Shown here: positions 1-64,000 of the stretch, one piece after another | How the letters are laid out: every line of letters starts with the position of its first letter | Numbering within the stretch: the stretch's first letter is position 1 | NCBI GenBank assembly: GCA_938048455.1 | Contig: CALIUY010000004.1 | Span: forward strand, 1-64,000 | From: an uncultured Desulfobacterales bacterium | Lineage (GTDB): Bacteria > Desulfobacterota > Desulfobacteria > Desulfobacterales > SpSt-501 | DNA: 64,000 nt | Direction of reading: 5' to 3' | Translations under genes and position numbers: made by a program | Notes under the pieces: generated by a model | The model's database searches: none | What the model was told of the DNA's origin: nothing | Seen by the model: only the letters and a program-made list of their open reading frames with translations

Positions 1-783
1 TTCCGGGAATTCCCCGCGGACGCGAAACGCGGGATACGCTTCGTCCTCACCGACATCGACGACACGCTCACCTTGAGCGGGCGGCTTCCGGCCGCGGCGC
101 TCGAGGCCATGGAGCGGCTCGAGGCCGCAGGCCTCGGTGTCATCCCGGTCACCGGCCGCCCGGCGGGCTGGTGCGATCACATCGCCCGCATGTGGCCCGT
201 AGCCGCGGTGGTCGGCGAAAACGGGGCCTTTTGCTTCCGTTATGACCGCGCGGCACGGCGCATGGAACGCCGTTGGGCGAAAACCGAGGACGAACGGCGC
301 TCCGATCGCGCCCGGCTCGAAGCGATCCGGCAGCGCGTGCTCGCCGAGGTCCCCGGCTGTGCGGTCGCCGCCGATCAGGCCTACCGCGAAGCCGATCTCG
401 CGATCGATTATTGCGAGGACGTCCCTCCGCTCCCCCCCGCGGCCGTCGCGCGCATCGTCCGCATCTTCGAGGAAGCCGGCGCCCGGGCCAAGGTCAGCTC
501 GATCCACGTGAACGGCTGGTTCGGCGCCTACGACAAGCTCGCCATGACCGGCCGCCTCTTCGCCGAGGTCTTCTCCAAGAGCCTGGAAGAGGCGGCACGG
601 GAGGCGGTTTTCATCGGCGACTCCCCGAACGATCAGCCGATGTTCGCTCGTTTCCCGCACAGCGTCGGAGTCGCCAACATCCGCCGTTTCGCCGACACGC
701 TTCACGATCCGCCCTCCTGGGTCACCCGGCAGGAGGGCGGCCTCGGGTTTTGCGAAGCGGCGGCGATCCTGCTTTCCGGTTGA
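1..783 (+). CDS. HAD-superfamily phosphatase (Cof/MPGP-like), 5' end outside window
   Basis: The frame is open from base 1, so the true start lies upstream; 260 residues are visible. HAD motif I (DIDDT) is encoded at 52-66, before the first in-frame TTG at 73, so the gene cannot start at 73. Motif III lies around the YDK lysine near 530, and motif IV is GDSPND near 616. The large cap between motifs, with VVGENGA, resembles the Cof and mannosyl-3-phosphoglycerate/sucrose-phosphate phosphatase branch. The likely substrate is a sugar phosphate or phosphoglycerate derivative, but nothing in the sequence fixes it. The stop codon overlaps the -35 box of the following ABC transporter promoter. Confidence 0.8.
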   Translation, partial: FREFPADAKRGIRFVLTDIDDTLTLSGRLPAAALEAMERLEAAGLGVIPVTGRPAGWCDHIARMWPVAAVVGENGAFCFRYDRAARRMERRWAKTEDERRSDRARLEAIRQRVLAEVPGCAVAADQAYREADLAIDYCEDVPPLPPAAVARIVRIFEEAGARAKVSSIHVNGWFGAYDKLAMTGRLFAEVFSKSLEEAAREAVFIGDSPNDQPMFARFPHSVGVANIRRFADTLHDPPSWVTRQEGGLGFCEAAAILLSG

Positions 784-808
784 CTTGCCATCCGGCTCTC
801 ATTAGGCT
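780..808 (+). promoter_or_regulatory. Promoter of the ABC importer operon
   Basis: A -35 TTGACT at 780-785 is followed by a 17-base spacer and -10 TAGGCT at 803-808. The -35 box overlaps the stop codon of the preceding phosphatase gene. The leader of about 120 bases contains a 14-base palindrome at 822-835. The same -10 (TAGGCT) occurs in other promoters of this window. Confidence 0.55.
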
Positions 809-938
809 GGGCCGCGGGTTTCAGGCGGCCGCCTGCCCGTGCCGGCACCCGCCTGCCCCGCACGCCCCCGGAAGCGGAACCGTTTTCCCGCGATGGAGGG
901 ATGGCGTACGCCCAACTTTCCAGCCCAAGGAGGAGGTC

Positions 939-2066
939 ATGAGAAAAGTCTTCGTCATCCTCGCCTGCTTCGCCTTCGCCCTCGGGGCGCTGTTCGCTCC
1001 GGCCTTCGCGCAATCCCCGGCCATCGAAAACGAACTCTATCTCATCACCCCCGTTTCCAAGGATGTCCACGACCCCATGCTCAAGGCCTTCGCCGCCTGG
1101 GCCAAGAAGAAATACGGGGTGGAGGTGAAGACGAGCGCCATCCCGAAGGGGACGCCCGTCGCCTACGGGCAAATCCTCGAGTGGAAAGGAAGGCCCCAAG
1201 CGGACGTCTTCTGGGGCGGCGAGGGAACGCTCTTCGACAACCTCGCGGCCGAGGGGCTGCTCGAAAAGGTGCAGATCCCCAAGACCCTGTGGGAGGCGAT
1301 CCCCGCGGCCATCGGCAAGCCCGTGCCGCTGCCGCTCAAGGACCCCAAGGGGTTCTGGGTCGGCACGACGCTGGAGCCCTACGGGCTGATCTACCAGCCG
1401 AAGCTTCTCAAACGGCTGGGAGCCGAAATCCGGGACTGGGACGATCTGCTCAACCCCAAACTCAAGGGCCAGATCGCCCAGTGCACGCCGGACCGCTCGA
1501 GCTCGAGCCATGCGAGCTACGAGGTCATCCTGCAGACCTACGGCTGGGAAAAGGGCTGGGAGTGGCTGAAGAAGCTCGCCGCCAACACGGGCATCTTCAC
1601 CGCACGCTCGCGCGACGTGCCCAACGTCGTGGCCAAGGGCGAGTTCGCCGTCGGCTTCGCCGTGCCGAGCTACATGGCCTTCGCCGAGGTACTGGCCGGC
1701 TATGAGCTCGTCTTCGTCTACCCGAAAAACGCCTACGTCACCCCCGAGCCCATGGCGGTCCTCAAGGGCGCGCCCCACCCCAAGGCGGCCCACGCCTTCG
1801 TCGAGTTCTGCCTGACCGAGGAAGGCCAGTTGCTGCTCTCCGGTCTGGGGGTCTATCCGATCACCCCCGGCCTCAAGGTCCAGGGCGCCCCGGGATCCAA
1901 CCAGGAGAAGGCCGTCGCCTTTACGGGCGGACTGCGTTCCTTTTTCGAGGTCGAGATCGGAAACGTCTACGACGACAAGATCGCCGGCGAAAAGAAACGC
2001 ATCGAAGAGGTGAACTCCTATTTCCGCAAGGAAATCGCGGAGAAGCACAAGGAGATCGTGAAATAA
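939..2066 (+). CDS. ABC transporter extracellular substrate-binding protein (Fe3+/AfuA-like)
   Basis: This 375-residue protein begins at an ATG preceded by a strong AAGGAGGAGG. Residues 1-24 form a signal peptide that probably ends at AFA|QS, so the mature protein is periplasmic. The fold resembles the ferric/AfuA family of type II binding proteins: an early YLITPVSKD segment, the ADVFWGGEG hinge region and the EPYGLIY segment. It is the first gene of a three-gene importer with the ATPase at 2145 and a fused permease at 3248. Iron is the default guess from family, but related proteins bind phosphonates, thiamine or other anions. The ligand-contact residues are not clear enough to decide. Confidence 0.8.
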   Translation: MRKVFVILACFAFALGALFAPAFAQSPAIENELYLITPVSKDVHDPMLKAFAAWAKKKYGVEVKTSAIPKGTPVAYGQILEWKGRPQADVFWGGEGTLFDNLAAEGLLEKVQIPKTLWEAIPAAIGKPVPLPLKDPKGFWVGTTLEPYGLIYQPKLLKRLGAEIRDWDDLLNPKLKGQIAQCTPDRSSSSHASYEVILQTYGWEKGWEWLKKLAANTGIFTARSRDVPNVVAKGEFAVGFAVPSYMAFAEVLAGYELVFVYPKNAYVTPEPMAVLKGAPHPKAAHAFVEFCLTEEGQLLLSGLGVYPITPGLKVQGAPGSNQEKAVAFTGGLRSFFEVEIGNVYDDKIAGEKKRIEEVNSYFRKEIAEKHKEIVK

Positions 2067-2144
2067 GGCAGCGACGGCCGGCCGCCTTCCGCCCTCGAGC
2101 CGCAGGTCGGAAGGCGGCCCCCGGGGAAAGAGGGCCCGGCGCGG

Positions 2145-3251
2145 ATGAACATCGACATCGAGGGGATCGTCAAGCGCTTCGGAAAACTGGAGGCGGTCAG
2201 CGACGTCACGCTGCACATCGGGGAGGGCGAGCTCTTTACTCTGCTGGGTCCTTCGGGCTGCGGCAAGACCACCATCCTGCGCGTGGTCGGGGGCTTCCAT
2301 CGCCCCGACCGCGGCCGGGTGCTCTTCGGGGGGCGCGACGTGACGGCGCTTCCCCCCTACGAGCGCAACATCGGGATGGTCTTCCAGAACTACGCGCTCT
2401 GGCCGCACATGCGCATCTTCGACAACATCGCCTACGGGCTGCGGCTGCGCCGGTTCTCCGCGGCCGAGATCCGCGAAAAGGTCGACCGGGCGCTCCATCT
2501 GGTCAATCTGCGCGGACTCGAGCGGCGCTACCCGGGCGAGCTCTCCGGCGGCCAGCAGCAGCGCGTGGCGCTCGCCCGCGCACTCGTGCTCAACCCCCAT
2601 GCCCTGCTGCTCGACGAGCCCCTCTCCAACCTCGACGCCAAGATTCGCATCCAGGTCCGCGCCGAGATCCGCAAATTGCAGAAGGAGCTCGGCATCACGA
2701 CCCTCTACGTGACCCACGACCAGGAGGAAGCCCTCACCCTCTCCGACCGCATCGCCGTCCTCAACCACGGCCGGTTGCAGCAGGTGGGCACCCCCCACGA
2801 ACTCTATGAAAAACCACAGACCCCCTTCGTCGCCGACTTCATCGGGATCAACAATCTGATCCCGGGAAAGGTCACGGCCCTGCGGGACGGGGGCCGAGGG
2901 GTGCGGGTGGAGAGCGTGGTCGGCCCGCTCGAGGGAACGGGGGACGAACGGCTCGCCCCGGGCGCCCGCTGCGTCGTCTGCGTCCGTCCCGAGTCGGCCC
3001 GCATCGGGGAGGAGGCCGGTGCGGCCGTCAACCGGCTCTCCGCCGTGGTGAGCTTTCCCTCCTACATCGGCAACACCGTGCGCTACGACGTGGACGTGAA
3101 CGGGTTTCTGTTCAAAATCGACGTGCAGAACCCGGGCGGCAGCCGGGAACTGCCGCCGGGGTCTCCGGTCGTCGTCTGCTTTCCCACCGCGGCGACCCTC
3201 GTCCTGCCGGCCGAGGGGGAAACCGCTGCCGCGGTAGAGGGGGCCGAATGA
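2145..3251 (+). CDS. ABC transporter ATP-binding protein (PotA/FbpC-like)
   Basis: The 368-residue ATPase energises the importer. It has Walker A GPSGCGKT at residues 35-42, the signature LSGGQQQ at 133-139, Walker B LLLDEP at 154-159 and the switch histidine H191 in VTHDQ. After about residue 240 comes a TOBE-type regulatory domain, as in PotA, FbpC and MalK. It overlaps the downstream permease by four bases (ATGA), indicating translational coupling. The 78-base gap from the binding-protein gene contains no obvious terminator. The family is certain, the substrate is not. Confidence 0.93.
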   Translation: MNIDIEGIVKRFGKLEAVSDVTLHIGEGELFTLLGPSGCGKTTILRVVGGFHRPDRGRVLFGGRDVTALPPYERNIGMVFQNYALWPHMRIFDNIAYGLRLRRFSAAEIREKVDRALHLVNLRGLERRYPGELSGGQQQRVALARALVLNPHALLLDEPLSNLDAKIRIQVRAEIRKLQKELGITTLYVTHDQEEALTLSDRIAVLNHGRLQQVGTPHELYEKPQTPFVADFIGINNLIPGKVTALRDGGRGVRVESVVGPLEGTGDERLAPGARCVVCVRPESARIGEEAGAAVNRLSAVVSFPSYIGNTVRYDVDVNGFLFKIDVQNPGGSRELPPGSPVVVCFPTAATLVLPAEGETAAAVEGAE

Positions 3252-4966
3252 GCTCCGCGGCCGCGGAAACGGTCCCGGCCGGCCTCGGCGTGCGTCGTCT
3301 CGGGCTCTCCCTCGGCGGGGTTCTCGGCTACGGGGCGATCTGGGCCTTCATGGCCGTTTTCCTGATCTACCCGCTGCTTCACCTCTTCTACGACGCCTTC
3401 ACCACGGAAGCGGGCGAGCTGACGCTCGCCAACTTCCGGGATTTCTTCACCGACCGCTTTTACCTCCGAGCGCTCGGCAACTCGATCCTGCTCGGGCTGG
3501 GCACGGTCGTGACGACCTCGCTCATCGGGGTCACCTTCGCCTTTCTCCTGCTGCGCTACGAATTCCCGGGGCGGCGCCTGTTTTCCTACCTTTCCATCGT
3601 ACCGATGATCATGCCCCCGCTGGTCGGCGTCATGGGCTTCGTCTTCATCCTGGGACGGGCGGGAACCGTGAACATCCTGCTCATGGACTACCTCGGCTTC
3701 CCCCGGCCGATCAATTTCATGTACGGGATCCAAGGCATCCTGATCGTCGAGACCCTGCACCTCTTTCCGCTGATGACCCTCAGCATCGTGGACGCCATGG
3801 GCAAGATCTCGCCCTCGCTCGACGAGGCGGCGGAAAGCGTCGGCGCGCGCGGCTTCCGCAAGTTCTGGGACATCACCTTCCCGCTCACCACGCCGGGGTA
3901 CGTCTCGGGGGCGCTCCTCGTCTTCATCTGGACCTTCGCCGACTTCGCCACTCCGCTGGTCGTGGGGGTCGACGACCTGCTCGCCTCCCAGGCCTATCTG
4001 AACATCGTGCAGTTCGTCGACCGGCGCCTTTTCAAGATGGGCATCGTGATCTCGGCCATCATGGTGCTGCTCGCCATTCTGTTTCTGATCGTGGCCAAGA
4101 AATACATCGCCATCAAAGACTACAGCTCGCTTTCCTACTCGGTGATCGAACGCAAAACCCTCTGCCCTCTCGCCAAGGGGGGGGTGGTCTGCTTCCTGGG
4201 CCTGATTCTGATTCTCGCCTTCATCCCTTACCTGGGAATCGCGCTCGACTCCTTCGGCAAGGGCTGGGCACTGACTCCCTTTCCGGTCCAGTACACGCTG
4301 CAGTACTTCGAGCGCGTGGCTTTCGAGACGCCGAAATTCATCGTGAACAGCCTGCTCTACGCGGGCATCTCGGTTGTGATCTGCATCGCCATCGGGGTAC
4401 CGATCGCCTGGGTCGGCGCCCGCACCCGGCTGCCGGGCCGCGAAGTCCTCGACTCCCTCACCACCCTCATTCTCGCCCTTCCCGGCACGGGGATCGGGAT
4501 CGCCTACATGCGCGCCTTCCGCGAGCCGCTGCCCGGCTTCGAGGTGGCCTTCATCGGCCTGTGGGTGGTGATCCCCGTCGTCCTCGGCGTGCGCCGGCTG
4601 CCCTACACCGTGCGCGGCACCTACGCTTCGCTCCAGATCGTGCACCGCTCCTACGAGGAGGCGGGCGAAAGCGTCGGGGCCACGCGGGCGCGGACCTTTC
4701 GCGACATCACCCTGCCGCTCATCTGGAAGGGCGTCCTGGTGGGATCGCTCTACTCCTTCATCCTCGCGCTTCAGGAGGCCTCGGCGACCCTGCTGCTCGT
4801 CGTTCCGGGGCACGAGATGATGACGGTGGGGATTTTCAACTTCTACATCGGGGGATCGGTGAACGAGGCGGCGGCCCTTGGCTTCCTTCTCATCCTGCTC
4901 GGCGCGGCTTGCCTGCTGATCATCAACCGGCTCGCCGGAACGCGCATGGGAGGGGTCTTCGGGTGA
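3248..4966 (+). CDS. ABC transporter fused permease (FbpB-like, two BPD domains)
   Basis: The 572-residue membrane protein carries two permease modules in one chain, the usual design of ferric-type FbpB permeases. Each module has an ATPase-docking EAA loop: EAAESVGARG in the first half and EAGESVGATR in the second, both followed by ITxPL. About twelve hydrophobic segments are visible. It overlaps the ATPase gene by ATGA and ends the operon. The module order (binding protein, ATPase, fused permease) matches inner-membrane importers for iron or related small ligands. Confidence 0.92.
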   Translation: MSSAAAETVPAGLGVRRLGLSLGGVLGYGAIWAFMAVFLIYPLLHLFYDAFTTEAGELTLANFRDFFTDRFYLRALGNSILLGLGTVVTTSLIGVTFAFLLLRYEFPGRRLFSYLSIVPMIMPPLVGVMGFVFILGRAGTVNILLMDYLGFPRPINFMYGIQGILIVETLHLFPLMTLSIVDAMGKISPSLDEAAESVGARGFRKFWDITFPLTTPGYVSGALLVFIWTFADFATPLVVGVDDLLASQAYLNIVQFVDRRLFKMGIVISAIMVLLAILFLIVAKKYIAIKDYSSLSYSVIERKTLCPLAKGGVVCFLGLILILAFIPYLGIALDSFGKGWALTPFPVQYTLQYFERVAFETPKFIVNSLLYAGISVVICIAIGVPIAWVGARTRLPGREVLDSLTTLILALPGTGIGIAYMRAFREPLPGFEVAFIGLWVVIPVVLGVRRLPYTVRGTYASLQIVHRSYEEAGESVGATRARTFRDITLPLIWKGVLVGSLYSFILALQEASATLLLVVPGHEMMTVGIFNFYIGGSVNEAAALGFLLILLGAACLLIINRLAGTRMGGVFG

Positions 4967-4992
4967 AGGCTGGAGGGGTTCCGACCGAAAAA

Positions 4993-5028
4993 GAAAGGCC
5001 CTCCGGCCGGGAGGCCGGAGAGCCTTTC
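4993..5028 (-). terminator. Rho-independent terminator of the cold shock gene
   Basis: The arms 4993-5008 and 5013-5028 pair over 15 of 16 positions around a four-base loop. On the minus strand the hairpin is followed by TTTCTTTTT, so it terminates the cold shock transcript. It may also stop read-through from the ABC operon, but lacks a U-tract in that direction. Confidence 0.85.
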
Positions 5029-5050
5029 CGCAATGCGGCGATCGGATGGG

Positions 5051-5254
5051 TCAGCCGACCGTCGTGACGTTCACCGCCGCGGGGCCTTTTTTGCCCTGCG
5101 TGATGTCGAACGTGACACGGTCGCCGTCTTTCAGGGTCTTGAAGCCGGATCCCGCGATGCCGGTGTGATGGACGAAAACGTCCTGGCCGTCTTCCGATTG
5201 AATGAAGCCGTAGCCTTTTTTGTCGTTGAACCACTTCACCGTTCCGTTGGCCAT
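5051..5254 (-). CDS. csp: Cold shock protein, CspA family
   Basis: This 67-residue single OB-fold protein binds single-stranded RNA/DNA and acts as an RNA chaperone. RNP1 (KGYGFI) and RNP2 (VFVHH) are both intact, and the length is typical of the family. An in-frame extension to 5284 exists, but the ATG at 5254 begins the canonical MANGTVKWF and is preceded by AAGGAGG at good spacing. It is monocistronic, with its own promoter at 5374-5403, a leader of roughly 110 bases and a terminator at 4993-5028. Confidence 0.95.
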
Positions 5255-5373
5255 CGATGCACCCTCCTTTCCTGAATTTCTCATCGTCTCCTCCTTCAGG
5301 GTGCCGCCTTGGAACGGATGCCCCGCAAGTCGAAAGGGCCCTTTACTCGAAAGGGCTTTCGATGATTGATTTC

Positions 5374-5403
5374 ATTATAGCCTATCGCCGCGGTGGAAAT
5401 CAA
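5374..5403 (-). promoter_or_regulatory. Promoter of the cold shock gene, with long leader
   Basis: On the minus strand -35 TTGATT (5398-5403), an 18-base spacer and a consensus -10 TATAAT (5374-5379). Transcription would start near 5367, giving an untranslated leader of about 110 bases. The leader contains repeats of AAAGGGC and CGAAAGGG at 5331-5360 that could fold on themselves. Long structured leaders are a known feature of csp mRNAs. Confidence 0.7.
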
Positions 5404-5439
5404 GCCGCAGCGGAAACATTTTGAAAAGGGGATCTTCCT

Positions 5440-6201
5440 ATGCCGTCGCCCGCCCCCCGTTTCCGCGCCGTCGTCTCTTCCGACTGGAGCGAATGCCTCT
5501 CTCCCACCGGGCCGTTCGATTTCATCGCCTTTCACTTTCCCGAGCTTCTCCCGCGCTGCGAGGAGATCTTCCGCGGCTACACCGGCAACCGCATCACGCT
5601 GGGCGAGGCCTGCGGCCGGCTGCGCGCCCTGTTGCCGGGCCCGCTGGAGGCGGAAGCGATGGACGCCTATCTCGAACGGGGCTTCGCCGTCTACCGCGGC
5701 GTCCCGGAGCTGATCGCCTGGTGCCTCGAGCGCGGGATCCTCTTCATGATCAACACGACGGCGATGATCGGCTATTTCCAACGGGTCCTGGCTTCCCGGC
5801 GGCTTCCTCCGCTGCCCGCCCTCTCGGCGAACGCCTTCCTGCGCTACCCCCCTTGCCCCACGGATCCGGCGATCCTCCTCGAGCTGCGGGAGACGGCGGA
5901 CAAGCCCGTCCATACCGAACAAACCGCCCGCCGCTTCGGCATCCCCCCCGCCCGCGTGGTCGTCATCGGCGACAGCGGGGGAGACGGCCCGCACTTCGAG
6001 TGGGCGCACCGTGCCGGCGCTTTCACCATCGGCAGCATGACCAAAGAATCCCTCTCCCGCTATTGCGCCGAGCGCACCATTCCGATCGGATACCGCTTTG
6101 GGGTGAGCTATGCCGCAGGGGAGGCCCGGGATCCGGCGCGCGAAGAACGGTTCGATTTTATGGATCTCGCCCCCCTCTTGAGCGAGGTTCTCGCTCTGTA
6201 G
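5440..6201 (+). CDS. HAD-like protein with altered motif I (DWSEC)
   Basis: The 253-residue protein has a HAD-like layout. The N-terminal strand ends in D15-W-S-E-C instead of the usual DxDx(T/V), and a C-terminal motif IV reads GDSGGDGPHFEWAH near residue 177. The nucleophile aspartate (D15) is kept, but the second aspartate, the acid/base in phosphatases, is replaced by serine. A middle NTTAM segment could serve as motif II. Phosphatase activity is therefore doubtful; it may be a phosphonatase-like or non-catalytic member. The start has AAGGGGA upstream. Its neighbours are unrelated and it seems to stand alone. Confidence 0.6.
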   Translation: MPSPAPRFRAVVSSDWSECLSPTGPFDFIAFHFPELLPRCEEIFRGYTGNRITLGEACGRLRALLPGPLEAEAMDAYLERGFAVYRGVPELIAWCLERGILFMINTTAMIGYFQRVLASRRLPPLPALSANAFLRYPPCPTDPAILLELRETADKPVHTEQTARRFGIPPARVVVIGDSGGDGPHFEWAHRAGAFTIGSMTKESLSRYCAERTIPIGYRFGVSYAAGEARDPAREERFDFMDLAPLLSEVLAL

Positions 6202-6223
6202 GCGGCAGGGAGGCTTGCGGCCT

Positions 6224-7171
6224 TCAGCTGCGGGCGGGCGCCGTCCGGAGCCGAAACCACAGGCTGAGCAGGTAGACCACGGCCATCGCCGCAGCCAGAC
6301 GCGGCAGCCAGGCGTAGAGGGGGCTGACGACGAAGGGCAGAAAAAGCAGCGGATCCTCGATCATGGAGTGGTTGATTCCGATCGATAGCTGGAGCTTCTG
6401 GAGCTCCTCGGCGCTCAAATCGAGCTCGCGCGATTGTTCCACGATCAGCGCTCCGCCGTAGGCGAGGCCGAAGAGGGCTCCGGTGAGCCAGAGCACGGCC
6501 GCCCGGCGGTCCAGCCCCAGGAAGGCGAGCAGCGGCCCGAAGACGGCCACGAAAAAACCGATCCAGGCGAAGGCCTTCATGAACTCGATCAGGACCATGA
6601 TGCCGAGCAGGATGGCGAGCACCTTCAAACAAAGAGCCAGGGTGTCCAACCCCCATAGCCGGACAAAAGCGCCGAACGCCGGACGAGCGGCCGGGATTGC
6701 GGGGCCGACCCCGGCCCCGGAAGCCGAAGCCGCGGGATCCAACCACCAGGCAAGCAGCAGGCTGGTGACCAGAGCGGCCGCGAGCCGCACGGCGGTCGCC
6801 TTCCAGAAGGAAATTCCCGAGCGGGCCTGGATCATCCCTTCCTGGGGCAGGTTGTGGGCGATCAAGACGAACACGGCGACGACCGTCATCTGCTCGGCCG
6901 TGAGCGGCAGGACCGCCATGGCCGCAAGGCAGCCGTAGACCCCCGCCGTCAGACCGATCAGGATGGGCAAGGCGGCGGCCGCCGGCAGCCGCAGGATCTC
7001 CATCGCGGGTTGCAGCAGGAAATCGAGGGCCGCAAGCCACCCGCTCCAATCCAGAAGCGCCGTGGCCAGCGAAACGGGCAACCAGATCTTGAGGAGCCAG
7101 ATGTAGGCCGAAACCCCCTTGCGCAGGCCCTCCGCGAGCGTGCGCCCCGCCTTGTGCCGCAAAGTCTCCAT
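6224..7171 (-). CDS. Nucleoside recognition/gate-domain membrane protein
   Basis: A 315-residue integral membrane protein with about eight hydrophobic segments. The segments around GLTAGVYGC and LIAHNLPQEG resemble the gate domain shared by SpmA/SpmB, FeoB and concentrative nucleoside transporters. The repeat-like arrangement (a gate-type half at about residues 60-140 and another at 190-300) fits the stand-alone nucleoside recognition proteins common in anaerobes. The transported ligand is unknown. The gene is flanked by a convergent HAD-like gene and a divergent cNMP/PilZ gene, and a promoter-like sequence lies at 7243-7271. Confidence 0.7.
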   Translation of the reverse strand: METLRHKAGRTLAEGLRKGVSAYIWLLKIWLPVSLATALLDWSGWLAALDFLLQPAMEILRLPAAAALPILIGLTAGVYGCLAAMAVLPLTAEQMTVVAVFVLIAHNLPQEGMIQARSGISFWKATAVRLAAALVTSLLLAWWLDPAASASGAGVGPAIPAARPAFGAFVRLWGLDTLALCLKVLAILLGIMVLIEFMKAFAWIGFFVAVFGPLLAFLGLDRRAAVLWLTGALFGLAYGGALIVEQSRELDLSAEELQKLQLSIGINHSMIEDPLLFLPFVVSPLYAWLPRLAAAMAVVYLLSLWFRLRTAPARS

Positions 7172-7242
7172 GAATTTCCTGTTCCCGCCAAAAAACCACC
7201 GCCTTCCCCTGAGGCATCCGGGAACGCGGCGAGGGATTTGAC

Positions 7243-7271
7243 CCCTTAGCCCGAATTCGCCGTCGATGCAA
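7243..7271 (-). promoter_or_regulatory. Possible promoter of the gate-domain gene
   Basis: On the minus strand TTGCAT (7266-7271), a 17-base spacer and TAAGGG (7243-7248). The -10 is poor, so this rests mainly on the -35 and spacing. It lies 72 bases upstream of the ATG. Confidence 0.35.
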
Positions 7272-7346
7272 AGGCTTCCCCGAAGCGCGTGATTTCCCCC
7301 TCAAGCCCCGCTCCGATTCGGCCGAAAACCGATGAGGGGCACGGCC

Positions 7347-8483
7347 GTGAATCCGCAAGTTCTTCGCCATATCCTGCAGGGAGAGATCCGCACCGGCTCG
7401 CCGGAAGCCTTCGGATGCCTGCTCGCGGAGGCTCCCGCATGCCCCGAACTCCTGAAGATGTATGCCCGTCTGCTCGAAGAGCACGCGCGCCGGGAGGAGG
7501 CCCGGGCGCATTATCGCGAGGCGGCGGGCCGTTTCCTGGCCGAGGGACGGATCCTCGCCGCCTGGTCGGCCGAGCTGTCGGCCTGGCGCCTGCGGCGTCC
7601 TTCTCCGAGCGAGTTGGCGGCATTTCAGGACGAAATCGACCGCTCGCCCCCGGGCGGCGGCCCCGCGGACGCTTTCCTGAGGGCCCTCACCCGCGGCGAG
7701 CGCATGGCCGTTCTCGCCTGTTGCCGGAGAAGTTGCGCACCCCCCGGGGAAATCCTGTTGCGACCGGGGCCCCCTCCCGAAGAACTCCACTTCGTGGTCG
7801 AGGGCACGCTGCGGGAGTCCCGCTACGAAACGGTCGAGGAGAAACCCCGCCGGCGGCGGCCGTCAAGCCGCACGGTGCGGCAGGGGGATGCGTTCGGCGA
7901 TGTCTACCCCTTTCACGAACGGCGGCCCTCCTCCACGCTCGTCGAAGCGGTCAGCCCGGCCGAGGTCCTCTCGATCTCCCGCGAGCGGCTGATGCGGGCC
8001 TGTCGCCGCCATCCGGCCGTGGAACGAGGGCTGGTGAGGCTCTGCGGCTTGCGATCGGAAAACGAAAACCCCGCTGGGGAAGAAGGGGTTCGCAAGGGGG
8101 AGCGCTACCGCATCCCCGTGCCCATGCGGGTGGAGGTCCTGGCCGACGGCCCGGAACAGGGCCGGCTTTCTGTCGCCGGGCTCTCCTACGACCTCTCGGT
8201 CTCCGGCGTCTCCTTCGTCCCGGAAACGGACGGCCTGCCGCCCCCGCCTTCCGGAGGGACGACTTCCGATCCGCTTCTCGGACGCCGGGTCAAAGCCGCT
8301 CTCCACGGCGAAGGGGTGGCCCTGGAAATCGCCGGCCGCATCGTTCGGCGGCGCATCCTGCTCCAGGACGGCCGCCGCCAAAGCTCGCTGGCCATTCAGT
8401 TCGACGAACTGCCCCCTCGCCTGCGGGGACTGCTGTTTGCCTTCGCCGGAAGCCTGGCCTGCGGCAAAACGGCGGCGCCGTGA
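7347..8483 (+). CDS. cNMP-binding domain fused to a PilZ domain
   Basis: I prefer the GTG at 7347 because GAGGGG sits seven bases upstream; an in-frame ATG at 7332 lacks a ribosome site. The 378-residue product has an N-terminal helical TPR-like region (about 1-95). A cyclic-nucleotide-binding jelly roll follows at about 113-230 (LLRPGPPPEELHFVVEGTL, then QGDAFGD). The C-terminal PilZ domain (about 253-370) has an RYR pair and DLSVSG matching the D/NxSxxG c-di-GMP motif. A protein with both modules could link two nucleotide second messengers. The cNMP pocket lacks the clear arginine of CRP, so it may bind no cNMP. No DNA-binding domain is seen. Confidence 0.75.
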   Translation: MNPQVLRHILQGEIRTGSPEAFGCLLAEAPACPELLKMYARLLEEHARREEARAHYREAAGRFLAEGRILAAWSAELSAWRLRRPSPSELAAFQDEIDRSPPGGGPADAFLRALTRGERMAVLACCRRSCAPPGEILLRPGPPPEELHFVVEGTLRESRYETVEEKPRRRRPSSRTVRQGDAFGDVYPFHERRPSSTLVEAVSPAEVLSISRERLMRACRRHPAVERGLVRLCGLRSENENPAGEEGVRKGERYRIPVPMRVEVLADGPEQGRLSVAGLSYDLSVSGVSFVPETDGLPPPPSGGTTSDPLLGRRVKAALHGEGVALEIAGRIVRRRILLQDGRRQSSLAIQFDELPPRLRGLLFAFAGSLACGKTAAP

Positions 8484-8549
8484 CCGCGGAGCCGCCGCAA
8501 GAGTCCCGGCGGATGGCCATCCCGCACGGCATCTGCTACACAGCACCGC

Positions 8550-9491
8550 ATGGACGAGCTGCTCGCGATCTCCCTCCTCGGGGAGGTCCTCCTGCCCGCC
8601 GCCCTGGCGATCCGCTTTTTTCGGCTGCGGGATCCGCGCCTGAGTCTTTGGGCGGCGCATCTCGCGGCCTGCGCGGCCTATGGCGGCATGATGTGGACGG
8701 TGGGGGCCTGGCAGCTTTTCCCGCGAAGCCTGCTTTTCTTTTGGGGGCTGCTTCAGGCCGCGGGCGCCCTTTGCGCCTTGCGGCGTCTCCAGCGGGGGGC
8801 CGCAGCCGCGGGCACAGCGCGCCGGCCGCAGCCGATCACGCTCTCCAGCCTGCTCATCGCCGCCGTCTCGACCGCGGTCCTGCTGCTCGCCCTTTGCGCC
8901 GCAGCCCCGCCGGAAGCGGATACCGTGGACCTGGATTCCCCGCTTCGCCAAGGAACCTTCCGGGTTATCCACGGCGGATTCTCCATCCTGATCAACCCCC
9001 ATCTCAAAACGCTCGACGCGGAAGAGCTTGCCCCTTACCGGGGTCAGGCCTACGCCCTCGATATCGTGCGTGTCGATTCCCTGGAGCGACGGGCCCGGGG
9101 ATTTCGGCCGGCCGACCTTAGGGACTATTTCATTTTCGGACAGCCGGTATTCGCCCCTTGCGGCGGAACCGTGCTTGCAAGCCGGGGCGGTATGCCCGAT
9201 CTGACCCCGCCCCGGATGGACCCCGATCGTCCGGAGGGGAATTTCGTGCGCCTCGACTGCGGCGACTTCGAGGTCGTGCTGGCCCATCTCGCCCAATCGA
9301 GCCCGGCCGTCGCCCCCGGGGACCGGATCGGCCCCGGGACCTTCCTGGGGCGGGTGGGCAATTCGGGCATGTCGCTCGAGCCCCATCTCCACCTGCATGC
9401 CGAACGGCGGCGGGAAGACGGCCGCCGTCCCCTGGCGGTGCGCATCGGGGGGCGCCGCCTGGTCCGAAACGACCTTTTCAGTCCACCATGA
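8550..9491 (+). CDS. Membrane-anchored M23-like (LytM) protein
   Basis: The 313-residue protein has three or four hydrophobic segments in residues 1-130 and a C-terminal M23 peptidase-like domain. The second zinc motif is intact (EPHLHLHAE), and the first aspartate is present in the QAYALD segment. The histidine that normally precedes that aspartate by four residues is replaced by alanine. It may therefore bind zinc differently or act as a non-catalytic LytM factor such as EnvC/NlpD. A peptidoglycan role is supported by the convergent lytic transglycosylase gene next door; the two 3' ends overlap by 14 bases. No Shine-Dalgarno precedes the ATG. Confidence 0.75.
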   Translation: MDELLAISLLGEVLLPAALAIRFFRLRDPRLSLWAAHLAACAAYGGMMWTVGAWQLFPRSLLFFWGLLQAAGALCALRRLQRGAAAAGTARRPQPITLSSLLIAAVSTAVLLLALCAAAPPEADTVDLDSPLRQGTFRVIHGGFSILINPHLKTLDAEELAPYRGQAYALDIVRVDSLERRARGFRPADLRDYFIFGQPVFAPCGGTVLASRGGMPDLTPPRMDPDRPEGNFVRLDCGDFEVVLAHLAQSSPAVAPGDRIGPGTFLGRVGNSGMSLEPHLHLHAERRREDGRRPLAVRIGGRRLVRNDLFSPP

Positions 9492-10209
9492 CCGGAAAAC
9501 CCACGGAAGAGGAAAAAGCGGAGGAGAGGGTAAGGGAAAACTCGAAATCGAGCCGATCTTCCTTGATCAGGCGATAATACTGAAGCACCTTCTCGATGTA
9601 GGCGCGAGTTTCGGGAAAGGGCGGCACACCTTTGTGGCGGATCACGGCCTGTTCGCCGGCGTTGTAAGCGGCGAGGGCAAGGCGAAGATCTCCGCCGAAA
9701 CGATCCAGCAGATCGCGAAGGTAACGGGTCCCGGCGTCGATGTTTTCGGCGGGATCGAAAGCGTCGCTCACCTCGTAGGCCGAGGCCGTAACCGGCATGA
9801 GCTGCATGAGACCGCGGGCTCCCTTTTTCGATTTCGCCCGCGGATCGAAGCGCGACTCGGCCATGATGATCGCCAGGATGAGTTCCACTTCCACGTGATA
9901 TCGCCCGGCCGCCTCGTGGACGGCCCGGTCAAAGGGCAGCAGATCGGGTTCGGCTTTCGGCTCATAGGCGAAATGGAAAGCGGCCTCCCTGCCGAACCGA
10001 TCTTCACCGTCGATGACGCTCAAGGCGGATCGCTCACGGCCCGCGGTAACGTCCTTCCGTTCGTCCCCTTGCGCCGCCCCCCCTTGTTCGTGGGGAAAAT
10101 GAATGTCGCTCACGGAGATGGCGAGCCCTAACAAAAACGCCACCAGCCAAGGGGAAAATCGCTCTTTGAGTCTGCGGGTTGAACCGCGTTTTTCCTGCCC
10201 GTAGACCAT
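9478..10209 (-). CDS. Lytic murein transglycosylase, SLT domain
   Basis: The ATG at 10209 has AAGGAGTG seven bases upstream and is preferred over an in-frame start at 10281; this gives 243 residues. An N-terminal membrane segment (LVAFLLGLAISV) anchors or exports the protein. The C-terminal half is a Slt70-type lysozyme fold. It has catalytic glutamate in AESRFDP, then ARGLMQLMPVTA, a DPxxNIxAGxxYL segment and the AYNAGE motif. It cleaves the glycan between MurNAc and GlcNAc to form anhydro-muropeptides. All family motifs are intact. Confidence 0.92.
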   Translation of the reverse strand: MVYGQEKRGSTRRLKERFSPWLVAFLLGLAISVSDIHFPHEQGGAAQGDERKDVTAGRERSALSVIDGEDRFGREAAFHFAYEPKAEPDLLPFDRAVHEAAGRYHVEVELILAIIMAESRFDPRAKSKKGARGLMQLMPVTASAYEVSDAFDPAENIDAGTRYLRDLLDRFGGDLRLALAAYNAGEQAVIRHKGVPPFPETRAYIEKVLQYYRLIKEDRLDFEFSLTLSSAFSSSVGFPVMVD

Positions 10210-10578
10210 CGTGGCACTCCTTTTCCCGGGAAGAAACGCCTTTTTCCCATTTCCCTTCCAGCCGCTCCATCTCCCCGGCACCTAAAATGCAAAAACCGTG
10301 CAGCCCCTGAACATGATCAGATGATGAATAATTTCGTTATAATGAAATTATCAAAATCCGGCGGGGGCAGAGGGTCTCTTACCTCTGCAACCGAGAGCTG
10401 GGAAAAATAATCCTGAATCGGCCGGGAGGCGAGGGCTCAAGAAGGGTGCTCATGGAACGGATAGTAATGGATTGAAGGGACTCTGGCAAGGGTTTTCGGA
10501 ATTTATTTGCCCGTTACGCTATTTTAGGATCGATTTTTGCATATCTATCCGTTTGCGTGTTGCTTTGCGGGAAGGGCT
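10210..10578. other. Intergenic region between divergent transglycosylase and PilZ genes
   Basis: These 369 bases hold no convincing gene. They include an AT-rich 24-base palindrome (10328-10351) and an AT-rich stretch at 10500-10560 likely to contain the promoter of the PilZ gene. I could not assign a -35/-10 pair with confidence. No tRNA or obvious riboswitch fold is visible. Confidence 0.5.
10328..10351. promoter_or_regulatory. AT-rich 24-base palindrome with central TATAAT
   Basis: Outer arms ATAATTTC and GAAATTAT flank GTTATAAT; 11 of 12 base pairs are symmetric. TATAAT at 10338-10343 could be a -10 box, but I see no matching -35 in either direction. It could be a repressor operator between the divergent transglycosylase and PilZ genes. 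Confidence 0.45.
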
Positions 10579-10899
10579 ATGAGAGCAATTCCGGAAGGAG
10601 AAAAGGTGGTCGGGGAACGGCAGGGCAGGCGTGAGGATTTCCGGCGTCAATTCGCATCCGAAACCCAGCCGATCCTGGCCGAGTGCATTACGCGTGCCGG
10701 GCGTTTTCGTGCCCAGGTGATCAATCTCAGCGCCAGGGGGGTGCTGCTGCGCGCCGATCCGGCTCCGGCCGTGGGCGAGGAGATCGCGCTGTCCATTCCC
10801 CTGGTGCGCAGTCAGGCGATGCTAAGGGCCACGGGCGAGGTGATCCGTCTCGACCCCCGCGGGGTCGCGGTGATCTTCCGGGTGCTCTTCAACTATTGA
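10579..10899 (+). CDS. Single-domain PilZ protein
   Basis: A 106-residue protein consisting essentially of one PilZ domain. RREDFRR supplies the arginines of the c-di-GMP clamp, and NLSARG matches the D/NxSxxG motif, so binding of c-di-GMP is likely. The ATG at 10579 follows GGAAGGG; a TTG 42 bases earlier has no support. The 3' end overlaps the convergent recX gene by 11 bases. With flgM and type IV pilus genes in the window, a role in motility or surface switching is plausible but not shown. Confidence 0.85.
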   Translation: MRAIPEGEKVVGERQGRREDFRRQFASETQPILAECITRAGRFRAQVINLSARGVLLRADPAPAVGEEIALSIPLVRSQAMLRATGEVIRLDPRGVAVIFRVLFNY

Positions 10900-11386
10900 G
10901 CGGGTCTCTCTCGATCTCCGTCACCCGGGAAAGCGCCTCCCGGATCGAGGACTCCGAAAACCCGCGCGCACGCAGGAAACGGCCCAGTTTGACCTTCCGC
11001 AGCAGAGCGTTTTCTTCGCCTTGAAGCGCCGCCCATTTCCGGCGCGCTGCCTGGAGGGCCGATTCGATCTCATCGGCCGGATCCCAGAGGCCCGGGGGCA
11101 GGCCGTCTTCCTCGGAGCAGAGCAATCCCCGGCGCCGCAGATCCCGCCGCAGGCGCAGCATGCCGAAGCCGCGGCGCCGGAGAGCCTGGGCCAGCAGGGC
11201 GGCGCTGCGTCGCTCGTCGATATACCCCAGTCGCCGGCACTCTTCGATCACCCCGCGGACGATTGCCGCTTCGATCCCCTTGCGTTCGAGCTTCCCGGAG
11301 AGCTCCCGGGCCGAGTGGTCCCGTCGCGCGAGGATGCGCAGGGCGACGAGCAGAGCCTGGCGGAATGCTGGATCTTCTTCAGGCAT
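10889..11386 (-). CDS. recX: Regulatory protein RecX
   Basis: This 165-residue, strongly basic, helical protein matches RecX, which modulates RecA filament growth. Diagnostic segments are ALRILARRDHSARELSGKL (first tri-helical repeat), GYIDERRSAALLAQ and GFGMLRLRRDL in the second, with a degenerate third repeat at the C-terminus ending in FLRARGFSESSIREAL. The length is typical. recA is not adjacent here, unlike in many bacteria. It overlaps the PilZ gene tail to tail. Confidence 0.88.
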   Translation of the reverse strand: MPEEDPAFRQALLVALRILARRDHSARELSGKLERKGIEAAIVRGVIEECRRLGYIDERRSAALLAQALRRRGFGMLRLRRDLRRRGLLCSEEDGLPPGLWDPADEIESALQAARRKWAALQGEENALLRKVKLGRFLRARGFSESSIREALSRVTEIERDPLNS

Positions 11387-11480
11387 CGGGCCGCGGTCTC
11401 GCTGACCGGGGACGAATCGATGGGGATCGTCCCGGCCGAGAGGCGATTTTTGAAAAATGCAAAAAATTATGAAAAAAGGC

Positions 11481-11507
11481 TAAAGTCGGCGATGAAAACG
11501 CCGATAA
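11481..11507 (+). promoter_or_regulatory. Sigma-28 (FliA) promoter of flgM
   Basis: TAAA at 11481-11484, a spacer of exactly 15 bases and GCCGATAA at 11500-11507 match the FliA consensus without a mismatch. The predicted start is near 11514, about 100 bases before flgM. An inverted repeat TCGGCG/CGCCGA (11486-11491, 11499-11504) overlaps it. Confidence 0.88.
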
Positions 11508-11616
11508 CGTCGTTGAAGCGACACGGCGCGTTGGACCGCGGCCGCCAAGGCCTGATCATCCGAACGACGAAAGCCCTATCCTCCGGTCGGCGGATATCGC
11601 AAGCAAGGAGACCCTC

Positions 11617-11940
11617 ATGCAGGTTACGCCCAAAGACCAGACGACGATGGTGGAACTGTACAGTCCCGCGAAGACCGATCGCCCCGCCGCCGGACCGCCC
11701 GCGGGAGAGGTCCCGGGCCGGCCCGCGGTTGCCCGGGATCGAGATACGGTCGAGCTGAACGACGCCACCGCGCGGTTCCAGGAAGCCCGCGAGACGATCC
11801 GCACCCTGCCTGACATCCGAGAAGAAAAGGTCGCCGCGCTCAAGGCGCAGATCGAAGCCGGCACCTATGCGATCCAGCCTGAACGGGTAGCCGCCAAGCT
11901 GATCCGCGACGCCCTGCTTGGGGATCCCTCGACTGAATGA
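11617..11940 (+). CDS. flgM: Anti-sigma-28 factor FlgM
   Basis: The 107-residue protein ends in the FlgM core: IREEKVAALKAQIEAGTY, then PERVAAKLIRDAL, the helices that bind and inhibit sigma-28 (FliA). The N-terminal half is low-complexity and proline-rich, as expected of this largely unstructured export substrate. AAGGAGA precedes the ATG. Its perfect FliA promoter implies a feedback loop in which the sigma factor drives its own inhibitor. No other flagellar gene is in the window, so flgM is detached from the main flagellar cluster. Confidence 0.88.
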   Translation: MQVTPKDQTTMVELYSPAKTDRPAAGPPAGEVPGRPAVARDRDTVELNDATARFQEARETIRTLPDIREEKVAALKAQIEAGTYAIQPERVAAKLIRDALLGDPSTE

Positions 11941-11956
11941 GCCCTCCCGCAACGGT

Positions 11957-11992
11957 CAAGGCGGCCCCGGGGACCCCCCGGCGGCCGCCTTG
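11957..11992. terminator. Hairpin between convergent flgM and hypothetical gene
   Basis: Perfect 10-base arms at 11957-11966 and 11983-11992 (CAAGGCGGCC/GGCCGCCTTG) form a GC-rich hairpin just after flgM. There is no U-tract on either strand, so it is at most a weak or factor-assisted terminator. Confidence 0.5.
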
Positions 11993-12030
11993 CCATGGGT
12001 TCCTGCCGCGTTTCTCCCTGCGGTTTTTCC

Positions 12031-12351
12031 CTAAAGCTCGTTTCCGCTGAACTCGAACCATTCGCGGTTCGTCTCGGCTTCGCGCTGGAAACGCGTGGAT
12101 TCGGAGCCGTAAAGAAGATGTTCCCCTTTCGCGGTCAGCCGCAGGTTGAGGCTTGGACCTTCCACCTGTTCGAGGATACCGACGGAAACCAACTCCTGCA
12201 CCGCCTTCTTGAAAAGTTTCTTTTCCTCGGCGGAAAGCCGCATCACGTAGACCGCCTCCAGCCATTGCGCCGGAAGCGTATCTCCGGTCTCCGCGCCGAT
12301 GGCGCGGAATTTGTCCAGAATATCCCGCTTGATCTCCTTTTTTTCTTTCAT
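12031..12351 (-). CDS. Hypothetical protein, winged-helix-like
   Basis: I do not recognise this 106-residue protein. It starts at an ATG with GGGAGGG upstream. The sequence is charged and helical, with a central block (AEEKKLFKKAVQELVSVGI followed by LNLRLTAKGEHLLYG) whose helix-strand pattern resembles a winged-helix or MarR-like C-terminal unit. It has no signal peptide or membrane segment. It lies 60 bases downstream of sppA on the same strand and may be co-transcribed with it. Confidence 0.65.
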   Translation of the reverse strand: MKEKKEIKRDILDKFRAIGAETGDTLPAQWLEAVYVMRLSAEEKKLFKKAVQELVSVGILEQVEGPSLNLRLTAKGEHLLYGSESTRFQREAETNREWFEFSGNEL

Positions 12352-12411
12352 CGCACACCCTCCCTCGTGCACGATTCGGCCGTCGCGCCGCTTCACCCCC
12401 GCCGATGGGTG

Positions 12412-14265
12412 TCAGTTGCGGTCGATCCCCTCACAGTCGAGGCAATAGGCGAACACACCGCGGGGGTCCGATCGCAGAAGGTCCCCGATCTCCTGCAGCT
12501 CGCTCCAGACGGCGCCTGCCGGGAAAACGAGGCGTTCGAGCCGCCGCCAATCCCCTCCTTGCGCCCATTGCTCCTTGAGCTCGCGGAGGATTTTCTCCCG
12601 CCGGGAAAGGGGCGGCTCGACATAGTCGACCGCATAGGTGTCCAGACCGGCTCGTCGGGCGGCGGCGGCGATCGCCTCTTCGATGCCCCCGAGATGGTCG
12701 ACCAAGCCTTTTTCCTGCGCTTCACGGCCCGACCAAACCCTGCCCTCGGCGGCGCGGTGGAGCCGTTCTCCGGAAAGGCCCCGCGCCTTCCCGACCCGCT
12801 CGAGAAAGGCCCGATAGCTGCCTTCCACGAGCAAACGAATCGACGAGGCGACGAGCGGGTTCAGGGGGCGGCCGGGCACGAAGGCATCGGCGAGGGGGGT
12901 GGTTCCCACGCCGTCGTTGCGGATCCCCAGAGATTCGAGGCCTCTTTCGAAAGTCGGAAAAACACCGAAGACGCCGATCGACCCGGTCAAGGTCGTGGGG
13001 GCGGCCCAGATCTCGTCGGCGCCGCAAGCGATCCAATAACCGCCCGAGGCGGCGACCGAGGCGAAGGAGGCGACGATCGGCTTTCCCGCGCGCCGGGCGT
13101 CTTCGAGCTCCCGCAGCACGGTCTCGGCCGCCAGGGCGCTTCCCCCCGGGCTGTCGACCCGGAGCACGAGAGCGCGCACGGTGTCGTCCCGCACGGCCCG
13201 GCGAATCTGTCCGGCGAGTTGCGCCGCCCCGGTCCGGCCCTCCCGGGGAAACCCGTCCCAAAGCACTCCCTGGGCGACGATCACGGCGATTTTGGGTCGC
13301 TGGCCTTGATCCCGATCCAGCTCCGCACGCCTCGCCCGCAGATAGGTTCCGCTGTCGATCTTGCGGAAGGACCGCTCCCGCGTGTCTTCCCCCACAAGAG
13401 CGATGAGTTCCTCGCGCAGCGCCTCGCGCCCGCGAACCGCATCCACCAGACCCGCCGTTAGAGCGGCCTGGGCCGCATCCCCGCCCGCCGCTTCCAAGTG
13501 GCGCGGAAACCCCTCGATGTAGTCGTCGATCCGTTCCGGTTCCAGGCGGCGGCGGCTCGCCACCCCCTGCTTGTACTCCGCCCAGAGGACCTCGAGCAGG
13601 GCCGCGCTGGCCGCCCGGTCTTCGTCCGACATGGTGCGGCGTTCGAAGGGCTCGGCGGCCGACTTGTAGGCGCCGGCGCGGAACACATGAACCTGCACCC
13701 CGAGGCGGTCCAGCGCCGAACGCCAGTAGTGGCGGTAGACGCCGAAGCCCTTCAGGAACACCCCTCCCATCGGGCCGACGTAAATGCGATCGGCATGGGC
13801 GGCGAGGTAATAGGAAGACTGGAAGAAATAGTCGGCGGCGGCGATTACGGGCTTTCCCGACTGGCGGAAGCGCTCGAGCGCCGCCCCCAGCTCCTGGAGT
13901 TTGCTCAACGATCCTGCGCTCAGACGGCTGGGATCCAGAACCACCGCCCGGATGCGGGGATCCTCTCGCGCGAGGTCCAGCGCCTCGACGAGATCGCGAA
14001 CCACCGTCTCCGCCGCGTTTTCCTCTTCGGACAGAAAATCGCTCCAGGACAGATCGCGGCTCGCCTGCTCCACCAGAGCGCCGCTCGGGGCCACCACCAA
14101 GGCGGCGGACTCGGGAAGCCGCTGCACCCGGCCGCCGAAAACCAGCACGCCCACGAGGGCCAGTACGGCCAGAAACAGGAGATTCGCCGCCAGCCGCCGC
14201 CCGAAACTCACGGCCCGCCAGCCGCCGCGCAGCACGGCCCCGAGGACCCGGAATGCTTTTCTCAT
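12412..14265 (-). CDS. sppA: Signal peptide peptidase SppA, long (67K) type
   Basis: The 617-residue inner-membrane serine protease degrades cleaved signal peptides. One N-terminal membrane segment (about 28-46) precedes two tandem crotonase-like domains, as in E. coli SppA. The catalytic lysine lies in GAYKSAAEPF of the first half and the serine in VAASGGYW of the second, following DSPGGSALAAE. The Ser/Lys dyad is intact and the length is typical of the tandem form. A downstream 106-residue protein may be co-transcribed. Confidence 0.92.
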   Translation of the reverse strand: MRKAFRVLGAVLRGGWRAVSFGRRLAANLLFLAVLALVGVLVFGGRVQRLPESAALVVAPSGALVEQASRDLSWSDFLSEEENAAETVVRDLVEALDLAREDPRIRAVVLDPSRLSAGSLSKLQELGAALERFRQSGKPVIAAADYFFQSSYYLAAHADRIYVGPMGGVFLKGFGVYRHYWRSALDRLGVQVHVFRAGAYKSAAEPFERRTMSDEDRAASAALLEVLWAEYKQGVASRRRLEPERIDDYIEGFPRHLEAAGGDAAQAALTAGLVDAVRGREALREELIALVGEDTRERSFRKIDSGTYLRARRAELDRDQGQRPKIAVIVAQGVLWDGFPREGRTGAAQLAGQIRRAVRDDTVRALVLRVDSPGGSALAAETVLRELEDARRAGKPIVASFASVAASGGYWIACGADEIWAAPTTLTGSIGVFGVFPTFERGLESLGIRNDGVGTTPLADAFVPGRPLNPLVASSIRLLVEGSYRAFLERVGKARGLSGERLHRAAEGRVWSGREAQEKGLVDHLGGIEEAIAAAARRAGLDTYAVDYVEPPLSRREKILRELKEQWAQGGDWRRLERLVFPAGAVWSELQEIGDLLRSDPRGVFAYCLDCEGIDRN

Positions 14266-14311
14266 CCAACCCGCCTGAAGGGAAAACCTTCAATTTCTGC
14301 TTCGAGCAAAA

Positions 14312-14340
14312 AAAATAATACCGGAACGCGGCTTGTCCAA
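14312..14340 (-). promoter_or_regulatory. Possible promoter of sppA
   Basis: On the minus strand TTGGAC (14335-14340), 17 bases and TATTTT (14312-14317), 47 bases upstream of the sppA ATG and just after the hsp20 terminator. Confidence 0.45.
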
Positions 14341-14366
14341 CCGGGAATGCGGAAAGCGCCAAAAGA

Positions 14367-14390
14367 AAGGCCCCCCTGGAGGGGGGCCTT
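14367..14390 (-). terminator. Rho-independent terminator of hsp20
   Basis: A perfect 10-base stem (AAGGCCCCCC/GGGGGGCCTT) with a four-base loop, followed on the minus strand by TTTCTTTT. It separates hsp20 from sppA. Confidence 0.85.
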
Positions 14391-14416
14391 CCCGGGTCCG
14401 AAGCAGAGGATCGCGG

Positions 14417-14863
14417 TCAGCTGACCTTGATCTGCTTCGGCTTGTGTCCCTCGGGTTTCGGAACCTCCACCGTCAACAGGCCGTTTTTGAACTCGGCCTT
14501 GATCTTTTCCGCATCGACGTCCACCGGCAGGCTGAAGGAGCGCACGAACTTGCCGTAGGTCATCTCGCGGCGGTAGTAGTTTTCTTCCTTGACCTCGTTT
14601 TCCGATTTCCGCTCGCCCTTGAGCGTCAGGACGCCGTTCTGCAGGTCCAGGCTGATGTCCTTCTTCTCCAGGCCGGGAAGCTCGGCCTTGATCACGACCC
14701 GGTCATCGGTCTCAAACATGTCCACCGCCGGGACCCACACCCCTTCCGCCCAGACGTCGTCGCGGCGATCGGAACGGAAGAAGACATCATCGAAAAGACG
14801 GTTCATGCGATCCCGCAGGGACACCATTTCTTTCCACGGATTCCAGCGGACCAGATCCATCAT
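14417..14863 (-). CDS. Small heat shock protein, Hsp20/alpha-crystallin family
   Basis: This 148-residue ATP-independent chaperone holds unfolding proteins. The N-terminal arm is LVRWNPWKEMVSLRDRMNR. An alpha-crystallin domain follows from about residue 45 (VPAVDMFETDD through FSLPVDVD), with the family's GLL motif in FKNGLLTVEVPK. The C-terminal tail is short. The length is typical. It is a single-gene unit with a near-consensus promoter and a strong terminator. It is divergent from a tandem RHH-like protein that could regulate it. Confidence 0.93.
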   Translation of the reverse strand: MMDLVRWNPWKEMVSLRDRMNRLFDDVFFRSDRRDDVWAEGVWVPAVDMFETDDRVVIKAELPGLEKKDISLDLQNGVLTLKGERKSENEVKEENYYRREMTYGKFVRSFSLPVDVDAEKIKAEFKNGLLTVEVPKPEGHKPKQIKVS

Positions 14864-14929
14864 CTTTACACCCCCCTTTCGACTTGCAATTTAGCGCGAG
14901 TTTTGTATTGTTCATCAGTTTTCGGACGA

Positions 14930-14957
14930 ATAATAATTATCAAAAAGTTAATGTCAA
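14930..14957 (-). promoter_or_regulatory. Strong promoter of hsp20
   Basis: On the minus strand a consensus -35 TTGACA (14952-14957), a 16-base spacer and -10 TATTAT (14930-14935). This is a housekeeping-type rather than a sigma-32-type promoter, so heat control, if any, must come from a repressor or RNA structure. The -35 lies inside an inverted-repeat cluster. A possible opposing promoter (TTGTTC 14908-14913, AATAAT 14932-14937) would serve the divergent gene. Confidence 0.7.
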
Positions 14958-14997
14958 TAACGTTACATTACCGAAAGTAATTAAGCGATATATGTAA
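14949..14997. repeat. Inverted-repeat cluster, candidate operator between hsp20 and the RHH-like gene
   Basis: TAATGT (14949-14954) pairs with ACATTA (14965-14970) across 10 bases. ATTAC (14967-14971) pairs with GTAAT (14977-14981). TTACAT (14963-14968) pairs with ATGTAA (14992-14997). The related hexamers overlap the hsp20 -35 box and the leader of the divergent gene. This is the pattern expected of a cooperatively bound repressor, but no protein is proven to bind. Confidence 0.5.
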
Positions 14998-15010
14998 TTC
15001 CTTGCCGCCG

Positions 15011-15580
15011 ATGGAAGAATTCAAGTTGCCCCTGCCGGAGATCAAGGACCTGCGCGGACGCCAATCGGTCCGCGCCACCTTCAAACTCTCACCGCGTGCG
15101 ATCGGGGTGTTGAGCACCGTCGCCGCTCATTTGGGAATCAAGCAGAAGTCCCTCTTCGACCAGCTGGTTGAGGACATCGAGAGCCTGCGCACGATCGCCC
15201 GCGGGATCGAGCCGGTCGAGTTCCGCAACCTGGAGCGCGTGCAGAAGACCTTCGTGATCAGCCGACGGACCCTGATCAACCTCGAAGCGGCCGCACGGGA
15301 CTCGAGCACCCCGCGCGATGCGCTCGTCGAATACTCGATCCAGCGCCTGTTGCCCCTGATCCTCGAGGAGCGCGAAAAGCACCGCAAGCGCAAAAGCCTG
15401 CGCGAGGAAATCCGCAGACAAGCGGAACAGGCGGAAAAAACGTTGAAAAAAGCCGTTGACCTGCTGGGCGGGGATGATCCCCTGACGGTACGGCTGGAGG
15501 AGGCGGTGCGGGCTGTATCTTCGCTGCGCGCCTTCCTCGAGGATCTTCTCGAAAAAGGCGAGGCGATCGAGCACCTCTAA
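15011..15580 (+). CDS. Tandem ribbon-helix-helix-like protein, putative DNA-binding
   Basis: I do not recognise a named family for this 189-residue protein. Two units of similar pattern are visible at residues 19-57 (VRATFKLSPRAIGVLSTVA then LFDQLVEDI) and 77-117 (VQKTFVISRRTLINLEAAA then LVEYSIQRL). Each is a short strand followed by two helices, as in ribbon-helix-helix repressors. The rest is a charged coiled-coil-like tail (118-189). The ATG at 15011 is chosen over a TTG nine bases earlier; neither has a clear ribosome site. Its position across a repeat-rich gap from hsp20 suggests a regulator of itself and hsp20. That role is inference. Confidence 0.6.
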   Translation: MEEFKLPLPEIKDLRGRQSVRATFKLSPRAIGVLSTVAAHLGIKQKSLFDQLVEDIESLRTIARGIEPVEFRNLERVQKTFVISRRTLINLEAAARDSSTPRDALVEYSIQRLLPLILEEREKHRKRKSLREEIRRQAEQAEKTLKKAVDLLGGDDPLTVRLEEAVRAVSSLRAFLEDLLEKGEAIEHL

Positions 15581-17694
15581 AGCACCCGCAGCGCTACCAG
15601 GGTCACGTCGTCGGGGGCCCGTAGGCCGCAGCGGAAACGCTCGAGCTCCTGCACGACGGCCTGTACGAGCACGCGGGCCGGGGCCTTCCCATGGTGGGAG
15701 ATGATGTCGCGCAGGCGGGCCTGCCCGAAAAACCCACCCCCCGGTCCGAGGGTCTCCCAGATGCCGTCGGTGCCGATGAAAACGACACTTCCCGCATTCA
15801 GGGGGCCCGTGCCCTCTTCGACGAAACGCGCCTGGGGATCGACGCCGAGCGGCAGGCCGGACCCCCGCAGTTCCCGAAAACGGCCCGAGAGCGGATCGTA
15901 CAGCAGCGCGGGAGGATGCCCGGCGCGTACCCACCGCAGACGGCGGCGCTCGCCGTCGAGGCAAAGGAAAAACATCGTCATGAAGGCCCCGCTTTCGCCG
16001 AAATCTTCGGCGAGGCGGCGGTTCACGTCAGCGATGATCTCGGCGCAGCCGCCGGGGACGACCGCGCGCATCCGCAGCGTGGCCCGCGCCGTGGCCATCA
16101 GCAGCGCGGCCGGGATCCCGTGGCCGGAGACGTCGCCCACGGCGATGCAGGGGGTCCCGCCGGCGTCTTCGAAGAGATCATAGTAGTCGCCTCCCGTCTC
16201 ATCGCAGGAGAGACTCGCGCCGGCCACCTCCAGGCCGGGCCAGGACGGCATGCGGCGCGGCAGGAGCCTCTGCTGCACCTCGCTCGCCAAAAGCAGGCCG
16301 CTGCGCATGCGCAGATGCTCCTCCAGTTTCGGGCCCATCGCGTTGAAGGCCTCGATGAGCCGATCGCGTTCGTCCCCGGTGCGCAGGCCGAGGCGCAGGT
16401 CGAAACGGCCGCGGCTGATTTCCGCCGCGGCCTCCGCGAGCGCGGCCATCGGCCGCGCGAAGCGGCGCGAGCCGATCCAGGCGGCCAAGACGGCGACGAG
16501 CAGCGCACCGGCGACGGCAAGGCTCACGACCCGGATCTCCTCCCGACTGAAGGCCGCGATGGCCGCGATCGCCCGTTCGGGAAGACGGGAGATCACCTCC
16601 TGGGGCACGGCGACCAGGAAGGCGACCTCTCCGTGCATGGGCGCGTAGGCCCACAGGCAGGGGCCGCCGCGGCAGTCCATCTCGACCACCCCCGAGCGAC
16701 GCTCGAAGACGGCTTGCGCCAGACGCCCGGCCGCTTCCGGTTCCGTTTCCGCAAAAGGCTCCGGAACGGAAAGGCCGTTCCAGACAAGCTCCTCGGCTTC
16801 TTGGTCGCGGCGAGCGAAGACCAAAAGCTCGTGCCCCCGGCCTGCGGGTGCGGGGACCGCCTCGACGAGATAGGAGGAGACGCTCTCGCTTCGCCAGATC
16901 GAGGAGAGCGCCTCGACGCGCAGCACCTCGCTCAGGAGCACCTCGAGGCCGACCGCCGCCGCCGGCGTTCCGTCGGGATAGGATACCCTCTGCACCACGC
17001 TGAGCAGCGAGCGTCGGCTGCCGGGATCCACGACCGGACCGATCCAGCGCGGCTCGCCGGCGGCCTCGGCAAAACCGGGCCGCAGCCGCGGATCGTATCC
17101 GCCGGGAAAACCGCCGCGTCCGGGGAAGACGATCTGCACGCCGGTTTCAGTGACCGCAAACGCCGCGTGGAAAGCCGTTCCCAGGCGCCCGGCGATTTCA
17201 CGCAAGACGTCCTCGAGCGCCGTCAGCCGATCGATGTCCTCGCGGGCCTCCTCCTCGGAGAGACCGGGGGCGAGAAGCAAAGCCGGCCGGCGATGGCTGA
17301 TCCAGTAGCCGCCCCCCGATCCCTGCGCCGCCCCCCCTGCGCCGCCGGGCCGCCACTGCGCTTCCGGAGGGGTGCGGAACGGATCGTCGAAGTCGGAGGC
17401 CAAAAGCACCGCCACGCGCCCCGGCGGCTCCTCGGCGAAAACCGCTTCGGCCTCGCGCACGAGCAGCGAAAGGGCGAACTCGAAGGCGCGTTTGTTCGCC
17501 TGCACGATGGCGGCGGAATCCTCCGTCGTCAGCCGCAGGATCTGGCGCCACAGCCCCGAGATCTGGCGGTGCACATCCTCCGCGATCTCGTCCCCCAGGC
17601 GGGCCATTTCCCGACCGCCGACCCAGACCACGGGCGCAAGCGGCAGCAGGCTGAAGATCACCAGCACGCTGAAGAACTTGCTTCTCAGCTTCAT
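15577..17694 (-). CDS. Membrane PP2C-type serine phosphatase (SpoIIE/RsbU) with HAMP
   Basis: The 705-residue protein has an N-terminal membrane helix (about 8-28), a long periplasmic sensor region and a second helix near 395-415. A HAMP linker (RRFARPMAALAEAAAEIS) leads to a cytoplasmic SpoIIE phosphatase domain. Metal-binding motifs are present: GGDYYDLFE, GDVSGHGIPAALLM near 515, and the C-terminal GTDGIWE and APDDVTLVAL. Such proteins dephosphorylate anti-sigma-factor antagonists in partner-switching pathways. No antagonist or anti-sigma gene is adjacent. It follows the inositol-phosphatase-like gene by nine bases and is surely co-transcribed with it. Confidence 0.9.
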   Translation of the reverse strand: MKLRSKFFSVLVIFSLLPLAPVVWVGGREMARLGDEIAEDVHRQISGLWRQILRLTTEDSAAIVQANKRAFEFALSLLVREAEAVFAEEPPGRVAVLLASDFDDPFRTPPEAQWRPGGAGGAAQGSGGGYWISHRRPALLLAPGLSEEEAREDIDRLTALEDVLREIAGRLGTAFHAAFAVTETGVQIVFPGRGGFPGGYDPRLRPGFAEAAGEPRWIGPVVDPGSRRSLLSVVQRVSYPDGTPAAAVGLEVLLSEVLRVEALSSIWRSESVSSYLVEAVPAPAGRGHELLVFARRDQEAEELVWNGLSVPEPFAETEPEAAGRLAQAVFERRSGVVEMDCRGGPCLWAYAPMHGEVAFLVAVPQEVISRLPERAIAAIAAFSREEIRVVSLAVAGALLVAVLAAWIGSRRFARPMAALAEAAAEISRGRFDLRLGLRTGDERDRLIEAFNAMGPKLEEHLRMRSGLLLASEVQQRLLPRRMPSWPGLEVAGASLSCDETGGDYYDLFEDAGGTPCIAVGDVSGHGIPAALLMATARATLRMRAVVPGGCAEIIADVNRRLAEDFGESGAFMTMFFLCLDGERRRLRWVRAGHPPALLYDPLSGRFRELRGSGLPLGVDPQARFVEEGTGPLNAGSVVFIGTDGIWETLGPGGGFFGQARLRDIISHHGKAPARVLVQAVVQELERFRCGLRAPDDVTLVALRVL

Positions 17695-17703
17695 GTCTCC
17701 CCA

Positions 17704-18504
17704 TCACTTCACAACGGCCAGGCAGCCCTTGACCGCGGCGATCGCGCCGGACTCGCCCGCAAGCAGCGGCTCTTCGATTTTGCGGCCGTCCAGGTAATCG
17801 TTGAGCTCGAAGTCGCTTCCGTCCAGACGGCGCAACCGGCCCCCGGCGGCCTCGAGAAGGATCCGCGCGGCGGCGAGTCCCTGGAAGGTTTCGTTGGCGA
17901 GAATCGCCGCATCGGCGCGTCCCGTGGCCACGTAACCGAGGTGCGCCGAGGTACAGCCGAAGGAGCGGATCTTTCCCGGGAAGCTGGTGCGGAAGTGTTG
18001 GTGGAACCGCGAATAGGTGAGCAGCAGGCTCTCATCGTTCAGCTCCCCGGAGCCGGGGATGCGAATCTCCCGCTCGCCCCAAAAGGCGCGGCCGCCGGCT
18101 CGGGCATGGAAAAGATCCCCGGTGGCCGGCATGTAGAAGACGCCGAAAAGGGGCCAGAAATTTTCCATCACCGCCAGCGACAACCCCCAGAGCGGGATCC
18201 CCGCCTGGAAATTGGCGACCCCATCGAGAGCATCGAAACTCCACAGAAAGCGCCGGCGTTCGTGGGAGTAGCCCTCCGCCGGGGCATCGTGGCGGAAGAG
18301 CCGGTGTTCGGGAAAACGCCGACGAAGCTCGGTCTCGAAGAACTCCGTGAGCACGACTTCGGCCTCGGTGACGATCCCGTCGTCGAATCGCATCTGCGGC
18401 CGGCCCTTGCCGTAAAATTCGAGCGCCATCGCCCCCGCACGACGGATCCCCTCCAGCCCGAATCCCACCAATTCCTCGATCTCCACCCTGACCTCGTCGC
18501 TCAT
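17704..18504 (-). CDS. Inositol monophosphatase family protein
   Basis: With the ATG at 18504 (preceded by GGGAGGAGG) the product is 266 residues, the usual size of the IMPase/CysQ family. The metal-binding glutamate is in IVTEAEVVL, motif 2 is SFDALDGVANF (usual form WxxDPxDGTxNF), and the C-terminal region has GRADAAILANE in place of the common GxxD motif. Substitutions in motif 2 suggest an unusual substrate or reduced activity. Any longer reading frame upstream lacks a ribosome site. It is the first gene of a pair with the SpoIIE-type phosphatase. Confidence 0.8.
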   Translation of the reverse strand: MSDEVRVEIEELVGFGLEGIRRAGAMALEFYGKGRPQMRFDDGIVTEAEVVLTEFFETELRRRFPEHRLFRHDAPAEGYSHERRRFLWSFDALDGVANFQAGIPLWGLSLAVMENFWPLFGVFYMPATGDLFHARAGGRAFWGEREIRIPGSGELNDESLLLTYSRFHQHFRTSFPGKIRSFGCTSAHLGYVATGRADAAILANETFQGLAAARILLEAAGGRLRRLDGSDFELNDYLDGRKIEEPLLAGESGAIAAVKGCLAVVK

Positions 18505-18605
18505 GCCTCCTCCCTGTTTCCTGGGTTCGGGGCGAGGCCCGCGATCGGCCCCCGCGGCAGAATGCGAAGGCGCCCGCCCCCTGTGAGTCCGACCTTCCCG
18601 GCGTC

Positions 18606-18634
18606 TTGACAGAACCCCTTCGCCGACATAGGCT
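18606..18634 (+). promoter_or_regulatory. Promoter of the HD-domain gene
   Basis: A consensus -35 TTGACA (18606-18611), a 17-base spacer and -10 TAGGCT (18629-18634). It lies about 65 bases before the ATG and has the same -10 as the promoters at 803 and 40856. Confidence 0.65.
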
Positions 18635-18698
18635 GACGACCGATCCGTTCCCGCCTGCCGGATCGCCGGTTTTTTTCCCCGCACGGACGGACGAAGCG

Positions 18699-19283
18699 AT
18701 GGAAGCCCCGCTGCCGACCCGCGAGGAGGCCCTGGCCCTGTTCCGGGAATACAACCGGAGCGAAGGCCTTCTCAAGCATGCGCTCGCCGTGGAAGCGGTC
18801 ATGCGTCACTTTGCGCGCCTGAAGGGCGCGGACGAAAACCTCTGGGGACTGGTCGGTCTGATTCACGATCTGGACTACGAGCGCTTCCCCGAAGAGCATT
18901 GCCGCAAGACCGCGGAAATCCTGCACGCCCGCGGCTGGCCCGAAACCGTCATCCGAGCCGCGGTGAGCCACGGCTGGGGCATCTGCTCCGAGGTCCGCCC
19001 CGAAAGCGATCTCGAAAAAACCCTGTATGCGATCGACGAGCTCACCGGGCTGGTGACCACGGCGGCCCTGGTGCGACCCTCGCGCAGCGTTCTCGATCTC
19101 GAGGCCTCCTCGGTCCGCAAAAAATGGAAAGACAAACGCTTCGCCGCGGGCGTAAACCGCGGGGTCATCGAAGCCGGGGCCGCCTGGCTCGGGGTCGATC
19201 TTCTCTGGCTGATCGCCGAGACCATTCACGGCATGCGCACCGTCGCCGCGGAAATCGGCCTGCAGGGCACCCCGCCGGTCTGA
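18699..19283 (+). CDS. HD-domain phosphohydrolase-like protein
   Basis: The 194-residue protein has an HD-type core: an early histidine in LLKHALAVEAVMRHF, the HD pair in GLIHDLDYERFPEEH, a third histidine in AVSHGWG and the closing aspartate in AIDELTGLV. This set (H...HD...D) coordinates metal in phosphohydrolases. The family is the small YedJ/YqeK-like or uncharacterised 'HDIG-containing' group. The substrate may be a nucleotide, but is unknown. I use the ATG at 18699; a TTG in frame at 18606 is the -35 box of its promoter. The 3' end faces the MFS gene. Confidence 0.75.
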   Translation: MEAPLPTREEALALFREYNRSEGLLKHALAVEAVMRHFARLKGADENLWGLVGLIHDLDYERFPEEHCRKTAEILHARGWPETVIRAAVSHGWGICSEVRPESDLEKTLYAIDELTGLVTTAALVRPSRSVLDLEASSVRKKWKDKRFAAGVNRGVIEAGAAWLGVDLLWLIAETIHGMRTVAAEIGLQGTPPV

Positions 19284-19305
19284 GCGGCGAGCTGCATTCG
19301 ACCCT

Positions 19306-20739
19306 TCATCCTCCGGCCTCCGGAGGCCGCCCCGCCTCCCCCCTCAGGTTTCCCCGCAACAGCGAAACGACGGCCCCGGTCAGGCAGAGAACCAGGAAAA
19401 CGGCGAGCGTCCCGCGCAGGCTCGACAGCAACGCCTCCCGGCGAAGATCCTCGAGCGCTTCCCGGCCCACGCCGGCGGCGAAAAAGAGGGTGACGATCCC
19501 CAGCGAGACCCCCTGCCCGAGAAGCCTCATCGTCGCCACCGAACCCGAGGCGACGCCGTAGAGGCGCGACGGAACGGCGCTCAGGATGGCGTTCATGTTC
19601 GGCGAGGAAAACAGGGCGAAACCGAAACCGAGGAGCGCGAGCGCGGCGAAAAGCGGAAAAGGAGTTGCGGAGTCCGCCGCCTGCATCAGCCCGCCCAGCG
19701 CAAGCGCCGTCAGCGCCATCCCCGCCGAGGCGGGAATCCGGGGCTCCAGCCGATCGGAGAGTCGGCCGGCGAAGGGCGAAAACAGCGCCATGAACACGGG
19801 CTGCGCGGTGAGGACCAGCCCCGCTTCGCGGGGCGAAAGCCCCTGGACGATCTGCAGGCACAGGCTCATGAGGAAAATGACCCCGTAGGTGGCCGCGTAG
19901 TGGATCAGGGCGGCAAGGCAGGAGAAGGCGAAGACACGGTTTTCGAGCAGCAGCCGCATCTCGAAGAGCGGCTCCGGGTGGCGAAGCTCCCAGCGTCCGA
20001 AGGCGCCGAGCCCCGCCAACCCGGCCGCAAAAAGGAATCTCCCCTTGGGTTCCAGCAGCTCGGCGAGACCCGACAGAAGGGCCGTGACGGAGGCGGCGTA
20101 GAGCACCGCCCCCATCCCATCGAGCCGCCCGCCGCAGGCGGGCGCCCACTCCCCCTTGAGGTTGCGCCCGGTCAGCCAGGCGAGCAACAGGCAGCACGGG
20201 GGCGGCAGGAGAAAAATCGCGCGCCAGGAGAGCTCTGCGGTCAGCAGCCCGCCGACGAGCGGGCCGAGGCTCAGGCCGGCGTATACGGCGGCCACGGTGA
20301 TCCCGAGCACCCGGCCGCGCTCCTCGCGGGGATAGACGGCGGTCACCAGCGCGATCCCGGTGGCGAAGACCAGGGCGATCCCGAGGCCCTGCAGAACCCG
20401 ACAGGCGATCAGAAAGCCGATCGTGGGGGCGATCCCGGCAAGAAGGGTCGCGGCCGCGAGCACCATCATCCCGAGCTGGAACAGCCTTTTTCTGCCGTGC
20501 AGATCGGCCAGCCGCCCCGCGGGGACGAGGGCGGCGGCGGCGGCCACCACGATCGACGCGGCGACCCAGCCCAGTTGGACGGCGTCCGCGGAAAGGCTCC
20601 GACCGATGGCCGGGAGGGCGACGTGGACGGCGGAAAGCATGAAGGGCGTGAGAAAAGAGCCCGCCGTGGCGACTCCGAGGGCCGTCCGACGCGCCAGGGA
20701 CTCCTCCGCGCGGTCGGGGGAACAGGGGGCGGTCGTCAT
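19306..20739 (-). CDS. MFS exporter, DHA2 (EmrB/QacA-like) family
   Basis: A 477-residue membrane protein with about 13-14 hydrophobic segments. The loop 2-3 motif A is present as GRLADLHGRKRLFQ, and motif C-like GLSLGPLVGG marks drug:proton antiporters. The segment AIGRSLSADAVQLGWVAAS is typical of the 14-helix DHA2 subfamily. It probably exports hydrophobic drugs or metabolites across the inner membrane. No membrane-fusion (EmrA-like) partner or regulator is adjacent, so the substrate is unknown. Confidence 0.88.
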   Translation of the reverse strand: MTTAPCSPDRAEESLARRTALGVATAGSFLTPFMLSAVHVALPAIGRSLSADAVQLGWVAASIVVAAAAALVPAGRLADLHGRKRLFQLGMMVLAAATLLAGIAPTIGFLIACRVLQGLGIALVFATGIALVTAVYPREERGRVLGITVAAVYAGLSLGPLVGGLLTAELSWRAIFLLPPPCCLLLAWLTGRNLKGEWAPACGGRLDGMGAVLYAASVTALLSGLAELLEPKGRFLFAAGLAGLGAFGRWELRHPEPLFEMRLLLENRVFAFSCLAALIHYAATYGVIFLMSLCLQIVQGLSPREAGLVLTAQPVFMALFSPFAGRLSDRLEPRIPASAGMALTALALGGLMQAADSATPFPLFAALALLGFGFALFSSPNMNAILSAVPSRLYGVASGSVATMRLLGQGVSLGIVTLFFAAGVGREALEDLRREALLSSLRGTLAVFLVLCLTGAVVSLLRGNLRGEAGRPPEAGG

Positions 20740-20794
20740 GCGATGCCCTGCTTAGCGGATTTCCGCTCGCGCGGCAAGCGACGGCCTGCCGGCC

Positions 20795-20823
20795 TTTACC
20801 CCGAGGAAACCTTCGGCTACCCT
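20795..20823 (+). promoter_or_regulatory. Promoter of the Dus gene, leaderless layout
   Basis: TTTACC (20795-20800), a 17-base spacer and TACCCT (20818-20823). The ATG begins eight bases after the -10, so transcription would start at or within a base or two of the start codon. No Shine-Dalgarno could fit. Confidence 0.5.
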
Positions 20824-20831
20824 CCGGGGTC

Positions 20832-21842
20832 ATGGCCGACGGCGTCCCCTCCGCGGAACTCCTTCTCGCCCCGCTCAAGGGATTCACCGACAGCGCGTTC
20901 CGCAACGCCTTCAGCGCGCATTTCGGGGGGTTCGATTCCGCCCTCGCGCCCTTCCTCACCGCCTGTCCCCCGGAGCGCTTCCAGGAGTCGATGCTGCAGG
21001 ACCTCGAGCCGGAGGAAAACCGGCGGCTTCCGGTCGAGCCGCAGATTCTCGGCGAGTCGGCCGAGCAGTTTCTCTTCCTCCACCGACGGCTGGCGGATCT
21101 CGGCTACCGGGACGTGAACTGGAATCTCGGCTGCCCGTTCCGTCCGGTCATGCGCAAGGCGCGGGGGGCGGGCCTGCTGCCCCGGCCGGAGCTGATCGAT
21201 CGTTTTCTCGATCGCGTGGTGCCGAATCTTTCGGGACGGCTCTCCATCAAGATGCGCCTCGGCCGGAGCCGGGCCGAAGAGATTTTCAAGCTCCTCCCGA
21301 TTCTCAACCGCTATCCCCTGCGCGCCGTCATCGTCCATCCCCGCACCGCGCGCCAGATGTATGCCGGGCCGATCGATCTCGCGGCCTTCGCGCGGTTCCG
21401 GGAACACTGCCGTCACCCCGTGGTCTACAACGGGGAGATCCGCAAGGAGGAGGATGTCCGGCTCCTCCGGGAACGCCTCGGGCCGATCCCGGCCTGGATG
21501 ATCGGTCGCGGAGCGCTTGAGGATCCGTTTCTGCCCTCACGGCTGAAGGGCAAGCCGATCCCCCCGCCGGGGCAGCGACGCGAGCGGTTTTGGGCCTTTC
21601 ACGATGAGCTGAGCGCACGCTACGCGGCGTGCGCCGGCATGGATCCGCAGCGGCTGCTCCATCGCATGAAAGGCTTCTGGACCTATTTCGCCGCGCTTTT
21701 TTCGCCGGCGGACGAAATCCGCCGCCGGCTGCATCGCGCCGCACGGCTCGAGGACTGGCGGCGGATCCTCGAGGATCTGCGGGCAGGAGATCCGGGAGAA
21801 GACGAGGACGGCGCGCCGCCCGGAGCGGACGCGCCGTCTTGA
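20832..21842 (+). CDS. tRNA-dihydrouridine synthase
   Basis: This 336-residue flavoenzyme reduces specific uridines in tRNA D-loops. A TIM-barrel starts with LLAPLKGFTDSAFR, the catalytic cysteine lies in NLGCPFRPVMRKARGAG, and later strands carry KMRLG, IVHPRTARQMY, VVYNGEI and the phosphate-binding IGRGALEDPF. The C-terminal helical domain follows. It is closest in pattern to the DusC branch, but I cannot assign the target position. The ATG seems to be at the very 5' end of its mRNA. Confidence 0.92.
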   Translation: MADGVPSAELLLAPLKGFTDSAFRNAFSAHFGGFDSALAPFLTACPPERFQESMLQDLEPEENRRLPVEPQILGESAEQFLFLHRRLADLGYRDVNWNLGCPFRPVMRKARGAGLLPRPELIDRFLDRVVPNLSGRLSIKMRLGRSRAEEIFKLLPILNRYPLRAVIVHPRTARQMYAGPIDLAAFARFREHCRHPVVYNGEIRKEEDVRLLRERLGPIPAWMIGRGALEDPFLPSRLKGKPIPPPGQRRERFWAFHDELSARYAACAGMDPQRLLHRMKGFWTYFAALFSPADEIRRRLHRAARLEDWRRILEDLRAGDPGEDEDGAPPGADAPS

Positions 21843-21855
21843 TCGGGAGAGAAGA

Positions 21856-23274
21856 TTACTTGGGGATCCGGAGGACCTGGAAACCTGCGCCGCTGCGTTT
21901 GACGAGAAAGAGCACCGTCTCCCCGGCGCGGACTTTCTGGTATTCCGTGCGCATCTCCTGCACGCTCGTCACCGGGACACGGTTCACCTCCTTGACCACG
22001 TCGCCCTGGCGCATGCCGGCCTGATCGGCCTTCCCCCCGGAGCGCACCTGAACGATCAACACGCCGCGCTCCTCGGGATCCAGGCCGAAACGCCGCGCGG
22101 TGTCCGGGTTGAGGTCGGCGGCCCGAATGCCCAGGTCGTCGGAATCTTGAGGCGCCTGGCTGCGCACGGGCTGATCGGTGTCCTTGCGTTCGGCGAGTTT
22201 GACGCGCAGCGTCTGTTCCTTGCCGTCCCGCAACACCTTCACCGGGACCTCCCGGCCGACCTCCATTCCGGCGACGGTCGAGGAAAGCTCACGGCTGTTG
22301 TGCACCGTTTTCCCGTCGACGGAGAGAATCACGTCCTTCACCTTCATGCCGGCCTTATCGGCCGGATCGCCCGGGAAGACCTGGGTCACCAGAACCCCGC
22401 GCTGATCCTTGAGCCCATAGTATTGGGCGAGCTCCGGGGTCAAATCCTGGATCCCCACCCCCATCCAGCCGCGCACCACACTGCCGCGCTCCTTGAGCTG
22501 GGCGATGATGCTCTGGGCGAGATTCACCGGGATCGCGAACCCGATCCCCTGGCCCTGCGCGATGATCGCGGTGTTGATCCCGACCACCTCCCCCTGGAGG
22601 TTCAACAGCGGCCCGCCCGAGTTGCCGGGGTTGATGGAGGCGTCGGTCTGAATGAAATCGTCGTAGGGGCCGGCCCCGATGAAGCGCCCCTTGGCGCTGA
22701 CGATGCCGGCGGTGACGGTCTGCTCCAGGCCGAAGGGGCTGCCGACGGCGAGCACCCAGCTGCCCACCTCCAGCTTGTCGGAGTCTCCGAGGCGCAAGGG
22801 GCGGAGGTCTTTGGCGCCCTCGATTTTGATCAGGGCGAGATCCGTCTTCGAGTCGCGGCCGATGATCCGGGCGTCGAATTCGCGCTCGTCGAAAAGGCGC
22901 ACCTTGATCTGGTCGGCCCCTTCGATCACGTGGTTGTTGGTGACGATGTAGCCTTCGCTGTCCAGAATGAAGCCCGAACCCAGGCTTTGCTGGCGGAATT
23001 CACGTCCCGGCCCCCCCTCGCCGAAGAAATCTCGGAAGGGATCGCGGTCACCGAAGGGATTGCCGAAGAAGTGCCGGAAAACGGGCCCTCCTTCCTTCTG
23101 GATTTTCACCGTTCGGATGTTGACGACCCCCGGCTTCACCTGCCGGGCGAGCTCGGCGAAGTTGGGAAGCACCGTCGGGACGTTCTCCCGGGCGAAGAGC
23201 GGCTCCGCCCCGGGCGAGAAAAACAGGAACAGTCCCGCCAGGGTCAGGACGGGAAGAAAACGGATGCGGCGCAT
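21856..23274 (-). CDS. degP: Periplasmic serine protease, DegP/HtrA (Do) family
   Basis: The 472-residue protein has a signal peptide (about 1-28, ending FA|REN), a trypsin-like domain and two PDZ domains. The catalytic triad is intact: His in VTNNHV, Asp in KTDLALIK and Ser in GNSGGP. PDZ1 starts near GWMGVGIQDLT and PDZ2 near DLGIRAADL. The length and order fit DegP/MucD. The start at 23274 has AAGGAGG upstream; a 30-residue extension is not supported. It performs envelope protein quality control. It lies 97 bases downstream of dctM but has its own promoter at 23310-23338. Confidence 0.95.
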   Translation of the reverse strand: MRRIRFLPVLTLAGLFLFFSPGAEPLFARENVPTVLPNFAELARQVKPGVVNIRTVKIQKEGGPVFRHFFGNPFGDRDPFRDFFGEGGPGREFRQQSLGSGFILDSEGYIVTNNHVIEGADQIKVRLFDEREFDARIIGRDSKTDLALIKIEGAKDLRPLRLGDSDKLEVGSWVLAVGSPFGLEQTVTAGIVSAKGRFIGAGPYDDFIQTDASINPGNSGGPLLNLQGEVVGINTAIIAQGQGIGFAIPVNLAQSIIAQLKERGSVVRGWMGVGIQDLTPELAQYYGLKDQRGVLVTQVFPGDPADKAGMKVKDVILSVDGKTVHNSRELSSTVAGMEVGREVPVKVLRDGKEQTLRVKLAERKDTDQPVRSQAPQDSDDLGIRAADLNPDTARRFGLDPEERGVLIVQVRSGGKADQAGMRQGDVVKEVNRVPVTSVQEMRTEYQKVRAGETVLFLVKRSGAGFQVLRIPK

Positions 23275-23309
23275 GAGCGGACCTCCTTTACGGTTAATGC
23301 GGAACCAGA

Positions 23310-23338
23310 AAGATAATTCCATGTCTTGCGCCCCGCAA
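23310..23338 (-). promoter_or_regulatory. Promoter of degP
   Basis: On the minus strand TTGCGG (23333-23338), a 17-base spacer and TATCTT (23310-23315), in the gap between dctM and degP. It resembles a housekeeping rather than an envelope-stress (sigma-E) promoter. Confidence 0.5.
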
Positions 23339-23370
23339 GCCGGCTCCGGATTCCTGCCCGGCAAGGATCG

Positions 23371-24678
23371 TTATCGGCCCATCATCTCCGGCAAAAGGAG
23401 GGCGAGGCCGGGAAAGGCGGTCAGGACGATCGCCGCCACCAGGACGGCCGCAAGAAAGGGCAGCGTTCCTTTGAAAATCTCGCCCGGAGGAACGGGCGCG
23501 GCGACGCCGGCGATCGCGTAGACGTTCAGACCCACCGGCGGGGTGATCAGGCCGGCCTCCATCATGAGCACGCAGAAGACGCCGAACCAGATGGGGGAGA
23601 TGCCCAGCTCCGCGACGAGCGGAAAGACCACCGGCAGGGTCAGCACCATCATGGAAACCGAGTCGAGAAAGCAGCCGAGGAAAACATAAAGCAAGGTGAG
23701 CACGGCGAGCAGCTCCCAGGGGGAAAGCCCCCATAGGGAAATCGCCGTCGAGAGTCGGAAGGGGAGCGTGGAAAGCGCAAGAAACGTGCTGAAGACCGTC
23801 GCCCCGGCGACCAGAAAGAGAACCATCACCGTCACCCGGCCCGCTTCCTCGAGCGCGGCGGCGATCGCCGCCCACGTGAGCCGGCGCCTGCAGGCAAGAA
23901 GCAAGAGAAGCCCGAGCGCCCCCACACCGCCGGCCTCGGTGGGGTTGATCCGGCCCGAGTAGATTCCTCCCATGACCAGCAGGAAGAGGAGCGCCGTCTG
24001 CCAGATCCCCTTGGTGGCGCGCAGTTTTTCCCGTGCCGTGGAAGGCGGCAGACGGGCGGGGGCGTGGCGGGGGAACAGAAGACTCCAGACGAACACGACG
24101 GCGCCGTAAGCCGCGCAGAGCAGCCCGCCGGGGAGGATCCCGGCGACGAGGAGCTTTCCGATCGACTGCTCGGTCAGCATGCCGTAGACGACGAATCCGA
24201 GGCTCGGGGGGATGAGAAAGCTCAAGGTTCCGCCGGCGGCCACGACCCCCGTGGCCAGTCGCGGCGAATACCCGAAGCGCCTCATCTCGGGCAGAGCGAC
24301 CGCCCCCATCGCCGCCGCCGCGGCGACCGAGGAGCCGCAGACGGCGGCGAATCCGGCACTGGCGCCGAGCGTGGCGAGCGCCAATCCGCCGGGGAGGCGC
24401 CGCAGCCAGACATCGAAACTCGCGTAGAGCTCGCGGGTCACTCCGGCGGTCCCGGCCAGATGGCCCATGAACACGAAGAGGGGAATGAGGGTAAAGGGGT
24501 AATGGGCCGCCGTTTCGTAGAGCACGCGCGCGGGAACCGGCAGCGCCGCTTCCGGCCCGGAGAGCACCCAGATCCCGCCCAGCCCGACCCCCATCAGGAC
24601 AAAGGCGATCGGCATCCCGGTGGGCAAAAGCAGGAGAATCGCCGCGAGGCCCGCTGCACCGGCCAGAGTCGGCTCCAT
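23371..24678 (-). CDS. dctM: TRAP transporter large permease DctM
   Basis: The 435-residue protein has about 12-13 hydrophobic segments with the DctM pattern: LLPTGMPIAFVLMGVGL at the start, then GSSVAAAAAMGAVALPEMRR, IPPSLGFVVYG and a final GLITPPVGLNVYAIAG. The ATG at 24678 follows the dctQ stop by one base, so coupling is tight. It forms the sodium-dependent transport channel of a TRAP system. It is the last gene of dctPQM. The substrate is probably an organic acid, but family membership alone does not tell. Confidence 0.93.
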   Translation of the reverse strand: MEPTLAGAAGLAAILLLLPTGMPIAFVLMGVGLGGIWVLSGPEAALPVPARVLYETAAHYPFTLIPLFVFMGHLAGTAGVTRELYASFDVWLRRLPGGLALATLGASAGFAAVCGSSVAAAAAMGAVALPEMRRFGYSPRLATGVVAAGGTLSFLIPPSLGFVVYGMLTEQSIGKLLVAGILPGGLLCAAYGAVVFVWSLLFPRHAPARLPPSTAREKLRATKGIWQTALLFLLVMGGIYSGRINPTEAGGVGALGLLLLLACRRRLTWAAIAAALEEAGRVTVMVLFLVAGATVFSTFLALSTLPFRLSTAISLWGLSPWELLAVLTLLYVFLGCFLDSVSMMVLTLPVVFPLVAELGISPIWFGVFCVLMMEAGLITPPVGLNVYAIAGVAAPVPPGEIFKGTLPFLAAVLVAAIVLTAFPGLALLLPEMMGR

Positions 24679-24679
24679 G

Positions 24680-25213
24680 TCAAGGCCTCCGGCCGAGGCG
24701 GCGCGCCGCCGCGAGGCCTTCCCGCACGAGCACGCCGGCGAGCAGCAGGCCGCCGGCGGCCACGAGCAGACGGAACGGCCCGAGCGGAATGCGCAGCTGA
24801 TCGGAAACCGCCTTGTCGGAAAGCCCCTGCCTGAAGCCCTCGCCAACCACCACCGCCGTCACGGCGAGCGTCGCCAGAACGGTGAAGAGCCGCACCCCTT
24901 CCCGGAGGCGGGACGGAAGGCGTTCGAGAACGAACCCCACGGCGACGTGACCCCTCATCTGCTGGGTGTGAGCGGCGCCGAGCAGCACACAGGCGGCGAG
25001 CAGAAACTCGGAAAGCTCGAAGGCCCCGGGCAGGGGTCGGCCGAGAAACAGACGGCCGGCGACGTCCGCGCCGGTGAGGAAGATGAGGGGCAACACGCAA
25101 AGCGCGGCCACCCGGCCCGCCGCGGCGCTCGTACGGCGGACGGCGCCCTCGAAGACTCCGGCCGCCCCCGGCGGGGGATCTTCGGCCCCTTTGGGATCTC
25201 CCCGCGGATTCAC
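24680..25213 (-). CDS. dctQ: TRAP transporter small permease DctQ
   Basis: I choose the GTG at 25213, which overlaps the dctP stop as GTGA and gives 177 residues, the usual DctQ length. An in-frame ATG at 25267 would add 18 residues inside dctP. Four hydrophobic segments are visible, with the family pattern FLTGADVAGRLFLGRPLPGAFELSE in the first half and RLPSRLREGVRLF in the middle. It pairs with DctM to form the membrane complex. Confidence 0.88.
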   Translation of the reverse strand: MNPRGDPKGAEDPPPGAAGVFEGAVRRTSAAAGRVAALCVLPLIFLTGADVAGRLFLGRPLPGAFELSEFLLAACVLLGAAHTQQMRGHVAVGFVLERLPSRLREGVRLFTVLATLAVTAVVVGEGFRQGLSDKAVSDQLRIPLGPFRLLVAAGGLLLAGVLVREGLAAARRLGRRP

Positions 25214-26289
25214 CTTGCGCGCAGCTCGGGGGGGCAGGCCACGACCTCGACGTTGCGCCGGGCGCATTCTTCATCCATCACGGTGACGGCCCGCCGTCCC
25301 GGAAGCCCGCGGGCCTCGAGTTCCTCCGCCCAGCGGCGGGTCACCTCCTGAAACCGCTCGAACCAGCGGTCGGCCTCCGGCCGGGAAAGCTCGACCGTGC
25401 GCACACCGGCGCGCTCGATCTCCGCCATCATGCGGGGGTATTCGCTGCGGGTCAGACCTCCCGTGCTGCGGAAGGGGTTGGAGGCGACCTCGACGATCGT
25501 CCGGCGCTGGTTTTCATCCAGTCGTTCCCAGCTCCGGCGATTCATCACCACCCCCTCGGAGACACAGCCGAAGGTCGTGATCAATCCGTAGCGCAGCACC
25601 TCCTGGAGTTTGAAGGCGAGAATCACGGGAGGGCAAGTGACGATGCCGTCGATCGTCCCGCTCTCGAGCGCGAGGTACACGTCCCCGGGGGGCATGAAGA
25701 TCGGCTCCCCACCGAGGGCGCGGATGTATTGGCTCTGGTGCCCGCCGGGCGTGCGGATCTTCATCCCCCGCAGGTCCTCCATCCGGCCGACGGGGCGGCG
25801 GGTCCAGAGGAACGACTGGATGCAGCCGTTCAGCTCGATCACCTGCACGTCCCGGAATTCCTCCCGCAGCACGCGCTCGTAGACCGCACGGCCGATATCG
25901 ACGGCCAGATCCTTGCCGTCCACCCAGGCCGCAAGCGAGAGCACATCGCTCAAGGGGAAACGGCCGGGAGTGAAGGTGGCGGTGAAGTAGCCCATGTCGG
26001 AGAGCCCGTTTTTGACGATGTCGTAGTGCGCCGGGGCCTTTCCGAGGGCCCCGCCGGCGAAGAGCTGGTAGTCGAGCGTCTCACCGCTTCGGCGCCGGAT
26101 CTGTTCGAGCATGGGCGTCCAGACGGTCGTCGTCTCGCGGCTAAGGGGCGGATGCCAGGTGCTGAAGCGGATCTTTTCCGCCCCGGCGGCTTCCGCTCTA
26201 GGGAAGAGAACGCCTGCGCCGAGGGCGGCCCCCCCCCAGAAGAGTTGCTGTAGAAAACGCCTGCGGTTCGAATCGCATGCCCAGCACAT
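25210..26289 (-). CDS. dctP: TRAP transporter substrate-binding protein DctP
   Basis: The 359-residue periplasmic binding protein has a twin-arginine-like leader (NRRRFLQQLFWGGAALGAG), suggesting export in folded form. The mature part has the DctP hallmarks: IRFSTWHPPLSRET, the GLSDMGYFTATFTPGRFPL segment, LRGMKIRTPGG with the ligand-binding arginine, and ALESGTIDGIVTCP. Other residues suggest a carboxylate ligand, as in most of the family. GAGGGGAG precedes the ATG. Confidence 0.93.
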   Translation of the reverse strand: MCWACDSNRRRFLQQLFWGGAALGAGVLFPRAEAAGAEKIRFSTWHPPLSRETTTVWTPMLEQIRRRSGETLDYQLFAGGALGKAPAHYDIVKNGLSDMGYFTATFTPGRFPLSDVLSLAAWVDGKDLAVDIGRAVYERVLREEFRDVQVIELNGCIQSFLWTRRPVGRMEDLRGMKIRTPGGHQSQYIRALGGEPIFMPPGDVYLALESGTIDGIVTCPPVILAFKLQEVLRYGLITTFGCVSEGVVMNRRSWERLDENQRRTIVEVASNPFRSTGGLTRSEYPRMMAEIERAGVRTVELSRPEADRWFERFQEVTRRWAEELEARGLPGRRAVTVMDEECARRNVEVVACPPELRAR

Positions 26290-26346
26290 GGACGGCTCCC
26301 CTCAGACCTGCCGCCTCCGAAAAGCGGAAGCGGGGCCGGAAGAAAA

Positions 26347-26943
26347 TCAGGCCGCACCGGCGGCCGGCCCGGAGGGCGGCTCCGGGGACCGCGGCCCGCG
26401 GAAGACGCTCAGAAAGGGGCGGAGGAAGAAGACGGCCAGCAGGAGGACGAGAATTAGGCCCCCGACCAAAAGCACGATCCGCTCCAGAAGAACCGCGCCC
26501 GCGACTGCGGCGACCAGGAGCAAGGCGACGGAAAGAAGCGTCCAGGCGAACCGGACCCCGGACACGAAGACGGCGAAGGCGATCAACATCACGGCCGCGG
26601 GGCCCGCCGCCTCCGGGGAAAGTCGCTGCCGCTCGATCAGCCAGAGCAGCGCTTGCACCAGAACCGCCGCCCCGAGCCAGAGCAACGCCTGGTCGAGGAG
26701 AACTTCCCGCCGGGATCGGCCGCGCCCGCCGAGAAGGCACACCCCGAAGCAGAGCGCACCGAAAAGGGCGACCGCGACCGTCCAGAAGGCCCTCGGATTC
26801 TGCGGGCGAAACGGATCGAGCACCAATCCGGCGCCGCAGAGCACGACCAGCCCGAGCAGCAGAAGCCCCCGCAGCACGGGCGCCCGTCCCCCCGCCGCCG
26901 GACGGGACAAGGGCGTTGCCGATGGTGTCGGATGGGTCTCCAT
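26347..26943 (-). CDS. Hypothetical multi-pass membrane protein
   Basis: I do not recognise this 198-residue protein. About six hydrophobic segments lie between residues 24 and 180, with short Gly/Arg-rich loops and a proline-rich, uncharged tail. It lies 57 bases upstream of dctP on the same strand and 24 bases after the zincin gene, so it may be part of the same transcript. No motif suggests a function. The high Leu/Val/Ala content is normal for a membrane protein in this GC-rich genome. Confidence 0.6.
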   Translation of the reverse strand: METHPTPSATPLSRPAAGGRAPVLRGLLLLGLVVLCGAGLVLDPFRPQNPRAFWTVAVALFGALCFGVCLLGGRGRSRREVLLDQALLWLGAAVLVQALLWLIERQRLSPEAAGPAAVMLIAFAVFVSGVRFAWTLLSVALLLVAAVAGAVLLERIVLLVGGLILVLLLAVFFLRPFLSVFRGPRSPEPPSGPAAGAA

Positions 26944-26967
26944 CGTCTCTCCTCCCCCGGAGTTGTC

Positions 26968-27342
26968 CTACTCGTAGCCGAGCTCGATCAGGCGCTCCTC
27001 GTCGATCCCCAGAAAGTGGGCCACCTCGTGCACCACGGTGATCTCGATTTCCTCCTCGAGTTCCTCACGATCGGAGCACATCTCCTCGAGCGGTTTTTTG
27101 AAGATGAAGATCGTGTCCGGGTAGAGCGGCGGGTCGGTCGCCGAACGCTCGCTCAAGGGGATCCCGGAATAGACCCCGAGCGGGGGATCCTCGGGGGAAA
27201 ACCCCAACTCTTCCAGAAGAGCGGGGTCGGGGCGATCCTGGACGGTGATGACCACATTGTCGAGATGGCGCCGGATCTCCTCCGGAATGCGCTGGATCGC
27301 CCGCTGCACGATGCGCTCGAATTCGGCGCGGCTGAGCTTCAT
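26968..27342 (-). CDS. Zincin-like metallopeptidase family protein
   Basis: A 124-residue acidic protein with an HExxH zinc motif (HEVAH, residues 105-109) followed by FLGIDEERL, the pattern of the small zincin-like proteins grouped in PF06262. The N-terminal EFERIVQRAIQRIPEEI and the middle LGVYSGIPLSERS also fit that family. Whether it is an active protease is not established for the family. No signal peptide is seen, so it is cytoplasmic. It has its own promoter at 27363-27391 and may lead a transcript into the TRAP genes. Confidence 0.88.
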   Translation of the reverse strand: MKLSRAEFERIVQRAIQRIPEEIRRHLDNVVITVQDRPDPALLEELGFSPEDPPLGVYSGIPLSERSATDPPLYPDTIFIFKKPLEEMCSDREELEEEIEITVVHEVAHFLGIDEERLIELGYE

Positions 27343-27362
27343 CGATCCCCCCCCTCGCAGGG

Positions 27363-27391
27363 ATGATAAAAAACAATTCGTGGAAACTCAA
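27363..27391 (-). promoter_or_regulatory. Promoter of the zincin gene
   Basis: On the minus strand TTGAGT (27386-27391), a 17-base spacer and TATCAT (27363-27368), about 20 bases from the ATG. It is back to back with the plus-strand promoter at 27412. Confidence 0.6.
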
Positions 27392-27411
27392 CCCGCCGCC
27401 GGCGACCGCCG

Positions 27412-27440
27412 TTGGAATGCCCCGGCCGTCGTGTTAGGAT
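27412..27440 (+). promoter_or_regulatory. Promoter of the PHP-like membrane protein gene
   Basis: TTGGAA (27412-27417), a 17-base spacer and TAGGAT (27435-27440), giving a leader of about 75 bases. The leader contains GAGGAGC just after the -10, far from the start codon. Confidence 0.55.
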
Positions 27441-27522
27441 TGGAGGAGCAGGCACAACCCGCAACCGACTTGTCTTCCGAAGACGGCCGTGAAACACGGG
27501 GCCGCAGCGGACGATTTCGCGG

Positions 27523-30500
27523 ATGGCGCGCACGACCTCCATTCCCCCGTTTTTCTTCGATCGCAAGGATCACGAACTCATCCGCATCATCAACGAATCC
27601 CTCGCGGCCTCCTTCGCCTCCCGCAAGCGGTATTTCCCCCACTTCCACCCCAACGGGATCAAGCAGCTCGCCGAAAGCAAAGGATTGCGCACGGCCTACG
27701 CCGTGGCCTACCTCTTGAGCTCCCTCGAGATCGGCGGGGTGGAAGAGCGCTTGAGCGCCTTGCGGATGCTGCGCATGGAGGTGATCGACACGGCCGAGGG
27801 CCCCCTGCCCCGCAACACGGCCCGGGTGCTGCTGGAGATCATGAAACACCTGGTGCGGGCCCGCGGGGACGAACGTCGCCAGCTCGAACTCGCCCACGAT
27901 TTCCGCATGGCGGCCTCCGGCAAGCCGCGTTTCATCCGCCGCATGCTGCGGCGGTACCACCTGCTCGAGATGCCCGAGGAGTGGAACCAAATCGCCTTCG
28001 ACGACCACGTCCACGACGTGAACACGAAGGGCCGCAAATCCTCCTCGCACCTGATCATGGACGCCTGGATCAAGGGCATCCGCCGTCTGCGGGTGATCCA
28101 CTACTATTACATCGAGCCGCGCTTCGCCGCCGAACTCTTCGAAGCCTCGCGGATTCTGGAAATCGACGTCCGCATCGGAATCGAATATTACGCGCGCTTC
28201 CGCGACCGCTACGTGCAGCTCATCTGGGTCCCTCGGGGGTTCGCCGACAGCCAGGCCTTTCTCTGCTTTCTCGAGGAGCCGGCCGTTTCGCGCCTGATGG
28301 AGGCCGGGCGGAAAGCCGCCCGCTGGCAACAGCGCTCGGTGATGGAATTGCTCGCGAAGTTCAACGCCGTGCATCGCCTGGAGATCGAGCGGCGCCTGGG
28401 CATCGCGCTGCCCCCGATCGCGGAGTCGCAGTTCCTCGCCTTCGTCGGCATCGGCCAGAAATCGAAGCTGCACCTCTCCAAGTTCATCGAGGACCAGATC
28501 GTGCTCGCCCTCCACCGTCGGGTGACGGAGCTGCGCCGCGAGCTCCCCGCCGCATCCCCCGAGCGCCGCGCCGAGATCGAGCGCTGGACGGCGGAAGTGA
28601 ACGGCCTCGACCTGGAGGCCTTCGTCGACGGCTTCCTCGATCCCGGGCGGAACCCGGAAATCCGCTACCCCGAGCAACCCTCCACCGACCCCGAAACCCC
28701 CGAGCTCTTGTGTCTCGGCCCGCAGGAGATCCTCGCCCGTCTCGCCGCCCTCCATTCGGGCTACCGCATCACGCTCAACCTGACGCACCTCACGGCGGCC
28801 GACGTGCTCGAGCTGCTCTACGACTGCCAGGGGATGATCACCCGGCTCGAGCTCTTCAACCTCAAGGATTACACCGCGCGCAAGACGGCTCACCTCGGGG
28901 AAATCGGGCGGCTGATGCTGGCGTTGAACGAGGGAAGTGCGATTCACCTGAAGCAGGTGATCCGGGAGATCATCGCCGGGCTGTCCATTGCGAAAGACCC
29001 CCGGAGCCTCGAGCAGGCCGAAAAGCTGCGCGGGGTCCTCTACGACATCGAAAGCTTCACCTCGTTTTATGCCGGTCGCTTTCTGCGAGCGCGCATCGGG
29101 AGCGATTCGACCGGCCGGTCGCCCCGCCTTCCCGGCATGGGGATCGCCGTGCTGGAAACCCTCTCCCCGCGGGCGCGCCGCGAAGTGTTGAAGCCCGACC
29201 CGGCGCAGGCGCGCATGATCCTGCCGGTGCGGATGACCGTCTACAAGACGGTGATTCACCTGCCGCCCTCGGGGACCTCTCCCCGCTTCCGCGAAGCGCC
29301 CGGCGCATCAAACGGCCTGTCGGGGAGGATCTTCGGCGGAACCCGGATGGTGCGCTGGCAAGTGGAGAGCACGATGACGCGCCTCTCCGAGCCGGGAAAC
29401 CTCGTCACCCTGGGCGGCTACCGGCGCTCGATCGACAACGGCCTGCGGCTCGAGGAGGGGACCGATAGCGCCCCGTCTCGCCTTCCTCCCGCCTCCTGCC
29501 TGAACAGTCGCCTGAAAAATGCGCTCAAAGTGCTCTGCGGCTTCGTTCCGGCCTTCGCCACCTTCTTTCTCACCCAGCCCTGGTGGGTCCTCGCCTGGGG
29601 GGGAGCGGTGATCTGGTTTGCGATCACCGGCTTGCGCAACATCCTGCAATCCGTGCTGGGCGGGGGGGGGCTGCGGCGTTCGCCGCTTCTCAACTGGAGC
29701 GACTACGTGAGCTGGAGCCGGCTGACGGACTCGCTGATGTTCACGGGCTTCTCGGTCCCGCTCCTCGATTTCTTCGTCAAGACCTTGCTCCTCGACCGCG
29801 GGCTGGGCATCAACACCGAGACCCATCCGCTCGCGCTCTACAGCGGCATGGCCCTGGTCAACGGGGTCTACCTCTCGAGCCACAACCTCTTCCGCGGCCT
29901 TCCGCGGACGGCGGTGATCGGCAATTTCTTCCGCACCGTGCTCTCGATCCCGATCGCCTTCGGCGTCAACGGCGCAGCGGCCATGCTGCTCGCCTCTTTC
30001 GGGGTCGCCTCCCCGGCCGTAGAGCTTCAGAAATGGGCGGCCATCATCTCGAAGACGGCTTCGGACACGGTGGCCGCCTTCATCGAGGGCCTGGCCGACC
30101 GCCACCGCAACATCCTGCTGCGCCTGCGCGATCTGCGCGTCAAGTTCGCCCAGCTCTTCGAGACCTATGCGCAGCTCGAGCTGGTCTACCCCGACGTGGA
30201 GACCTACGCCGTGCTGCAGCCGGAGCGGGCCTCCGACCGTCGCTCCGCGGGCGAGGCGCGCGACCTGGAGCGCATCCTCATGATCCACGCCCTCGACCTG
30301 CTCTACTTTTGGATGGTGCAACCGCGGGGCCGGGATGCGCTGCGGCGTTTCCTCAAGACGCTGAGCGAGGACGAGCGATCGGTCTTTCTGAGCACCCAGT
30401 TCACCCTGCAGCGTTGCCGCGAGATCAGCCAGCTTTTCTTGGACGGCATCCTGGGGGACAATTTTCCCCGACCGCTTTCGTTCTACCTCGCCCGCTTCGG

Positions 30501-30645
30501 CGAGTATCTGGAAGAAGTGAAGCGGCTGGCTTTCGCGGAAAGCCCTCCCGGACCGGCGGCGGGCGAAGGCCGCAGGGAGGGGCGATCTCCCGTCTTGAGC
30601 TGTCCTCTGACCCCCTCCCCGCGCCGGGAGCCTCCGGAGCGTTGA
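27523..30645 (+). CDS. Large membrane protein with degenerate PHP-like N-terminal domain
   Basis: I do not recognise a named family for this 1040-residue protein. Residues 160-175 (DDHVHDVNTKGRKSS) resemble PHP phosphoesterase motif I (HxH), GIEY at 219-222 resembles motif II, and RLELFN at 441-446 resembles the later ExxN motif. These are resemblances, and some metal ligands seem to be missing. Five or so hydrophobic segments follow (about 668-705, 738-757, 770-790, 800-828), then a helical cytoplasmic tail. No signal peptide is present. The ATG is fixed by an in-frame stop at 27490, with no Shine-Dalgarno. Predicted role: a membrane-bound phosphoesterase-like or sensor protein, unproven. 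Confidence 0.6.
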   Translation: MARTTSIPPFFFDRKDHELIRIINESLAASFASRKRYFPHFHPNGIKQLAESKGLRTAYAVAYLLSSLEIGGVEERLSALRMLRMEVIDTAEGPLPRNTARVLLEIMKHLVRARGDERRQLELAHDFRMAASGKPRFIRRMLRRYHLLEMPEEWNQIAFDDHVHDVNTKGRKSSSHLIMDAWIKGIRRLRVIHYYYIEPRFAAELFEASRILEIDVRIGIEYYARFRDRYVQLIWVPRGFADSQAFLCFLEEPAVSRLMEAGRKAARWQQRSVMELLAKFNAVHRLEIERRLGIALPPIAESQFLAFVGIGQKSKLHLSKFIEDQIVLALHRRVTELRRELPAASPERRAEIERWTAEVNGLDLEAFVDGFLDPGRNPEIRYPEQPSTDPETPELLCLGPQEILARLAALHSGYRITLNLTHLTAADVLELLYDCQGMITRLELFNLKDYTARKTAHLGEIGRLMLALNEGSAIHLKQVIREIIAGLSIAKDPRSLEQAEKLRGVLYDIESFTSFYAGRFLRARIGSDSTGRSPRLPGMGIAVLETLSPRARREVLKPDPAQARMILPVRMTVYKTVIHLPPSGTSPRFREAPGASNGLSGRIFGGTRMVRWQVESTMTRLSEPGNLVTLGGYRRSIDNGLRLEEGTDSAPSRLPPASCLNSRLKNALKVLCGFVPAFATFFLTQPWWVLAWGGAVIWFAITGLRNILQSVLGGGGLRRSPLLNWSDYVSWSRLTDSLMFTGFSVPLLDFFVKTLLLDRGLGINTETHPLALYSGMALVNGVYLSSHNLFRGLPRTAVIGNFFRTVLSIPIAFGVNGAAAMLLASFGVASPAVELQKWAAIISKTASDTVAAFIEGLADRHRNILLRLRDLRVKFAQLFETYAQLELVYPDVETYAVLQPERASDRRSAGEARDLERILMIHALDLLYFWMVQPRGRDALRRFLKTLSEDERSVFLSTQFTLQRCREISQLFLDGILGDNFPRPLSFYLARFGEYLEEVKRLAFAESPPGPAAGEGRREGRSPVLSCPLTPSPRREPPER

Positions 30646-30663
30646 CCGGCCGGAGACCCGGGC

Positions 30664-31110
30664 TCAACGGGGAGGGCGTCTGGACCCGCGTCGGGAGCGG
30701 AGCGCGCGTTGTTCGCGCTCAAGCTCGGCAAGCAGCCGCCGGAGCGTCCAGGTTTCCGAAACGGGGGTCAGCGCGGCCCAGAGAATCTCCCCCCCGCCCT
30801 GCTTGCGCCACAGGCTCATCAGGCGGATCAATCCCGCCTGGGGGATCCCGGAAACGATTGCGGCGCGCGGGAGCTCGGAGGAACGACCCGCCCCGGTGCC
30901 GTCGGGCAGCGCGAAAAGCGCCCCCACGAGCTCTCCGGCCCGTTCCGTTTCGACCCACACCCGGGGGATCTGCGCCAGCCCAGCGGCGGCGGCCGCGGCA
31001 TGAAAGCGGCGCACGCCATCCTCCGTGAAGCCGCAGAGCAGGAATTTCGCCGCCCCGTAAAGGGGCGTTTCCTCCGCTTCGAGCCTCGAGAAGGTCGCCT
31101 CTTCGCCCAA
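30664..31110 (-). CDS. DUF3783-like protein
   Basis: A 148-residue protein with an N-terminal FLLCGFTEDGVRRFHAAA segment, a middle RAAIVSGIPQAGLIRL and a C-terminal TPVSETWTLRRLLAELERE. This pattern resembles DUF3783, whose function is unknown. The family normally has a segment near the C-terminus ending in a leucine-rich, Glu/Arg-rich helix, which is seen here. It sits 21 bases downstream of a lipoprotein gene on the same strand. Its 3' end faces the large membrane protein gene. Confidence 0.6.
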   Translation of the reverse strand: MGEEATFSRLEAEETPLYGAAKFLLCGFTEDGVRRFHAAAAAAGLAQIPRVWVETERAGELVGALFALPDGTGAGRSSELPRAAIVSGIPQAGLIRLMSLWRKQGGGEILWAALTPVSETWTLRRLLAELEREQRALRSRRGSRRPPR

Positions 31111-31131
31111 CGTTCGCCTCCCCCCGGCGGT

Positions 31132-31656
31132 TCAGAAGCCGATTCGGACCCCGATGCCGCCGCCTCCGGAGCCGACGCCGATCCCGATGCCGCTTCCGGT
31201 CCAGGGATCGTCATTCAACCACGGCGTAGCCGCCTGGATGAAGACCAGATGACGCTCCGGATCCGCCCGGATCCCCGCCGACAGGCTCGAGTACCAGACG
31301 CCGATCGTCTCCCCCTGAAGATCCAAAAGGTAGGCCCCGTAAGGAAAGGCTCCGGGTGCCGGGAAGCTTTCCACCAGACCGACCACTTTTTCGAAGGTGG
31401 GGGAGCGGGGATCGAGCTCCGTCCAGTGAACGTCCTCGATCCGCCAGGGTGGCTTCAACCCCACGACGGCGTACGGGTTGTTCTCCTGGTGGTAATACCA
31501 GTAGCGGTATCCCGGATAGACGTGCAGGGTCTCAAACGCACGGCCCACTTCGCGCGAGGCGCGCAAGCCCCCGCGGCCGGCGCTCGCGCACCCGAAGAGG
31601 ACCAGAAGCATCCCCAGCGCTGCGGTCCAAAGCATCGCTTTTCGCAGATCCATCAT
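31132..31656 (-). CDS. Hypothetical outer-membrane-type lipoprotein
   Basis: The 174-residue protein begins with MMDLRKAM, followed by a hydrophobic stretch and an LFGC lipobox with Cys23 as lipidation site. AGGAGG lies seven bases before the ATG at 31656. The mature part has an aromatic-rich segment (YPGYRYWYYHQENNPYAVVG), then LDLQGETIGVWYSSLSAG, and a glycine-rich tail (GIGIGVGSGGGG). It resembles Slp-like lipoproteins in general plan only. A sorting signal and function cannot be read. It is downstream of the metallo-beta-lactamase gene on the same strand. Confidence 0.7.
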   Translation of the reverse strand: MMDLRKAMLWTAALGMLLVLFGCASAGRGGLRASREVGRAFETLHVYPGYRYWYYHQENNPYAVVGLKPPWRIEDVHWTELDPRSPTFEKVVGLVESFPAPGAFPYGAYLLDLQGETIGVWYSSLSAGIRADPERHLVFIQAATPWLNDDPWTGSGIGIGVGSGGGGIGVRIGF

Positions 31657-31763
31657 TCTCAACCCTCCTCGGCGCATCCCGCCCCCCAGGGCCGGTCCGC
31701 CCCGGGCATGCACAAGGGTAGCGCCGGCGGCGACGCAAGGCAAGCCGCCCTGCAGGCGGGTCT

Positions 31764-32681
31764 TCAGTCGGGAAAACGGATCCGGTCCCCCACGGCGGCG
31801 AAACGGACGCTTTCGCCGAGCGCGCCGCGCAGGCGGCAGGCCTCGACCCTCCCCGTGCAGTGCAGCGGAACGATTTGGCCCGGCGCTTCCCGGGCGAGGG
31901 CCGCGAGGGTGCGCTCGAGGCGCGATTCGGAAACGCCGTGGAGATGCAAACCGCCCACGATCCCGGCGATCCGGCGGGCTCCGTATTGCCGCCGCACCTG
32001 GTCCAAAAGCCCGGCGAGGCCGGCATGGCAGCAGCCGGTGAGCAGCACCAAGCCCGCCGGGCCCAGATCGGCGACCAGGCCGAGATCGTCCTCGATTTCG
32101 TCTTCGACCCGCGCCCCCGGCTCATCGCGCAGGAAGCCCTCGGGTTTTTCCCAGACCCTGCGCGGGGCGATCGCCCCCGTGGTCCGGAGCCCCGGCAACA
32201 AGCGGAAGGGGCGCTCGGCTTCGATCAACTCCACGCCGGCGGCCCGAATTTCCGCCGGCTCCAGCGCGGAGCCGATCTCGCGCCGCCGCGGCCGGGCGCG
32301 CATGCGCCTCCCCCAGAGGCGGGGATGGCAGACCACCCGCAGCGGCCGCTCCGCCGCCGTCAGCCAGGCCCTGAGCCCGCCGGTGTGATCGTAATGGCCG
32401 TGACTGAGGACGACGTCGCGCACGCCGCCGGGGTCGATCCGCAGGGCGCGCAGGTTGTGCATCAAGACCTCGCCGCTTTGCCCGGTGTCGAAGAGCAGCC
32501 GGCGCTCGCCGAAATCGCCCTCCGCCTGCAGGAGGATCGAAAGCCCGTGTTCCGCGCGCAGGCCGCGGATCTCGACCCGGTTGTCGACCAGGACCGTGAG
32601 CGCCAGTCGCCGCAGATGCCCGGTTCCGGCCTTCCGCTCCCGGGATCCGGCGGTGTTCGAAGGCGGCCTCTCCGATTTCAA
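31764..32681 (-). CDS. Metallo-beta-lactamase-fold hydrolase
   Basis: The 305-residue protein has the MBL zinc motif SHGHYDHTGG, an early LFDTGQSGEVLMHN, a later GCCHAG and the final GGLHLHG segment. The pattern EHGLSILLQ plus LFDTGQS is typical of the group annotated as 7,8-dihydropterin-6-methyl-4-aminobenzene-phosphate synthase-like or phosphoribosyl cyclic phosphodiesterase-like. The true substrate is not known. The four-base overlap with the upstream PEP/pyruvate-binding gene (ATGA) shows that the two are translated together. Confidence 0.8.
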   Translation of the reverse strand: MKSERPPSNTAGSRERKAGTGHLRRLALTVLVDNRVEIRGLRAEHGLSILLQAEGDFGERRLLFDTGQSGEVLMHNLRALRIDPGGVRDVVLSHGHYDHTGGLRAWLTAAERPLRVVCHPRLWGRRMRARPRRREIGSALEPAEIRAAGVELIEAERPFRLLPGLRTTGAIAPRRVWEKPEGFLRDEPGARVEDEIEDDLGLVADLGPAGLVLLTGCCHAGLAGLLDQVRRQYGARRIAGIVGGLHLHGVSESRLERTLAALAREAPGQIVPLHCTGRVEACRLRGALGESVRFAAVGDRIRFPD

Positions 32682-35647
32682 GCGCTTTGCCCTTCCGGAT
32701 CTTCCGGCAACAGGATGACCCCCTCGCCCCGCAGGCCGTCGATCCCAATCTCGATCGGCCGTCTCCAGCGCAGGTGCAGCAGCGCCTTCGATTCATAAAT
32801 CGTCTCGGCGTGGCGGCGCAGCTTTTCCCAACGGATGAAGGCCTTCGACCCGCAGGGAACGGTCAGGCAGCCGATGTTGAGGGAGGTGACGTTCTGGAAG
32901 AAGTGGGTCCCTTGAGCGGGCTCGACGTTGAACCCCGGCAGTCCCACCTCGACCAGAAGCCGCACCCCGGAAATCTGCGCCCAGCTGACCCCGATGCCCA
33001 TACGGGGGTCGGTCGATCCCCAGCGGCCGAATCCGACAAGGACATAGGGGCGACGCTCCTGCGTCAGCCGCCGGTTCGCCTCGCCGATTTCGCGGGCGAT
33101 TTCCCGGGTTCGGGAAACCTCGAAGGTCTCGGGCTTGACACAGAGAAGGTCGTAGACCCCCTGCACCCAGCCGTTTCCATGGGCGAGGTGCGAGTAGCAG
33201 AAAGCGCGCTCCCGGCACCCCTCGGGAATCGCCACCCGCTCCCAGCGGTTGCGCGAGGCCATGGGCCGCAGCTGCAGGGGATAAAAGACGGGTCGGCCTT
33301 CCTCGGGCAGCTCGCAGGCGAATTCGATCTCGACCGGAACGCGCATGGAGCGCTCGCAGACGGTCAGCAGGGTGGAGAGGATTTCCCCGAAGCGCAGCCG
33401 GGCGTCGCGCAGGACCTTGTGAAAAGTCACGACCCGCGGGCCCTCGTAGAAGAAGCTGTCCACGAGCAATCCGCTGTCGGATTGGTAGACCGAGGCCACT
33501 TTCGCAAGCACCCCGTCGGCCTCCGCCACCGACAGCGGCAGCAGGCGCAGCCGCTCCAGGGTGGCCGCATCCCGTGGAGCGCGGATCGGCGCCATGTCCA
33601 GGGCGTAAAAATGCTTCTGGGTGAAATAGAGCCAGTCGCGCATGTCGGCGAACTGCGGCAGAAGCAGGGGGTAACGCGGGCAGAAGCGCACGATCGCCCC
33701 GCCTTCGACCACCGTCTTGCCGAGGCCCAGGGCGATTTGGGCGACGCCGTCTTCCGGCTTCATGGACGCCAGGGGATAGAAATTCCGGGACTGGGCGACT
33801 CCGGAAAACGTCGGGTAGAACCAGTCGCCGTGGCGGCGGCCGGCGAGCGTTTGCACGACGACGGACATGCGCTCGTCTTCCAAGCGATAGCCCGTCTGCC
33901 GAAAGTAGGCGCGGGGGTTTTCGCCGAAGGTCGAGGCCCAAACCAGGCGGACCGCGGCGAGCAGCGAGGCGAGGCGCTCCTCGATCGACCCCTCGCTGTT
34001 CGGCAGCATGTAGGTCGCATAAATGCCCGCCAGCGGCAGGTTGTGGGAATCTTCGAGAATCGAGGAGGAGCGCACGGCGAGCGGCTCGTGGACCGCCTGC
34101 AGCCAGGCCCGAAGATCCTCGACGAGCTGCGGCCGCAGCTTCCCCTCGAGAAAACGGCGCTTCAGCTCCGCGGCCTCGAGCCCGCCCGCCAAGGCGGGTT
34201 CCCCGAGGCGGTTGTCTTCCAGGAAGTGCACGAATTCGTTGGAGCAGACGACGAGTGTCGGCGGAATCTGGATCGCCATCTCGGGAAACTGCGCACGGAA
34301 TTCCAGGCGCGAGAGAAGATAGCGCAAAAACCCGATGCCGCGCGCCTTGCCGCCGAGCGATCCCTCGCCCCAGCGCATGAACTGCAGCTCCTGCGGGTTG
34401 CGGCCGGGCAGGTAGCGCGTGATGATGTCGCTTTGCTTCTCGTAGAGGACAGTCTCGATGACCCGGATGAGAAAAGCCCGCAGCTCCTCGGCATCTCGAA
34501 AATCCTCGACCCGCTTGGGGTAGAGCTGCTCGGCGATCCGGATCTCGGTGCGGGCCATCATCCAGTGGGAAAAATGCTGCTTTTCGGCGTGATGGAGCAG
34601 ACAGGCGGCCGGCGCCTCGCGCAGCCGGTCGAGCAGCTCGCGGGGGTTCCCGGCGCGGGCGATCTCCCGGCCGTCGGGCAGCCGGAAGATGAAATCCCCG
34701 AAGCCCATGGTCTCCCGCAAAAACCGCTGCAGGTCTTCCATGAGCCCCTTGGAGTTCTTGTCGATGAAGTAGGCCTGCAGGGCCTCGGCCCGGCCGCGGT
34801 TTTGCTCCGGCTCCGCCGACTGGATGCAGATCGGCAGGTCGGGCATGTCGCGGCGCAGCATGCGGACCAGAGCGAAGCCGGCCTCGTCGTCCAGCCGCCC
34901 TCCGCGGCGGAAGCGCACATCGGTGATCACCCCCAGCATGTAGGGGCGAAAGCGTCGGTAGACATCCACGGCCTCCTCGAAGCTCGAAGCCAGAAGCACC
35001 TTGGCCCGGGAGCGCATGCGCAGCTGGCGGTGGAAATGGTTGAGCCCCTCGTCGATCAGCCGCCGCGTGAGATCCATGATCGCCGTGTAGATCACCGGAA
35101 GGAACGTGGAGACATGGGCCACGGAATCCTCGACGAGCAGCACGACCCGCACGCCCCCGATCCGGGTGTCCGACTCGGCGTTCATCCGGTCCTCGAGCGA
35201 CTTGACGATCGCGACGAGCAATGTGGGATCGTTCTGCCAGAGAAAGAGCCGATCGACTCCCGGCAGCGACTCTTTTTCCGCGGGCCGCGTAAGGACCGCG
35301 GGGTCGGTCACGAGCAACACCACCGGAAGATCCGGCCGCAGGGCCTTCACGCGGGGGGCCAAGTCGAGAGCGAGGTCCGTCTCCTCGTGCACCACGGCGA
35401 GCACGAGGTCGACCGCCGTGTTGCCGATGACCTCGAGAGCGCGCTCGATGCTCGAGACCTTCCGGATCAGGGGGACCGTGGAGAGTCCGCGGTCCGCATA
35501 CTGCTGCCAGATGCGCTCCTCGAGCGTGCCGTCCTCCTCGATGATGTAGGCGTCGTAAACGCTCGACACCAAGAGAATCTCGCGGATGCGCCGCGTCATC
35601 AGCGAGCGGAACATGTCGAAGCGATGCTGCAGGCCGTCGATGTCCAT
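32678..35647 (-). CDS. PEP/pyruvate-binding (PPDK-N) protein with N-terminal receiver domains
   Basis: I place the start at 35647, giving 989 residues. Residues 23-155 form a degenerate receiver-like domain without acidic pocket. Residues 167-315 look like a complete receiver: E173-D174, phospho-acceptor D243 in GVITDVRF, S277 and K297. A PPDK N-terminal ATP-grasp domain follows from about 425 (GSLGGKARGIGFL, then AVRSSSILEDS). The swivelling phosphohistidine domain and PEP-binding barrel of full PEP synthase are not seen. Such truncated kinases are known in this group of bacteria. It may phosphorylate a partner or sense PEP/ATP under receiver control. Confidence 0.75.
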   Translation of the reverse strand: MDIDGLQHRFDMFRSLMTRRIREILLVSSVYDAYIIEEDGTLEERIWQQYADRGLSTVPLIRKVSSIERALEVIGNTAVDLVLAVVHEETDLALDLAPRVKALRPDLPVVLLVTDPAVLTRPAEKESLPGVDRLFLWQNDPTLLVAIVKSLEDRMNAESDTRIGGVRVVLLVEDSVAHVSTFLPVIYTAIMDLTRRLIDEGLNHFHRQLRMRSRAKVLLASSFEEAVDVYRRFRPYMLGVITDVRFRRGGRLDDEAGFALVRMLRRDMPDLPICIQSAEPEQNRGRAEALQAYFIDKNSKGLMEDLQRFLRETMGFGDFIFRLPDGREIARAGNPRELLDRLREAPAACLLHHAEKQHFSHWMMARTEIRIAEQLYPKRVEDFRDAEELRAFLIRVIETVLYEKQSDIITRYLPGRNPQELQFMRWGEGSLGGKARGIGFLRYLLSRLEFRAQFPEMAIQIPPTLVVCSNEFVHFLEDNRLGEPALAGGLEAAELKRRFLEGKLRPQLVEDLRAWLQAVHEPLAVRSSSILEDSHNLPLAGIYATYMLPNSEGSIEERLASLLAAVRLVWASTFGENPRAYFRQTGYRLEDERMSVVVQTLAGRRHGDWFYPTFSGVAQSRNFYPLASMKPEDGVAQIALGLGKTVVEGGAIVRFCPRYPLLLPQFADMRDWLYFTQKHFYALDMAPIRAPRDAATLERLRLLPLSVAEADGVLAKVASVYQSDSGLLVDSFFYEGPRVVTFHKVLRDARLRFGEILSTLLTVCERSMRVPVEIEFACELPEEGRPVFYPLQLRPMASRNRWERVAIPEGCRERAFCYSHLAHGNGWVQGVYDLLCVKPETFEVSRTREIAREIGEANRRLTQERRPYVLVGFGRWGSTDPRMGIGVSWAQISGVRLLVEVGLPGFNVEPAQGTHFFQNVTSLNIGCLTVPCGSKAFIRWEKLRRHAETIYESKALLHLRWRRPIEIGIDGLRGEGVILLPEDPEGQSA

Positions 35648-36016
35648 CGCCAACCTTTCTTCCTCATCCAGGGAACGCGGGAAGCACGGGGAGGGGCCGG
35701 CGGCCAATATAGACGGCGGCATCCGGTCGTGGCAAGGCTCGCTTCCGGAAGCCGGCGGCGCAAGACGCACGCCCCGCCCGGCCCCCGGCAACGCGCCGGG
35801 GCGTTTCTCCCCACAGGGGGAAAAACGCCCCGGACCGGAGTCCCTCCGGAGGCCAGGGGCTCCTCGGCGGATCCGGAAGAAAAATGTACGATTCCAAACG
35901 GTTCTTTTCTGCCCGCGCTTGCGGCGTCGCCGGGCATGAATCTTGAGTAAGAATCCAGCGCAGCCGCTTTGCAGGACCATCGACACGCATTCACGAATTC
36001 GAAAAGGAGAACGCGC
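35648..36016. other. Intergenic region between the PPDK-N gene and the Cys-rich gene
   Basis: These 369 bases contain no convincing gene. They hold a large GC-rich hairpin (35796-35833). A plausible promoter for either flanking gene could not be picked; the genes are divergent, so both must start here. The stretch 35880-35950 is relatively AT-rich and the best place to look. Confidence 0.5.
35796..35833. other. Long hairpin upstream of the PPDK-N gene
   Basis: Arms CCGGGGCGTTT (35796-35806) and AAACGCCCCGG (35823-35833) pair perfectly. An inner CCCC/GGGG extension leaves a small loop. No U-tract follows on either strand. On the minus strand it lies about 150 bases upstream of the start codon, where it could act as a leader element. 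Confidence 0.55.
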
Positions 36017-36367
36017 ATGCATCCCGACACGATCCGCAACGCCGCTCCCTTGGCCGCGGTCGGCCCCGCGGAGCAGGAGGTCATTGAAACCCTTTTGCGG
36101 CAAAGCCTGTGCGCCAACTGCAGGCATCAACTCGACTGCTCGTTTCTCGCGAGGACGCAGGTTCCGATCCTCGTCTGCGAGCTCTACGCCTGTGGGATCC
36201 CGGAGGCGCGCCGGCTGCGCGTGATCCGGACGTCCCCTCTTCCGGCGGACGCCGCCCCGCGAGGCGAAGAAGCCCCGGCCGGCCTCTGCCTCAACTGCGA
36301 AAATCGAACCGACTGCAGGCTGCCGAAGTCCGCCGGCGGGGTCTGGAGTTGCGGGGAATACCGTTGA
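36017..36367 (+). CDS. Cysteine-rich protein with repeated CxxC-type motifs
   Basis: The 116-residue protein has an AAGGAGA ribosome site before the ATG. Two similar cysteine clusters are visible: CANCRHQLDCSF (residues 32-42) and CLNCENRTDCRLP in the C-terminal part, plus CELYACG and CGEY. The repetition suggests two metal-binding knuckles, either zinc or Fe-S. There is no signal peptide. I do not recognise the family. It lies just upstream of the dehydrogenase, but that gene has its own promoter, so a functional link is not shown. Confidence 0.7.
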   Translation: MHPDTIRNAAPLAAVGPAEQEVIETLLRQSLCANCRHQLDCSFLARTQVPILVCELYACGIPEARRLRVIRTSPLPADAAPRGEEAPAGLCLNCENRTDCRLPKSAGGVWSCGEYR

Positions 36368-36379
36368 GGAGCGGACGCC

Positions 36380-36396
36380 GCCGGCCCGGAGCCGGC
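36380..36396 (+). terminator. Weak terminator after the Cys-rich gene
   Basis: GCCGGC arms (36380-36385, 36391-36396) with a five-base loop, followed after CGCGC by TTTTGCCTTTT. The stem is short, and the T-rich part overlaps the -35 of the next promoter. Confidence 0.4.
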
Positions 36397-36403
36397 CGCG
36401 CTT

Positions 36404-36432
36404 TTGCCTTTTGGCCCGCAAGAGGATAGAGT
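36404..36432 (+). promoter_or_regulatory. Promoter of the dehydrogenase gene
   Basis: TTGCCT (36404-36409), a 17-base spacer and TAGAGT (36427-36432). The leader is about 30 bases, with GGAGGAG in it. Confidence 0.45.
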
Positions 36433-36467
36433 GGGGCCATCACCCTGCATGGAGGAGACTGCCGGTC

Positions 36468-37751
36468 ATGAGCGAAACGCTCAATCCTTTTGAAACGGCC
36501 CAGGCCCAGTTCGACCGCGTGGCCGAACGGCTGGGTCTGGAGCCCGGCGTGCGGGAGCTTTTGCGCTGGCCGATGCGCGAATTTCACTTCACGATCCCCG
36601 TGCGCATGGACGATGGGAGCATGCGCGTTTTCCGCGGCTTCCGCATCCAGCACAACGACCTTCGGGGACCGGCCAAAGGCGGCATCCGCTTTCATCCCCA
36701 GGAAACCGCCGACACGGTGCGCGCCCTTGCCACCTGGATGACCTGGAAATGCGCCCTCGTCGACATCCCCCTCGGAGGTGGCAAGGGTGGGGTCGTCTGC
36801 GACCCCCGGCGCCTGTCGCCGCGTGAGCAGGAGCAGCTCTGCCGGGGGTGGGTACGCCAGGTGTTCAAAAACGTCGGCCCCCAGCTCGACGTCCCCGCCC
36901 CGGACGTGATGACCAACGCCCAGCACATGCTCTGGATGCTCGATGAATTCGAAACGCTCGCCGGCGGTCACTACCCCGGCTTCATCACCGGCAAGCCGAT
37001 CGGCATGGGTGGATCGCTCGGGCGGCGCGAGGCGACGGGCTACGGGGTGATGTACTGCGTGCGCGAGGCGCTCAAGCGCCGGGGGCGGGAGCTGAAGGGC
37101 TTGACCGCCTCTTTCCAGGGCTTCGGCAATGTCGCCCAATACGCGGCGCGCTGGCTCACGCAGGCCGGGGGGCGGGTGGTCTGCGTCAGCTGCTGGGACG
37201 GGCGCGAAAACGCCGTTTACGCATTCCGCAAGGCGGACGGCATCGACCCGGAGTTTCTCTCTTCCATCACCGACCCCTACGGTTCCATCGACCGCGCGCG
37301 GGCGTTAGAGGCCGGTTACGAGGTGCTCCCCGGCGAGGAGTGGATCCGCCAGCCGGTCGACCTTCTCGTCCCTTGCGCCCTCGAGCACCAGATCCATGCC
37401 GGAAACGTGCGCGAAATCGCCCCGAGCGTCTTCATGATCGCCGAGGGGGCCAACGGCCCCACCACCCCCGAGGCCGACCGCATCCTCCAGGAACGCGGGA
37501 TTTACGTGATCCCCGATTTTCTCTGCAACGCCGGCGGCGTCACCTGCTCCTACTTCGAGCAGGTGCAGGCGAACATGAACTTTTACTGGGAAAGAGACGA
37601 AGTTCTGCAACGGTTGGACGGCTTCATGACGCGCGCTTTTCATGCCATGGCGGACCTCGCCGAGCAGCGGGGGGCTTTCACCCGCGAGGCCGCCTATATG
37701 ATCGCCGTCGATCGCGTCGCTCAGGCGGCCCGTCTGCGGGGACGGGTCTGA
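36468..37751 (+). CDS. Glu/Leu/Phe/Val dehydrogenase (glutamate dehydrogenase-like)
   Basis: The 427-residue oxidoreductase interconverts an amino acid and a 2-oxo acid with NAD(P). The substrate-domain motif PLGGGKGG has the catalytic lysine (K106), K94 lies in TWMTWK, and PAPDVMTN carries the aspartate. The second half is a Rossmann domain with FQGFGNVAQ. The length, near 420, is that of hexameric bacterial GdhA/RocG-like enzymes; I favour glutamate as substrate, but do not exclude leucine or others. An N-terminal extension in frame lacks support. A histidine kinase and NtrC-like regulator follow on the same strand. Confidence 0.9.
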   Translation: MSETLNPFETAQAQFDRVAERLGLEPGVRELLRWPMREFHFTIPVRMDDGSMRVFRGFRIQHNDLRGPAKGGIRFHPQETADTVRALATWMTWKCALVDIPLGGGKGGVVCDPRRLSPREQEQLCRGWVRQVFKNVGPQLDVPAPDVMTNAQHMLWMLDEFETLAGGHYPGFITGKPIGMGGSLGRREATGYGVMYCVREALKRRGRELKGLTASFQGFGNVAQYAARWLTQAGGRVVCVSCWDGRENAVYAFRKADGIDPEFLSSITDPYGSIDRARALEAGYEVLPGEEWIRQPVDLLVPCALEHQIHAGNVREIAPSVFMIAEGANGPTTPEADRILQERGIYVIPDFLCNAGGVTCSYFEQVQANMNFYWERDEVLQRLDGFMTRAFHAMADLAEQRGAFTREAAYMIAVDRVAQAARLRGRV

Positions 37752-37764
37752 GGCCGCCGGCGTC

Positions 37765-39453
37765 ATGGCCGCCTGGCGCACCCCGGTCATGACCCGCACG
37801 CCGCGCGCACCCGACCGCGCGCCCGGCCTGTCGCAACGGCGGGGCATCGAAGTCCTCTTCGACGACTTGATCGCCCTGGCCGCCGAGGGCCGTCTGACGA
37901 TCGCGGCTCTCAGGGAGATCGCCGCGCGCCTGCGGAATTTTTTCGCCTGTCTTGCCGTGGAAATCCTGTGGCGCGAAAAGGGGCGATGCTTCCACGCCTG
38001 CGCGCGCCAGGCCGACACCTCCTGCTGGCGCGAAAAGAAGGACGTCTCCTTCCCCGGGACCCTGGAGGCGCTGGAGACCGTTGCGCCCGAAGTCCGCCGA
38101 GGCCTGGAGGCGGGGCTGGCTTCCCGCCGCCGCCGCCGGATCCCGCGCGTGATCTCCGTTCCTTCCGGGCCGCCCGCCGCCGCTTCCGGCGGCCGCCGCC
38201 GCGCCCCCCGGGCGACGGGGTTGGTCCTCTCGGCCGGCCGCGACGTCGCCGGCATCGCCGTCCTCTCCTTCGCCGGAAGCCCCGTCGAACGGACCCTTGC
38301 GCCGGGACGGCTCGAACGCCTGGCGCGGCTGCTCGGCATCGCGCTCGTCCACAACCTCTCCCGCTTCGACCTGCGGGAGCGGATCAAGGAGCTGAGCTGC
38401 ATGTACCGCCTCGCCGGCCTGGCGGTCGAGCATGCGGCCAGCGAGGAGCGTTTTCTGCAGCAGACCGTCGCCCTCCTGCCGGAGGCCTATCAATATCCGG
38501 AGATCGCCTGCGCCCGCATTGTCCTGGGAGAGCGGGTTTTCCAGACCGGCCCTTTCCACGAGGGCTTCTGGATCCAGCAGGCGCCCATCAGGGCCGGAGA
38601 CCAAACCTGCGGTCGGCTCGAGGTCGCCTACCGCGAGGCCCGGCCCGAGCTCGACGAGGGCCCCTTTCTTCTCGAGGAAAGGCGGCTCATCGAGTCGGCG
38701 GCCCGGGAAATCGGTCTGTTTCTCGAACGCCGCCGGGCCGAGCGGGAGCAGTCCCAACTGAGGGAACAGCTGTTCCGCGCCGAGCGGCTGGCCACCATCG
38801 GAACTCTGGCCGCCGGCGTGGCGCACGAGTTGAACGAGCCGCTGACCGGAATCCTGGGGTTTGCCGAGCTGCTTCAGGAGAGCCCCGGCTGGAACGACGA
38901 GGCCGCAGGAGACCTGCGACGGATCACGACCGCGGCCCTCCATGCCCGCGAGATCGTGCGCAAGCTTCTGCTCTTCGCCCGCCAGGTTTCTCCCCGCCCC
39001 GGTCGCGTAGACCTGAACGGACTGGTCCGGGAGGTCGTCGAATTTTTAGAGTACCGCGTGCGACAATCTTCCGTGGCGATCCGGCTTCGCCTGGACCCGA
39101 CGCTTCCGGCGATTCCGGCGGACGAGGCTCAACTCCGCCAGGTGCTGATCAATCTCTGCCTGAACGCCATCCAGGCCATGAGCGGCGGCGGCCAGCTCAT
39201 GCTCGCCACCCGCGCGCTTGGCGCCCAGGTCCGGCTCACGGTGCGCGATACGGGGCCGGGAATCCCGGAGGCGATCCGGGACAAGATCTTTCTTCCTTTT
39301 TTCACCACCAAGCCCGTCGGTCAGGGAACCGGACTCGGCCTCGCGGTCGTCCACGGCATCGTCAACGCGCACCGCGGCGAGATCCGGCTGGTCAGCCGGC
39401 CGCACGGCGCCGAGTTCCGGGTGACGCTGCCGGTCTCGGCCTTCGATGCCTGA
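37765..39453 (+). CDS. Sensor histidine kinase, GAF-like input domains
   Basis: The 562-residue kinase has no clear membrane segments. The N-terminal 300 residues hold two GAF-like regions rich in Arg/Ala. A HisKA phosphoacceptor (VAHELNEPLTGILGFAELLQE, His354) and HATPase domain (NLCLNAIQAM, DTGPGIPEAI, TTKPVGQGTGLGL) follow. It lies 13 bases after the dehydrogenase and 12 bases before its likely partner, an NtrC-type regulator. A cytosolic signal such as nitrogen or carbon status is plausible but not shown. No ribosome site is obvious; an in-frame ATG 24 bases later is possible. Confidence 0.88.
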   Translation: MAAWRTPVMTRTPRAPDRAPGLSQRRGIEVLFDDLIALAAEGRLTIAALREIAARLRNFFACLAVEILWREKGRCFHACARQADTSCWREKKDVSFPGTLEALETVAPEVRRGLEAGLASRRRRRIPRVISVPSGPPAAASGGRRRAPRATGLVLSAGRDVAGIAVLSFAGSPVERTLAPGRLERLARLLGIALVHNLSRFDLRERIKELSCMYRLAGLAVEHAASEERFLQQTVALLPEAYQYPEIACARIVLGERVFQTGPFHEGFWIQQAPIRAGDQTCGRLEVAYREARPELDEGPFLLEERRLIESAAREIGLFLERRRAEREQSQLREQLFRAERLATIGTLAAGVAHELNEPLTGILGFAELLQESPGWNDEAAGDLRRITTAALHAREIVRKLLLFARQVSPRPGRVDLNGLVREVVEFLEYRVRQSSVAIRLRLDPTLPAIPADEAQLRQVLINLCLNAIQAMSGGGQLMLATRALGAQVRLTVRDTGPGIPEAIRDKIFLPFFTTKPVGQGTGLGLAVVHGIVNAHRGEIRLVSRPHGAEFRVTLPVSAFDA

Positions 39454-39465
39454 GGCCGCTGCCCC

Positions 39466-40836
39466 ATGCCCACGACCCCGCCCTCCCCTGCGGCCGTGAT
39501 CCTTGCCGTCGACGATTCGATCGACGCCCTGGAGCTGATCCGGCGGCATCTCGCCCCGGCCGGCTACCGCGTTCTCACCGCCTCGACCGCGGAGGAGGCC
39601 GCCCGCCGGATCGAGGAGCAACCCGTCGATCTGGTGATCACGGACATGAGAATGCCGGGGAAAAGCGGTCTGGATCTCGTCCGGCATATCCGTTCTCGGT
39701 TCCGGGAGGTCGGCGTTCTGATGGTCACGGGCTATCCTTCCATCGGCGGGGCGGTGGAGGCGGTGCGCCTGGGAGCCGAAGACTACCTCGCCAAGCCCTA
39801 CACCCGCAGCGAACTGCTGCGCTCCGTGGCGAACGCGCTCGAGCAACGCCGCCTGCGGACGGCCGCGCCGGCGCCGGCCGCCCCGGCAGGCATCCTGGGA
39901 ACGTCAGCGGCGATGCGGCCGGTCTTCTACGCGATCGAGAAAGCCGCCGCCGTGCAGGCCAACGTGCTGATCATGGGCGAAAGCGGAACGGGAAAGGAGC
40001 TGGTGGCGCGGGCGATCCACTATCGAGGCCCCCGCGCCCCCCACCCTTTCGTCCCCGTCAACTGCGGGGGCATCCCCGAATCCTTGCTGGAAAGCGAGCT
40101 TTTCGGCCATGTCCAGGGGGCCTTCACCGGCGCCACCGTCACCCGGGCCGGATTTTTCCAGACCGGCGACCGCGGCACGATCTTCCTCGACGAAGTGGCG
40201 GAGATGAGTCTGGCCATGCAGGTCAAGCTGCTGCGCGTCCTGCAGGAGAAGGAGATCACGCTGGTCGGCTCTTCCCGCCCGTTGAAAGTGGACGTACGCA
40301 TCATCGCCGGGACGAACAAAAACCTGGAAGCTCTGATCCAGGCCGGGCGGTTCCGCGAGGACCTCTATTACCGCCTTCATGTCATCGGCATCGAATTGCC
40401 GCCGCTGCGGGCGCGCGGCGATGACGTACTGCTGCTGGTGCGCCATTTCACCGCCAAGTACGCCGCGGAACTGGGCCGGCCCACCCCCCGCTTCACCGAA
40501 GCCTCGCTCGAGGCCCTGCGGCGTTACCCCTGGCCGGGCAACGTGCGCGAACTCGAAAACCTGGTGCAACGGCTGCTGGCGATGGTCGAGGGCGACACGA
40601 TCGAGGTCGCGGATCTTCCGGCGGGAATGCGCTCCGATTCGTTCTTCGACGAGCGGCGCCCGGATCGGACGCTCGCCGAGGTCGAGCGTGAATACGTGCA
40701 ACGGGTGCTGGAACGCTGCGACGGCAACAAGAGCCGAGCGGCCAGGCTGCTGGGCATCGACCGCAAAACGCTCCGGGAAAAACTCCGGCGAGCCGGGAAG
40801 CGGACCCCTGGGGACTCCGGGCAGGGCCCTGCTTGA
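39466..40836 (+). CDS. Sigma-54-dependent response regulator, NtrC family
   Basis: The 456-residue activator has a receiver (acidic pair VDDS, phospho-acceptor D60 in ITDMRMP, K110 in YLAKPYT), a central AAA+ domain and a C-terminal Fis-type helix-turn-helix. The AAA+ domain has Walker A GESGTGKE, the sigma-54-contacting GAFTGA loop and Walker B ending in FLDE. It should open sigma-54 promoters when phosphorylated by the adjacent kinase. I saw no clear sigma-54 promoter in the window. The stop codon is overlapped by the -35 of the rsmD promoter. Confidence 0.93.
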   Translation: MPTTPPSPAAVILAVDDSIDALELIRRHLAPAGYRVLTASTAEEAARRIEEQPVDLVITDMRMPGKSGLDLVRHIRSRFREVGVLMVTGYPSIGGAVEAVRLGAEDYLAKPYTRSELLRSVANALEQRRLRTAAPAPAAPAGILGTSAAMRPVFYAIEKAAAVQANVLIMGESGTGKELVARAIHYRGPRAPHPFVPVNCGGIPESLLESELFGHVQGAFTGATVTRAGFFQTGDRGTIFLDEVAEMSLAMQVKLLRVLQEKEITLVGSSRPLKVDVRIIAGTNKNLEALIQAGRFREDLYYRLHVIGIELPPLRARGDDVLLLVRHFTAKYAAELGRPTPRFTEASLEALRRYPWPGNVRELENLVQRLLAMVEGDTIEVADLPAGMRSDSFFDERRPDRTLAEVEREYVQRVLERCDGNKSRAARLLGIDRKTLREKLRRAGKRTPGDSGQGPA

Positions 40837-40861
40837 AAAGGCCCCCCGCTCGGGGTAGGCT
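40833..40861 (+). promoter_or_regulatory. Promoter of the rsmD-coaD-LysR unit
   Basis: TTGAAA (40833-40838), a 17-base spacer and TAGGCT (40856-40861). The -35 overlaps the preceding stop codon, the same layout as at 780. The leader is about 110 bases. Confidence 0.6.
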
Positions 40862-40977
40862 CAAAATCCCCGCAACGGCCATCGCCAACTCTTTCCCTCC
40901 TGCCGCCCCGGAGGAGATCCGCCGATGCGCACACCGGAAGACGGGAATCTCGTGCGGCCGGCGCTTGCCGACTTGCG

Positions 40978-41535
40978 ATGCTGAGGGTCATCGCCGGGGA
41001 ATTGCGCGGCCGCAGGCTGCGCACGCCTTCGGGCCGCACCACGCGGCCGACCGCCGACCGAACGCGGGAGGCGATCTTCAACATCCTGGGCGAGCGGCCC
41101 TGCGGCGCGTGGGTCGTGGATCTCTTCGCCGGCAGCGGCGCCTTCGGCATCGAGGCGTTGAGCCGCGGGGCCGCGGGGGCCGTTTTCGTGGAAAACGATC
41201 CCCGCACCTTCGCCGTGCTGCAGCGCAATCTCGCCGCTCTCGGACTCCTCGACCGCAGCCGGGCCTTCCTGCGCGACGCGATCCGCGGCCTGGGTTTCCT
41301 GGCCGCGGGGGGCTTCCGTTTTCGGATCGCTTTTCTCGACCCGCCCTACGGCGCGGGTCTCGTGCTCCCGGCCGTCCGAGGCCTCATCGCCGCAGGCTGC
41401 ATGGAACCCGGAAGCCTGATCGTGGTCGAGCATTCCGCCGCCGAGAGCCTTCCGGAATCCGTCGGCCCTTTCCGGAGAAGCGATCGGCGCCGCTACGGGG
41501 ACAGCCTTGTTTCGTTTTATTCTTCCATGCTATGA
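40978..41535 (+). CDS. rsmD: 16S rRNA (guanine(966)-N2)-methyltransferase RsmD
   Basis: The 185-residue SAM-dependent enzyme methylates G966 of 16S rRNA. The typical start MLRVIAGELRGRRL, the TRPTADRTREAIFNIL block, the SAM motif VVDLFAGSGAFGIEALSRGA and the catalytic DPPYG are all there. It is followed closely by coaD, an arrangement conserved in many bacteria. Confidence 0.95.
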   Translation: MLRVIAGELRGRRLRTPSGRTTRPTADRTREAIFNILGERPCGAWVVDLFAGSGAFGIEALSRGAAGAVFVENDPRTFAVLQRNLAALGLLDRSRAFLRDAIRGLGFLAAGGFRFRIAFLDPPYGAGLVLPAVRGLIAAGCMEPGSLIVVEHSAAESLPESVGPFRRSDRRRYGDSLVSFYSSML

Positions 41536-41589
41536 GCCTCTGGCCGCACCGGCCGGCTCCGCCGCCAGGCCCTTTCCGGAGAGCGTATC

Positions 41590-42105
41590 GTGGAACGCAT
41601 CGCCATCTATCCCGGATCCTTCGACCCCGTGACCTACGGGCATCTCGATGTGGTGGAGCGCGGACTGCGGCTCTTCGACCGCATCGTGGTGACCATCCTC
41701 AAGAACCCCCGCAAGCAGTTCCTCTTCGGGCTGGAGGAGCGGCTGGAGATGCTCCAGGCGAGCCTGACCGAGTTCCGCAGGGTCGAGATCGACACCTTCG
41801 ACGGTCTGCTCGTGGAATACGCCACGCGCCGCGGCGCCCAGGCGATCCTGCGGGGTCTGCGGGCGCTCTCGGATTTCGAATACGAATTTCAGATGGCCCT
41901 CATGAACCGGCGGCTCAACCGGGACATCCAGACGGTGTTTCTGATGACCGGCATGCGCTGGATCTACACCAGCTCCTCGATCATCAAAGAGGCCGCGCAG
42001 TTCGGCGGCAACATCGAGGGCATGGTTCCGCCCGTGGTGCTCGAACGACTGGAGCGAAAGTTCCCGCTGCTGGCGCGGGCCCGCCGGGAGCAAGCCGCCG
42101 AATAG
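41590..42105 (+). CDS. coaD: Phosphopantetheine adenylyltransferase
   Basis: The 171-residue enzyme transfers AMP to 4'-phosphopantetheine, the penultimate step of coenzyme A synthesis. The nucleotidyltransferase motif GSFDPVTYGH is intact with His18, and the second motif is YTSSSIIKE. The start is a GTG with GGAGAG upstream. It lies four bases before the LysR gene and 54 after rsmD. Confidence 0.95.
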   Translation: MERIAIYPGSFDPVTYGHLDVVERGLRLFDRIVVTILKNPRKQFLFGLEERLEMLQASLTEFRRVEIDTFDGLLVEYATRRGAQAILRGLRALSDFEYEFQMALMNRRLNRDIQTVFLMTGMRWIYTSSSIIKEAAQFGGNIEGMVPPVVLERLERKFPLLARARREQAAE

Positions 42106-42109
42106 GCCC

Positions 42110-43024
42110 ATGGATCTCTGGCAACTGCATATTTTTTGCCGGGTCGTGGAAACCCGCAGCTTTTCCAAAGCGGCCGAAGGGGTCCGGCTGTCCCAGCCCA
42201 CGGTCAGCAGCCACATCAAGGACCTCGAAGAGCACTTCGGCTGCCCGCTGATCGACCGCCTGAACCGACGGGCCCTCCCGACCCAGGCCGGGGAACTCCT
42301 CTACGGCTACGCCCTGCGGCTTCTCGCCTTGCGCGACGAAATCGAGACCGTGATGGCCCGCTACCAGGGCAAAAGCCTGGGGCGGCTCACCGTGGGAGGC
42401 AGCACCATCCCCGGGGGATATCTCTTGCCGCAGATCGTCGGCCGCTTCCAGAAACGCCACCCGGGGGTCACCCTCGCGCTGGTGGTCGCGGACACCGGAG
42501 AGATCATCCGGCGCGTGCTCGACGGAGCCCTCGAGCTGGGGGTGGTCGGGGCCGCCCCGCGGGAACGTCAGATCGCGCACGAGATGCTGCTCGCCGACCG
42601 TTTGCGGCTCGTCGTCTCCGGCAACCATCCCTGGGCGTCGCGTCGCGAGGTGCCCTTGCCCTTGCTGCAGCAGGAGCCGTTCATCCTGCGGGAGGAGGGT
42701 TCCGGAACCCGGCAGGCGATCGAGGAGGCGCTGCGGCGGGCGGGATCGGGGATCGGCGATCTCCGCGTGGTCGCGGAAATGGGAAGTACGGAGGCCGTGC
42801 GCCAGGGGATCCGCGAGGGGATCGGGGTGTCGATTCTCTCGGAGCTTGCCGTGCGGGACGACGTGGCCGCGGGTCGCCTCGCGGCGCTGCGCGTCGCGGG
42901 GCTTGCGCTGACGCGGCATTTCTACCTCATCCACCACCGGCGGCGTCATCCGGCCCCGCTGGCCGTTGAATTCATCGCCTTTCTCAAGGAAAGCCTGCCG
43001 CCAAGCCGCGTCGAAGGGCCGTGA
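42110..43024 (+). CDS. LysR-family transcriptional regulator (selenium-metabolism-like)
   Basis: The 304-residue regulator has an N-terminal winged helix-turn-helix (LHIFCRVVETRSFSKAAEGV, LSQPTVSSHIKDLEEHFG) and a periplasmic-binding-like effector domain. The segment LLYGYALRLLALRDEIET and GSTIPGGYLLPQ match the subgroup annotated in anaerobes as selenium-metabolism-associated LysR. It is also similar to CysL-like sulfur regulators. That narrower assignment is an impression. No selenium gene is adjacent. It lies four bases after coaD, so it is expressed with it. Confidence 0.8.
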   Translation: MDLWQLHIFCRVVETRSFSKAAEGVRLSQPTVSSHIKDLEEHFGCPLIDRLNRRALPTQAGELLYGYALRLLALRDEIETVMARYQGKSLGRLTVGGSTIPGGYLLPQIVGRFQKRHPGVTLALVVADTGEIIRRVLDGALELGVVGAAPRERQIAHEMLLADRLRLVVSGNHPWASRREVPLPLLQQEPFILREEGSGTRQAIEEALRRAGSGIGDLRVVAEMGSTEAVRQGIREGIGVSILSELAVRDDVAAGRLAALRVAGLALTRHFYLIHHRRRHPAPLAVEFIAFLKESLPPSRVEGP

Positions 43025-43057
43025 ACGCCTGCGCCGGGCCTCCGGCCGCGTTCACGG
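43019..43057. terminator. Hairpin at the convergent LysR/pcm ends
   Basis: Arms CCGTGAACGC (43019-43028) and GCGTTCACGG (43048-43057) pair perfectly, with an inner GGCC/GGCC. It overlaps the last codon of each gene. No U-tract is present. Confidence 0.45.
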
Positions 43058-43711
43058 CTCCTTCCAGCCGTGTTCGCCGACCAGCTTGACGAAGCGGCAG
43101 CCTCCCAGCCGGGTTTCCCGCAAGCCGCTCTTGTCTTTCACGATCCGCACCAGCTCCTGGGTGTGCTGGTTGCCGACCGGCGCGACGAGCCGGCCCCCCG
43201 GCTTGAGCTGTTTCAGGAGCACCTCCGGCACGCGCGGCGCCCCGGCCGTGAGGAGAATGGCGTCGAAGGGACTTTCCTCCTCCCAACCCTTGGATCCGTC
43301 GCCGTAACGAGTGACGATGTTGAAGAGCTTGAGTTCGTCGAACAGGCGCCGGGCCTGGAGATAGAGCGAACGGATGCGCTCGACGGTGTAGACGCGATAG
43401 GCGATCTGCGCGAGGATCGCCGCCTGGTAGCCGGAGCCGGTTCCGATTTCCAACACCCGACAATCCGGCGTCAGCCCCAGGGCCTGGGTCATTTCGGCCA
43501 CGATATACGGCTGAGAGATGGTCTGCTGCTCACCGATCGGTAGGGGATAATCGCCGTAAGCCTGGTCGCGGAGAGCCTCGCTCACGAACCGGTGCCGCGG
43601 GACGGCGCGCATCGCCGCCAGCACGGCCGGGTCGGTCACGCCCCGGGCCTCGATCTGGCGGCGGACCATTTCTTCGCGCAGGCGGGCGTATTTGGGGGCC
43701 TCCGGCTCCAC
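43052..43711 (-). CDS. pcm: Protein-L-isoaspartate O-methyltransferase
   Basis: The 219-residue enzyme methylates isoaspartyl residues to start their repair. Diagnostic segments are VPRHRFV, the [19 protein letters not shown] block, the SAM motif [13 protein letters not shown] and [19 protein letters not shown] with GGRLVAPVG. The start is a GTG with GAGGAAG upstream. It lies 67 bases downstream of the cyclo-ligase gene on the same strand. Confidence 0.95.
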
Positions 43712-43778
43712 GCGCTTCCTCTACCAACGGGACGCCGGAGGGGTCAAGCGGAAGCCTGCGCGGTCGCCTTCCGGCGTC

Positions 43779-44366
43779 TCAAATCTTGTAGATCACCCGT
43801 TTGTCGGTGATGATGATGTCCACATGCCGGTCGTGGTGCTCCATCGGCACCTGGGGCACGATCTGTTCCTCGAAGGCGAGCGCCACCTTGCGGGTCGTGA
43901 CCGGCAGCTCCGGGATCAGCCGGTCATAGCTCCCCCGGCCCGTGCCGAGCCGGCCCCCTTTTTCGTCGAAGGCGATCCCGGGAATGATGGCGATATCGAT
44001 TTTCTGGGCCATCACCGGCTTGCAGCGATCGCGCCGCGGCTCGAGCCTACCGCGGAGCCCGGCGTGGAGGTCCTTCTCCAGCCGATCGATTTTGAAAAAC
44101 GCGGGTTTCATCCGCTCGGACTCGAAGGCCGGCAGAGCGAGGATCTTGCCCAGAGCGAGGGTTTTGCGCAAGAGGTCGCGCGTGCGGACTTCGTTTTCCC
44201 CCTCCACGTAAAGCAGAACAACCCGCGATTCCAAGAAATTGGCGAGTTCCAAAAGCTTGCCCTCAATGACGGCCGTCTTGGCCGCACGCTGTTTTTCTCC
44301 CAGCCGATTGACCGTCTGGATGACCTCTTTGCGGATCTGTTCTTTGGCGGAGCGGATTTCGTCCAT
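43779..44366 (-). CDS. fau: 5-formyltetrahydrofolate cyclo-ligase
   Basis: The 195-residue enzyme (YgfA/MTHFS) converts 5-formyl-THF to 5,10-methenyl-THF with ATP. The N-terminal KEQIRKEVIQTVN, the middle IAIIPGIAFDEKGGRLGTGRGSYDR and the LAFEEQIV segment match the family. The ATG at 44366 has GGGGGG eight bases upstream; a GTG six bases earlier is too close to it. In many bacteria this gene follows 6S RNA, and a promoter and unassigned leader exist here. Confidence 0.93.
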   Translation of the reverse strand: MDEIRSAKEQIRKEVIQTVNRLGEKQRAAKTAVIEGKLLELANFLESRVVLLYVEGENEVRTRDLLRKTLALGKILALPAFESERMKPAFFKIDRLEKDLHAGLRGRLEPRRDRCKPVMAQKIDIAIIPGIAFDEKGGRLGTGRGSYDRLIPELPVTTRKVALAFEEQIVPQVPMEHHDRHVDIIITDKRVIYKI

Positions 44367-44372
44367 CAGCAC

Positions 44373-44555
44373 AACCCCCCTCGTGGATTTGACCGGCGGG
44401 CGTCCAAGGCGTAGGATCTTCGCGGATCCTGTGTTCGCGAAAGCCGCACTCCTCCCCCCCGGAGCTCCGGAGGGGAAAGAAGATTGACCGAAGCCGGCAA
44501 TTCCGCTAAAAAATCGAGATTTGACGATCCGAGTCGCCCCGGCGACGCCATTAAA
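44373..44555 (-). ncRNA. Candidate ncRNA or long leader upstream of fau (6S RNA position)
   Basis: A good minus-strand promoter (44561-44588) would start a transcript near 44554, about 190 bases before fau. The transcript can fold with CCGGAGCUCCGG and its flanks as a GC-rich apical hairpin, a small AGGAUC/GAUCCU hairpin (44413-44430), and GGCGUC (near 44546) pairing with GACGCC. 6S RNA genes often sit directly upstream of fau/ygfA. I could not match the full 6S bubble, so this is a positional candidate only. Confidence 0.3.
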
Positions 44556-44560
44556 TTCTT

Positions 44561-44588
44561 AATATAGCCAATTTATGTTGGATATCAA
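44561..44588 (-). promoter_or_regulatory. Promoter reading into the fau leader
   Basis: On the minus strand TTGATA (44583-44588, inside serS), a 16-base spacer and TATATT (44561-44566). Its -10 overlaps the presumed plus-strand -10 (TATAGC, 44563-44568) of serS. Confidence 0.55.
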
Positions 44589-45849
44589 GTATGTACGCCA
44601 GAACTTGGCCGAGGTCGAAGCGGCCCTCGCCCGCCGCGGCGCCGGGGTCGATTTGCACCCTTTCCGCGCCGCCGACGAGGAGCGGCGCCGCGATCTCGCC
44701 GAACTGGAGGCCCTGCGTCACCGACGCAACCGCGTCTCCGCCGACATCGCCCGTCTGAAAAAAAGCGGCGACCCGGCCGAGACCCTGGTCGGCGAGATGC
44801 GCGAAGTCTCCCAGCGCATCCGCGAACTCGAGCAGCGGGTCGGTGAAAGCGAGGAGCGGCTGAACGAAATCCTGCTCGGGCTGCCGAACCTTCCGCATGC
44901 GAGCGTTCCTGTCGGCCGGGACAGCTCCGAAAACCCGGTGGTCGCCGTCTGGGGCGAGCCGCCGCGCTTTGATTTCGAGCCTCGGCCCCATTGGGAGATC
45001 GGCGCACGACTTGGAATTCTCGACCTCGAGCGCGCCGCCCGGATCGCCGGGGCGCGCTTTCCGCTGTATTTCGCGGCCGGGGCGCGGCTGGAACGGGCCC
45101 TGATCAATTTCATGCTCGACATCCACACCGCCGAGCACGGCTACCGCGAGGTGCTGCCGCCGTTCATCGTCAACCGCAGGTCGATGACGGCGACCGGGCA
45201 ATTGCCGAAATTCGCCGCCGATCTCTTCAAGCTGGAAGGCTGGGATTATTTTCTCATCCCCACGGCGGAAGTGCCCCTGACCAACATCCACCAGGAGGAG
45301 ATCCTCGACGAAGAGGATCTGCCCGTGGCCTACACCGCCTACACGCCCTGCTTCCGTTCCGAAGCCGGCTCTTACGGCAAGGACACCCGCGGGCTTATCC
45401 GCCAGCATCAGTTCAACAAGATCGAACTCGTCCGCTTCTCGCGGCCGGAGGACTCCTATGCGGAGCTCGAACGGCTGCTCGCCCACGCGGAGACCATTTT
45501 GCGCCGGCTCGGGCTGCCCTACCGGGTGGTCGAGTTGTGCACCGGAGATCTGGGTTTCTCCGCGGCCAAGACCTTCGACCTCGAGGTCTGGATGCCCGGC
45601 CAGAACACCTACCGCGAAATTTCTTCCTGCAGCAATTTCGAGGACTTCCAGGCTCGCCGCGGAGGGATCCGTTTTCGACGCAAGGGTCGCAAGGGCACCG
45701 AGCTCGTGCACACGCTGAACGGCTCGGGGCTTGCCGTCGGCCGCACCGTCGCCGCACTGCTCGAAAACGGCCAGCGCGCCGACGGCACGGTCGAGATCCC
45801 GCCGGCCCTCCGGCCCTACATGAACGGCGCGGAGCTGCTGAGGCCATGA
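44575..45849 (+). CDS. serS: Seryl-tRNA synthetase
   Basis: The 424-residue class II synthetase charges tRNA-Ser and tRNA-Sec. The N-terminal coiled-coil arm (about 1-105) that grips the tRNA long arm begins [18 protein letters not shown]. The catalytic core contains motif 2 ([29 protein letters not shown]) and motif 3 (GSGLAVGRT). The length is typical. No Shine-Dalgarno precedes the ATG, and TATAGC lies six bases before it, suggesting a leaderless mRNA. It overlaps thrC by four bases. Confidence 0.96.
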
Positions 45850-47354
45850 AGCTCGAGGACTTCCCCCGTGAATGGCGCGATCGGCTGCTGCCCGCCCACC
45901 CCGGCCGGATGGTTTACCGCTGCCTCGGTTGCGGAGCGACCTTCGGCATCGAGCGCCTGCTTTACGTCTGCCCGCAATGCCGCGCGGTGCTGCTCCTCGA
46001 GGATCTCCACTTCGAGCGGCTGCGCGAGCGTCCCGGAAGCGAGTGGCGCCAGATCTTCGATTACCGCAAGATGCTCACTCTTCCCGCGCTGCGCGGAATC
46101 TACCGCTACCACGAGTTCATCGGCCCGGTGGTGCCCCTCGAGGCCGTGGTTTACCTGGGCGAGGGCCACACGCCGGTGATCCGCGCCAGCGCCCCGTTGC
46201 GCGACGCCGCGGGCGTCGATTTCGGCTTCAAGCACGAGGGGCAGAACCCGAGCGCTTCCTTCAAGGACCGCGGCATGGCGAGCGCTTTCAGCTACATCCG
46301 GACGCTTCTCGCCGCCGGCCACCTCGAGCAGGTCCTCGCCGTCTGCGCCTCGACCGGGGACACCTCGGCCGCGGCGGCGCTCTATGCCGCCTATCTCCAC
46401 CCCCGGATCCGCTCCGCGGTGCTGCTGCCGCACGGCAAGGTGACCCCGCAGCAGCTCTCGCAGCCGCTCGGCTCGGGGGCGACCGTATACGAAATCCCCG
46501 GCGTCTTCGACGATTGCATGAAGGTCGTCGAGGCGCTCTCCGAGCAGTACCCCGTCGCGCTGCTCAACTCCAAGAACGCCTGGCGCATTCTGGGTCAGGA
46601 GTCTTACGCCTACGAAATCGCTCAGGACTTCGAGTACGACGTCGGCCGTCTCGTGATCGCCGTTCCCGTCGGCAACGCGGGCAACATCACCGCGGTGCTG
46701 AGCGGCTTCCTCAAGTTCTACGAAACGGGGCTGATCGGCGAGCTGCCGAAGATCCTGGGCGTGCAATCGGAACATGCCGATCCCGTGGTGCGCTATTACG
46801 AGGAGGCCGACCCGTCCCGGCGCCGATTCGTCCCCGTGGCCGTACGCCCCAGCGTCGCCCAGGCGGCGATGATCGGCAACCCCGTCTCCATGCCGCGCGT
46901 CGTCCGGCTGGTCGACCGCTACAACCAGAGCGCCGGCCGGGAGCGGGTTTTTTTCGTCCGCGTGAGCGAGCAGGAAATCATGGACTGGCAGCTCACCGCG
47001 AATGCCCACGGCCACATCGCCTGCACGCACGGGGGGGAGGCGCTCGCGGGGCTGGTGCGGGCGAAGCAGGCGGGGTGGGTCGGCGCGGAGGAGTTCGCCG
47101 TGCTCGACGCGACGGCGCATGCGCTCAAGTTTTCCGGGTTCCAGGATCTCTACTTCGAGGACCGCTTTCCCCCCGAGTTTGCGATCCGGCCGCGTCCCGA
47201 GCTCCAGCGCCGCCCGGTCTTCATCCGGCCCGCGGATCTCGCGCAGGTCCCCGCCCCCGGGGCCCCGCTCGCCGGCGAAGCGTTCCAGCGTTTCGTCCGC
47301 CGGACGGCCGAGGAGATCGCCTCGCGGCTCGGCCTGAAACCCTCGGGCGGTTGA
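45846..47354 (+). CDS. thrC: Threonine synthase with N-terminal zinc ribbon
   Basis: The 502-residue PLP enzyme converts O-phosphohomoserine to threonine. The start overlaps the serS stop as ATGA. Residues 26-45 carry a four-cysteine zinc ribbon (C26, C29, C42, C45), as in archaeal-type threonine synthases. The PLP lysine is K140 in SASFKDRG, and VGNAGNITA is the phosphate-binding loop. The coupling with serS is unusual; it may simply be a housekeeping operon. Related PLP-fold enzymes (cysteate synthase) share this ribbon, so the assignment is strong but not absolute. Confidence 0.9.
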
Positions 47355-47393
47355 GCCCGCCCGGTCCCCGAACGCCGTTCGAGAGGAGCCGCC

Positions 47394-48182
47394 ATGAACA
47401 CAAGACCTCTGGGGTGGATCGCCGCTCTTGCCCTTTTTCTTCTGGTCTCCGCCTGCGCCTCGACCCCCTCCGAGACCGCCGCGCCGGCGGAGCGCCCGGA
47501 ACGCAACCCCGAACTCGCCGAAGCCGCGCGGACCCTGGGCGAGGCCTACCTCGCCGGCGGGAACCTGCTCGCCGCGCTGCGCGAGTTGAAAAAGGCCGAA
47601 AGCTTGAACCCCCACGACCCGATCACCCTCTTCGACATCGGGCTGGTGTATTATTACCGCGAGCGCTACGACCCGGCGATCGAGTATTTCGAGAAGGCGC
47701 TCGCCCTCAAGCCCGACTTCGCCCCGGCCATCAACAGCCTGGGAAACGCTTGGCTTGAGAAGGGCGAGTGGGACAAGGCGATCGCCACCTACCAGAAAAT
47801 CCTGGAGGACGCCTTCTATGCCACGCCCCATTTCCCCCTCTCCAACACGGGGCTGGCCTATTACCAGAAAAAAGATTACGTCCGGGCCGAAAAGTATTTC
47901 CAGGAGGCGCTGCGCATCCACCCCGATTTCCCGAACGCCGTGGGCGGGCTGGCCATGACCTATAACGCGACCGGCCGCCACGCTGAGGCCGTCCTGCGGC
48001 TTGAGCGCGCGCTCAAGAAATATCCCGCGCTCCCGCAGCTCCACTTCGAGCTCGGCCGCGCCTGCCGCGGTACCGGCGAGGTGGCCCGGGCGCGCGACGC
48101 CTTCCGGCGCGTGATCGAGCTCGCCCCCGAATCCCCGCTCGCCGAGGAAGCCCTGCGCGAGTTGAACACGCTGGGGAACTAG
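47394..48182 (+). CDS. TPR lipoprotein, PilF/PilW-like
   Basis: The 262-residue lipoprotein has a lipobox (LVSAC, Cys21) and about six tetratricopeptide repeats from residue 45 on. Recurrent blocks include LGEAYLAGGNLLAALRELKKA, YYYRERYDPAIEYFEKAL and GNAWLEKGEWDKAIATYQ. This is the plan of PilF/PilW, the pilotin that brings the PilQ secretin to the outer membrane. The pilMNOPQ operon ends just downstream on the opposite strand, which supports that role. The function is inferred from family and neighbours. Confidence 0.8.
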   Translation: MNTRPLGWIAALALFLLVSACASTPSETAAPAERPERNPELAEAARTLGEAYLAGGNLLAALRELKKAESLNPHDPITLFDIGLVYYYRERYDPAIEYFEKALALKPDFAPAINSLGNAWLEKGEWDKAIATYQKILEDAFYATPHFPLSNTGLAYYQKKDYVRAEKYFQEALRIHPDFPNAVGGLAMTYNATGRHAEAVLRLERALKKYPALPQLHFELGRACRGTGEVARARDAFRRVIELAPESPLAEEALRELNTLGN

Positions 48183-48217
48183 CCCCCCGCCGCGCCCCGA
48201 CCCGCCCCGGAAAAAAA

Positions 48218-48244
48218 ACCCGCTCGGGTCTTCCCCGAGCGGGT
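48218..48244 (-). terminator. Rho-independent terminator of the pil operon
   Basis: An 11-base perfect stem (ACCCGCTCGGG/CCCGAGCGGGT) with a five-base loop. On the minus strand it is followed by eight T's. It ends the pilMNOPQ transcript just after pilQ. Confidence 0.9.
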
Positions 48245-48267
48245 CCGATGCGCTTCTCCCGGGCTTC

Positions 48268-50937
48268 TCAGGCGAGCTTGCGCTGCTCGAGCTGGATGAT
48301 GCGCGGGGTGATGAAAATCAGCAACTCGTTTTTCTGGTTTTCGATCTTCTCCGAGCGGAACAGCCATCCCACCGCCGGCAGCTTGCGCAGCCCCGGGATC
48401 CCCGAGTCGGCCAGCCGCTTGGTGTCTTTGAGAATGCCGCCGATCACGATCGTGTCCCCGTCCTCGACCAGGATCTCGGTCTTCGCCTCGTTGGTCGAAA
48501 GCGCGGGCTCTTTGGCCGTAGGATCGATCACGTCGTTCTTGGTGAGCAGGATGTTCATCACGATCCGGCGGTCCTGGGAGATGTTCGGCGTCACATCCAG
48601 CAGCAGGTCCACGTTCTTGAACCGCACGGTGGAATTGCCCGAGGAATCCCGTTCCTGGTAGGGAACCTCGAGGCCCTGCTTGATCGTCGCCTTGCGGCCG
48701 CTCAGGGTGATGATCTTGGGCGAGGAGATGACGTTCGACTTGCCTTCGAGTTCGCTGGCCGCGAGTTTGGCGTCGATGATCGAGATGTTGGTCCCGAAGA
48801 GCGTCGAGAAGTTGAAGCCGATCGAATTGTTCGCCGTGAAGGTGGTGGGAATGTTGTCGGCGCGGAAGGCGGTCGGCCCGACCTTGAGCGCCCCGCCGAT
48901 CTTGAAGGCGTTGACCGAAATCGTCCCCCAGTCAAAGCCGATTTCGCGCGTGAAGTTGCTCGTCGCCTCGACCACCCGCGCCTCGATGATCACCTGGGGG
49001 GTCACCCGGTCGATGCGCGCGACGATCGCCTTCGCCTGGCGCACTTTTTCCGGGATGTCGGTGATGATCACCTGGTTGTTGCGCTCGTCGACCGAGGCCT
49101 TGCCGCGGTCCTTGGTCAGGATGTTCGTCACGTGCGGCAGGATGTCGGTCTTGGCGTTCGAGTAATTGATCGGGATGTACTCGGTGATCAGCGGCTCGCC
49201 CTCCTCCTCCTGTTTGCGCGCTTCCTGCTCGGCCTTGAGCTGCGCCTGACGCAGCTTCTCCTCCTGCTGCAGGGTGGCGAGGGTGGCGATGCGCAGGATG
49301 TCGCCCTCGCGGGTCATGCCGAGCTGGTTCATCTTGAGGACGAGGTCGAGCACCTGGTCCCAGGGAACCGGCTTCTGCAGGGCGAGCGTCACCTTGCCGG
49401 TCACGTTCTTGTCGATCGCGAAGTTTTTGCCGCTGATTTCCTGGAGGATGCGAAAGACGTTGCGGATGTCGGTGTCGTAGAAATCGAGCGCGATTTTCTC
49501 GCCGGTGTAGATTTTCTCCTCGGAACCGGAGAGGTTCTCCACCCGCGAACCTCCCCGCGGCGGGGCCGATGGTGCCGCCGCCTGGGCGGTTGCGGCCGGC
49601 CGCGGCGCGGGGAGGACGGCCGCCGCGGAAAGCACCGCCGGGGCCGCTTCGGTCTTCCAGACCGGAGGCTCGGCCGCCTCGTAGGGCTTGGGCGGAATGC
49701 GCGAGGCGGCGACGTTCAGCCGGATCAGGTTTCCTGTCCGCTCGGCCGCCACCTCGACCTTTTCCCGCAGCTGCACGGAAAGCACGGTTTCCCCCGCTTT
49801 CCCGACCGGGGTCACCCGGTCGACGGCGCTCGCAAAGCGGGTCGTAATCAGGGGACGGCTGTATTTCTCGGGAAGTTGCGTACGGGGCAGCCGCAGGCGC
49901 ACTTCGCGCTCGCCCGCCGTCACCAGTTCGTAGTCCACCGGCTGGGTGGTCCCCACGATCACTGCCGAGCGGCCACCCTCTTGCTCGGCGAACTCAAGCC
50001 GGTTGATCCAGGCCGGCCGATCGGCCCGGGGCGGGGAAGCTGTCGGAGCGGCGGCGAGCGTCGGCAGCTCCTCGCCCACCACGATGCGCAGGCCGTCCGC
50101 GACCGGCTCGGCCCGGTATTTTTTCAGGTACTCGGGGCGGGTCTCCACGACCAGCCGCAGCCTCTCGGGGGTGGCGAAATGGCGCACCCGCCCGACCGGC
50201 CCGCCCTTCAAAGCCAGGCGCTGCTCGCCGCGGAAGGGGCTCTTCAGTCCCGGAAAATCGAAGACGATCCGCGGCGGCTCCTCGGTCATCGTGAAACTGC
50301 GGAAATTTTCGAGCGTCCCGTCCGCTTGCACCCGGATCACGGCCGTTTGCTCCGCGGCTTCGGCCTCGATGCGGCTCAACGACGTCGCCGGCGCAATCCC
50401 CCGGGCCGGAAGGCCGGAGTCCGCTTGCGGCGCGGCCGCGGCGGAGGCGAGATCGGTTTCCTTCGGGCCGGCGGCCGCGGCGGGGGTCTCGGGCGGCGGC
50501 ACCGCCTTGGCGAAACGGATCACGAGGTCGGAGCCTTCCGGCAGGACCTCGTGGGGCAGGGGTGTTTTGAGCGCGATCGACATCCGGACCGACCGGCCCC
50601 CTTCCGAAAGCTCCTGCAGCCGGATCCCCTCGACGGCCGGGTTTTCCGGCGGCTGGATTTTCTCCTGCAGGCGATCCAATCCCGTCGCCGGGAAGAACAG
50701 AACCAGGCCGGCCGGGTCGCTCTGTTCCTGAATCGTGTAAGCCAGGGGCCGGTTGGCCTTCACGGTCAACGCCCAGTGGGATTCCTCCTCGCGGCTGACC
50801 ACATCGGTGATCCAGCGGTCCGCATCGGTCGCGGGCACCTGCCGGGTTGCGGGGGCGGCACAGCCGCAGACCGCGGCAAACGCCGCGATCAAGGTCAGCA
50901 GCTTCCAGTATCGACGACGGGGGGCGGGAGTCCTCAT
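48268..50937 (-). CDS. pilQ: Type IV pilus secretin PilQ
   Basis: The 889-residue outer-membrane channel starts at an ATG one base after the pilP stop. The N-terminal signal ends near AVCGC, which could be a lipobox. Three AMIN-like beta domains, a proline/alanine linker with GGSRVENLSGSEEKI, a secretin-N domain (YTGEKIALDFYDTDIRNVFRIL) and the C-terminal secretin core (VPYQERDSSGNSTVRFKNVDL, ending KNELLIFITPRII) follow. The large AMIN region is typical of this group. The protein forms the pore for the pilus. Confidence 0.95.
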   Translation of the reverse strand: MRTPAPRRRYWKLLTLIAAFAAVCGCAAPATRQVPATDADRWITDVVSREEESHWALTVKANRPLAYTIQEQSDPAGLVLFFPATGLDRLQEKIQPPENPAVEGIRLQELSEGGRSVRMSIALKTPLPHEVLPEGSDLVIRFAKAVPPPETPAAAAGPKETDLASAAAAPQADSGLPARGIAPATSLSRIEAEAAEQTAVIRVQADGTLENFRSFTMTEEPPRIVFDFPGLKSPFRGEQRLALKGGPVGRVRHFATPERLRLVVETRPEYLKKYRAEPVADGLRIVVGEELPTLAAAPTASPPRADRPAWINRLEFAEQEGGRSAVIVGTTQPVDYELVTAGEREVRLRLPRTQLPEKYSRPLITTRFASAVDRVTPVGKAGETVLSVQLREKVEVAAERTGNLIRLNVAASRIPPKPYEAAEPPVWKTEAAPAVLSAAAVLPAPRPAATAQAAAPSAPPRGGSRVENLSGSEEKIYTGEKIALDFYDTDIRNVFRILQEISGKNFAIDKNVTGKVTLALQKPVPWDQVLDLVLKMNQLGMTREGDILRIATLATLQQEEKLRQAQLKAEQEARKQEEEGEPLITEYIPINYSNAKTDILPHVTNILTKDRGKASVDERNNQVIITDIPEKVRQAKAIVARIDRVTPQVIIEARVVEATSNFTREIGFDWGTISVNAFKIGGALKVGPTAFRADNIPTTFTANNSIGFNFSTLFGTNISIIDAKLAASELEGKSNVISSPKIITLSGRKATIKQGLEVPYQERDSSGNSTVRFKNVDLLLDVTPNISQDRRIVMNILLTKNDVIDPTAKEPALSTNEAKTEILVEDGDTIVIGGILKDTKRLADSGIPGLRKLPAVGWLFRSEKIENQKNELLIFITPRIIQLEQRKLA

Positions 50938-50938
50938 G

Positions 50939-51688
50939 TCACAGCTCTCCAGGCGGCTTGGGAAGTTTGATTTCTTTTTTCTGCACGATGCTCTTTCCAT
51001 AGACGTCTTCGTACTCTTCCTCGATCAGGACCTTGTCGGGCTGGATTTCGACCACCCGGCCGGAATTGAGGCCGATGAAGGTCCCCTCGCGCAGGACGTA
51101 GCCTTTGCCCGAGGACTCCTCGACCATCGCCCGGTTGCCCGAGGGCGCGGCCACGATGGCGACCAGCCGCAGCTGCCCGAGGTCGATGCGCTCGAGAGGC
51201 GTCTGCGGAATGCGTTTCTTGGGGCGGATCGAAGGTCCGCTCGCCTGGCCCTCATCACGGATGATGGGCTCGAAGGGATCGGGCTTGCCTTGCGGATCGT
51301 AGGGCTCGCGATACTGGATGTTGAGCAGGGCGGCCACTTGGGTGTCGCTGACCGCCGGCTCCGCCGCCGGAAGGGAGGCCGGGGCCGGAGGGGGCAGCGC
51401 CGCCTGGGCTTCCGGCGCCCCCAGGATGCGCGTGGGCGGCGGCGGCTGAGGCCGGGGCGCGGGAGGCTTCGGGCCCTCAGGCGTCTCCGGCTTGGGCGCC
51501 GGCGCGGCCGGGGCGGGGCCGGCGGCGACCCGGGGCGCGGGTGCCGTGGGGTCGGCGGGGGCGGCGATTTTCTTCCGCACCACCGACTGGGCCGCGGGTT
51601 CCGGGCCGGCATCCTCGCAGCCCGCGGGCAGCCAGGCCAGGATCGCGAGCACCATCAGCACGCGGATGGATGGGAGGAGGCGTTTCAT
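50939..51688 (-). CDS. pilP: Type IV pilus assembly lipoprotein PilP
   Basis: The 249-residue lipoprotein has a signal ending in LPAGC (Cys24). A long proline/alanine-rich linker (about 45-110) follows, and a compact C-terminal domain (about 150-240) with RIDLGQLRLVAIVAAPSGNRAMVEESSGKGYVLREGTFIG, the PilP HR fold. It links the inner-membrane PilN/O dimer to PilQ. Its stop is one base from the pilQ start. Confidence 0.93.
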   Translation of the reverse strand: MKRLLPSIRVLMVLAILAWLPAGCEDAGPEPAAQSVVRKKIAAPADPTAPAPRVAAGPAPAAPAPKPETPEGPKPPAPRPQPPPPTRILGAPEAQAALPPPAPASLPAAEPAVSDTQVAALLNIQYREPYDPQGKPDPFEPIIRDEGQASGPSIRPKKRIPQTPLERIDLGQLRLVAIVAAPSGNRAMVEESSGKGYVLREGTFIGLNSGRVVEIQPDKVLIEEEYEDVYGKSIVQKKEIKLPKPPGEL

Positions 51689-51710
51689 AAGGCAACCCTT
51701 CGCAATGCGG

Positions 51711-52406
51711 TTAGAGATCGAGTTTCTTCGCCTTGCTCTTGTTCTGGGCCGGCGGCGGAGGCGCAGCGGCCGGCTTGCCGGCGGCCGGCTTGGGGACCGG
51801 GGCTTTCTCGGGAGGAGGCTCCACGAATTTGTAGGTCATCGCCGTGCAGTTCGTGTTCAGATCCCGCGTGTCCTTGCCGCGCTGGATGGTGATGTTTTGG
51901 ATGTTCACGATGCGCGAAAGTCGGGCGACCTTGTCGAAAAAGAGGGCCAGGTTGTGGTAGTCGCCGCGGATGGTCATGGCGACAGGGATTTCGGCATAAA
52001 AATCCTTGCGGTTCTCCGGCTTCGGCTCGAAGAGCAGAAAATCCAGGCCGACCTCCTGGCCGGATTTGGACACGTTCGTCAGCAGCGCGGGAATCTCCTG
52101 CTTGTCGGGCAGCGCGCGCATGGCGATCTTGAACTGGGCCTCGGCGTCGCGCATCTTGGCCTGAAATTTCTCGAGTTCGGCGGCGTTCAGCTTCGCCGTG
52201 GCAAGCTTTTTCTCCAGCGTTTCGAGGTTCTTCTCGAGCGCCTCCATCTCTTCGTAGAGCGGCAGATAGACGAACCAGGTCGCAGCGGCGAAGAAGACGG
52301 CGATCACCCCGGCGACGATCGCCGCCCGCTGCCACAGCGCCAGTCTTTCGATTTTCTCCAGGATTCCGCTGCCGGTGATCCGGCCGAGCGCCTCTTGGGT
52401 ATTCAT
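51711..52406 (-). CDS. pilO: Type IV pilus assembly protein PilO
   Basis: The 231-residue protein has a short cytoplasmic start, one membrane helix (LWQRAAIVAGVIAVFFAAATW) and a coiled-coil (EEMEALEKNLETLEKKLA). A periplasmic ferredoxin-like domain and a Pro/Ala/Lys-rich tail follow. It forms the inner-membrane alignment complex with PilN. The ATG overlaps the pilN stop by four bases (ATGA). Confidence 0.92.
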   Translation of the reverse strand: MNTQEALGRITGSGILEKIERLALWQRAAIVAGVIAVFFAAATWFVYLPLYEEMEALEKNLETLEKKLATAKLNAAELEKFQAKMRDAEAQFKIAMRALPDKQEIPALLTNVSKSGQEVGLDFLLFEPKPENRKDFYAEIPVAMTIRGDYHNLALFFDKVARLSRIVNIQNITIQRGKDTRDLNTNCTAMTYKFVEPPPEKAPVPKPAAGKPAAAPPPPAQNKSKAKKLDL

Positions 52407-52981
52407 TTTTTGCCCCCGCTTGCCTCCGCCAGCTGCAGCGGCGGTTTTTTCTGACAGCCGATTTCGAAGGATTTGAGGTTGGTCTTCTGGATTTCCACGT
52501 GGCGCAGCGTCTTGAGGTTCACCGCGGAGAAGAGCCCGCAGCCTTCCAGCCGCAGCATGAAATCGGCGACCGTCTTGTCGTCCATGGCGATCCCGCTCAG
52601 GTTCACGGCGTCGGCCTTGGCGTCGATCGCGGTGAGCCACATGCGTTTCTCGATGATCATTCGGGCCAACGTGTCCATGAGCAGGACCGGTTCGTGACGG
52701 CTCGCCTCGAGCTCCCGGATGACCGCGAGCTTCTGGTTCAGCTGATCGAGCTTCTTTTTGATCTCCTCGATCTCGCGGTTGATCTTCTCGTACTTCGCCA
52801 GCTCCGCCTGGGTGGAGGCGATCCGTTGCTTGAAGCCGTCCACCTGGTTGTCGAGCCAGAGAAAAATCCCGAGCAGGGCCACCCCCGCCAGGATCAGGGA
52901 GAGGACGAAAATCGAAAGCTGGCGACGGATGTTCTCCTTCTTGCGCGCGGTGCGGAAGGGGAGCAGGTTGATGCGGATCAT
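52403..52981 (-). CDS. pilN: Type IV pilus assembly protein PilN
   Basis: The 192-residue bitopic protein begins with MIRINLLPFR, the short motif that binds PilM. It then has one membrane helix (FVLSLILAGVALLGIFLW), a coiled-coil and a periplasmic domain with AIDAKADAVNLSGIAMDDK. It overlaps pilM and pilO by four bases on either side. Confidence 0.94.
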   Translation of the reverse strand: MIRINLLPFRTARKKENIRRQLSIFVLSLILAGVALLGIFLWLDNQVDGFKQRIASTQAELAKYEKINREIEEIKKKLDQLNQKLAVIRELEASRHEPVLLMDTLARMIIEKRMWLTAIDAKADAVNLSGIAMDDKTVADFMLRLEGCGLFSAVNLKTLRHVEIQKTNLKSFEIGCQKKPPLQLAEASGGKK

Positions 52982-54033
52982 TTGTCGTCCACCCTTCTCA
53001 GGGCCAACCCCATGGCGATCGCCGCCTGGGGGGCGATATGGCGGATGAATTCCGCGTCGAAGCGCTTCTCGTCCCAGCCGAATTTTTTCAGCGGGTTGAG
53101 CGTTTCCACCGCGATGCCGGCCTCAGCGGCGATGCGGCGGCGGAAATCCTCCACGTGGGCGCCCCCGCCGCTCAGCAGGATGCGCCGGATGCGGTCATCG
53201 GGGTAGTTGGTCGTGAAAAAGTCGAGCGCGCGCCGGATCTCCGTGCACCAGTCGGTCACGACCTCGGAGACCGCCTGCTCGAGCTCCGCGGCGGGCAGGC
53301 GCCCGGTCTGCGCTCCGAGCTTGATCTTCTCCGCCTCGTCTTCGGAGCAATTCAGGCGCGACATGATCTTCTGGTTGACCTGGATGCATCCCAAGGCGAC
53401 ATCCCGCATGAAGACCGAGGAGCCGCCCTTCAGGATGTTGAGCGAAGTCTTGCTCGCCCCGATGTCGACCAGGGCGACGTTTTCCTCGTCGGTCTCGTAG
53501 TTGGCCTCGAAGATGTTCTGCAGAGCGAAGGCCTCCACGTCCACGATGCAAGGGTTCAGGCCGGCCAGGCTCACGAGGTTGACATAGTCGTTCACCATGT
53601 CCTTCTTGGCCGCCACGAGGAAGACGCTCATCTGGTTCGTGCCGGCCTCGCTTTCGCCGAGGATCTGAAAGTCGAGGTTCACGTCGCTGATGTCGAAGGG
53701 GATGTACTGCTCGGCCTCGAAGTGGATGGTCTCCTGCAGTTGCTCCTCGCTGCGGGCCTGAACCTGGATCTTCTTCACGATGACCGAATAGCCGCCGATC
53801 GAGACGGCCACATTCTTCTCCTTGATGTGGCTTTCCTTGAAGAGATCCCGGATCACCTCCGCCGCCGTATCCGGGTCGGCGATCGAGCCGTCCTCGATGG
53901 TTCCGGCCGGAAGCGGCGCCATGCCGAAGCGCTTGAGCTTGAGTCCGTTCTTGGTTTCCACCACCTCGGCCGCCTTGACCGCCCGCGAGCCGAGATCGAG
54001 CCCTACCAGCGTGTCTTTCTTGGCGAATAGCAT
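52978..54033 (-). CDS. pilM: Type IV pilus assembly ATPase-like protein PilM
   Basis: The 351-residue actin-like cytoplasmic protein binds ATP and the PilN tail. Actin-fold motifs are GLDLGSRAVKAAEV, ALVDIGASKTSLNIL and ILLSGGGAHVEDF. The ATG at 54033 is nine bases after the stop of the small HTH gene. The order pilM-N-O-P-Q is standard, and all junctions are overlaps or one to a few bases, so this is one operon. Confidence 0.95.
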   Translation of the reverse strand: MLFAKKDTLVGLDLGSRAVKAAEVVETKNGLKLKRFGMAPLPAGTIEDGSIADPDTAAEVIRDLFKESHIKEKNVAVSIGGYSVIVKKIQVQARSEEQLQETIHFEAEQYIPFDISDVNLDFQILGESEAGTNQMSVFLVAAKKDMVNDYVNLVSLAGLNPCIVDVEAFALQNIFEANYETDEENVALVDIGASKTSLNILKGGSSVFMRDVALGCIQVNQKIMSRLNCSEDEAEKIKLGAQTGRLPAAELEQAVSEVVTDWCTEIRRALDFFTTNYPDDRIRRILLSGGGAHVEDFRRRIAAEAGIAVETLNPLKKFGWDEKRFDAEFIRHIAPQAAIAMGLALRRVDDK

Positions 54034-54041
54034 GGTCGCGC

Positions 54042-54239
54042 TCAGTCCTCGAAGAGTTTGGATTTGTCCGTAAGGCGGAACCCCAGGGCGAGCAGAAGCT
54101 TGCGCTGGGTGTCCAGCCGACACGGCATGCCTTTTTCAATGCGGCTGATCGTGATCGGGGAGACCTCGGCCCGGCGGGCGAGCTCCGCCTTGCTGAGCAG
54201 CAGCGATTCGCGCACGTCTTTCAAACGGTTGCCGGGCAT
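54042..54239 (-). CDS. Small XRE-type HTH protein upstream of pilM
   Basis: The ATG at 54239 gives 65 residues and matches the compact helix-turn-helix (NRLKDVRESLLLSKAELARRAEVSPITISRIEKGM) of a one-domain Cro/CI-type regulator; GAGG lies seven bases upstream. An alternative ATG at 54320 with AGGGTGGG would add 27 residues. The position just before pilM is shared with related anaerobes. It may regulate the pil operon or itself. Confidence 0.8.
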   Translation of the reverse strand: MPGNRLKDVRESLLLSKAELARRAEVSPITISRIEKGMPCRLDTQRKLLLALGFRLTDKSKLFED

Positions 54240-54728
54240 ACCCTTGCCTCGATTCCCCCGCGCGGAGGCCGCCTTGGTTTGCCCTGCTCGTTGCCGAAGT
54301 TCTGCGCCTCGGGATGCCATACCCACCCTAATGTTGCAAAAAGTCGCATAATTATCGCTCACGGGAACCGGTGTCCGCCTCAAGGTCGGCCAAAGCCCCC
54401 CCAAGCAATTTCCGCGCCAAAAAAGAGGCCGGGGCCGCAAAATGTCACTTGTCGACAACTGCTTGATTCCGCTTTTTTTAAGCTCGTCCGAAGCGCAGCC
54501 AACCTCCGGGCGGTCGATGGGTTCAGCAAAGTCCTCCGGCGACGGCGGCGGCGGGGTAACGCCGGGGTGTCAAAATTTTGTATTCCGGATTTCCCGGCCG
54601 AAACCCGCCGTGCGCCGGTTCCGCGGCCTGAGAGGTCTATCGGCCGCAAGGGGAAAAACCTGAGCGCTTTTTCGTGCTCCGGGATACAGGCTTGAAACGC
54701 CTCAGGGGACCTTCTATAACCCGAAGCC
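54240..54728. other. Intergenic region between divergent pil operon and kinase gene
   Basis: These 489 bases hold the upstream part of the HTH gene (alternative start at 54320), a GATAAT -10-like site on the minus strand (54351-54356), a ten-base palindrome TTGTCGACAA (54449-54458) and the kinase promoter at 54692. I see no further gene. The AT-rich stretch at 54440-54490 is a good place for regulation of the pil operon. Confidence 0.5.
54692..54720 (+). promoter_or_regulatory. Promoter of the second kinase/regulator pair, leaderless layout
   Basis: TTGAAA (54692-54697), a 17-base spacer and TATAAC (54715-54720). The ATG begins eight bases after the -10, so the mRNA would have almost no leader. 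Confidence 0.65.
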
Positions 54729-56207
54729 ATGGACCTTTCCCGTTCGCTTACGCCCCCGGCGGAGCCGCCGGCGCGCGAGGAACGCATCAAGCCTTTCCGC
54801 CTCGTCAAGTACTTCGCCTTTTCCGGCCTGGTGCTCATTTTCTTCGTGACCGTGATCCTGGCCATCCTCAACACGCACTGGGTGAAGTCGCTGCAGCGCA
54901 AGAAGAGCGAGGATTACGCGCACGCCCTCATCGAAAACTTGAACCACCAGATTTTCTTGCAGTTCATCCTGCCGGTCGGCATGCGCTACGGCCGGATCCA
55001 GCTGCGCAACCCGGAGCAGTTCGAACGCATGGACCACGTGGTGCGCAGCACGCTCCACAGTTTCAAGGTGAAGGAGCTGAACATTTACAGCATCAACGAC
55101 ACGATCTCTTACAGCTTCGATCCCGAGCGCATCGGGATGCAGGCCGTGAAGGACCAGGCCCTCGAGGAGGCCAAGGCGGGCCGCTCGACCTCGCGGCTCG
55201 CGCTGCGCGGCGGGTTTCTCGAGCTCCTGCTCGGTTTCCCGCGGGAGGTGCGCCTGGTGACCTTCGCCCCGTTGCGCTGGGAGGAACCCCTGGGCCGGAT
55301 TTCGGATCCCGTGCTGGGGGTGATCGAGATCGTCCAGGACCTCTCCGAGGACTACCAGATCGTCTTCCGTTTCCAGATCCTCGTCGTCCTCACCTGCGCC
55401 GTCCTCATGGGGGCGCTGTTCGCCGTGCTCGTCTTCGTGGTCAAACGCGGCGAGGCGATCATCGAAAAACGCGCCGCGGAGCGGCTGCGCTTCAAGGAAC
55501 AGCTCAGCCGGGCCGAGCGGCTTTCGGCCATGGGCGAGATGGCGGCCGGGATCTCCCACGAGATCCGCAACCCCCTGGGGATCATCCGCAGTTCGGCCGA
55601 GTTGCTCAAAAAGAAGCTCGCCCGGCTCGACCCCGGAAACAACCTGCCGGAAATCATCGTCGAAGAAGCCGGGCGCCTGAACGCCATCATCACCGATTTC
55701 ATCACCTTCGCCCGGCCCCGCAGCCCGAAGCTCGCGCCCTGTCGGCTGGAGGACGTGATCGACCGCAACATCGCCTTCCTGACCCCGCAGATCGCCGAGG
55801 CCCGCTGCACGATCGAAAAAACGGTGCTCACCCCGCTGCCGGAGGTTCCGGCCGATGCGCCGCTTTTGCACCAGAGTTTCCTGAACCTGCTGCTGAACGC
55901 CATGCAGGCCATGCCCCAGGGCGGCCGCATCCGCATCGTGCTGCAGGCCGACGCCTCCCGCCTCCGCGTCGACATCGAGGACGAAGGCCCGGGGATCCCC
56001 GAGGAGCTTCAAGAAAAGGTCTGGGACCCCTTTTTCACCACCAAGGAGAAGGGCAGCGGGCTGGGCCTGGGGATCGTGCGCAACATCATCGAGGCCCACC
56101 GGGGGACGATCCGCATCGGCAACCGCGAATCCGGCGGGGCGCGAGTGACCGTGGAACTGCCGGTGCGGCCGGCCGAGGCCGGGGGGGAGGAATGGAAACC
56201 ATCCTGA
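54729..56207 (+). CDS. Membrane sensor histidine kinase (AtoS/ZraS-like)
   Basis: The 492-residue kinase has a membrane helix (about 31-48), a short periplasmic sensor, a second helix (about 215-237), then HisKA and HATPase domains. The phosphoacceptor is H277 in ISHEIRNPLGII, followed by NLLLNAMQAMPQGG, DEGPGIPEEL and TTKEKGSGLGLGI. Kinases of this build pair with NtrC-type regulators; its gene overlaps that of the next regulator by 16 bases. Its position divergent from pilM makes a role in pilus or envelope control possible, as with PilS. No Shine-Dalgarno is seen. Confidence 0.9.
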   Translation: MDLSRSLTPPAEPPAREERIKPFRLVKYFAFSGLVLIFFVTVILAILNTHWVKSLQRKKSEDYAHALIENLNHQIFLQFILPVGMRYGRIQLRNPEQFERMDHVVRSTLHSFKVKELNIYSINDTISYSFDPERIGMQAVKDQALEEAKAGRSTSRLALRGGFLELLLGFPREVRLVTFAPLRWEEPLGRISDPVLGVIEIVQDLSEDYQIVFRFQILVVLTCAVLMGALFAVLVFVVKRGEAIIEKRAAERLRFKEQLSRAERLSAMGEMAAGISHEIRNPLGIIRSSAELLKKKLARLDPGNNLPEIIVEEAGRLNAIITDFITFARPRSPKLAPCRLEDVIDRNIAFLTPQIAEARCTIEKTVLTPLPEVPADAPLLHQSFLNLLLNAMQAMPQGGRIRIVLQADASRLRVDIEDEGPGIPEELQEKVWDPFFTTKEKGSGLGLGIVRNIIEAHRGTIRIGNRESGGARVTVELPVRPAEAGGEEWKPS

Positions 56208-57571
56208 TCGTCGACGACGAGAAGAACTACCTGCTCGTCCTGAGCGCCGTGCTCGAAGAGGAGGGCTACGAGGTCTTGACCGCGGTGAGCGGCGCCGAGG
56301 CGCTCGAGATCCTCTCCTCCTCCGAGCCGGCGCTCGTGCTCACCGACATGAAGATGCCCGGCATGGACGGGATCGAGCTGCTCGAGCGCATCAAGGCCCG
56401 CGATCCGGATCTGCCGGTGATCATGATGACCGCCCACGGAACGGTGGACAAGGCGGTCGAGGCGATGCAGAAGGGGGCCTACACCTACATCCTCAAGCCC
56501 TTCGACAACGAGCGGCTCATCCTTTATGTCCGCAAGGCGATTTCCCTCTTCCAGGTGATTCAGGAAAACCGCCGCCTGCGGCAGGCCATGCAATCCCAGT
56601 ACCGCTTCGGCCAGCTCGTCGGCAAGAGCCGGGCCATCCAGGCGGTCTTCGACACCGTGGAAAAGGTCGCTCCGAGCGGAGCGACGGTTTTGATCGAGGG
56701 CGAGAGCGGGACCGGAAAGGAACTTGTCGCCAAGGCGATCCATTTCAACAGCCCGCGGCGCGACAAGCCCTTTGTCCCCGTGAGCTGCTCGGCGCTCGCC
56801 GAAACCCTGCTCGAAAGCGAGCTTTTCGGCCACGAAAAAGGCGCCTTCACCGGCGCCGTCGCCACCCGCAAGGGCCGCTTCGAGCTCGCCCACGGGGGAA
56901 CGCTCTTTTTCGACGAAATCGGGGAGTTGTCACCCGGCCTGCAGGTGAAGCTGCTGCGCGTGCTGCAGGAGAGAAGCTTCGAGCGCGTGGGCGGGATGCG
57001 GCCGATCACGGTCGACATCCGGCTGATCGCCGCCACCAACCGCAATCTGAAGGAGGAGGTCGCCCGCGGCCGCTTCCGCGAAGATCTCTTCTTCCGGCTG
57101 AACGTCGTCCACCTCGTCCTGCCCCCGCTTCGCGAGCGCCGGGAAGACATCCGCCTGCTCGTCAACCACTTCGTCGAAAAATACGGCGCCGAGCGCAAGT
57201 TCGGCGTGCCGGTCAAGGGCGTCGCGCCGGAGGTGGAGCGGATTTTCTACGAATACGACTGGCCGGGAAACGTGCGCGAACTCGAAAACCTGATCGAGCG
57301 CGTGATGGTGCTCTGCCCGCACGAGATCATCACCCCCGCCGATTTGCCGCCGGACTTCGCGCGCAACAGCGAAAACCTCCTGCAGCTCGGCATCCCGCAG
57401 GATGCCCGGCTCTACGAGACCCTGGAGGCGGTGGAAAAGGCGATGATCGAGCGGGCGCTCCGCCTGTGCAACCATGTCCAGGCGCACGCGGCCGAGCTCC
57501 TCGGCATCACCCGCAGCGGGCTGAACCAGAAGATCCGCCGCTATGGCCTGGATGCGGGGGCCAAATCCTGA
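56192..57571 (+). CDS. Sigma-54-dependent response regulator (ZraR/PilR-like)
   Basis: The 459-residue protein has a receiver (VDDE, D52 in LTDMKMPG, K102 in ILKPF), an AAA+ domain (GESGTGKE, GAFTGA, FDEIGEL) and a Fis-type helix-turn-helix at the C-terminus (HVQAHAAELLGITRSGLNQKI). It starts inside the kinase gene, overlapping by 16 bases. It is paired with the preceding kinase. Whether pilA is a target, as for PilR, cannot be seen because pilA is not in the window. Confidence 0.94.
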   Translation: METILIVDDEKNYLLVLSAVLEEEGYEVLTAVSGAEALEILSSSEPALVLTDMKMPGMDGIELLERIKARDPDLPVIMMTAHGTVDKAVEAMQKGAYTYILKPFDNERLILYVRKAISLFQVIQENRRLRQAMQSQYRFGQLVGKSRAIQAVFDTVEKVAPSGATVLIEGESGTGKELVAKAIHFNSPRRDKPFVPVSCSALAETLLESELFGHEKGAFTGAVATRKGRFELAHGGTLFFDEIGELSPGLQVKLLRVLQERSFERVGGMRPITVDIRLIAATNRNLKEEVARGRFREDLFFRLNVVHLVLPPLRERREDIRLLVNHFVEKYGAERKFGVPVKGVAPEVERIFYEYDWPGNVRELENLIERVMVLCPHEIITPADLPPDFARNSENLLQLGIPQDARLYETLEAVEKAMIERALRLCNHVQAHAAELLGITRSGLNQKIRRYGLDAGAKS

Positions 57572-57595
57572 AGGCGAAGGTGAGGGGGCGGGCGC

Positions 57596-58276
57596 TCAGC
57601 CCGCCAGGCGCGCCCGGACGGGGCCGGCATACCAGGAATCCGGATGTTCCTGAAGCAGGCGCTCGAAGAACGACCGGCCTTTCTCCTGCTGCCCCTGGGC
57701 GTAGTGGAGATCCCCCAGGTGAAAGAGGATTTCCCCCCGCAGCGAACCCTGGGCGAGCGAAAGCGCCTGCTCGAAGCGCTCGATCGCCCGCGCCCGCTCC
57801 CCGAGCGCGAGATGGCCGAAGGCGAGGCTCTTGAGGATCTGGAGCCTGAAAGTCGGCTCGGCCGCGAAGTCGTCGAGGGCCGTCTCGTAGAGGGCGAGGG
57901 CGCGGCGGGTCTCGCCCGCCTCGAAGAGAAGATCCGCATACAGGATGCGCGCCAGGCGGCCGTTTTTCCTGCGACCGTAGGAGCCGATCAGGCGCTCCAG
58001 ATCCGACGCGGCCGCCTGGAGCGCCGCCGACGGGTTGCCGGCTTCTTCGGCCCGCTCGAGCGCCTGCGAAAGCAGTGCGGCCGCCTGGTTCTCCTCGCGG
58101 TTCTCCCAGGCAAACCAGCCGGAGACGAGCACGGCGGCGGCGAGCGCGGCGGCCGCCGCCAGACGCAGCTCCCGCCGGTGACCGGAGATCCAGGCGAGCG
58201 CCCGCGCCGTGGTGGTCAGAAACTCGTCGGGTTCCTTGAGAAGCTCCTTGCGGCTTTTTTTCTGTGCGGGGGCCAC
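57596..58276 (-). CDS. Membrane-anchored TPR protein
   Basis: The GTG at 58276 has AAGGAGGA about ten bases upstream; a GTG at 58297 overlapping the kinase stop is an alternative. The 226-residue product has one membrane helix near residues 35-55 (LAAAAALAAAVLVSGWFAW), then helical repeats of TPR type, for example ARILYADLLFEAGETRRALALYETAL and RGEILFHLGDLHYAQGQQEKG. It resembles the YfgM/tetratricopeptide proteins that assist secreted proteins. It is the last gene of the seven-gene minus-strand operon. Confidence 0.7.
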   Translation of the reverse strand: MAPAQKKSRKELLKEPDEFLTTTARALAWISGHRRELRLAAAAALAAAVLVSGWFAWENREENQAAALLSQALERAEEAGNPSAALQAAASDLERLIGSYGRRKNGRLARILYADLLFEAGETRRALALYETALDDFAAEPTFRLQILKSLAFGHLALGERARAIERFEQALSLAQGSLRGEILFHLGDLHYAQGQQEKGRSFFERLLQEHPDSWYAGPVRARLAG

Positions 58277-58293
58277 GGTTTTCCGATCCTCCT

Positions 58294-59352
58294 TCACTCC
58301 GCCGCCCGATCCTGCGGGAACGAGCGGGGGCAAATCGTTTCTTCCGATCCGGTCGCAGCAAGGCCCAGGCCCTCGAGGGTGCGCCGGATGCGCCGCCAAC
58401 CTTCCTCCGGAATCGAGGCCCCGAGCACTTGGCAGACCTCGTAGCCGCAGGCCGCACCGATCGCCCCGCAAGCGGGAAGCGGAAGCTCGTGCACCAGGCC
58501 GAAGAGGAAACCGGAGGCCCAGAGGTCGCCGGCGCCGGTCGAGTCGAGCGCCCGGCCGTCGCCCAGGGCCGGCACGGCATGCACCGCGTTTCCCTCGGCG
58601 ATCAGGCTGCCGCGGGCGCCGAGCTTGACGACCGCGATCTCCACCTGCCGCCGCAGCGAATCCAGAGCACGTGCGGGATCGGCCTCGCCGGTGAACGCGC
58701 GCGATTCGTCTTCGTTGGCGAGCAGAATGTCCACGGAACCGCGCACGAGATCCGCCAGCAGACCGCGCGCGGCCTCGACGACGTTGTAGCTCGCCAGATC
58801 GAGCGACACGCGCGCCCCGGCCGCGCGGGCCGCCTGGAGGGTGCGGCGGATCAGGGCCGGGTTGTGGAGCAGGTAGCCCTCGACGTGCACGATCGCCGCA
58901 TCGGCGAATAGCTCCGGGCCGATCTCTTCGGGTCGGGTCTCGGCCGCGGCGCCGAGATAGGTGAACATCGAGCGCTGGGCGTCCGGGGTCACAACCGAGA
59001 GTACGCGGCCGGTCGGTTTCTCCGATCGCAGCAGCCGGGGCTCCACACGATTGGACTTCAGGGCCCGCTCCAAGTAGTCCCCCATGGGCCCGCCGCCGCG
59101 CTTGCCGACGAACCGCGCCTTTCCCCCCAGCCGGGCGACGCCCACGGCGGTGTTGCAGGCCGAGCCCCCCGGGACCACTGCGGGCGGCTCGGCAAGCCGG
59201 CAGAGGGTTTGCTCGATCGCCTCGGGGGCGACATAGATCATCCCGCCTTTCACCCCGCCGGAAGCCGCCAAAAAGTCTTCGTCCGCACGGGCCAAGATGT
59301 CGACGAGCGCCGAGCCCACGGTGACGACGACGTTGCGCTTGGGCATCTTCAT
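58294..59352 (-). CDS. PfkB-family carbohydrate/adenosine kinase
   Basis: The 352-residue kinase has the PfkB signature DSTGAGDLWASGFLFG with the catalytic aspartate. An N-terminal GSALVDILARADEDFLAASGGVKGGM, the motif PGGSACNTAVGVARLGG and VVKLGARGS also fit. The length and pattern fit the adenosine kinase branch, though ribokinases and sugar kinases are similar. It lies 48 bases after the SH3 gene. Confidence 0.85.
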   Translation of the reverse strand: MKMPKRNVVVTVGSALVDILARADEDFLAASGGVKGGMIYVAPEAIEQTLCRLAEPPAVVPGGSACNTAVGVARLGGKARFVGKRGGGPMGDYLERALKSNRVEPRLLRSEKPTGRVLSVVTPDAQRSMFTYLGAAAETRPEEIGPELFADAAIVHVEGYLLHNPALIRRTLQAARAAGARVSLDLASYNVVEAARGLLADLVRGSVDILLANEDESRAFTGEADPARALDSLRRQVEIAVVKLGARGSLIAEGNAVHAVPALGDGRALDSTGAGDLWASGFLFGLVHELPLPACGAIGAACGYEVCQVLGASIPEEGWRRIRRTLEGLGLAATGSEETICPRSFPQDRAAE

Positions 59353-59400
59353 GGCACCCGTTTCCTCCGTTCGGCGGCGGCTGACAGGAAAAAACGGATT

Positions 59401-59841
59401 TTACCACACCAGCGAATCGTGAATCCAGCCCCGATCGCCGTCGGCGTGTTCGACCTCGACCCAGCGGCCCTCTCGCCGGAGCACCTTGAAAGGGATCCCC
59501 TTGTCCACCCGTCCCACGACCGGATGCTCGGTCCCCGGTCCGCTGCGCAGCTGGCAGCCTTTCTGGCGCGTGATCACCGAAGGCGTCTTGTCCACCAGGC
59601 TCTTGTGAATCCAGCCTGTGTCGCCTTCGTAATCCCGGAAGCGCAGCCAGACCCCGGAGACCTCGAGCACCTCGATCGGGTGGTATTTCTCGATTTTCCA
59701 GAGCACATCGGCCGTGGGTTTGGGCTCGGCCCGGACGTTGGCCTCGGGGGCGCTGACGGCCATCCGCTCGGCCGCCGCCAGGGGGAAGGCGACGACGAAA
59801 ACCCCCAGCAGAAGGCCTCCGACAAGACGGATCGCATGCAT
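59401..59841 (-). CDS. Exported protein with two bacterial SH3 domains
   Basis: The 146-residue protein has a signal peptide (about 1-24) and two SH3b domains: MAVSAPEANVRAEPKPTADVLWKIEKYHPIEVLE and ITRQKGCQLRSGPGTEHPVVGRVDKGIPFKVL. Such modules bind cell-wall peptides or partners in the periplasm. No catalytic domain is present. It lies 12 bases after the phosphatase gene. Confidence 0.85.
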   Translation of the reverse strand: MHAIRLVGGLLLGVFVVAFPLAAAERMAVSAPEANVRAEPKPTADVLWKIEKYHPIEVLEVSGVWLRFRDYEGDTGWIHKSLVDKTPSVITRQKGCQLRSGPGTEHPVVGRVDKGIPFKVLRREGRWVEVEHADGDRGWIHDSLVW

Positions 59842-59853
59842 GACGGCGCCTCC

Positions 59854-60495
59854 TCAGACGTGAAGGAAGATTTCCTCGGGAAGCTGCAGGCAGGTGAGCC
59901 GGTTGCCGTACACGGCTCCCGTGTCGATGCCGATCTTGTTTTCCTCGACCAGCGGTTCCTCGAAGGGCGTGTGCCCGAAGATCACGCGTTTGCCGAAGGA
60001 GCGCCGCTCGGCGAGAAAAGCCTCCCGGATCCAGAGGAGGTCCTCAGGCTTCTGGCGCTCCGGCGGCAGGCCGTGGCGCAACCCGGCATGAACGAAGAGG
60101 TAGTCCTCGGTTTCATGATAAAGCCGCAGGGAGTCGAAAAACCGCCGGTGTTCCTCGGGAATGGGGGGTCCGTTTCCGGCTCCGGCGTGCCTCAGGTAGC
60201 TCTCGAGCGTCTGCCGCCCGCCGTTGAAGAGATAGGTGACCCGGTCGCGGCCGGCGAGGTAGTCGAGCAGCATCTGCTCGTGGTTGCCTTTGAGAAAGAC
60301 GATCCCCGGGTGTCGTCTTTCCAGCTCGATCAAGTGCTGCACCACCTCGAAGGCCTGGGGGCCGCGGTCGATGTAGTCGCCCATGAAGACGAGCCGATCC
60401 TGGCCCCAGGCGATGGGAATCCGGGCGAGCAGCGCGCAAAGCGCCTCGTAGCAGCCGTGGACATCGCCGATCGCAAAGATCCGGGATCCGCTCAT
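59854..60495 (-). CDS. Metallophosphoesterase, PPP-type serine/threonine phosphatase-like
   Basis: The 213-residue protein has the calcineurin-type motifs GDVHGC, GDYIDRGP, GNHE and a late FGHTP, matching ApaH/PrpA-like phosphatases. It could act on phosphoproteins or diadenosine polyphosphates. The ATG at 60495 overlaps the radical SAM stop as ATGA; another ATG at 60501 is possible. Confidence 0.88.
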   Translation of the reverse strand: MSGSRIFAIGDVHGCYEALCALLARIPIAWGQDRLVFMGDYIDRGPQAFEVVQHLIELERRHPGIVFLKGNHEQMLLDYLAGRDRVTYLFNGGRQTLESYLRHAGAGNGPPIPEEHRRFFDSLRLYHETEDYLFVHAGLRHGLPPERQKPEDLLWIREAFLAERRSFGKRVIFGHTPFEEPLVEENKIGIDTGAVYGNRLTCLQLPEEIFLHV

Positions 60496-61430
60496 GGCCA
60501 TCGCCCCCCCCGGAGCGGCCGGTCGAGACGGCAAATCCCCTCGGCCTTCGCCTCTTCGACCGCGCGGCGGAATTCGGCGACGGAAACGGCGCGCTCGAGG
60601 CCCCGCACTTCACGGGCGCGGCCGCAGGGCCGGTACTGGGACATGAGGTTCACGTAGGTGTCCGGCGAGATCTCGCGGGCGAGGAAGCGCATGACCTCCC
60701 GGGTCCCGGCGAGCGCCTCGGGAAGCACGAGGTGGCGCACGATCAGACCGCGCCGGGCGATTCCCTCCTCGTCGATCAGAAGGTCGCCGACCTGCCGGTG
60801 CATCTCCCGGATGGCGGCGCGGGCGACCTCGGGATAGTCGGGCGCCTGGCAGCTCGAACGGGCGACCTCGGGATCCCAAAACTTGAAATCGGGCATGTAG
60901 ATGTCGACGATTCCGTCGAGCAGGGCGAGCGTCTCGACCCGGTCATAGCCTCCGGTGTTAAAGACGAGGGGCAGATCCAGCCCCTGCTCGGCCGCGATGG
61001 CGACGGCGGAGAGGATCTGGGCGACGACATGGGAGGGGGAAACGAAGTTGATGTTGTGGCAGCCCATTTCCTGCACCGCGAGCAGGATGCGCGCGAGTTC
61101 CTCGTCGGAGACCTCCCGACCCTCGCCCCCGTGGCTGATCTCGAAGTTCTGGCAGAACAGGCAAAGCAGGTTGCAGTGGGAAAAGAAGATCGTCCCCGAG
61201 CCGCGCTCGCCGACCAGGGGGTCTTCCTCGCCGAAATGGGGATGGGCGCTGGCGACGCGGGCCAGACGCCCCGTGCGGCAGAAGCCGAGCTCGCCTTCCA
61301 AGCGGTTTACGCCGCAGTTTCGCGGGCAGAGGCGGCAGCAGGAGAGCCGCTCCCGGGCTTCGGCCGCCCGGCTCCGAAGCAGGCCGGCTTTCCGGGCGGC
61401 GTGGTAGGCGGGTTCAGGGCGTTTTCCCAT
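60492..61430 (-). CDS. Radical SAM protein, PflX-like
   Basis: The 312-residue protein has the radical SAM Cx3CxxC motif (CNLLCLFC) and an extra N-terminal cysteine pattern (CRLCPRNCGVNR) typical of the COG1313/PflX group, homologues of pyruvate-formate-lyase activases. The substrate is unknown. The conserved PSHVVAQIL and MPDFKFWD segments also fit that group. The stop overlaps the phosphatase start. Confidence 0.85.
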   Translation of the reverse strand: MGKRPEPAYHAARKAGLLRSRAAEARERLSCCRLCPRNCGVNRLEGELGFCRTGRLARVASAHPHFGEEDPLVGERGSGTIFFSHCNLLCLFCQNFEISHGGEGREVSDEELARILLAVQEMGCHNINFVSPSHVVAQILSAVAIAAEQGLDLPLVFNTGGYDRVETLALLDGIVDIYMPDFKFWDPEVARSSCQAPDYPEVARAAIREMHRQVGDLLIDEEGIARRGLIVRHLVLPEALAGTREVMRFLAREISPDTYVNLMSQYRPCGRAREVRGLERAVSVAEFRRAVEEAKAEGICRLDRPLRGGRWP

Positions 61431-61452
61431 CGGCGATCCCGTCCGGCGGCGT

Positions 61453-62130
61453 TCAGGCGGGCTCCACGAGGATTTTCTGGGCGATCCCCCGGCCGAGAAC
61501 CAGGCGCCGCTCGCCTCCGACCGAGATCGCCATCTGACCCTGTCCGGTGTCGGTGAGCACTTCGATCTCATCGCCGGGACGCAGCCCCATCGACAGCAGC
61601 CGCACCCGCACCGCGGTCCCGCCGCCGATCTCGCAGACCCGCAACCGTTCGCCCGCCTTGGCGGACACGAGCGGCAGCCGTTTCTCCCGTTCGCGCAGAC
61701 AATCGGCGCAAAGGCCGTAGAGTTCCATGCGGTGTCGGAGCAGATGGAACCCGTGCCGCGAGGCGACCTCGATCTGACGGCGCTCGAGCCGCTCGTCGTT
61801 GAACTCGAAAATGCGCCGGCACTTGAGGCAGACCAGGTGGTCGTGATGGTCGCCCAGGTGCCGGTGCTCGTAGCGCACGATCCCGTTGTCGAAGCGGGCC
61901 GGGCGCGCGAATCCCCAGCGGCTGAGAAGTTTGAGCGTCTCGCGCACGAATTCCGCGGGCAGGGGCACCCCGCGTTCTTCCAACAGCGCCGCGAGCTCTT
62001 CGGCCGTCAGGTGCCGCTCGACCGCCAAAAAGGCTTCGAGGACCCGCAGGTGATCCTCGGGTCGGCCCACCCGTTCCTGCGCGAAGAGCTTTTTGAACTG
62101 CTCCTTCTCCTGGTCGTGCAGCCGCGTCAT
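61453..62130 (-). CDS. Fur-family regulator fused to a FeoA domain
   Basis: The 225-residue protein has a Fur-like part (about 8-145): a winged helix (LTAEELAALLEE, VRETLKLLSRWGF), HHDHLVCLKC with C101/C104, and a second CADC pair at C141/C144. Residues 152-225 are a FeoA-like SH3 domain, with LLSMGLRPGDEIEVL as signature. FeoA normally acts with the ferrous transporter FeoB; here it sits on a metal regulator. The gene is 23 bases upstream of the radical SAM gene and 25 downstream of the FmdB-like gene. Confidence 0.88.
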   Translation of the reverse strand: MTRLHDQEKEQFKKLFAQERVGRPEDHLRVLEAFLAVERHLTAEELAALLEERGVPLPAEFVRETLKLLSRWGFARPARFDNGIVRYEHRHLGDHHDHLVCLKCRRIFEFNDERLERRQIEVASRHGFHLLRHRMELYGLCADCLREREKRLPLVSAKAGERLRVCEIGGGTAVRVRLLSMGLRPGDEIEVLTDTGQGQMAISVGGERRLVLGRGIAQKILVEPA

Positions 62131-62155
62131 CGCCGGGGGTCGGGAAAGAGCCGCT

Positions 62156-62401
62156 TCAGCGCGTGTGCCCGGGAAGGTCCCAGGTGGTGCAGGAGCCCGC
62201 GGAACAGGAACGGGTGCGGCAGGTCGCCGACTCACCGCTTGGGGCGGAGGCGCCGCCGATCACAGCGGCGCGGCTCATGACGCGCTCGAACTCCTCGGAG
62301 CCGCACTTCGGACAACGCGCCACCATTTCCTCCTCGCGGGCGAGCACCAGGACTTCGAAGCAGTCGTTGCACTGCGTGCAGCGGAACTCATAGATGGGCA
62401 T
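62156..62401 (-). CDS. FmdB-family zinc ribbon protein
   Basis: The 81-residue protein opens with MPIYEFRCTQC and has the zinc ribbon cysteines C8, C11, C30 and C33 of the FmdB family. A Ser/Cys-rich tail follows (TCRTRSCSAGSC). The role of FmdB is poorly known; it is often annotated as a regulator of formamidase genes. It is the first gene of the seven-gene operon, with a promoter at 62436-62464 and GAGGAAGG before the ATG. Confidence 0.9.
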   Translation of the reverse strand: MPIYEFRCTQCNDCFEVLVLAREEEMVARCPKCGSEEFERVMSRAAVIGGASAPSGESATCRTRSCSAGSCTTWDLPGHTR

Positions 62402-62435
62402 AACCGGCCTTCCTCACTTCGTTTTTCGATTCTTC

Positions 62436-62464
62436 AATATTCCCCACTTCGCTCACCCTGTCAA
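62436..62464 (-). promoter_or_regulatory. Promoter of the FmdB-Fur/FeoA operon
   Basis: On the minus strand a consensus -35 TTGACA (62459-62464), a 17-base spacer and AATATT (62436-62441). No clear Fur box overlaps it. It is close to the divergent promoter at 62484. Confidence 0.65.
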
Positions 62465-62483
62465 GGAGCCGAACCCAGCCGGG

Positions 62484-62511
62484 ATGACAGCGACGGGGAA
62501 ATGGCTACACT
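62484..62511 (+). promoter_or_regulatory. Promoter of the acyltransferase gene, leaderless layout
   Basis: ATGACA (62484-62489), a 16-base spacer and TACACT (62506-62511). The ATG begins six bases after the -10, leaving essentially no leader. No Shine-Dalgarno is present. Confidence 0.5.
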
Positions 62512-62517
62512 TCAGGC

Positions 62518-63717
62518 ATGCCCGAGGTCACCCCGCATCCGCCAGATCCAGGAGCGCCTCCCCCGCCGGTGACCCGCTGGTTTGCCGGCCTGCGGGAGAT
62601 TCCGCGCGAGGCCTGGGATGCGCTCGCCCGACCGCAAGCCACCGCCTTCCTCGAGTGGGACTGGCTGGAATTGCTCGAGTCCTCGGGCAGCGCCGTGCCC
62701 GAACGGGGCTGGATCCCGCAGCACCTGACCCTGTGGCGGGAAGAGCGTCTGGTGGCGGCGGCGCCCCTCTACATCAAGATGCACAGCGAGGGGGAATTCG
62801 TCTTCGATCGGCTCTGGGCCGATGCGGCCTTGCGCCTGGGCCGGCGTTACTACCCCAAACTCGTCGGCATGAGCCCTTTTACCCCGATGATCGGCTACCG
62901 CTTCCTGATCGCCCCGGGCGAACCCCGGCAGGAGACCGCGCGGCGGATGGCGGCGGAAATCGAACGGTTCTGCCGGGAGGCGGGGATAGCCGCGGCGGCG
63001 TTTCACTTCGTCGACCCCGCCTGGGCGGAGGAGATGGCGGCGGTCGGATACCGGCCGTGGCTGCACCAGAGCTACCTCTGGCGCAACGAGGGCTACCGCG
63101 ATTTGGAAGACTTTCTGTCGCGCTTCACCTCGGGGCGGCGCCGCGCCATCCGCCGGGAACGGCGGACGCTGGTCTCCTGCGGGATCGAAACGCGCATGGT
63201 TCCCGGGGAAGAGATCGCTCCGCAGCTCTACGAGCGGATGTGGTCCTACTACGTGCGGACAAACGACCGTTTCGGCCCCTGGGGGTGCCGCTACCTCACC
63301 CGGGACTTTTTCGCCGGGCTGGCAAAGCGTTTCGCCCGCCGGCTGGTCTTTTCCCTCGCCGCCGCCGACGGGCGCTGGAATGACCCGCTCGCCATGGCGC
63401 TCCTGGTGCGCAAGGGGGACCACCTCTACGGCCGCTACTGGGGGTGCCGCGAAGAGATCCGCTTTCTTCACTTCGAAACCTGCTATTACCGGCCGATCGA
63501 GTGGGCCATCGCGGAGAACATCGGCTTTTTCGACCCGGGAATGGGAGGGGAGCACAAGGTGCTGCGGGGCTTTGTGTCGATCGCCAACCGCAGCCTGCAC
63601 CGCTTTTTCGATCCGGCGCTCGCGGGCCTGCTGCAAAGGCACTTGGGGACGATCAACGATCTCGAGCGCAACGCCCTCGAGGAGCTGAACGCGCTGCTTC
63701 CTTTCCGCCGGGAATGA
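62518..63717 (+). CDS. GNAT-type acyltransferase (COG3146/DUF482-like)
   Basis: The 399-residue cytoplasmic protein shows the COG3146 pattern: IPREAWDALA at the N-terminus, FLEWDWLELLESSG, then APLYIKMHSEGEFVFD and YYPKLVGMSPFTP, and later GRYWGCREEIRFLHFETCYYRPIEWAI. The fold is predicted to be two GNAT-like halves, as in FemAB-type peptidyl transferases. Its substrate is unknown. It seems to be translated from a leaderless mRNA. Confidence 0.85.
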   Translation: MPEVTPHPPDPGAPPPPVTRWFAGLREIPREAWDALARPQATAFLEWDWLELLESSGSAVPERGWIPQHLTLWREERLVAAAPLYIKMHSEGEFVFDRLWADAALRLGRRYYPKLVGMSPFTPMIGYRFLIAPGEPRQETARRMAAEIERFCREAGIAAAAFHFVDPAWAEEMAAVGYRPWLHQSYLWRNEGYRDLEDFLSRFTSGRRRAIRRERRTLVSCGIETRMVPGEEIAPQLYERMWSYYVRTNDRFGPWGCRYLTRDFFAGLAKRFARRLVFSLAAADGRWNDPLAMALLVRKGDHLYGRYWGCREEIRFLHFETCYYRPIEWAIAENIGFFDPGMGGEHKVLRGFVSIANRSLHRFFDPALAGLLQRHLGTINDLERNALEELNALLPFRRE

Positions 63718-63727
63718 ACCGGCCCCT

Positions 63728-64000
63728 TCACAAGCGGCGGGCCAGAAACTCGTGGAACTGCTCCGAGAGATCGCGGTTCCAGTAGCCCACCGTGCCGGTG
63801 CGCACGGAGACCTCGGTCGCCTCGAGGCCGACGATGCGCAGCCGGATCGTGACCGGTATTCCGTCACGCCGGCGCGTCTCGAGGGTCGTCTGCTCGCCTC
63901 GGCTCACCCGCGCATCGATCGGCATCCCCAGATCCTCGAGCAACCGCGTACACTCCGCCAGCACCCGCTCGTAGGGGGCGGGATAGGTGCGCAGGAGCTC
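63728..64000 (-). CDS. DUF3568-like protein, 5' end outside window
   Basis: The frame is open on the minus strand to the window edge, so the gene begins beyond 64000; 90 residues are seen. The visible part has TYPAPYERVLAECTRLLEDLG, a charged strand (TTLETRRRDGIPVTI) and EVSVRTGTVGYW, the pattern of DUF3568, a family of small, usually lipoprotein-like proteins. An in-frame GTG at 63964 is internal to the conserved pattern, so it is unlikely to be the start. Confidence 0.65.
   Translation of the reverse strand, partial: ELLRTYPAPYERVLAECTRLLEDLGMPIDARVSRGEQTTLETRRRDGIPVTIRLRIVGLEATEVSVRTGTVGYWNRDLSEQFHEFLARRL

Follow-up and report, generated by a model that had tools for sequence, protein, structure and literature searches.

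The 1040-residue protein described here represents an unannotated family in which a retooled, RNase AM-like PHP domain is joined to an uncharacterised membrane domain. Its gene lies in a 64,000-nucleotide stretch of DNA from an uncultured Desulfobacterales bacterium (the window). The product would be an inner-membrane protein of four parts: a helical domain at the N-terminus, a cytosolic PHP domain resembling RNase AM, a membrane domain with a probable six helices, and a helical tail in the cytosol. The gene and the predicted parts of its product are as follows:

27523-30645, + strand: the whole gene, 1040 amino acids, from the open reading frame and its translation
27559-27957, + strand: N-terminal all-helical domain, residues 13-145, from helices of the AlphaFold2 model, with no match identified
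27988-29382, + strand: variant PHP domain, residues 156-620, with a helical insertion at 243-371, from Foldseek and VIA, and from hhalign to RNase AM for residues 155-325
28249-28635, + strand: the helical insertion, residues 243-371, from AlphaFold2 helices, with H317 aligned to H143 of the RNase AM insertion
29506-30090, + strand: membrane domain, residues 662-856, probably six helices with both ends cytosolic, from hydropathy, model helices and loop charges
30091-30537, + strand: helical cytosolic tail, residues 857-1005, from the models

The gene, its relatives and its surroundings

The 1040-residue open reading frame is a real gene, and a search of its own genome found it in single copy. 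Comparison with a related locus (L021) showed purifying selection in the 27523-30645 frame (dS 0.54, dN 0.12), so the other large open reading frames that overlap it need not be genes. Relatives were detected in 27 of 58 related genomes, its own counted, two of these matches being weak and short (E 4e-7 and 5e-8). A pattern scan of genome contigs returned at least 592 stretches, at least 440 of which encode a relative, and the best 80 of these were retained. Judged by their record titles, these come from Desulfobacterales, Syntrophales and further deltaproteobacterial groups, and cultured carriers include Desulfatitalea alkaliphila, Desulfosarcina widdelii, Desulfatibacillum alkenivorans, Desulfocicer vacuolatum and Desulfamplus magnetovallimortis; Desulfatibacillum belongs to the Desulfobacterales, phylum Thermodesulfobacteriota. 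In a phylum-wide draw, 23 of 247 genomes matched, its own among them. The survey covers this phylum. The most distant relatives (L131-L133, 28-30% identity) contain both the PHP half and the membrane half, with the HVHD, E-x-x-N and GMG motifs.

No named family covers the protein in the sequence libraries searched, in keeping with the original prediction, which had recognised no characterised family with this order of parts. Pfam and NCBIfam gave no match to the window protein at E up to 10; this includes the Pfam PHP model (PF02811), and seven relatives, three of them distant, likewise had no PHP match. Sequence searches of the PDB returned nothing meaningful, PADLOC gave a single chance-level match (E 0.066), no relatives were found on plasmids or viral contigs, and Rfam had no match within the window. 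Among the titles and abstract openings of the papers listed on PHP domains and membrane proteins, which included few subscription journals, none described such an architecture.

Two genes, both on the opposite strand, flank this one:

26968-27342, - strand: Zincin_1 metallopeptidase-like gene, upstream and divergent, from a Pfam match
30664-31110, - strand: DUF3783 gene, downstream and convergent, from a Pfam match

From this arrangement we infer that the gene is transcribed alone. The original prediction had also given it its own promoter, for which a sigma-70 scan of 27250-30900 offered no support: no site was found on the + strand, and the one site detected lies on the - strand. A comparison of all open reading frames of at least 80 amino acids flanking 81 loci showed no family common to more than 5 loci within 3 kb (some flanks were short); in wider flanks, neighbour families were shared with up to 13 other loci. 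No conserved neighbour gene pointing to a pathway was found across the loci compared. The host genome separately encodes an RNase AM-type protein in which the nine metal ligands are complete, and the PHP-membrane protein is therefore not its replacement. Elsewhere in the window, a long protein at 32678-36421 (- strand) carries a PPDK_N ATP-binding domain by Pfam, preceded by what looks, by eye, like a response-regulator receiver, and 23371-26289 (- strand) has the look of a TRAP-type transporter set, with a DctP solute-binding gene by Pfam and membrane parts by eye.

A PHP fold with an altered metal site

An AlphaFold2 model of the full protein, built from 72 aligned sequences, had a mean pLDDT of 82.8 and a pTM of 0.82. 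Its strands at 158-163 (which holds HVH), 188-194, 215-226, 229-237, 414-419, 441-446 and 522-526 alternate with helices. In a Foldseek comparison with the PDB, BAD_1165 (3e0f, E 2.3e-5) came top, followed by RNase AM of V. cholerae (9etk, 1.5e-4) and by Cv1693 (2yb1, 1.2e-3); PHP entries were matched with a probability of 1.00. By VIA-align, model residues 156-616 superimposed on BAD_1165 with Z 18.2 (rmsd 3.0, 255 residues aligned), and the values were Z 17.1 for Cv1693 (rmsd 3.2, 259 residues) and Z 16.9 for RNase AM (rmsd 3.7, 262 residues). Z was 16.9-18.2 for the four entries that belong with BAD_1165, Cv1693 and RNase AM, 11.0-12.3 for polymerase entries with a PHP domain, and 6.3 for the best non-PHP row. 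The top five Foldseek rows and the top 21 VIA rows are PHP proteins or polymerases with a PHP domain, the PHP content of the polymerase rows being in part our assumption.

Profile comparison gave a result in the same direction for the first part of the domain. With hhalign, the family profile (106 proteins, residues 150-640) aligned to 31 RNase AM-type proteins over residues 155-325 (P 3.4e-4), and the reversed, N-terminal-domain and membrane-half controls gave P 0.32, 0.20 and 0.47. A smaller, 98-row profile gave P 6.4e-4, with corresponding controls at 0.29, 0.25 and 0.81. The second half of the domain did not align to RNase AM by sequence in the 98-row set (P 0.38, with the reversed control better at 0.056). 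This failure, together with the silence of Pfam, NCBIfam and the PDB sequence searches, is what could be said for a chance likeness of motifs in a domain that is not PHP. Such a reading is already contradicted by the VIA scores of up to Z 18, the Foldseek probability and a significant hhalign match whose controls are not significant, and we regard it as highly improbable. On the strength of the model, the fold of residues 156-620 is taken as PHP. The original prediction, which had placed a PHP-like barrel at residues 130-460 and named structure prediction as its test, was thus correct about the barrel, which is present in the model, and wrong about its extent, which is about 156-620.

Among proteins of known structure, RNase AM (rnm, formerly yciV; E. 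coli and V. cholerae; 7ug9, 9etk) shares with the family a PHP barrel with an insertion domain, the HxH motif, GVE in place of GIE, and an aligned insertion histidine. RNase AM differs in having about 290 amino acids, no membrane domain and all nine ligands, against four here; its crystal contains three Mn (PMC9410882). The family adds an N-terminal domain, a fused membrane domain and a tail. The best structural matches, BAD_1165 (3e0f, 3o0f) and Cv1693 (2yb1), align over 255-259 residues with Z 17.1-18.2, but their chains have only 284-287 residues, compared with 1040 here. By their titles, BAD_1165 is a putative metal-dependent phosphoesterase and Cv1693 an amidohydrolase whose structure contains Mn, AMP and phosphate.

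The PHP consensus for nine ligands and three metals is given as H H D/H H E H C/H D/N H (PMC3666897). In the RNase AM crystal, as described in PMC9410882, the three Mn are held by H13/E72/D255, E72/H83/H198 and D20/H45/H257, and H15 occupies position 2 of the consensus (PMC3666897). None of the nine ligands varied among the 31 RNase AM-type proteins compared (E. coli rnm plus 30 loci, which were the best 30 matches and not a random draw; 30 of 30 passed the selection pattern applied to them); R201, which binds sulfate in the E. coli enzyme, did vary.

Family counts refer to 106 distinct proteins, the window protein included, that were left after 11 of 117 rows had been dropped as the same protein, and no HVHD filter was applied. 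Other sets were used with selection: the proteins added to make the 98-row set were chosen by a pattern containing HVHD, which left out 14 of 45 loci, some of them lacking the second His; a 71-locus alignment (A2) was chosen by FDDHVHD, which inflates its conservation near 159-165; and an earlier alignment (A1) held 19 of 20 loci, L010 being left out. Nine other loci from the scan behind A2 had HVH in every case.

In the alignment, DDHVHD-KGRKS falls on DLHSH-SDG of RNase AM, GIE221 on GVE72, and H317 on H143 of the insertion. The motifs are:

28006-28014, + strand: HVH, residues 162-164, PHP ligand positions 1 and 2, aligned with RNase AM H13/H15; H162 in 106/106 and H164 in 100/106
28177-28185, + strand: GIE, residues 219-221, with E221 at ligand position 5, aligned with RNase AM E72; Glu in 101/106
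28849-28860, + strand: ELFN, residues 443-446, at the end of strand 441-446; E443 and N446 in 106/106
29098-29112, + strand: GSDST, residues 526-530, replacing GSDFH of RNase AM; D528 (position 8) in 95/106 and T530 (position 9, His in RNase AM) in 94/106

The register of N419, D528 and T530 follows strand order and the VIA range, and for the latter two also the GSD-x motif, and is not significant by sequence; the placement of D528 and T530 on D255 and H257 is thus structural. The HxH, GIE and ExxN patterns of the original prediction lie where it had put them, and their high retention over 106 relatives argues that they are not chance. Its inventory had missed GSDST, a likely PHP motif near the end of the barrel.

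By this register the window protein keeps four of the nine ligands, H162, H164, E221 and D528 (positions 7-9, D528 among them, being placed by structure), which bears out the description of the site as degenerate. The four occur together in 91 of 106 family proteins, and at least one is missing in the other 15; the HxH on the first strand is present in the window protein and in 100 of 106, and only H162 is universal among the four. The remaining positions hold K169 (99/106), Y194 (98/106), Q232 (51/106, His in 6), N419 (82/106) and T530 (94/106), and no conserved His occurs at 193-196, where Y194 holds the ligand position. K169 aligns with D20 of RNase AM. Since five of nine ligands are replaced and the D20 position is Lys, a standard three-metal phosphoesterase appears unlikely from the alignment.

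Losses among the four kept ligands include Ser at 221 in four loci (L063, L075, L082, L084), Ala at 528 in a distant subfamily, and Tyr at 164 with Ser or Asn at 528 in six copies from one genus (g119 of family f95). This genus (L116-L121, L124-L127, L134) has two or three copies in 4 of 6 genomes drawn. One kind of copy has HVY with Ser or Asn for D528, and the other, often present as a second copy in the same genome, has HVH intact (L124-L127); a third copy in one genome (L134 in G244) has lost both E221 and D528. A split of roles between copies is possible.

Conservation extends well beyond the ligands. H162, D160, D165, G170, K172, D180, K184, E204, E443, N446, N469, M539 and G540 are present in 106 of 106 proteins and R171 in 105. 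In the insertion, H317 is conserved in 105 of 106 and its counterpart H143 in 31 of 31 RNase AM-type proteins, where it forms part of an R-x-H (R141, H143, both 31/31); the aligned residue 315 here is Lys, not a conserved Arg. Judged from the alignment, the invariant non-ligand residues argue for a working pocket rather than decay.

These residues also bear on a purely structural role, of the kind proposed for the PHP domain of E. coli DNA polymerase III alpha, in which the fold would serve as a platform on which the helical and membrane parts, or a partner, assemble. That domain (2hnh; VIA Z 12.1) likewise combines a PHP fold with replacement of five of nine ligands, the same number as here, and according to PMC3666897 it is thought inactive and a structural role has been proposed for it; the window protein resembles such Pol III-type variants in its incomplete ligand set, and some family members have lost further ligands. 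The same source describes the PolC PHP of G. kaustophilus as inactive despite a nearly intact site. The polymerase domain differs in that other ligands are lost (its first is R10, whereas HxH is intact here) and in its polymerase part and lack of a membrane domain; the window protein has no fusion to a C-family polymerase and has the membrane domain instead. Against a platform stand the non-ligand residues beside the motif that are invariant in 106 of 106 (D160, D165, G170, K172, D180, K184), an argument limited by the observation, in PMC3666897, that residues neighbouring the ligands of PHP domains tend to be better conserved than the ligands themselves. We consider a purely structural role distinctly unlikely.

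The membrane domain

Hydropathy averaged over 72 sequences and two models place membrane helices at 662-684, 688-714, 731-760, 769-791 and 795-825, which are clear, and a sixth fits the first half of a long helix that begins at 831. The mean number of Lys plus Arg is 2.6 and 2.0 in the predicted cytosolic loops and 0.7, 0.7 and 0.1 in the predicted periplasmic loops, a distribution that fits six helices with both ends in the cytosol, which is the probable topology. The five or so segments after 665 and the helical tail of the original prediction agree with this, the tail reaching to about residue 1005.

Modelled alone (pLDDT 87.5, pTM 0.78), the membrane half matched nothing in the PDB by Foldseek at E <= 0.001, the best value being 0.079, and its VIA scores stayed below Z 8, the highest of them, 7.2, belonging to the tail. 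The predicted domain thus resembles no recognised PDB fold, and null matches of this kind do not prove a new one. A likeness of the membrane part to SpecificRecomb (PF10136), which we had presumed by eye, was rejected: Pfam gave no match, and hhalign of A2 with one PF10136 member gave P 0.14. A SpecificRecomb protein (L137) was seen in 1 of 30 related genomes.

The membrane domain was constantly fused to the PHP half in every case examined. A search of 247 genomes of the phylum with the membrane domain only returned 29 places, of which 28 lie in frames of 954-1234 amino acids already found by the full-length profile, and the PHP half is present in all 28; the 29th is a 30-position match inside a 67-residue frame. 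Invariant or nearly invariant polar residues occur in the predicted helices (N706, Q709, S744, N780, H787, N788, R804, S843, K844, D848, E855, D859), which suggests a role beyond anchoring.

Possible functions

The lost ligands incline us towards a sensor or a non-canonical enzyme. Our preferred reading, held tentatively, is that the rebuilt PHP pocket binds a phosphorylated ligand and that binding controls or serves the membrane domain. The PHP domain would retain its fold, the insertion His and the H-H-E-D set that forms a single one of the three metal sites, with the other five ligands replaced. H162, D165, G170, R171, K172, K184, H317, E443 and N446, each conserved in at least 105 of 106 proteins, may line one pocket, which would accommodate no more than one metal together with a phosphorylated small molecule or nucleotide end. 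Binding there would act on the fused membrane domain in signalling or transport. Counting against this reading, the remaining metal site is not universal, as the 15 relatives with an incomplete set indicate, and an active enzyme of unusual chemistry would account for the invariant residues as well.

Such an enzyme would be a membrane-bound phosphoesterase using one- or two-metal chemistry, with Lys and Arg standing in for lost metals; its substrate, for instance polyprenyl phosphate or a lipid head group, would be associated with the membrane. It could draw on H162 and K172 (106/106) and R171 (105/106), and on one distant relative, L131, whose gene begins 3 bases after the end of a GDPD glycerophosphodiesterase gene (L131:5425-6192). 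That neighbour is found at only 1 of 3 distant loci, however, the other two having different ones, and at least one of the four kept ligands is missing in 15 of 106 relatives. In addition, PMC9410882 uses the D20A variant of RNase AM as its catalytically dead control, and the aligned position here is Lys in 99 of 106 proteins. Non-canonical hydrolysis therefore seems to us rather improbable, and we rank it below ligand binding coupled to the membrane domain and above a purely structural role.

A more specific version of ligand binding is that the RNase AM-type fold has been rebuilt as a sensor of 5′-phosphorylated nucleotides or RNA ends, gating or driving an undescribed six-helix channel or transporter in Thermodesulfobacteriota. 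We consider this unlikely in its full detail; if true, it would define a new class of ligand-controlled bacterial membrane protein. This membrane family, conserved among sulfate reducers and their relatives, has no model in the annotation libraries searched. Its systematically altered metal site makes it a natural case in which to ask how a three-metal phosphoesterase becomes something else.
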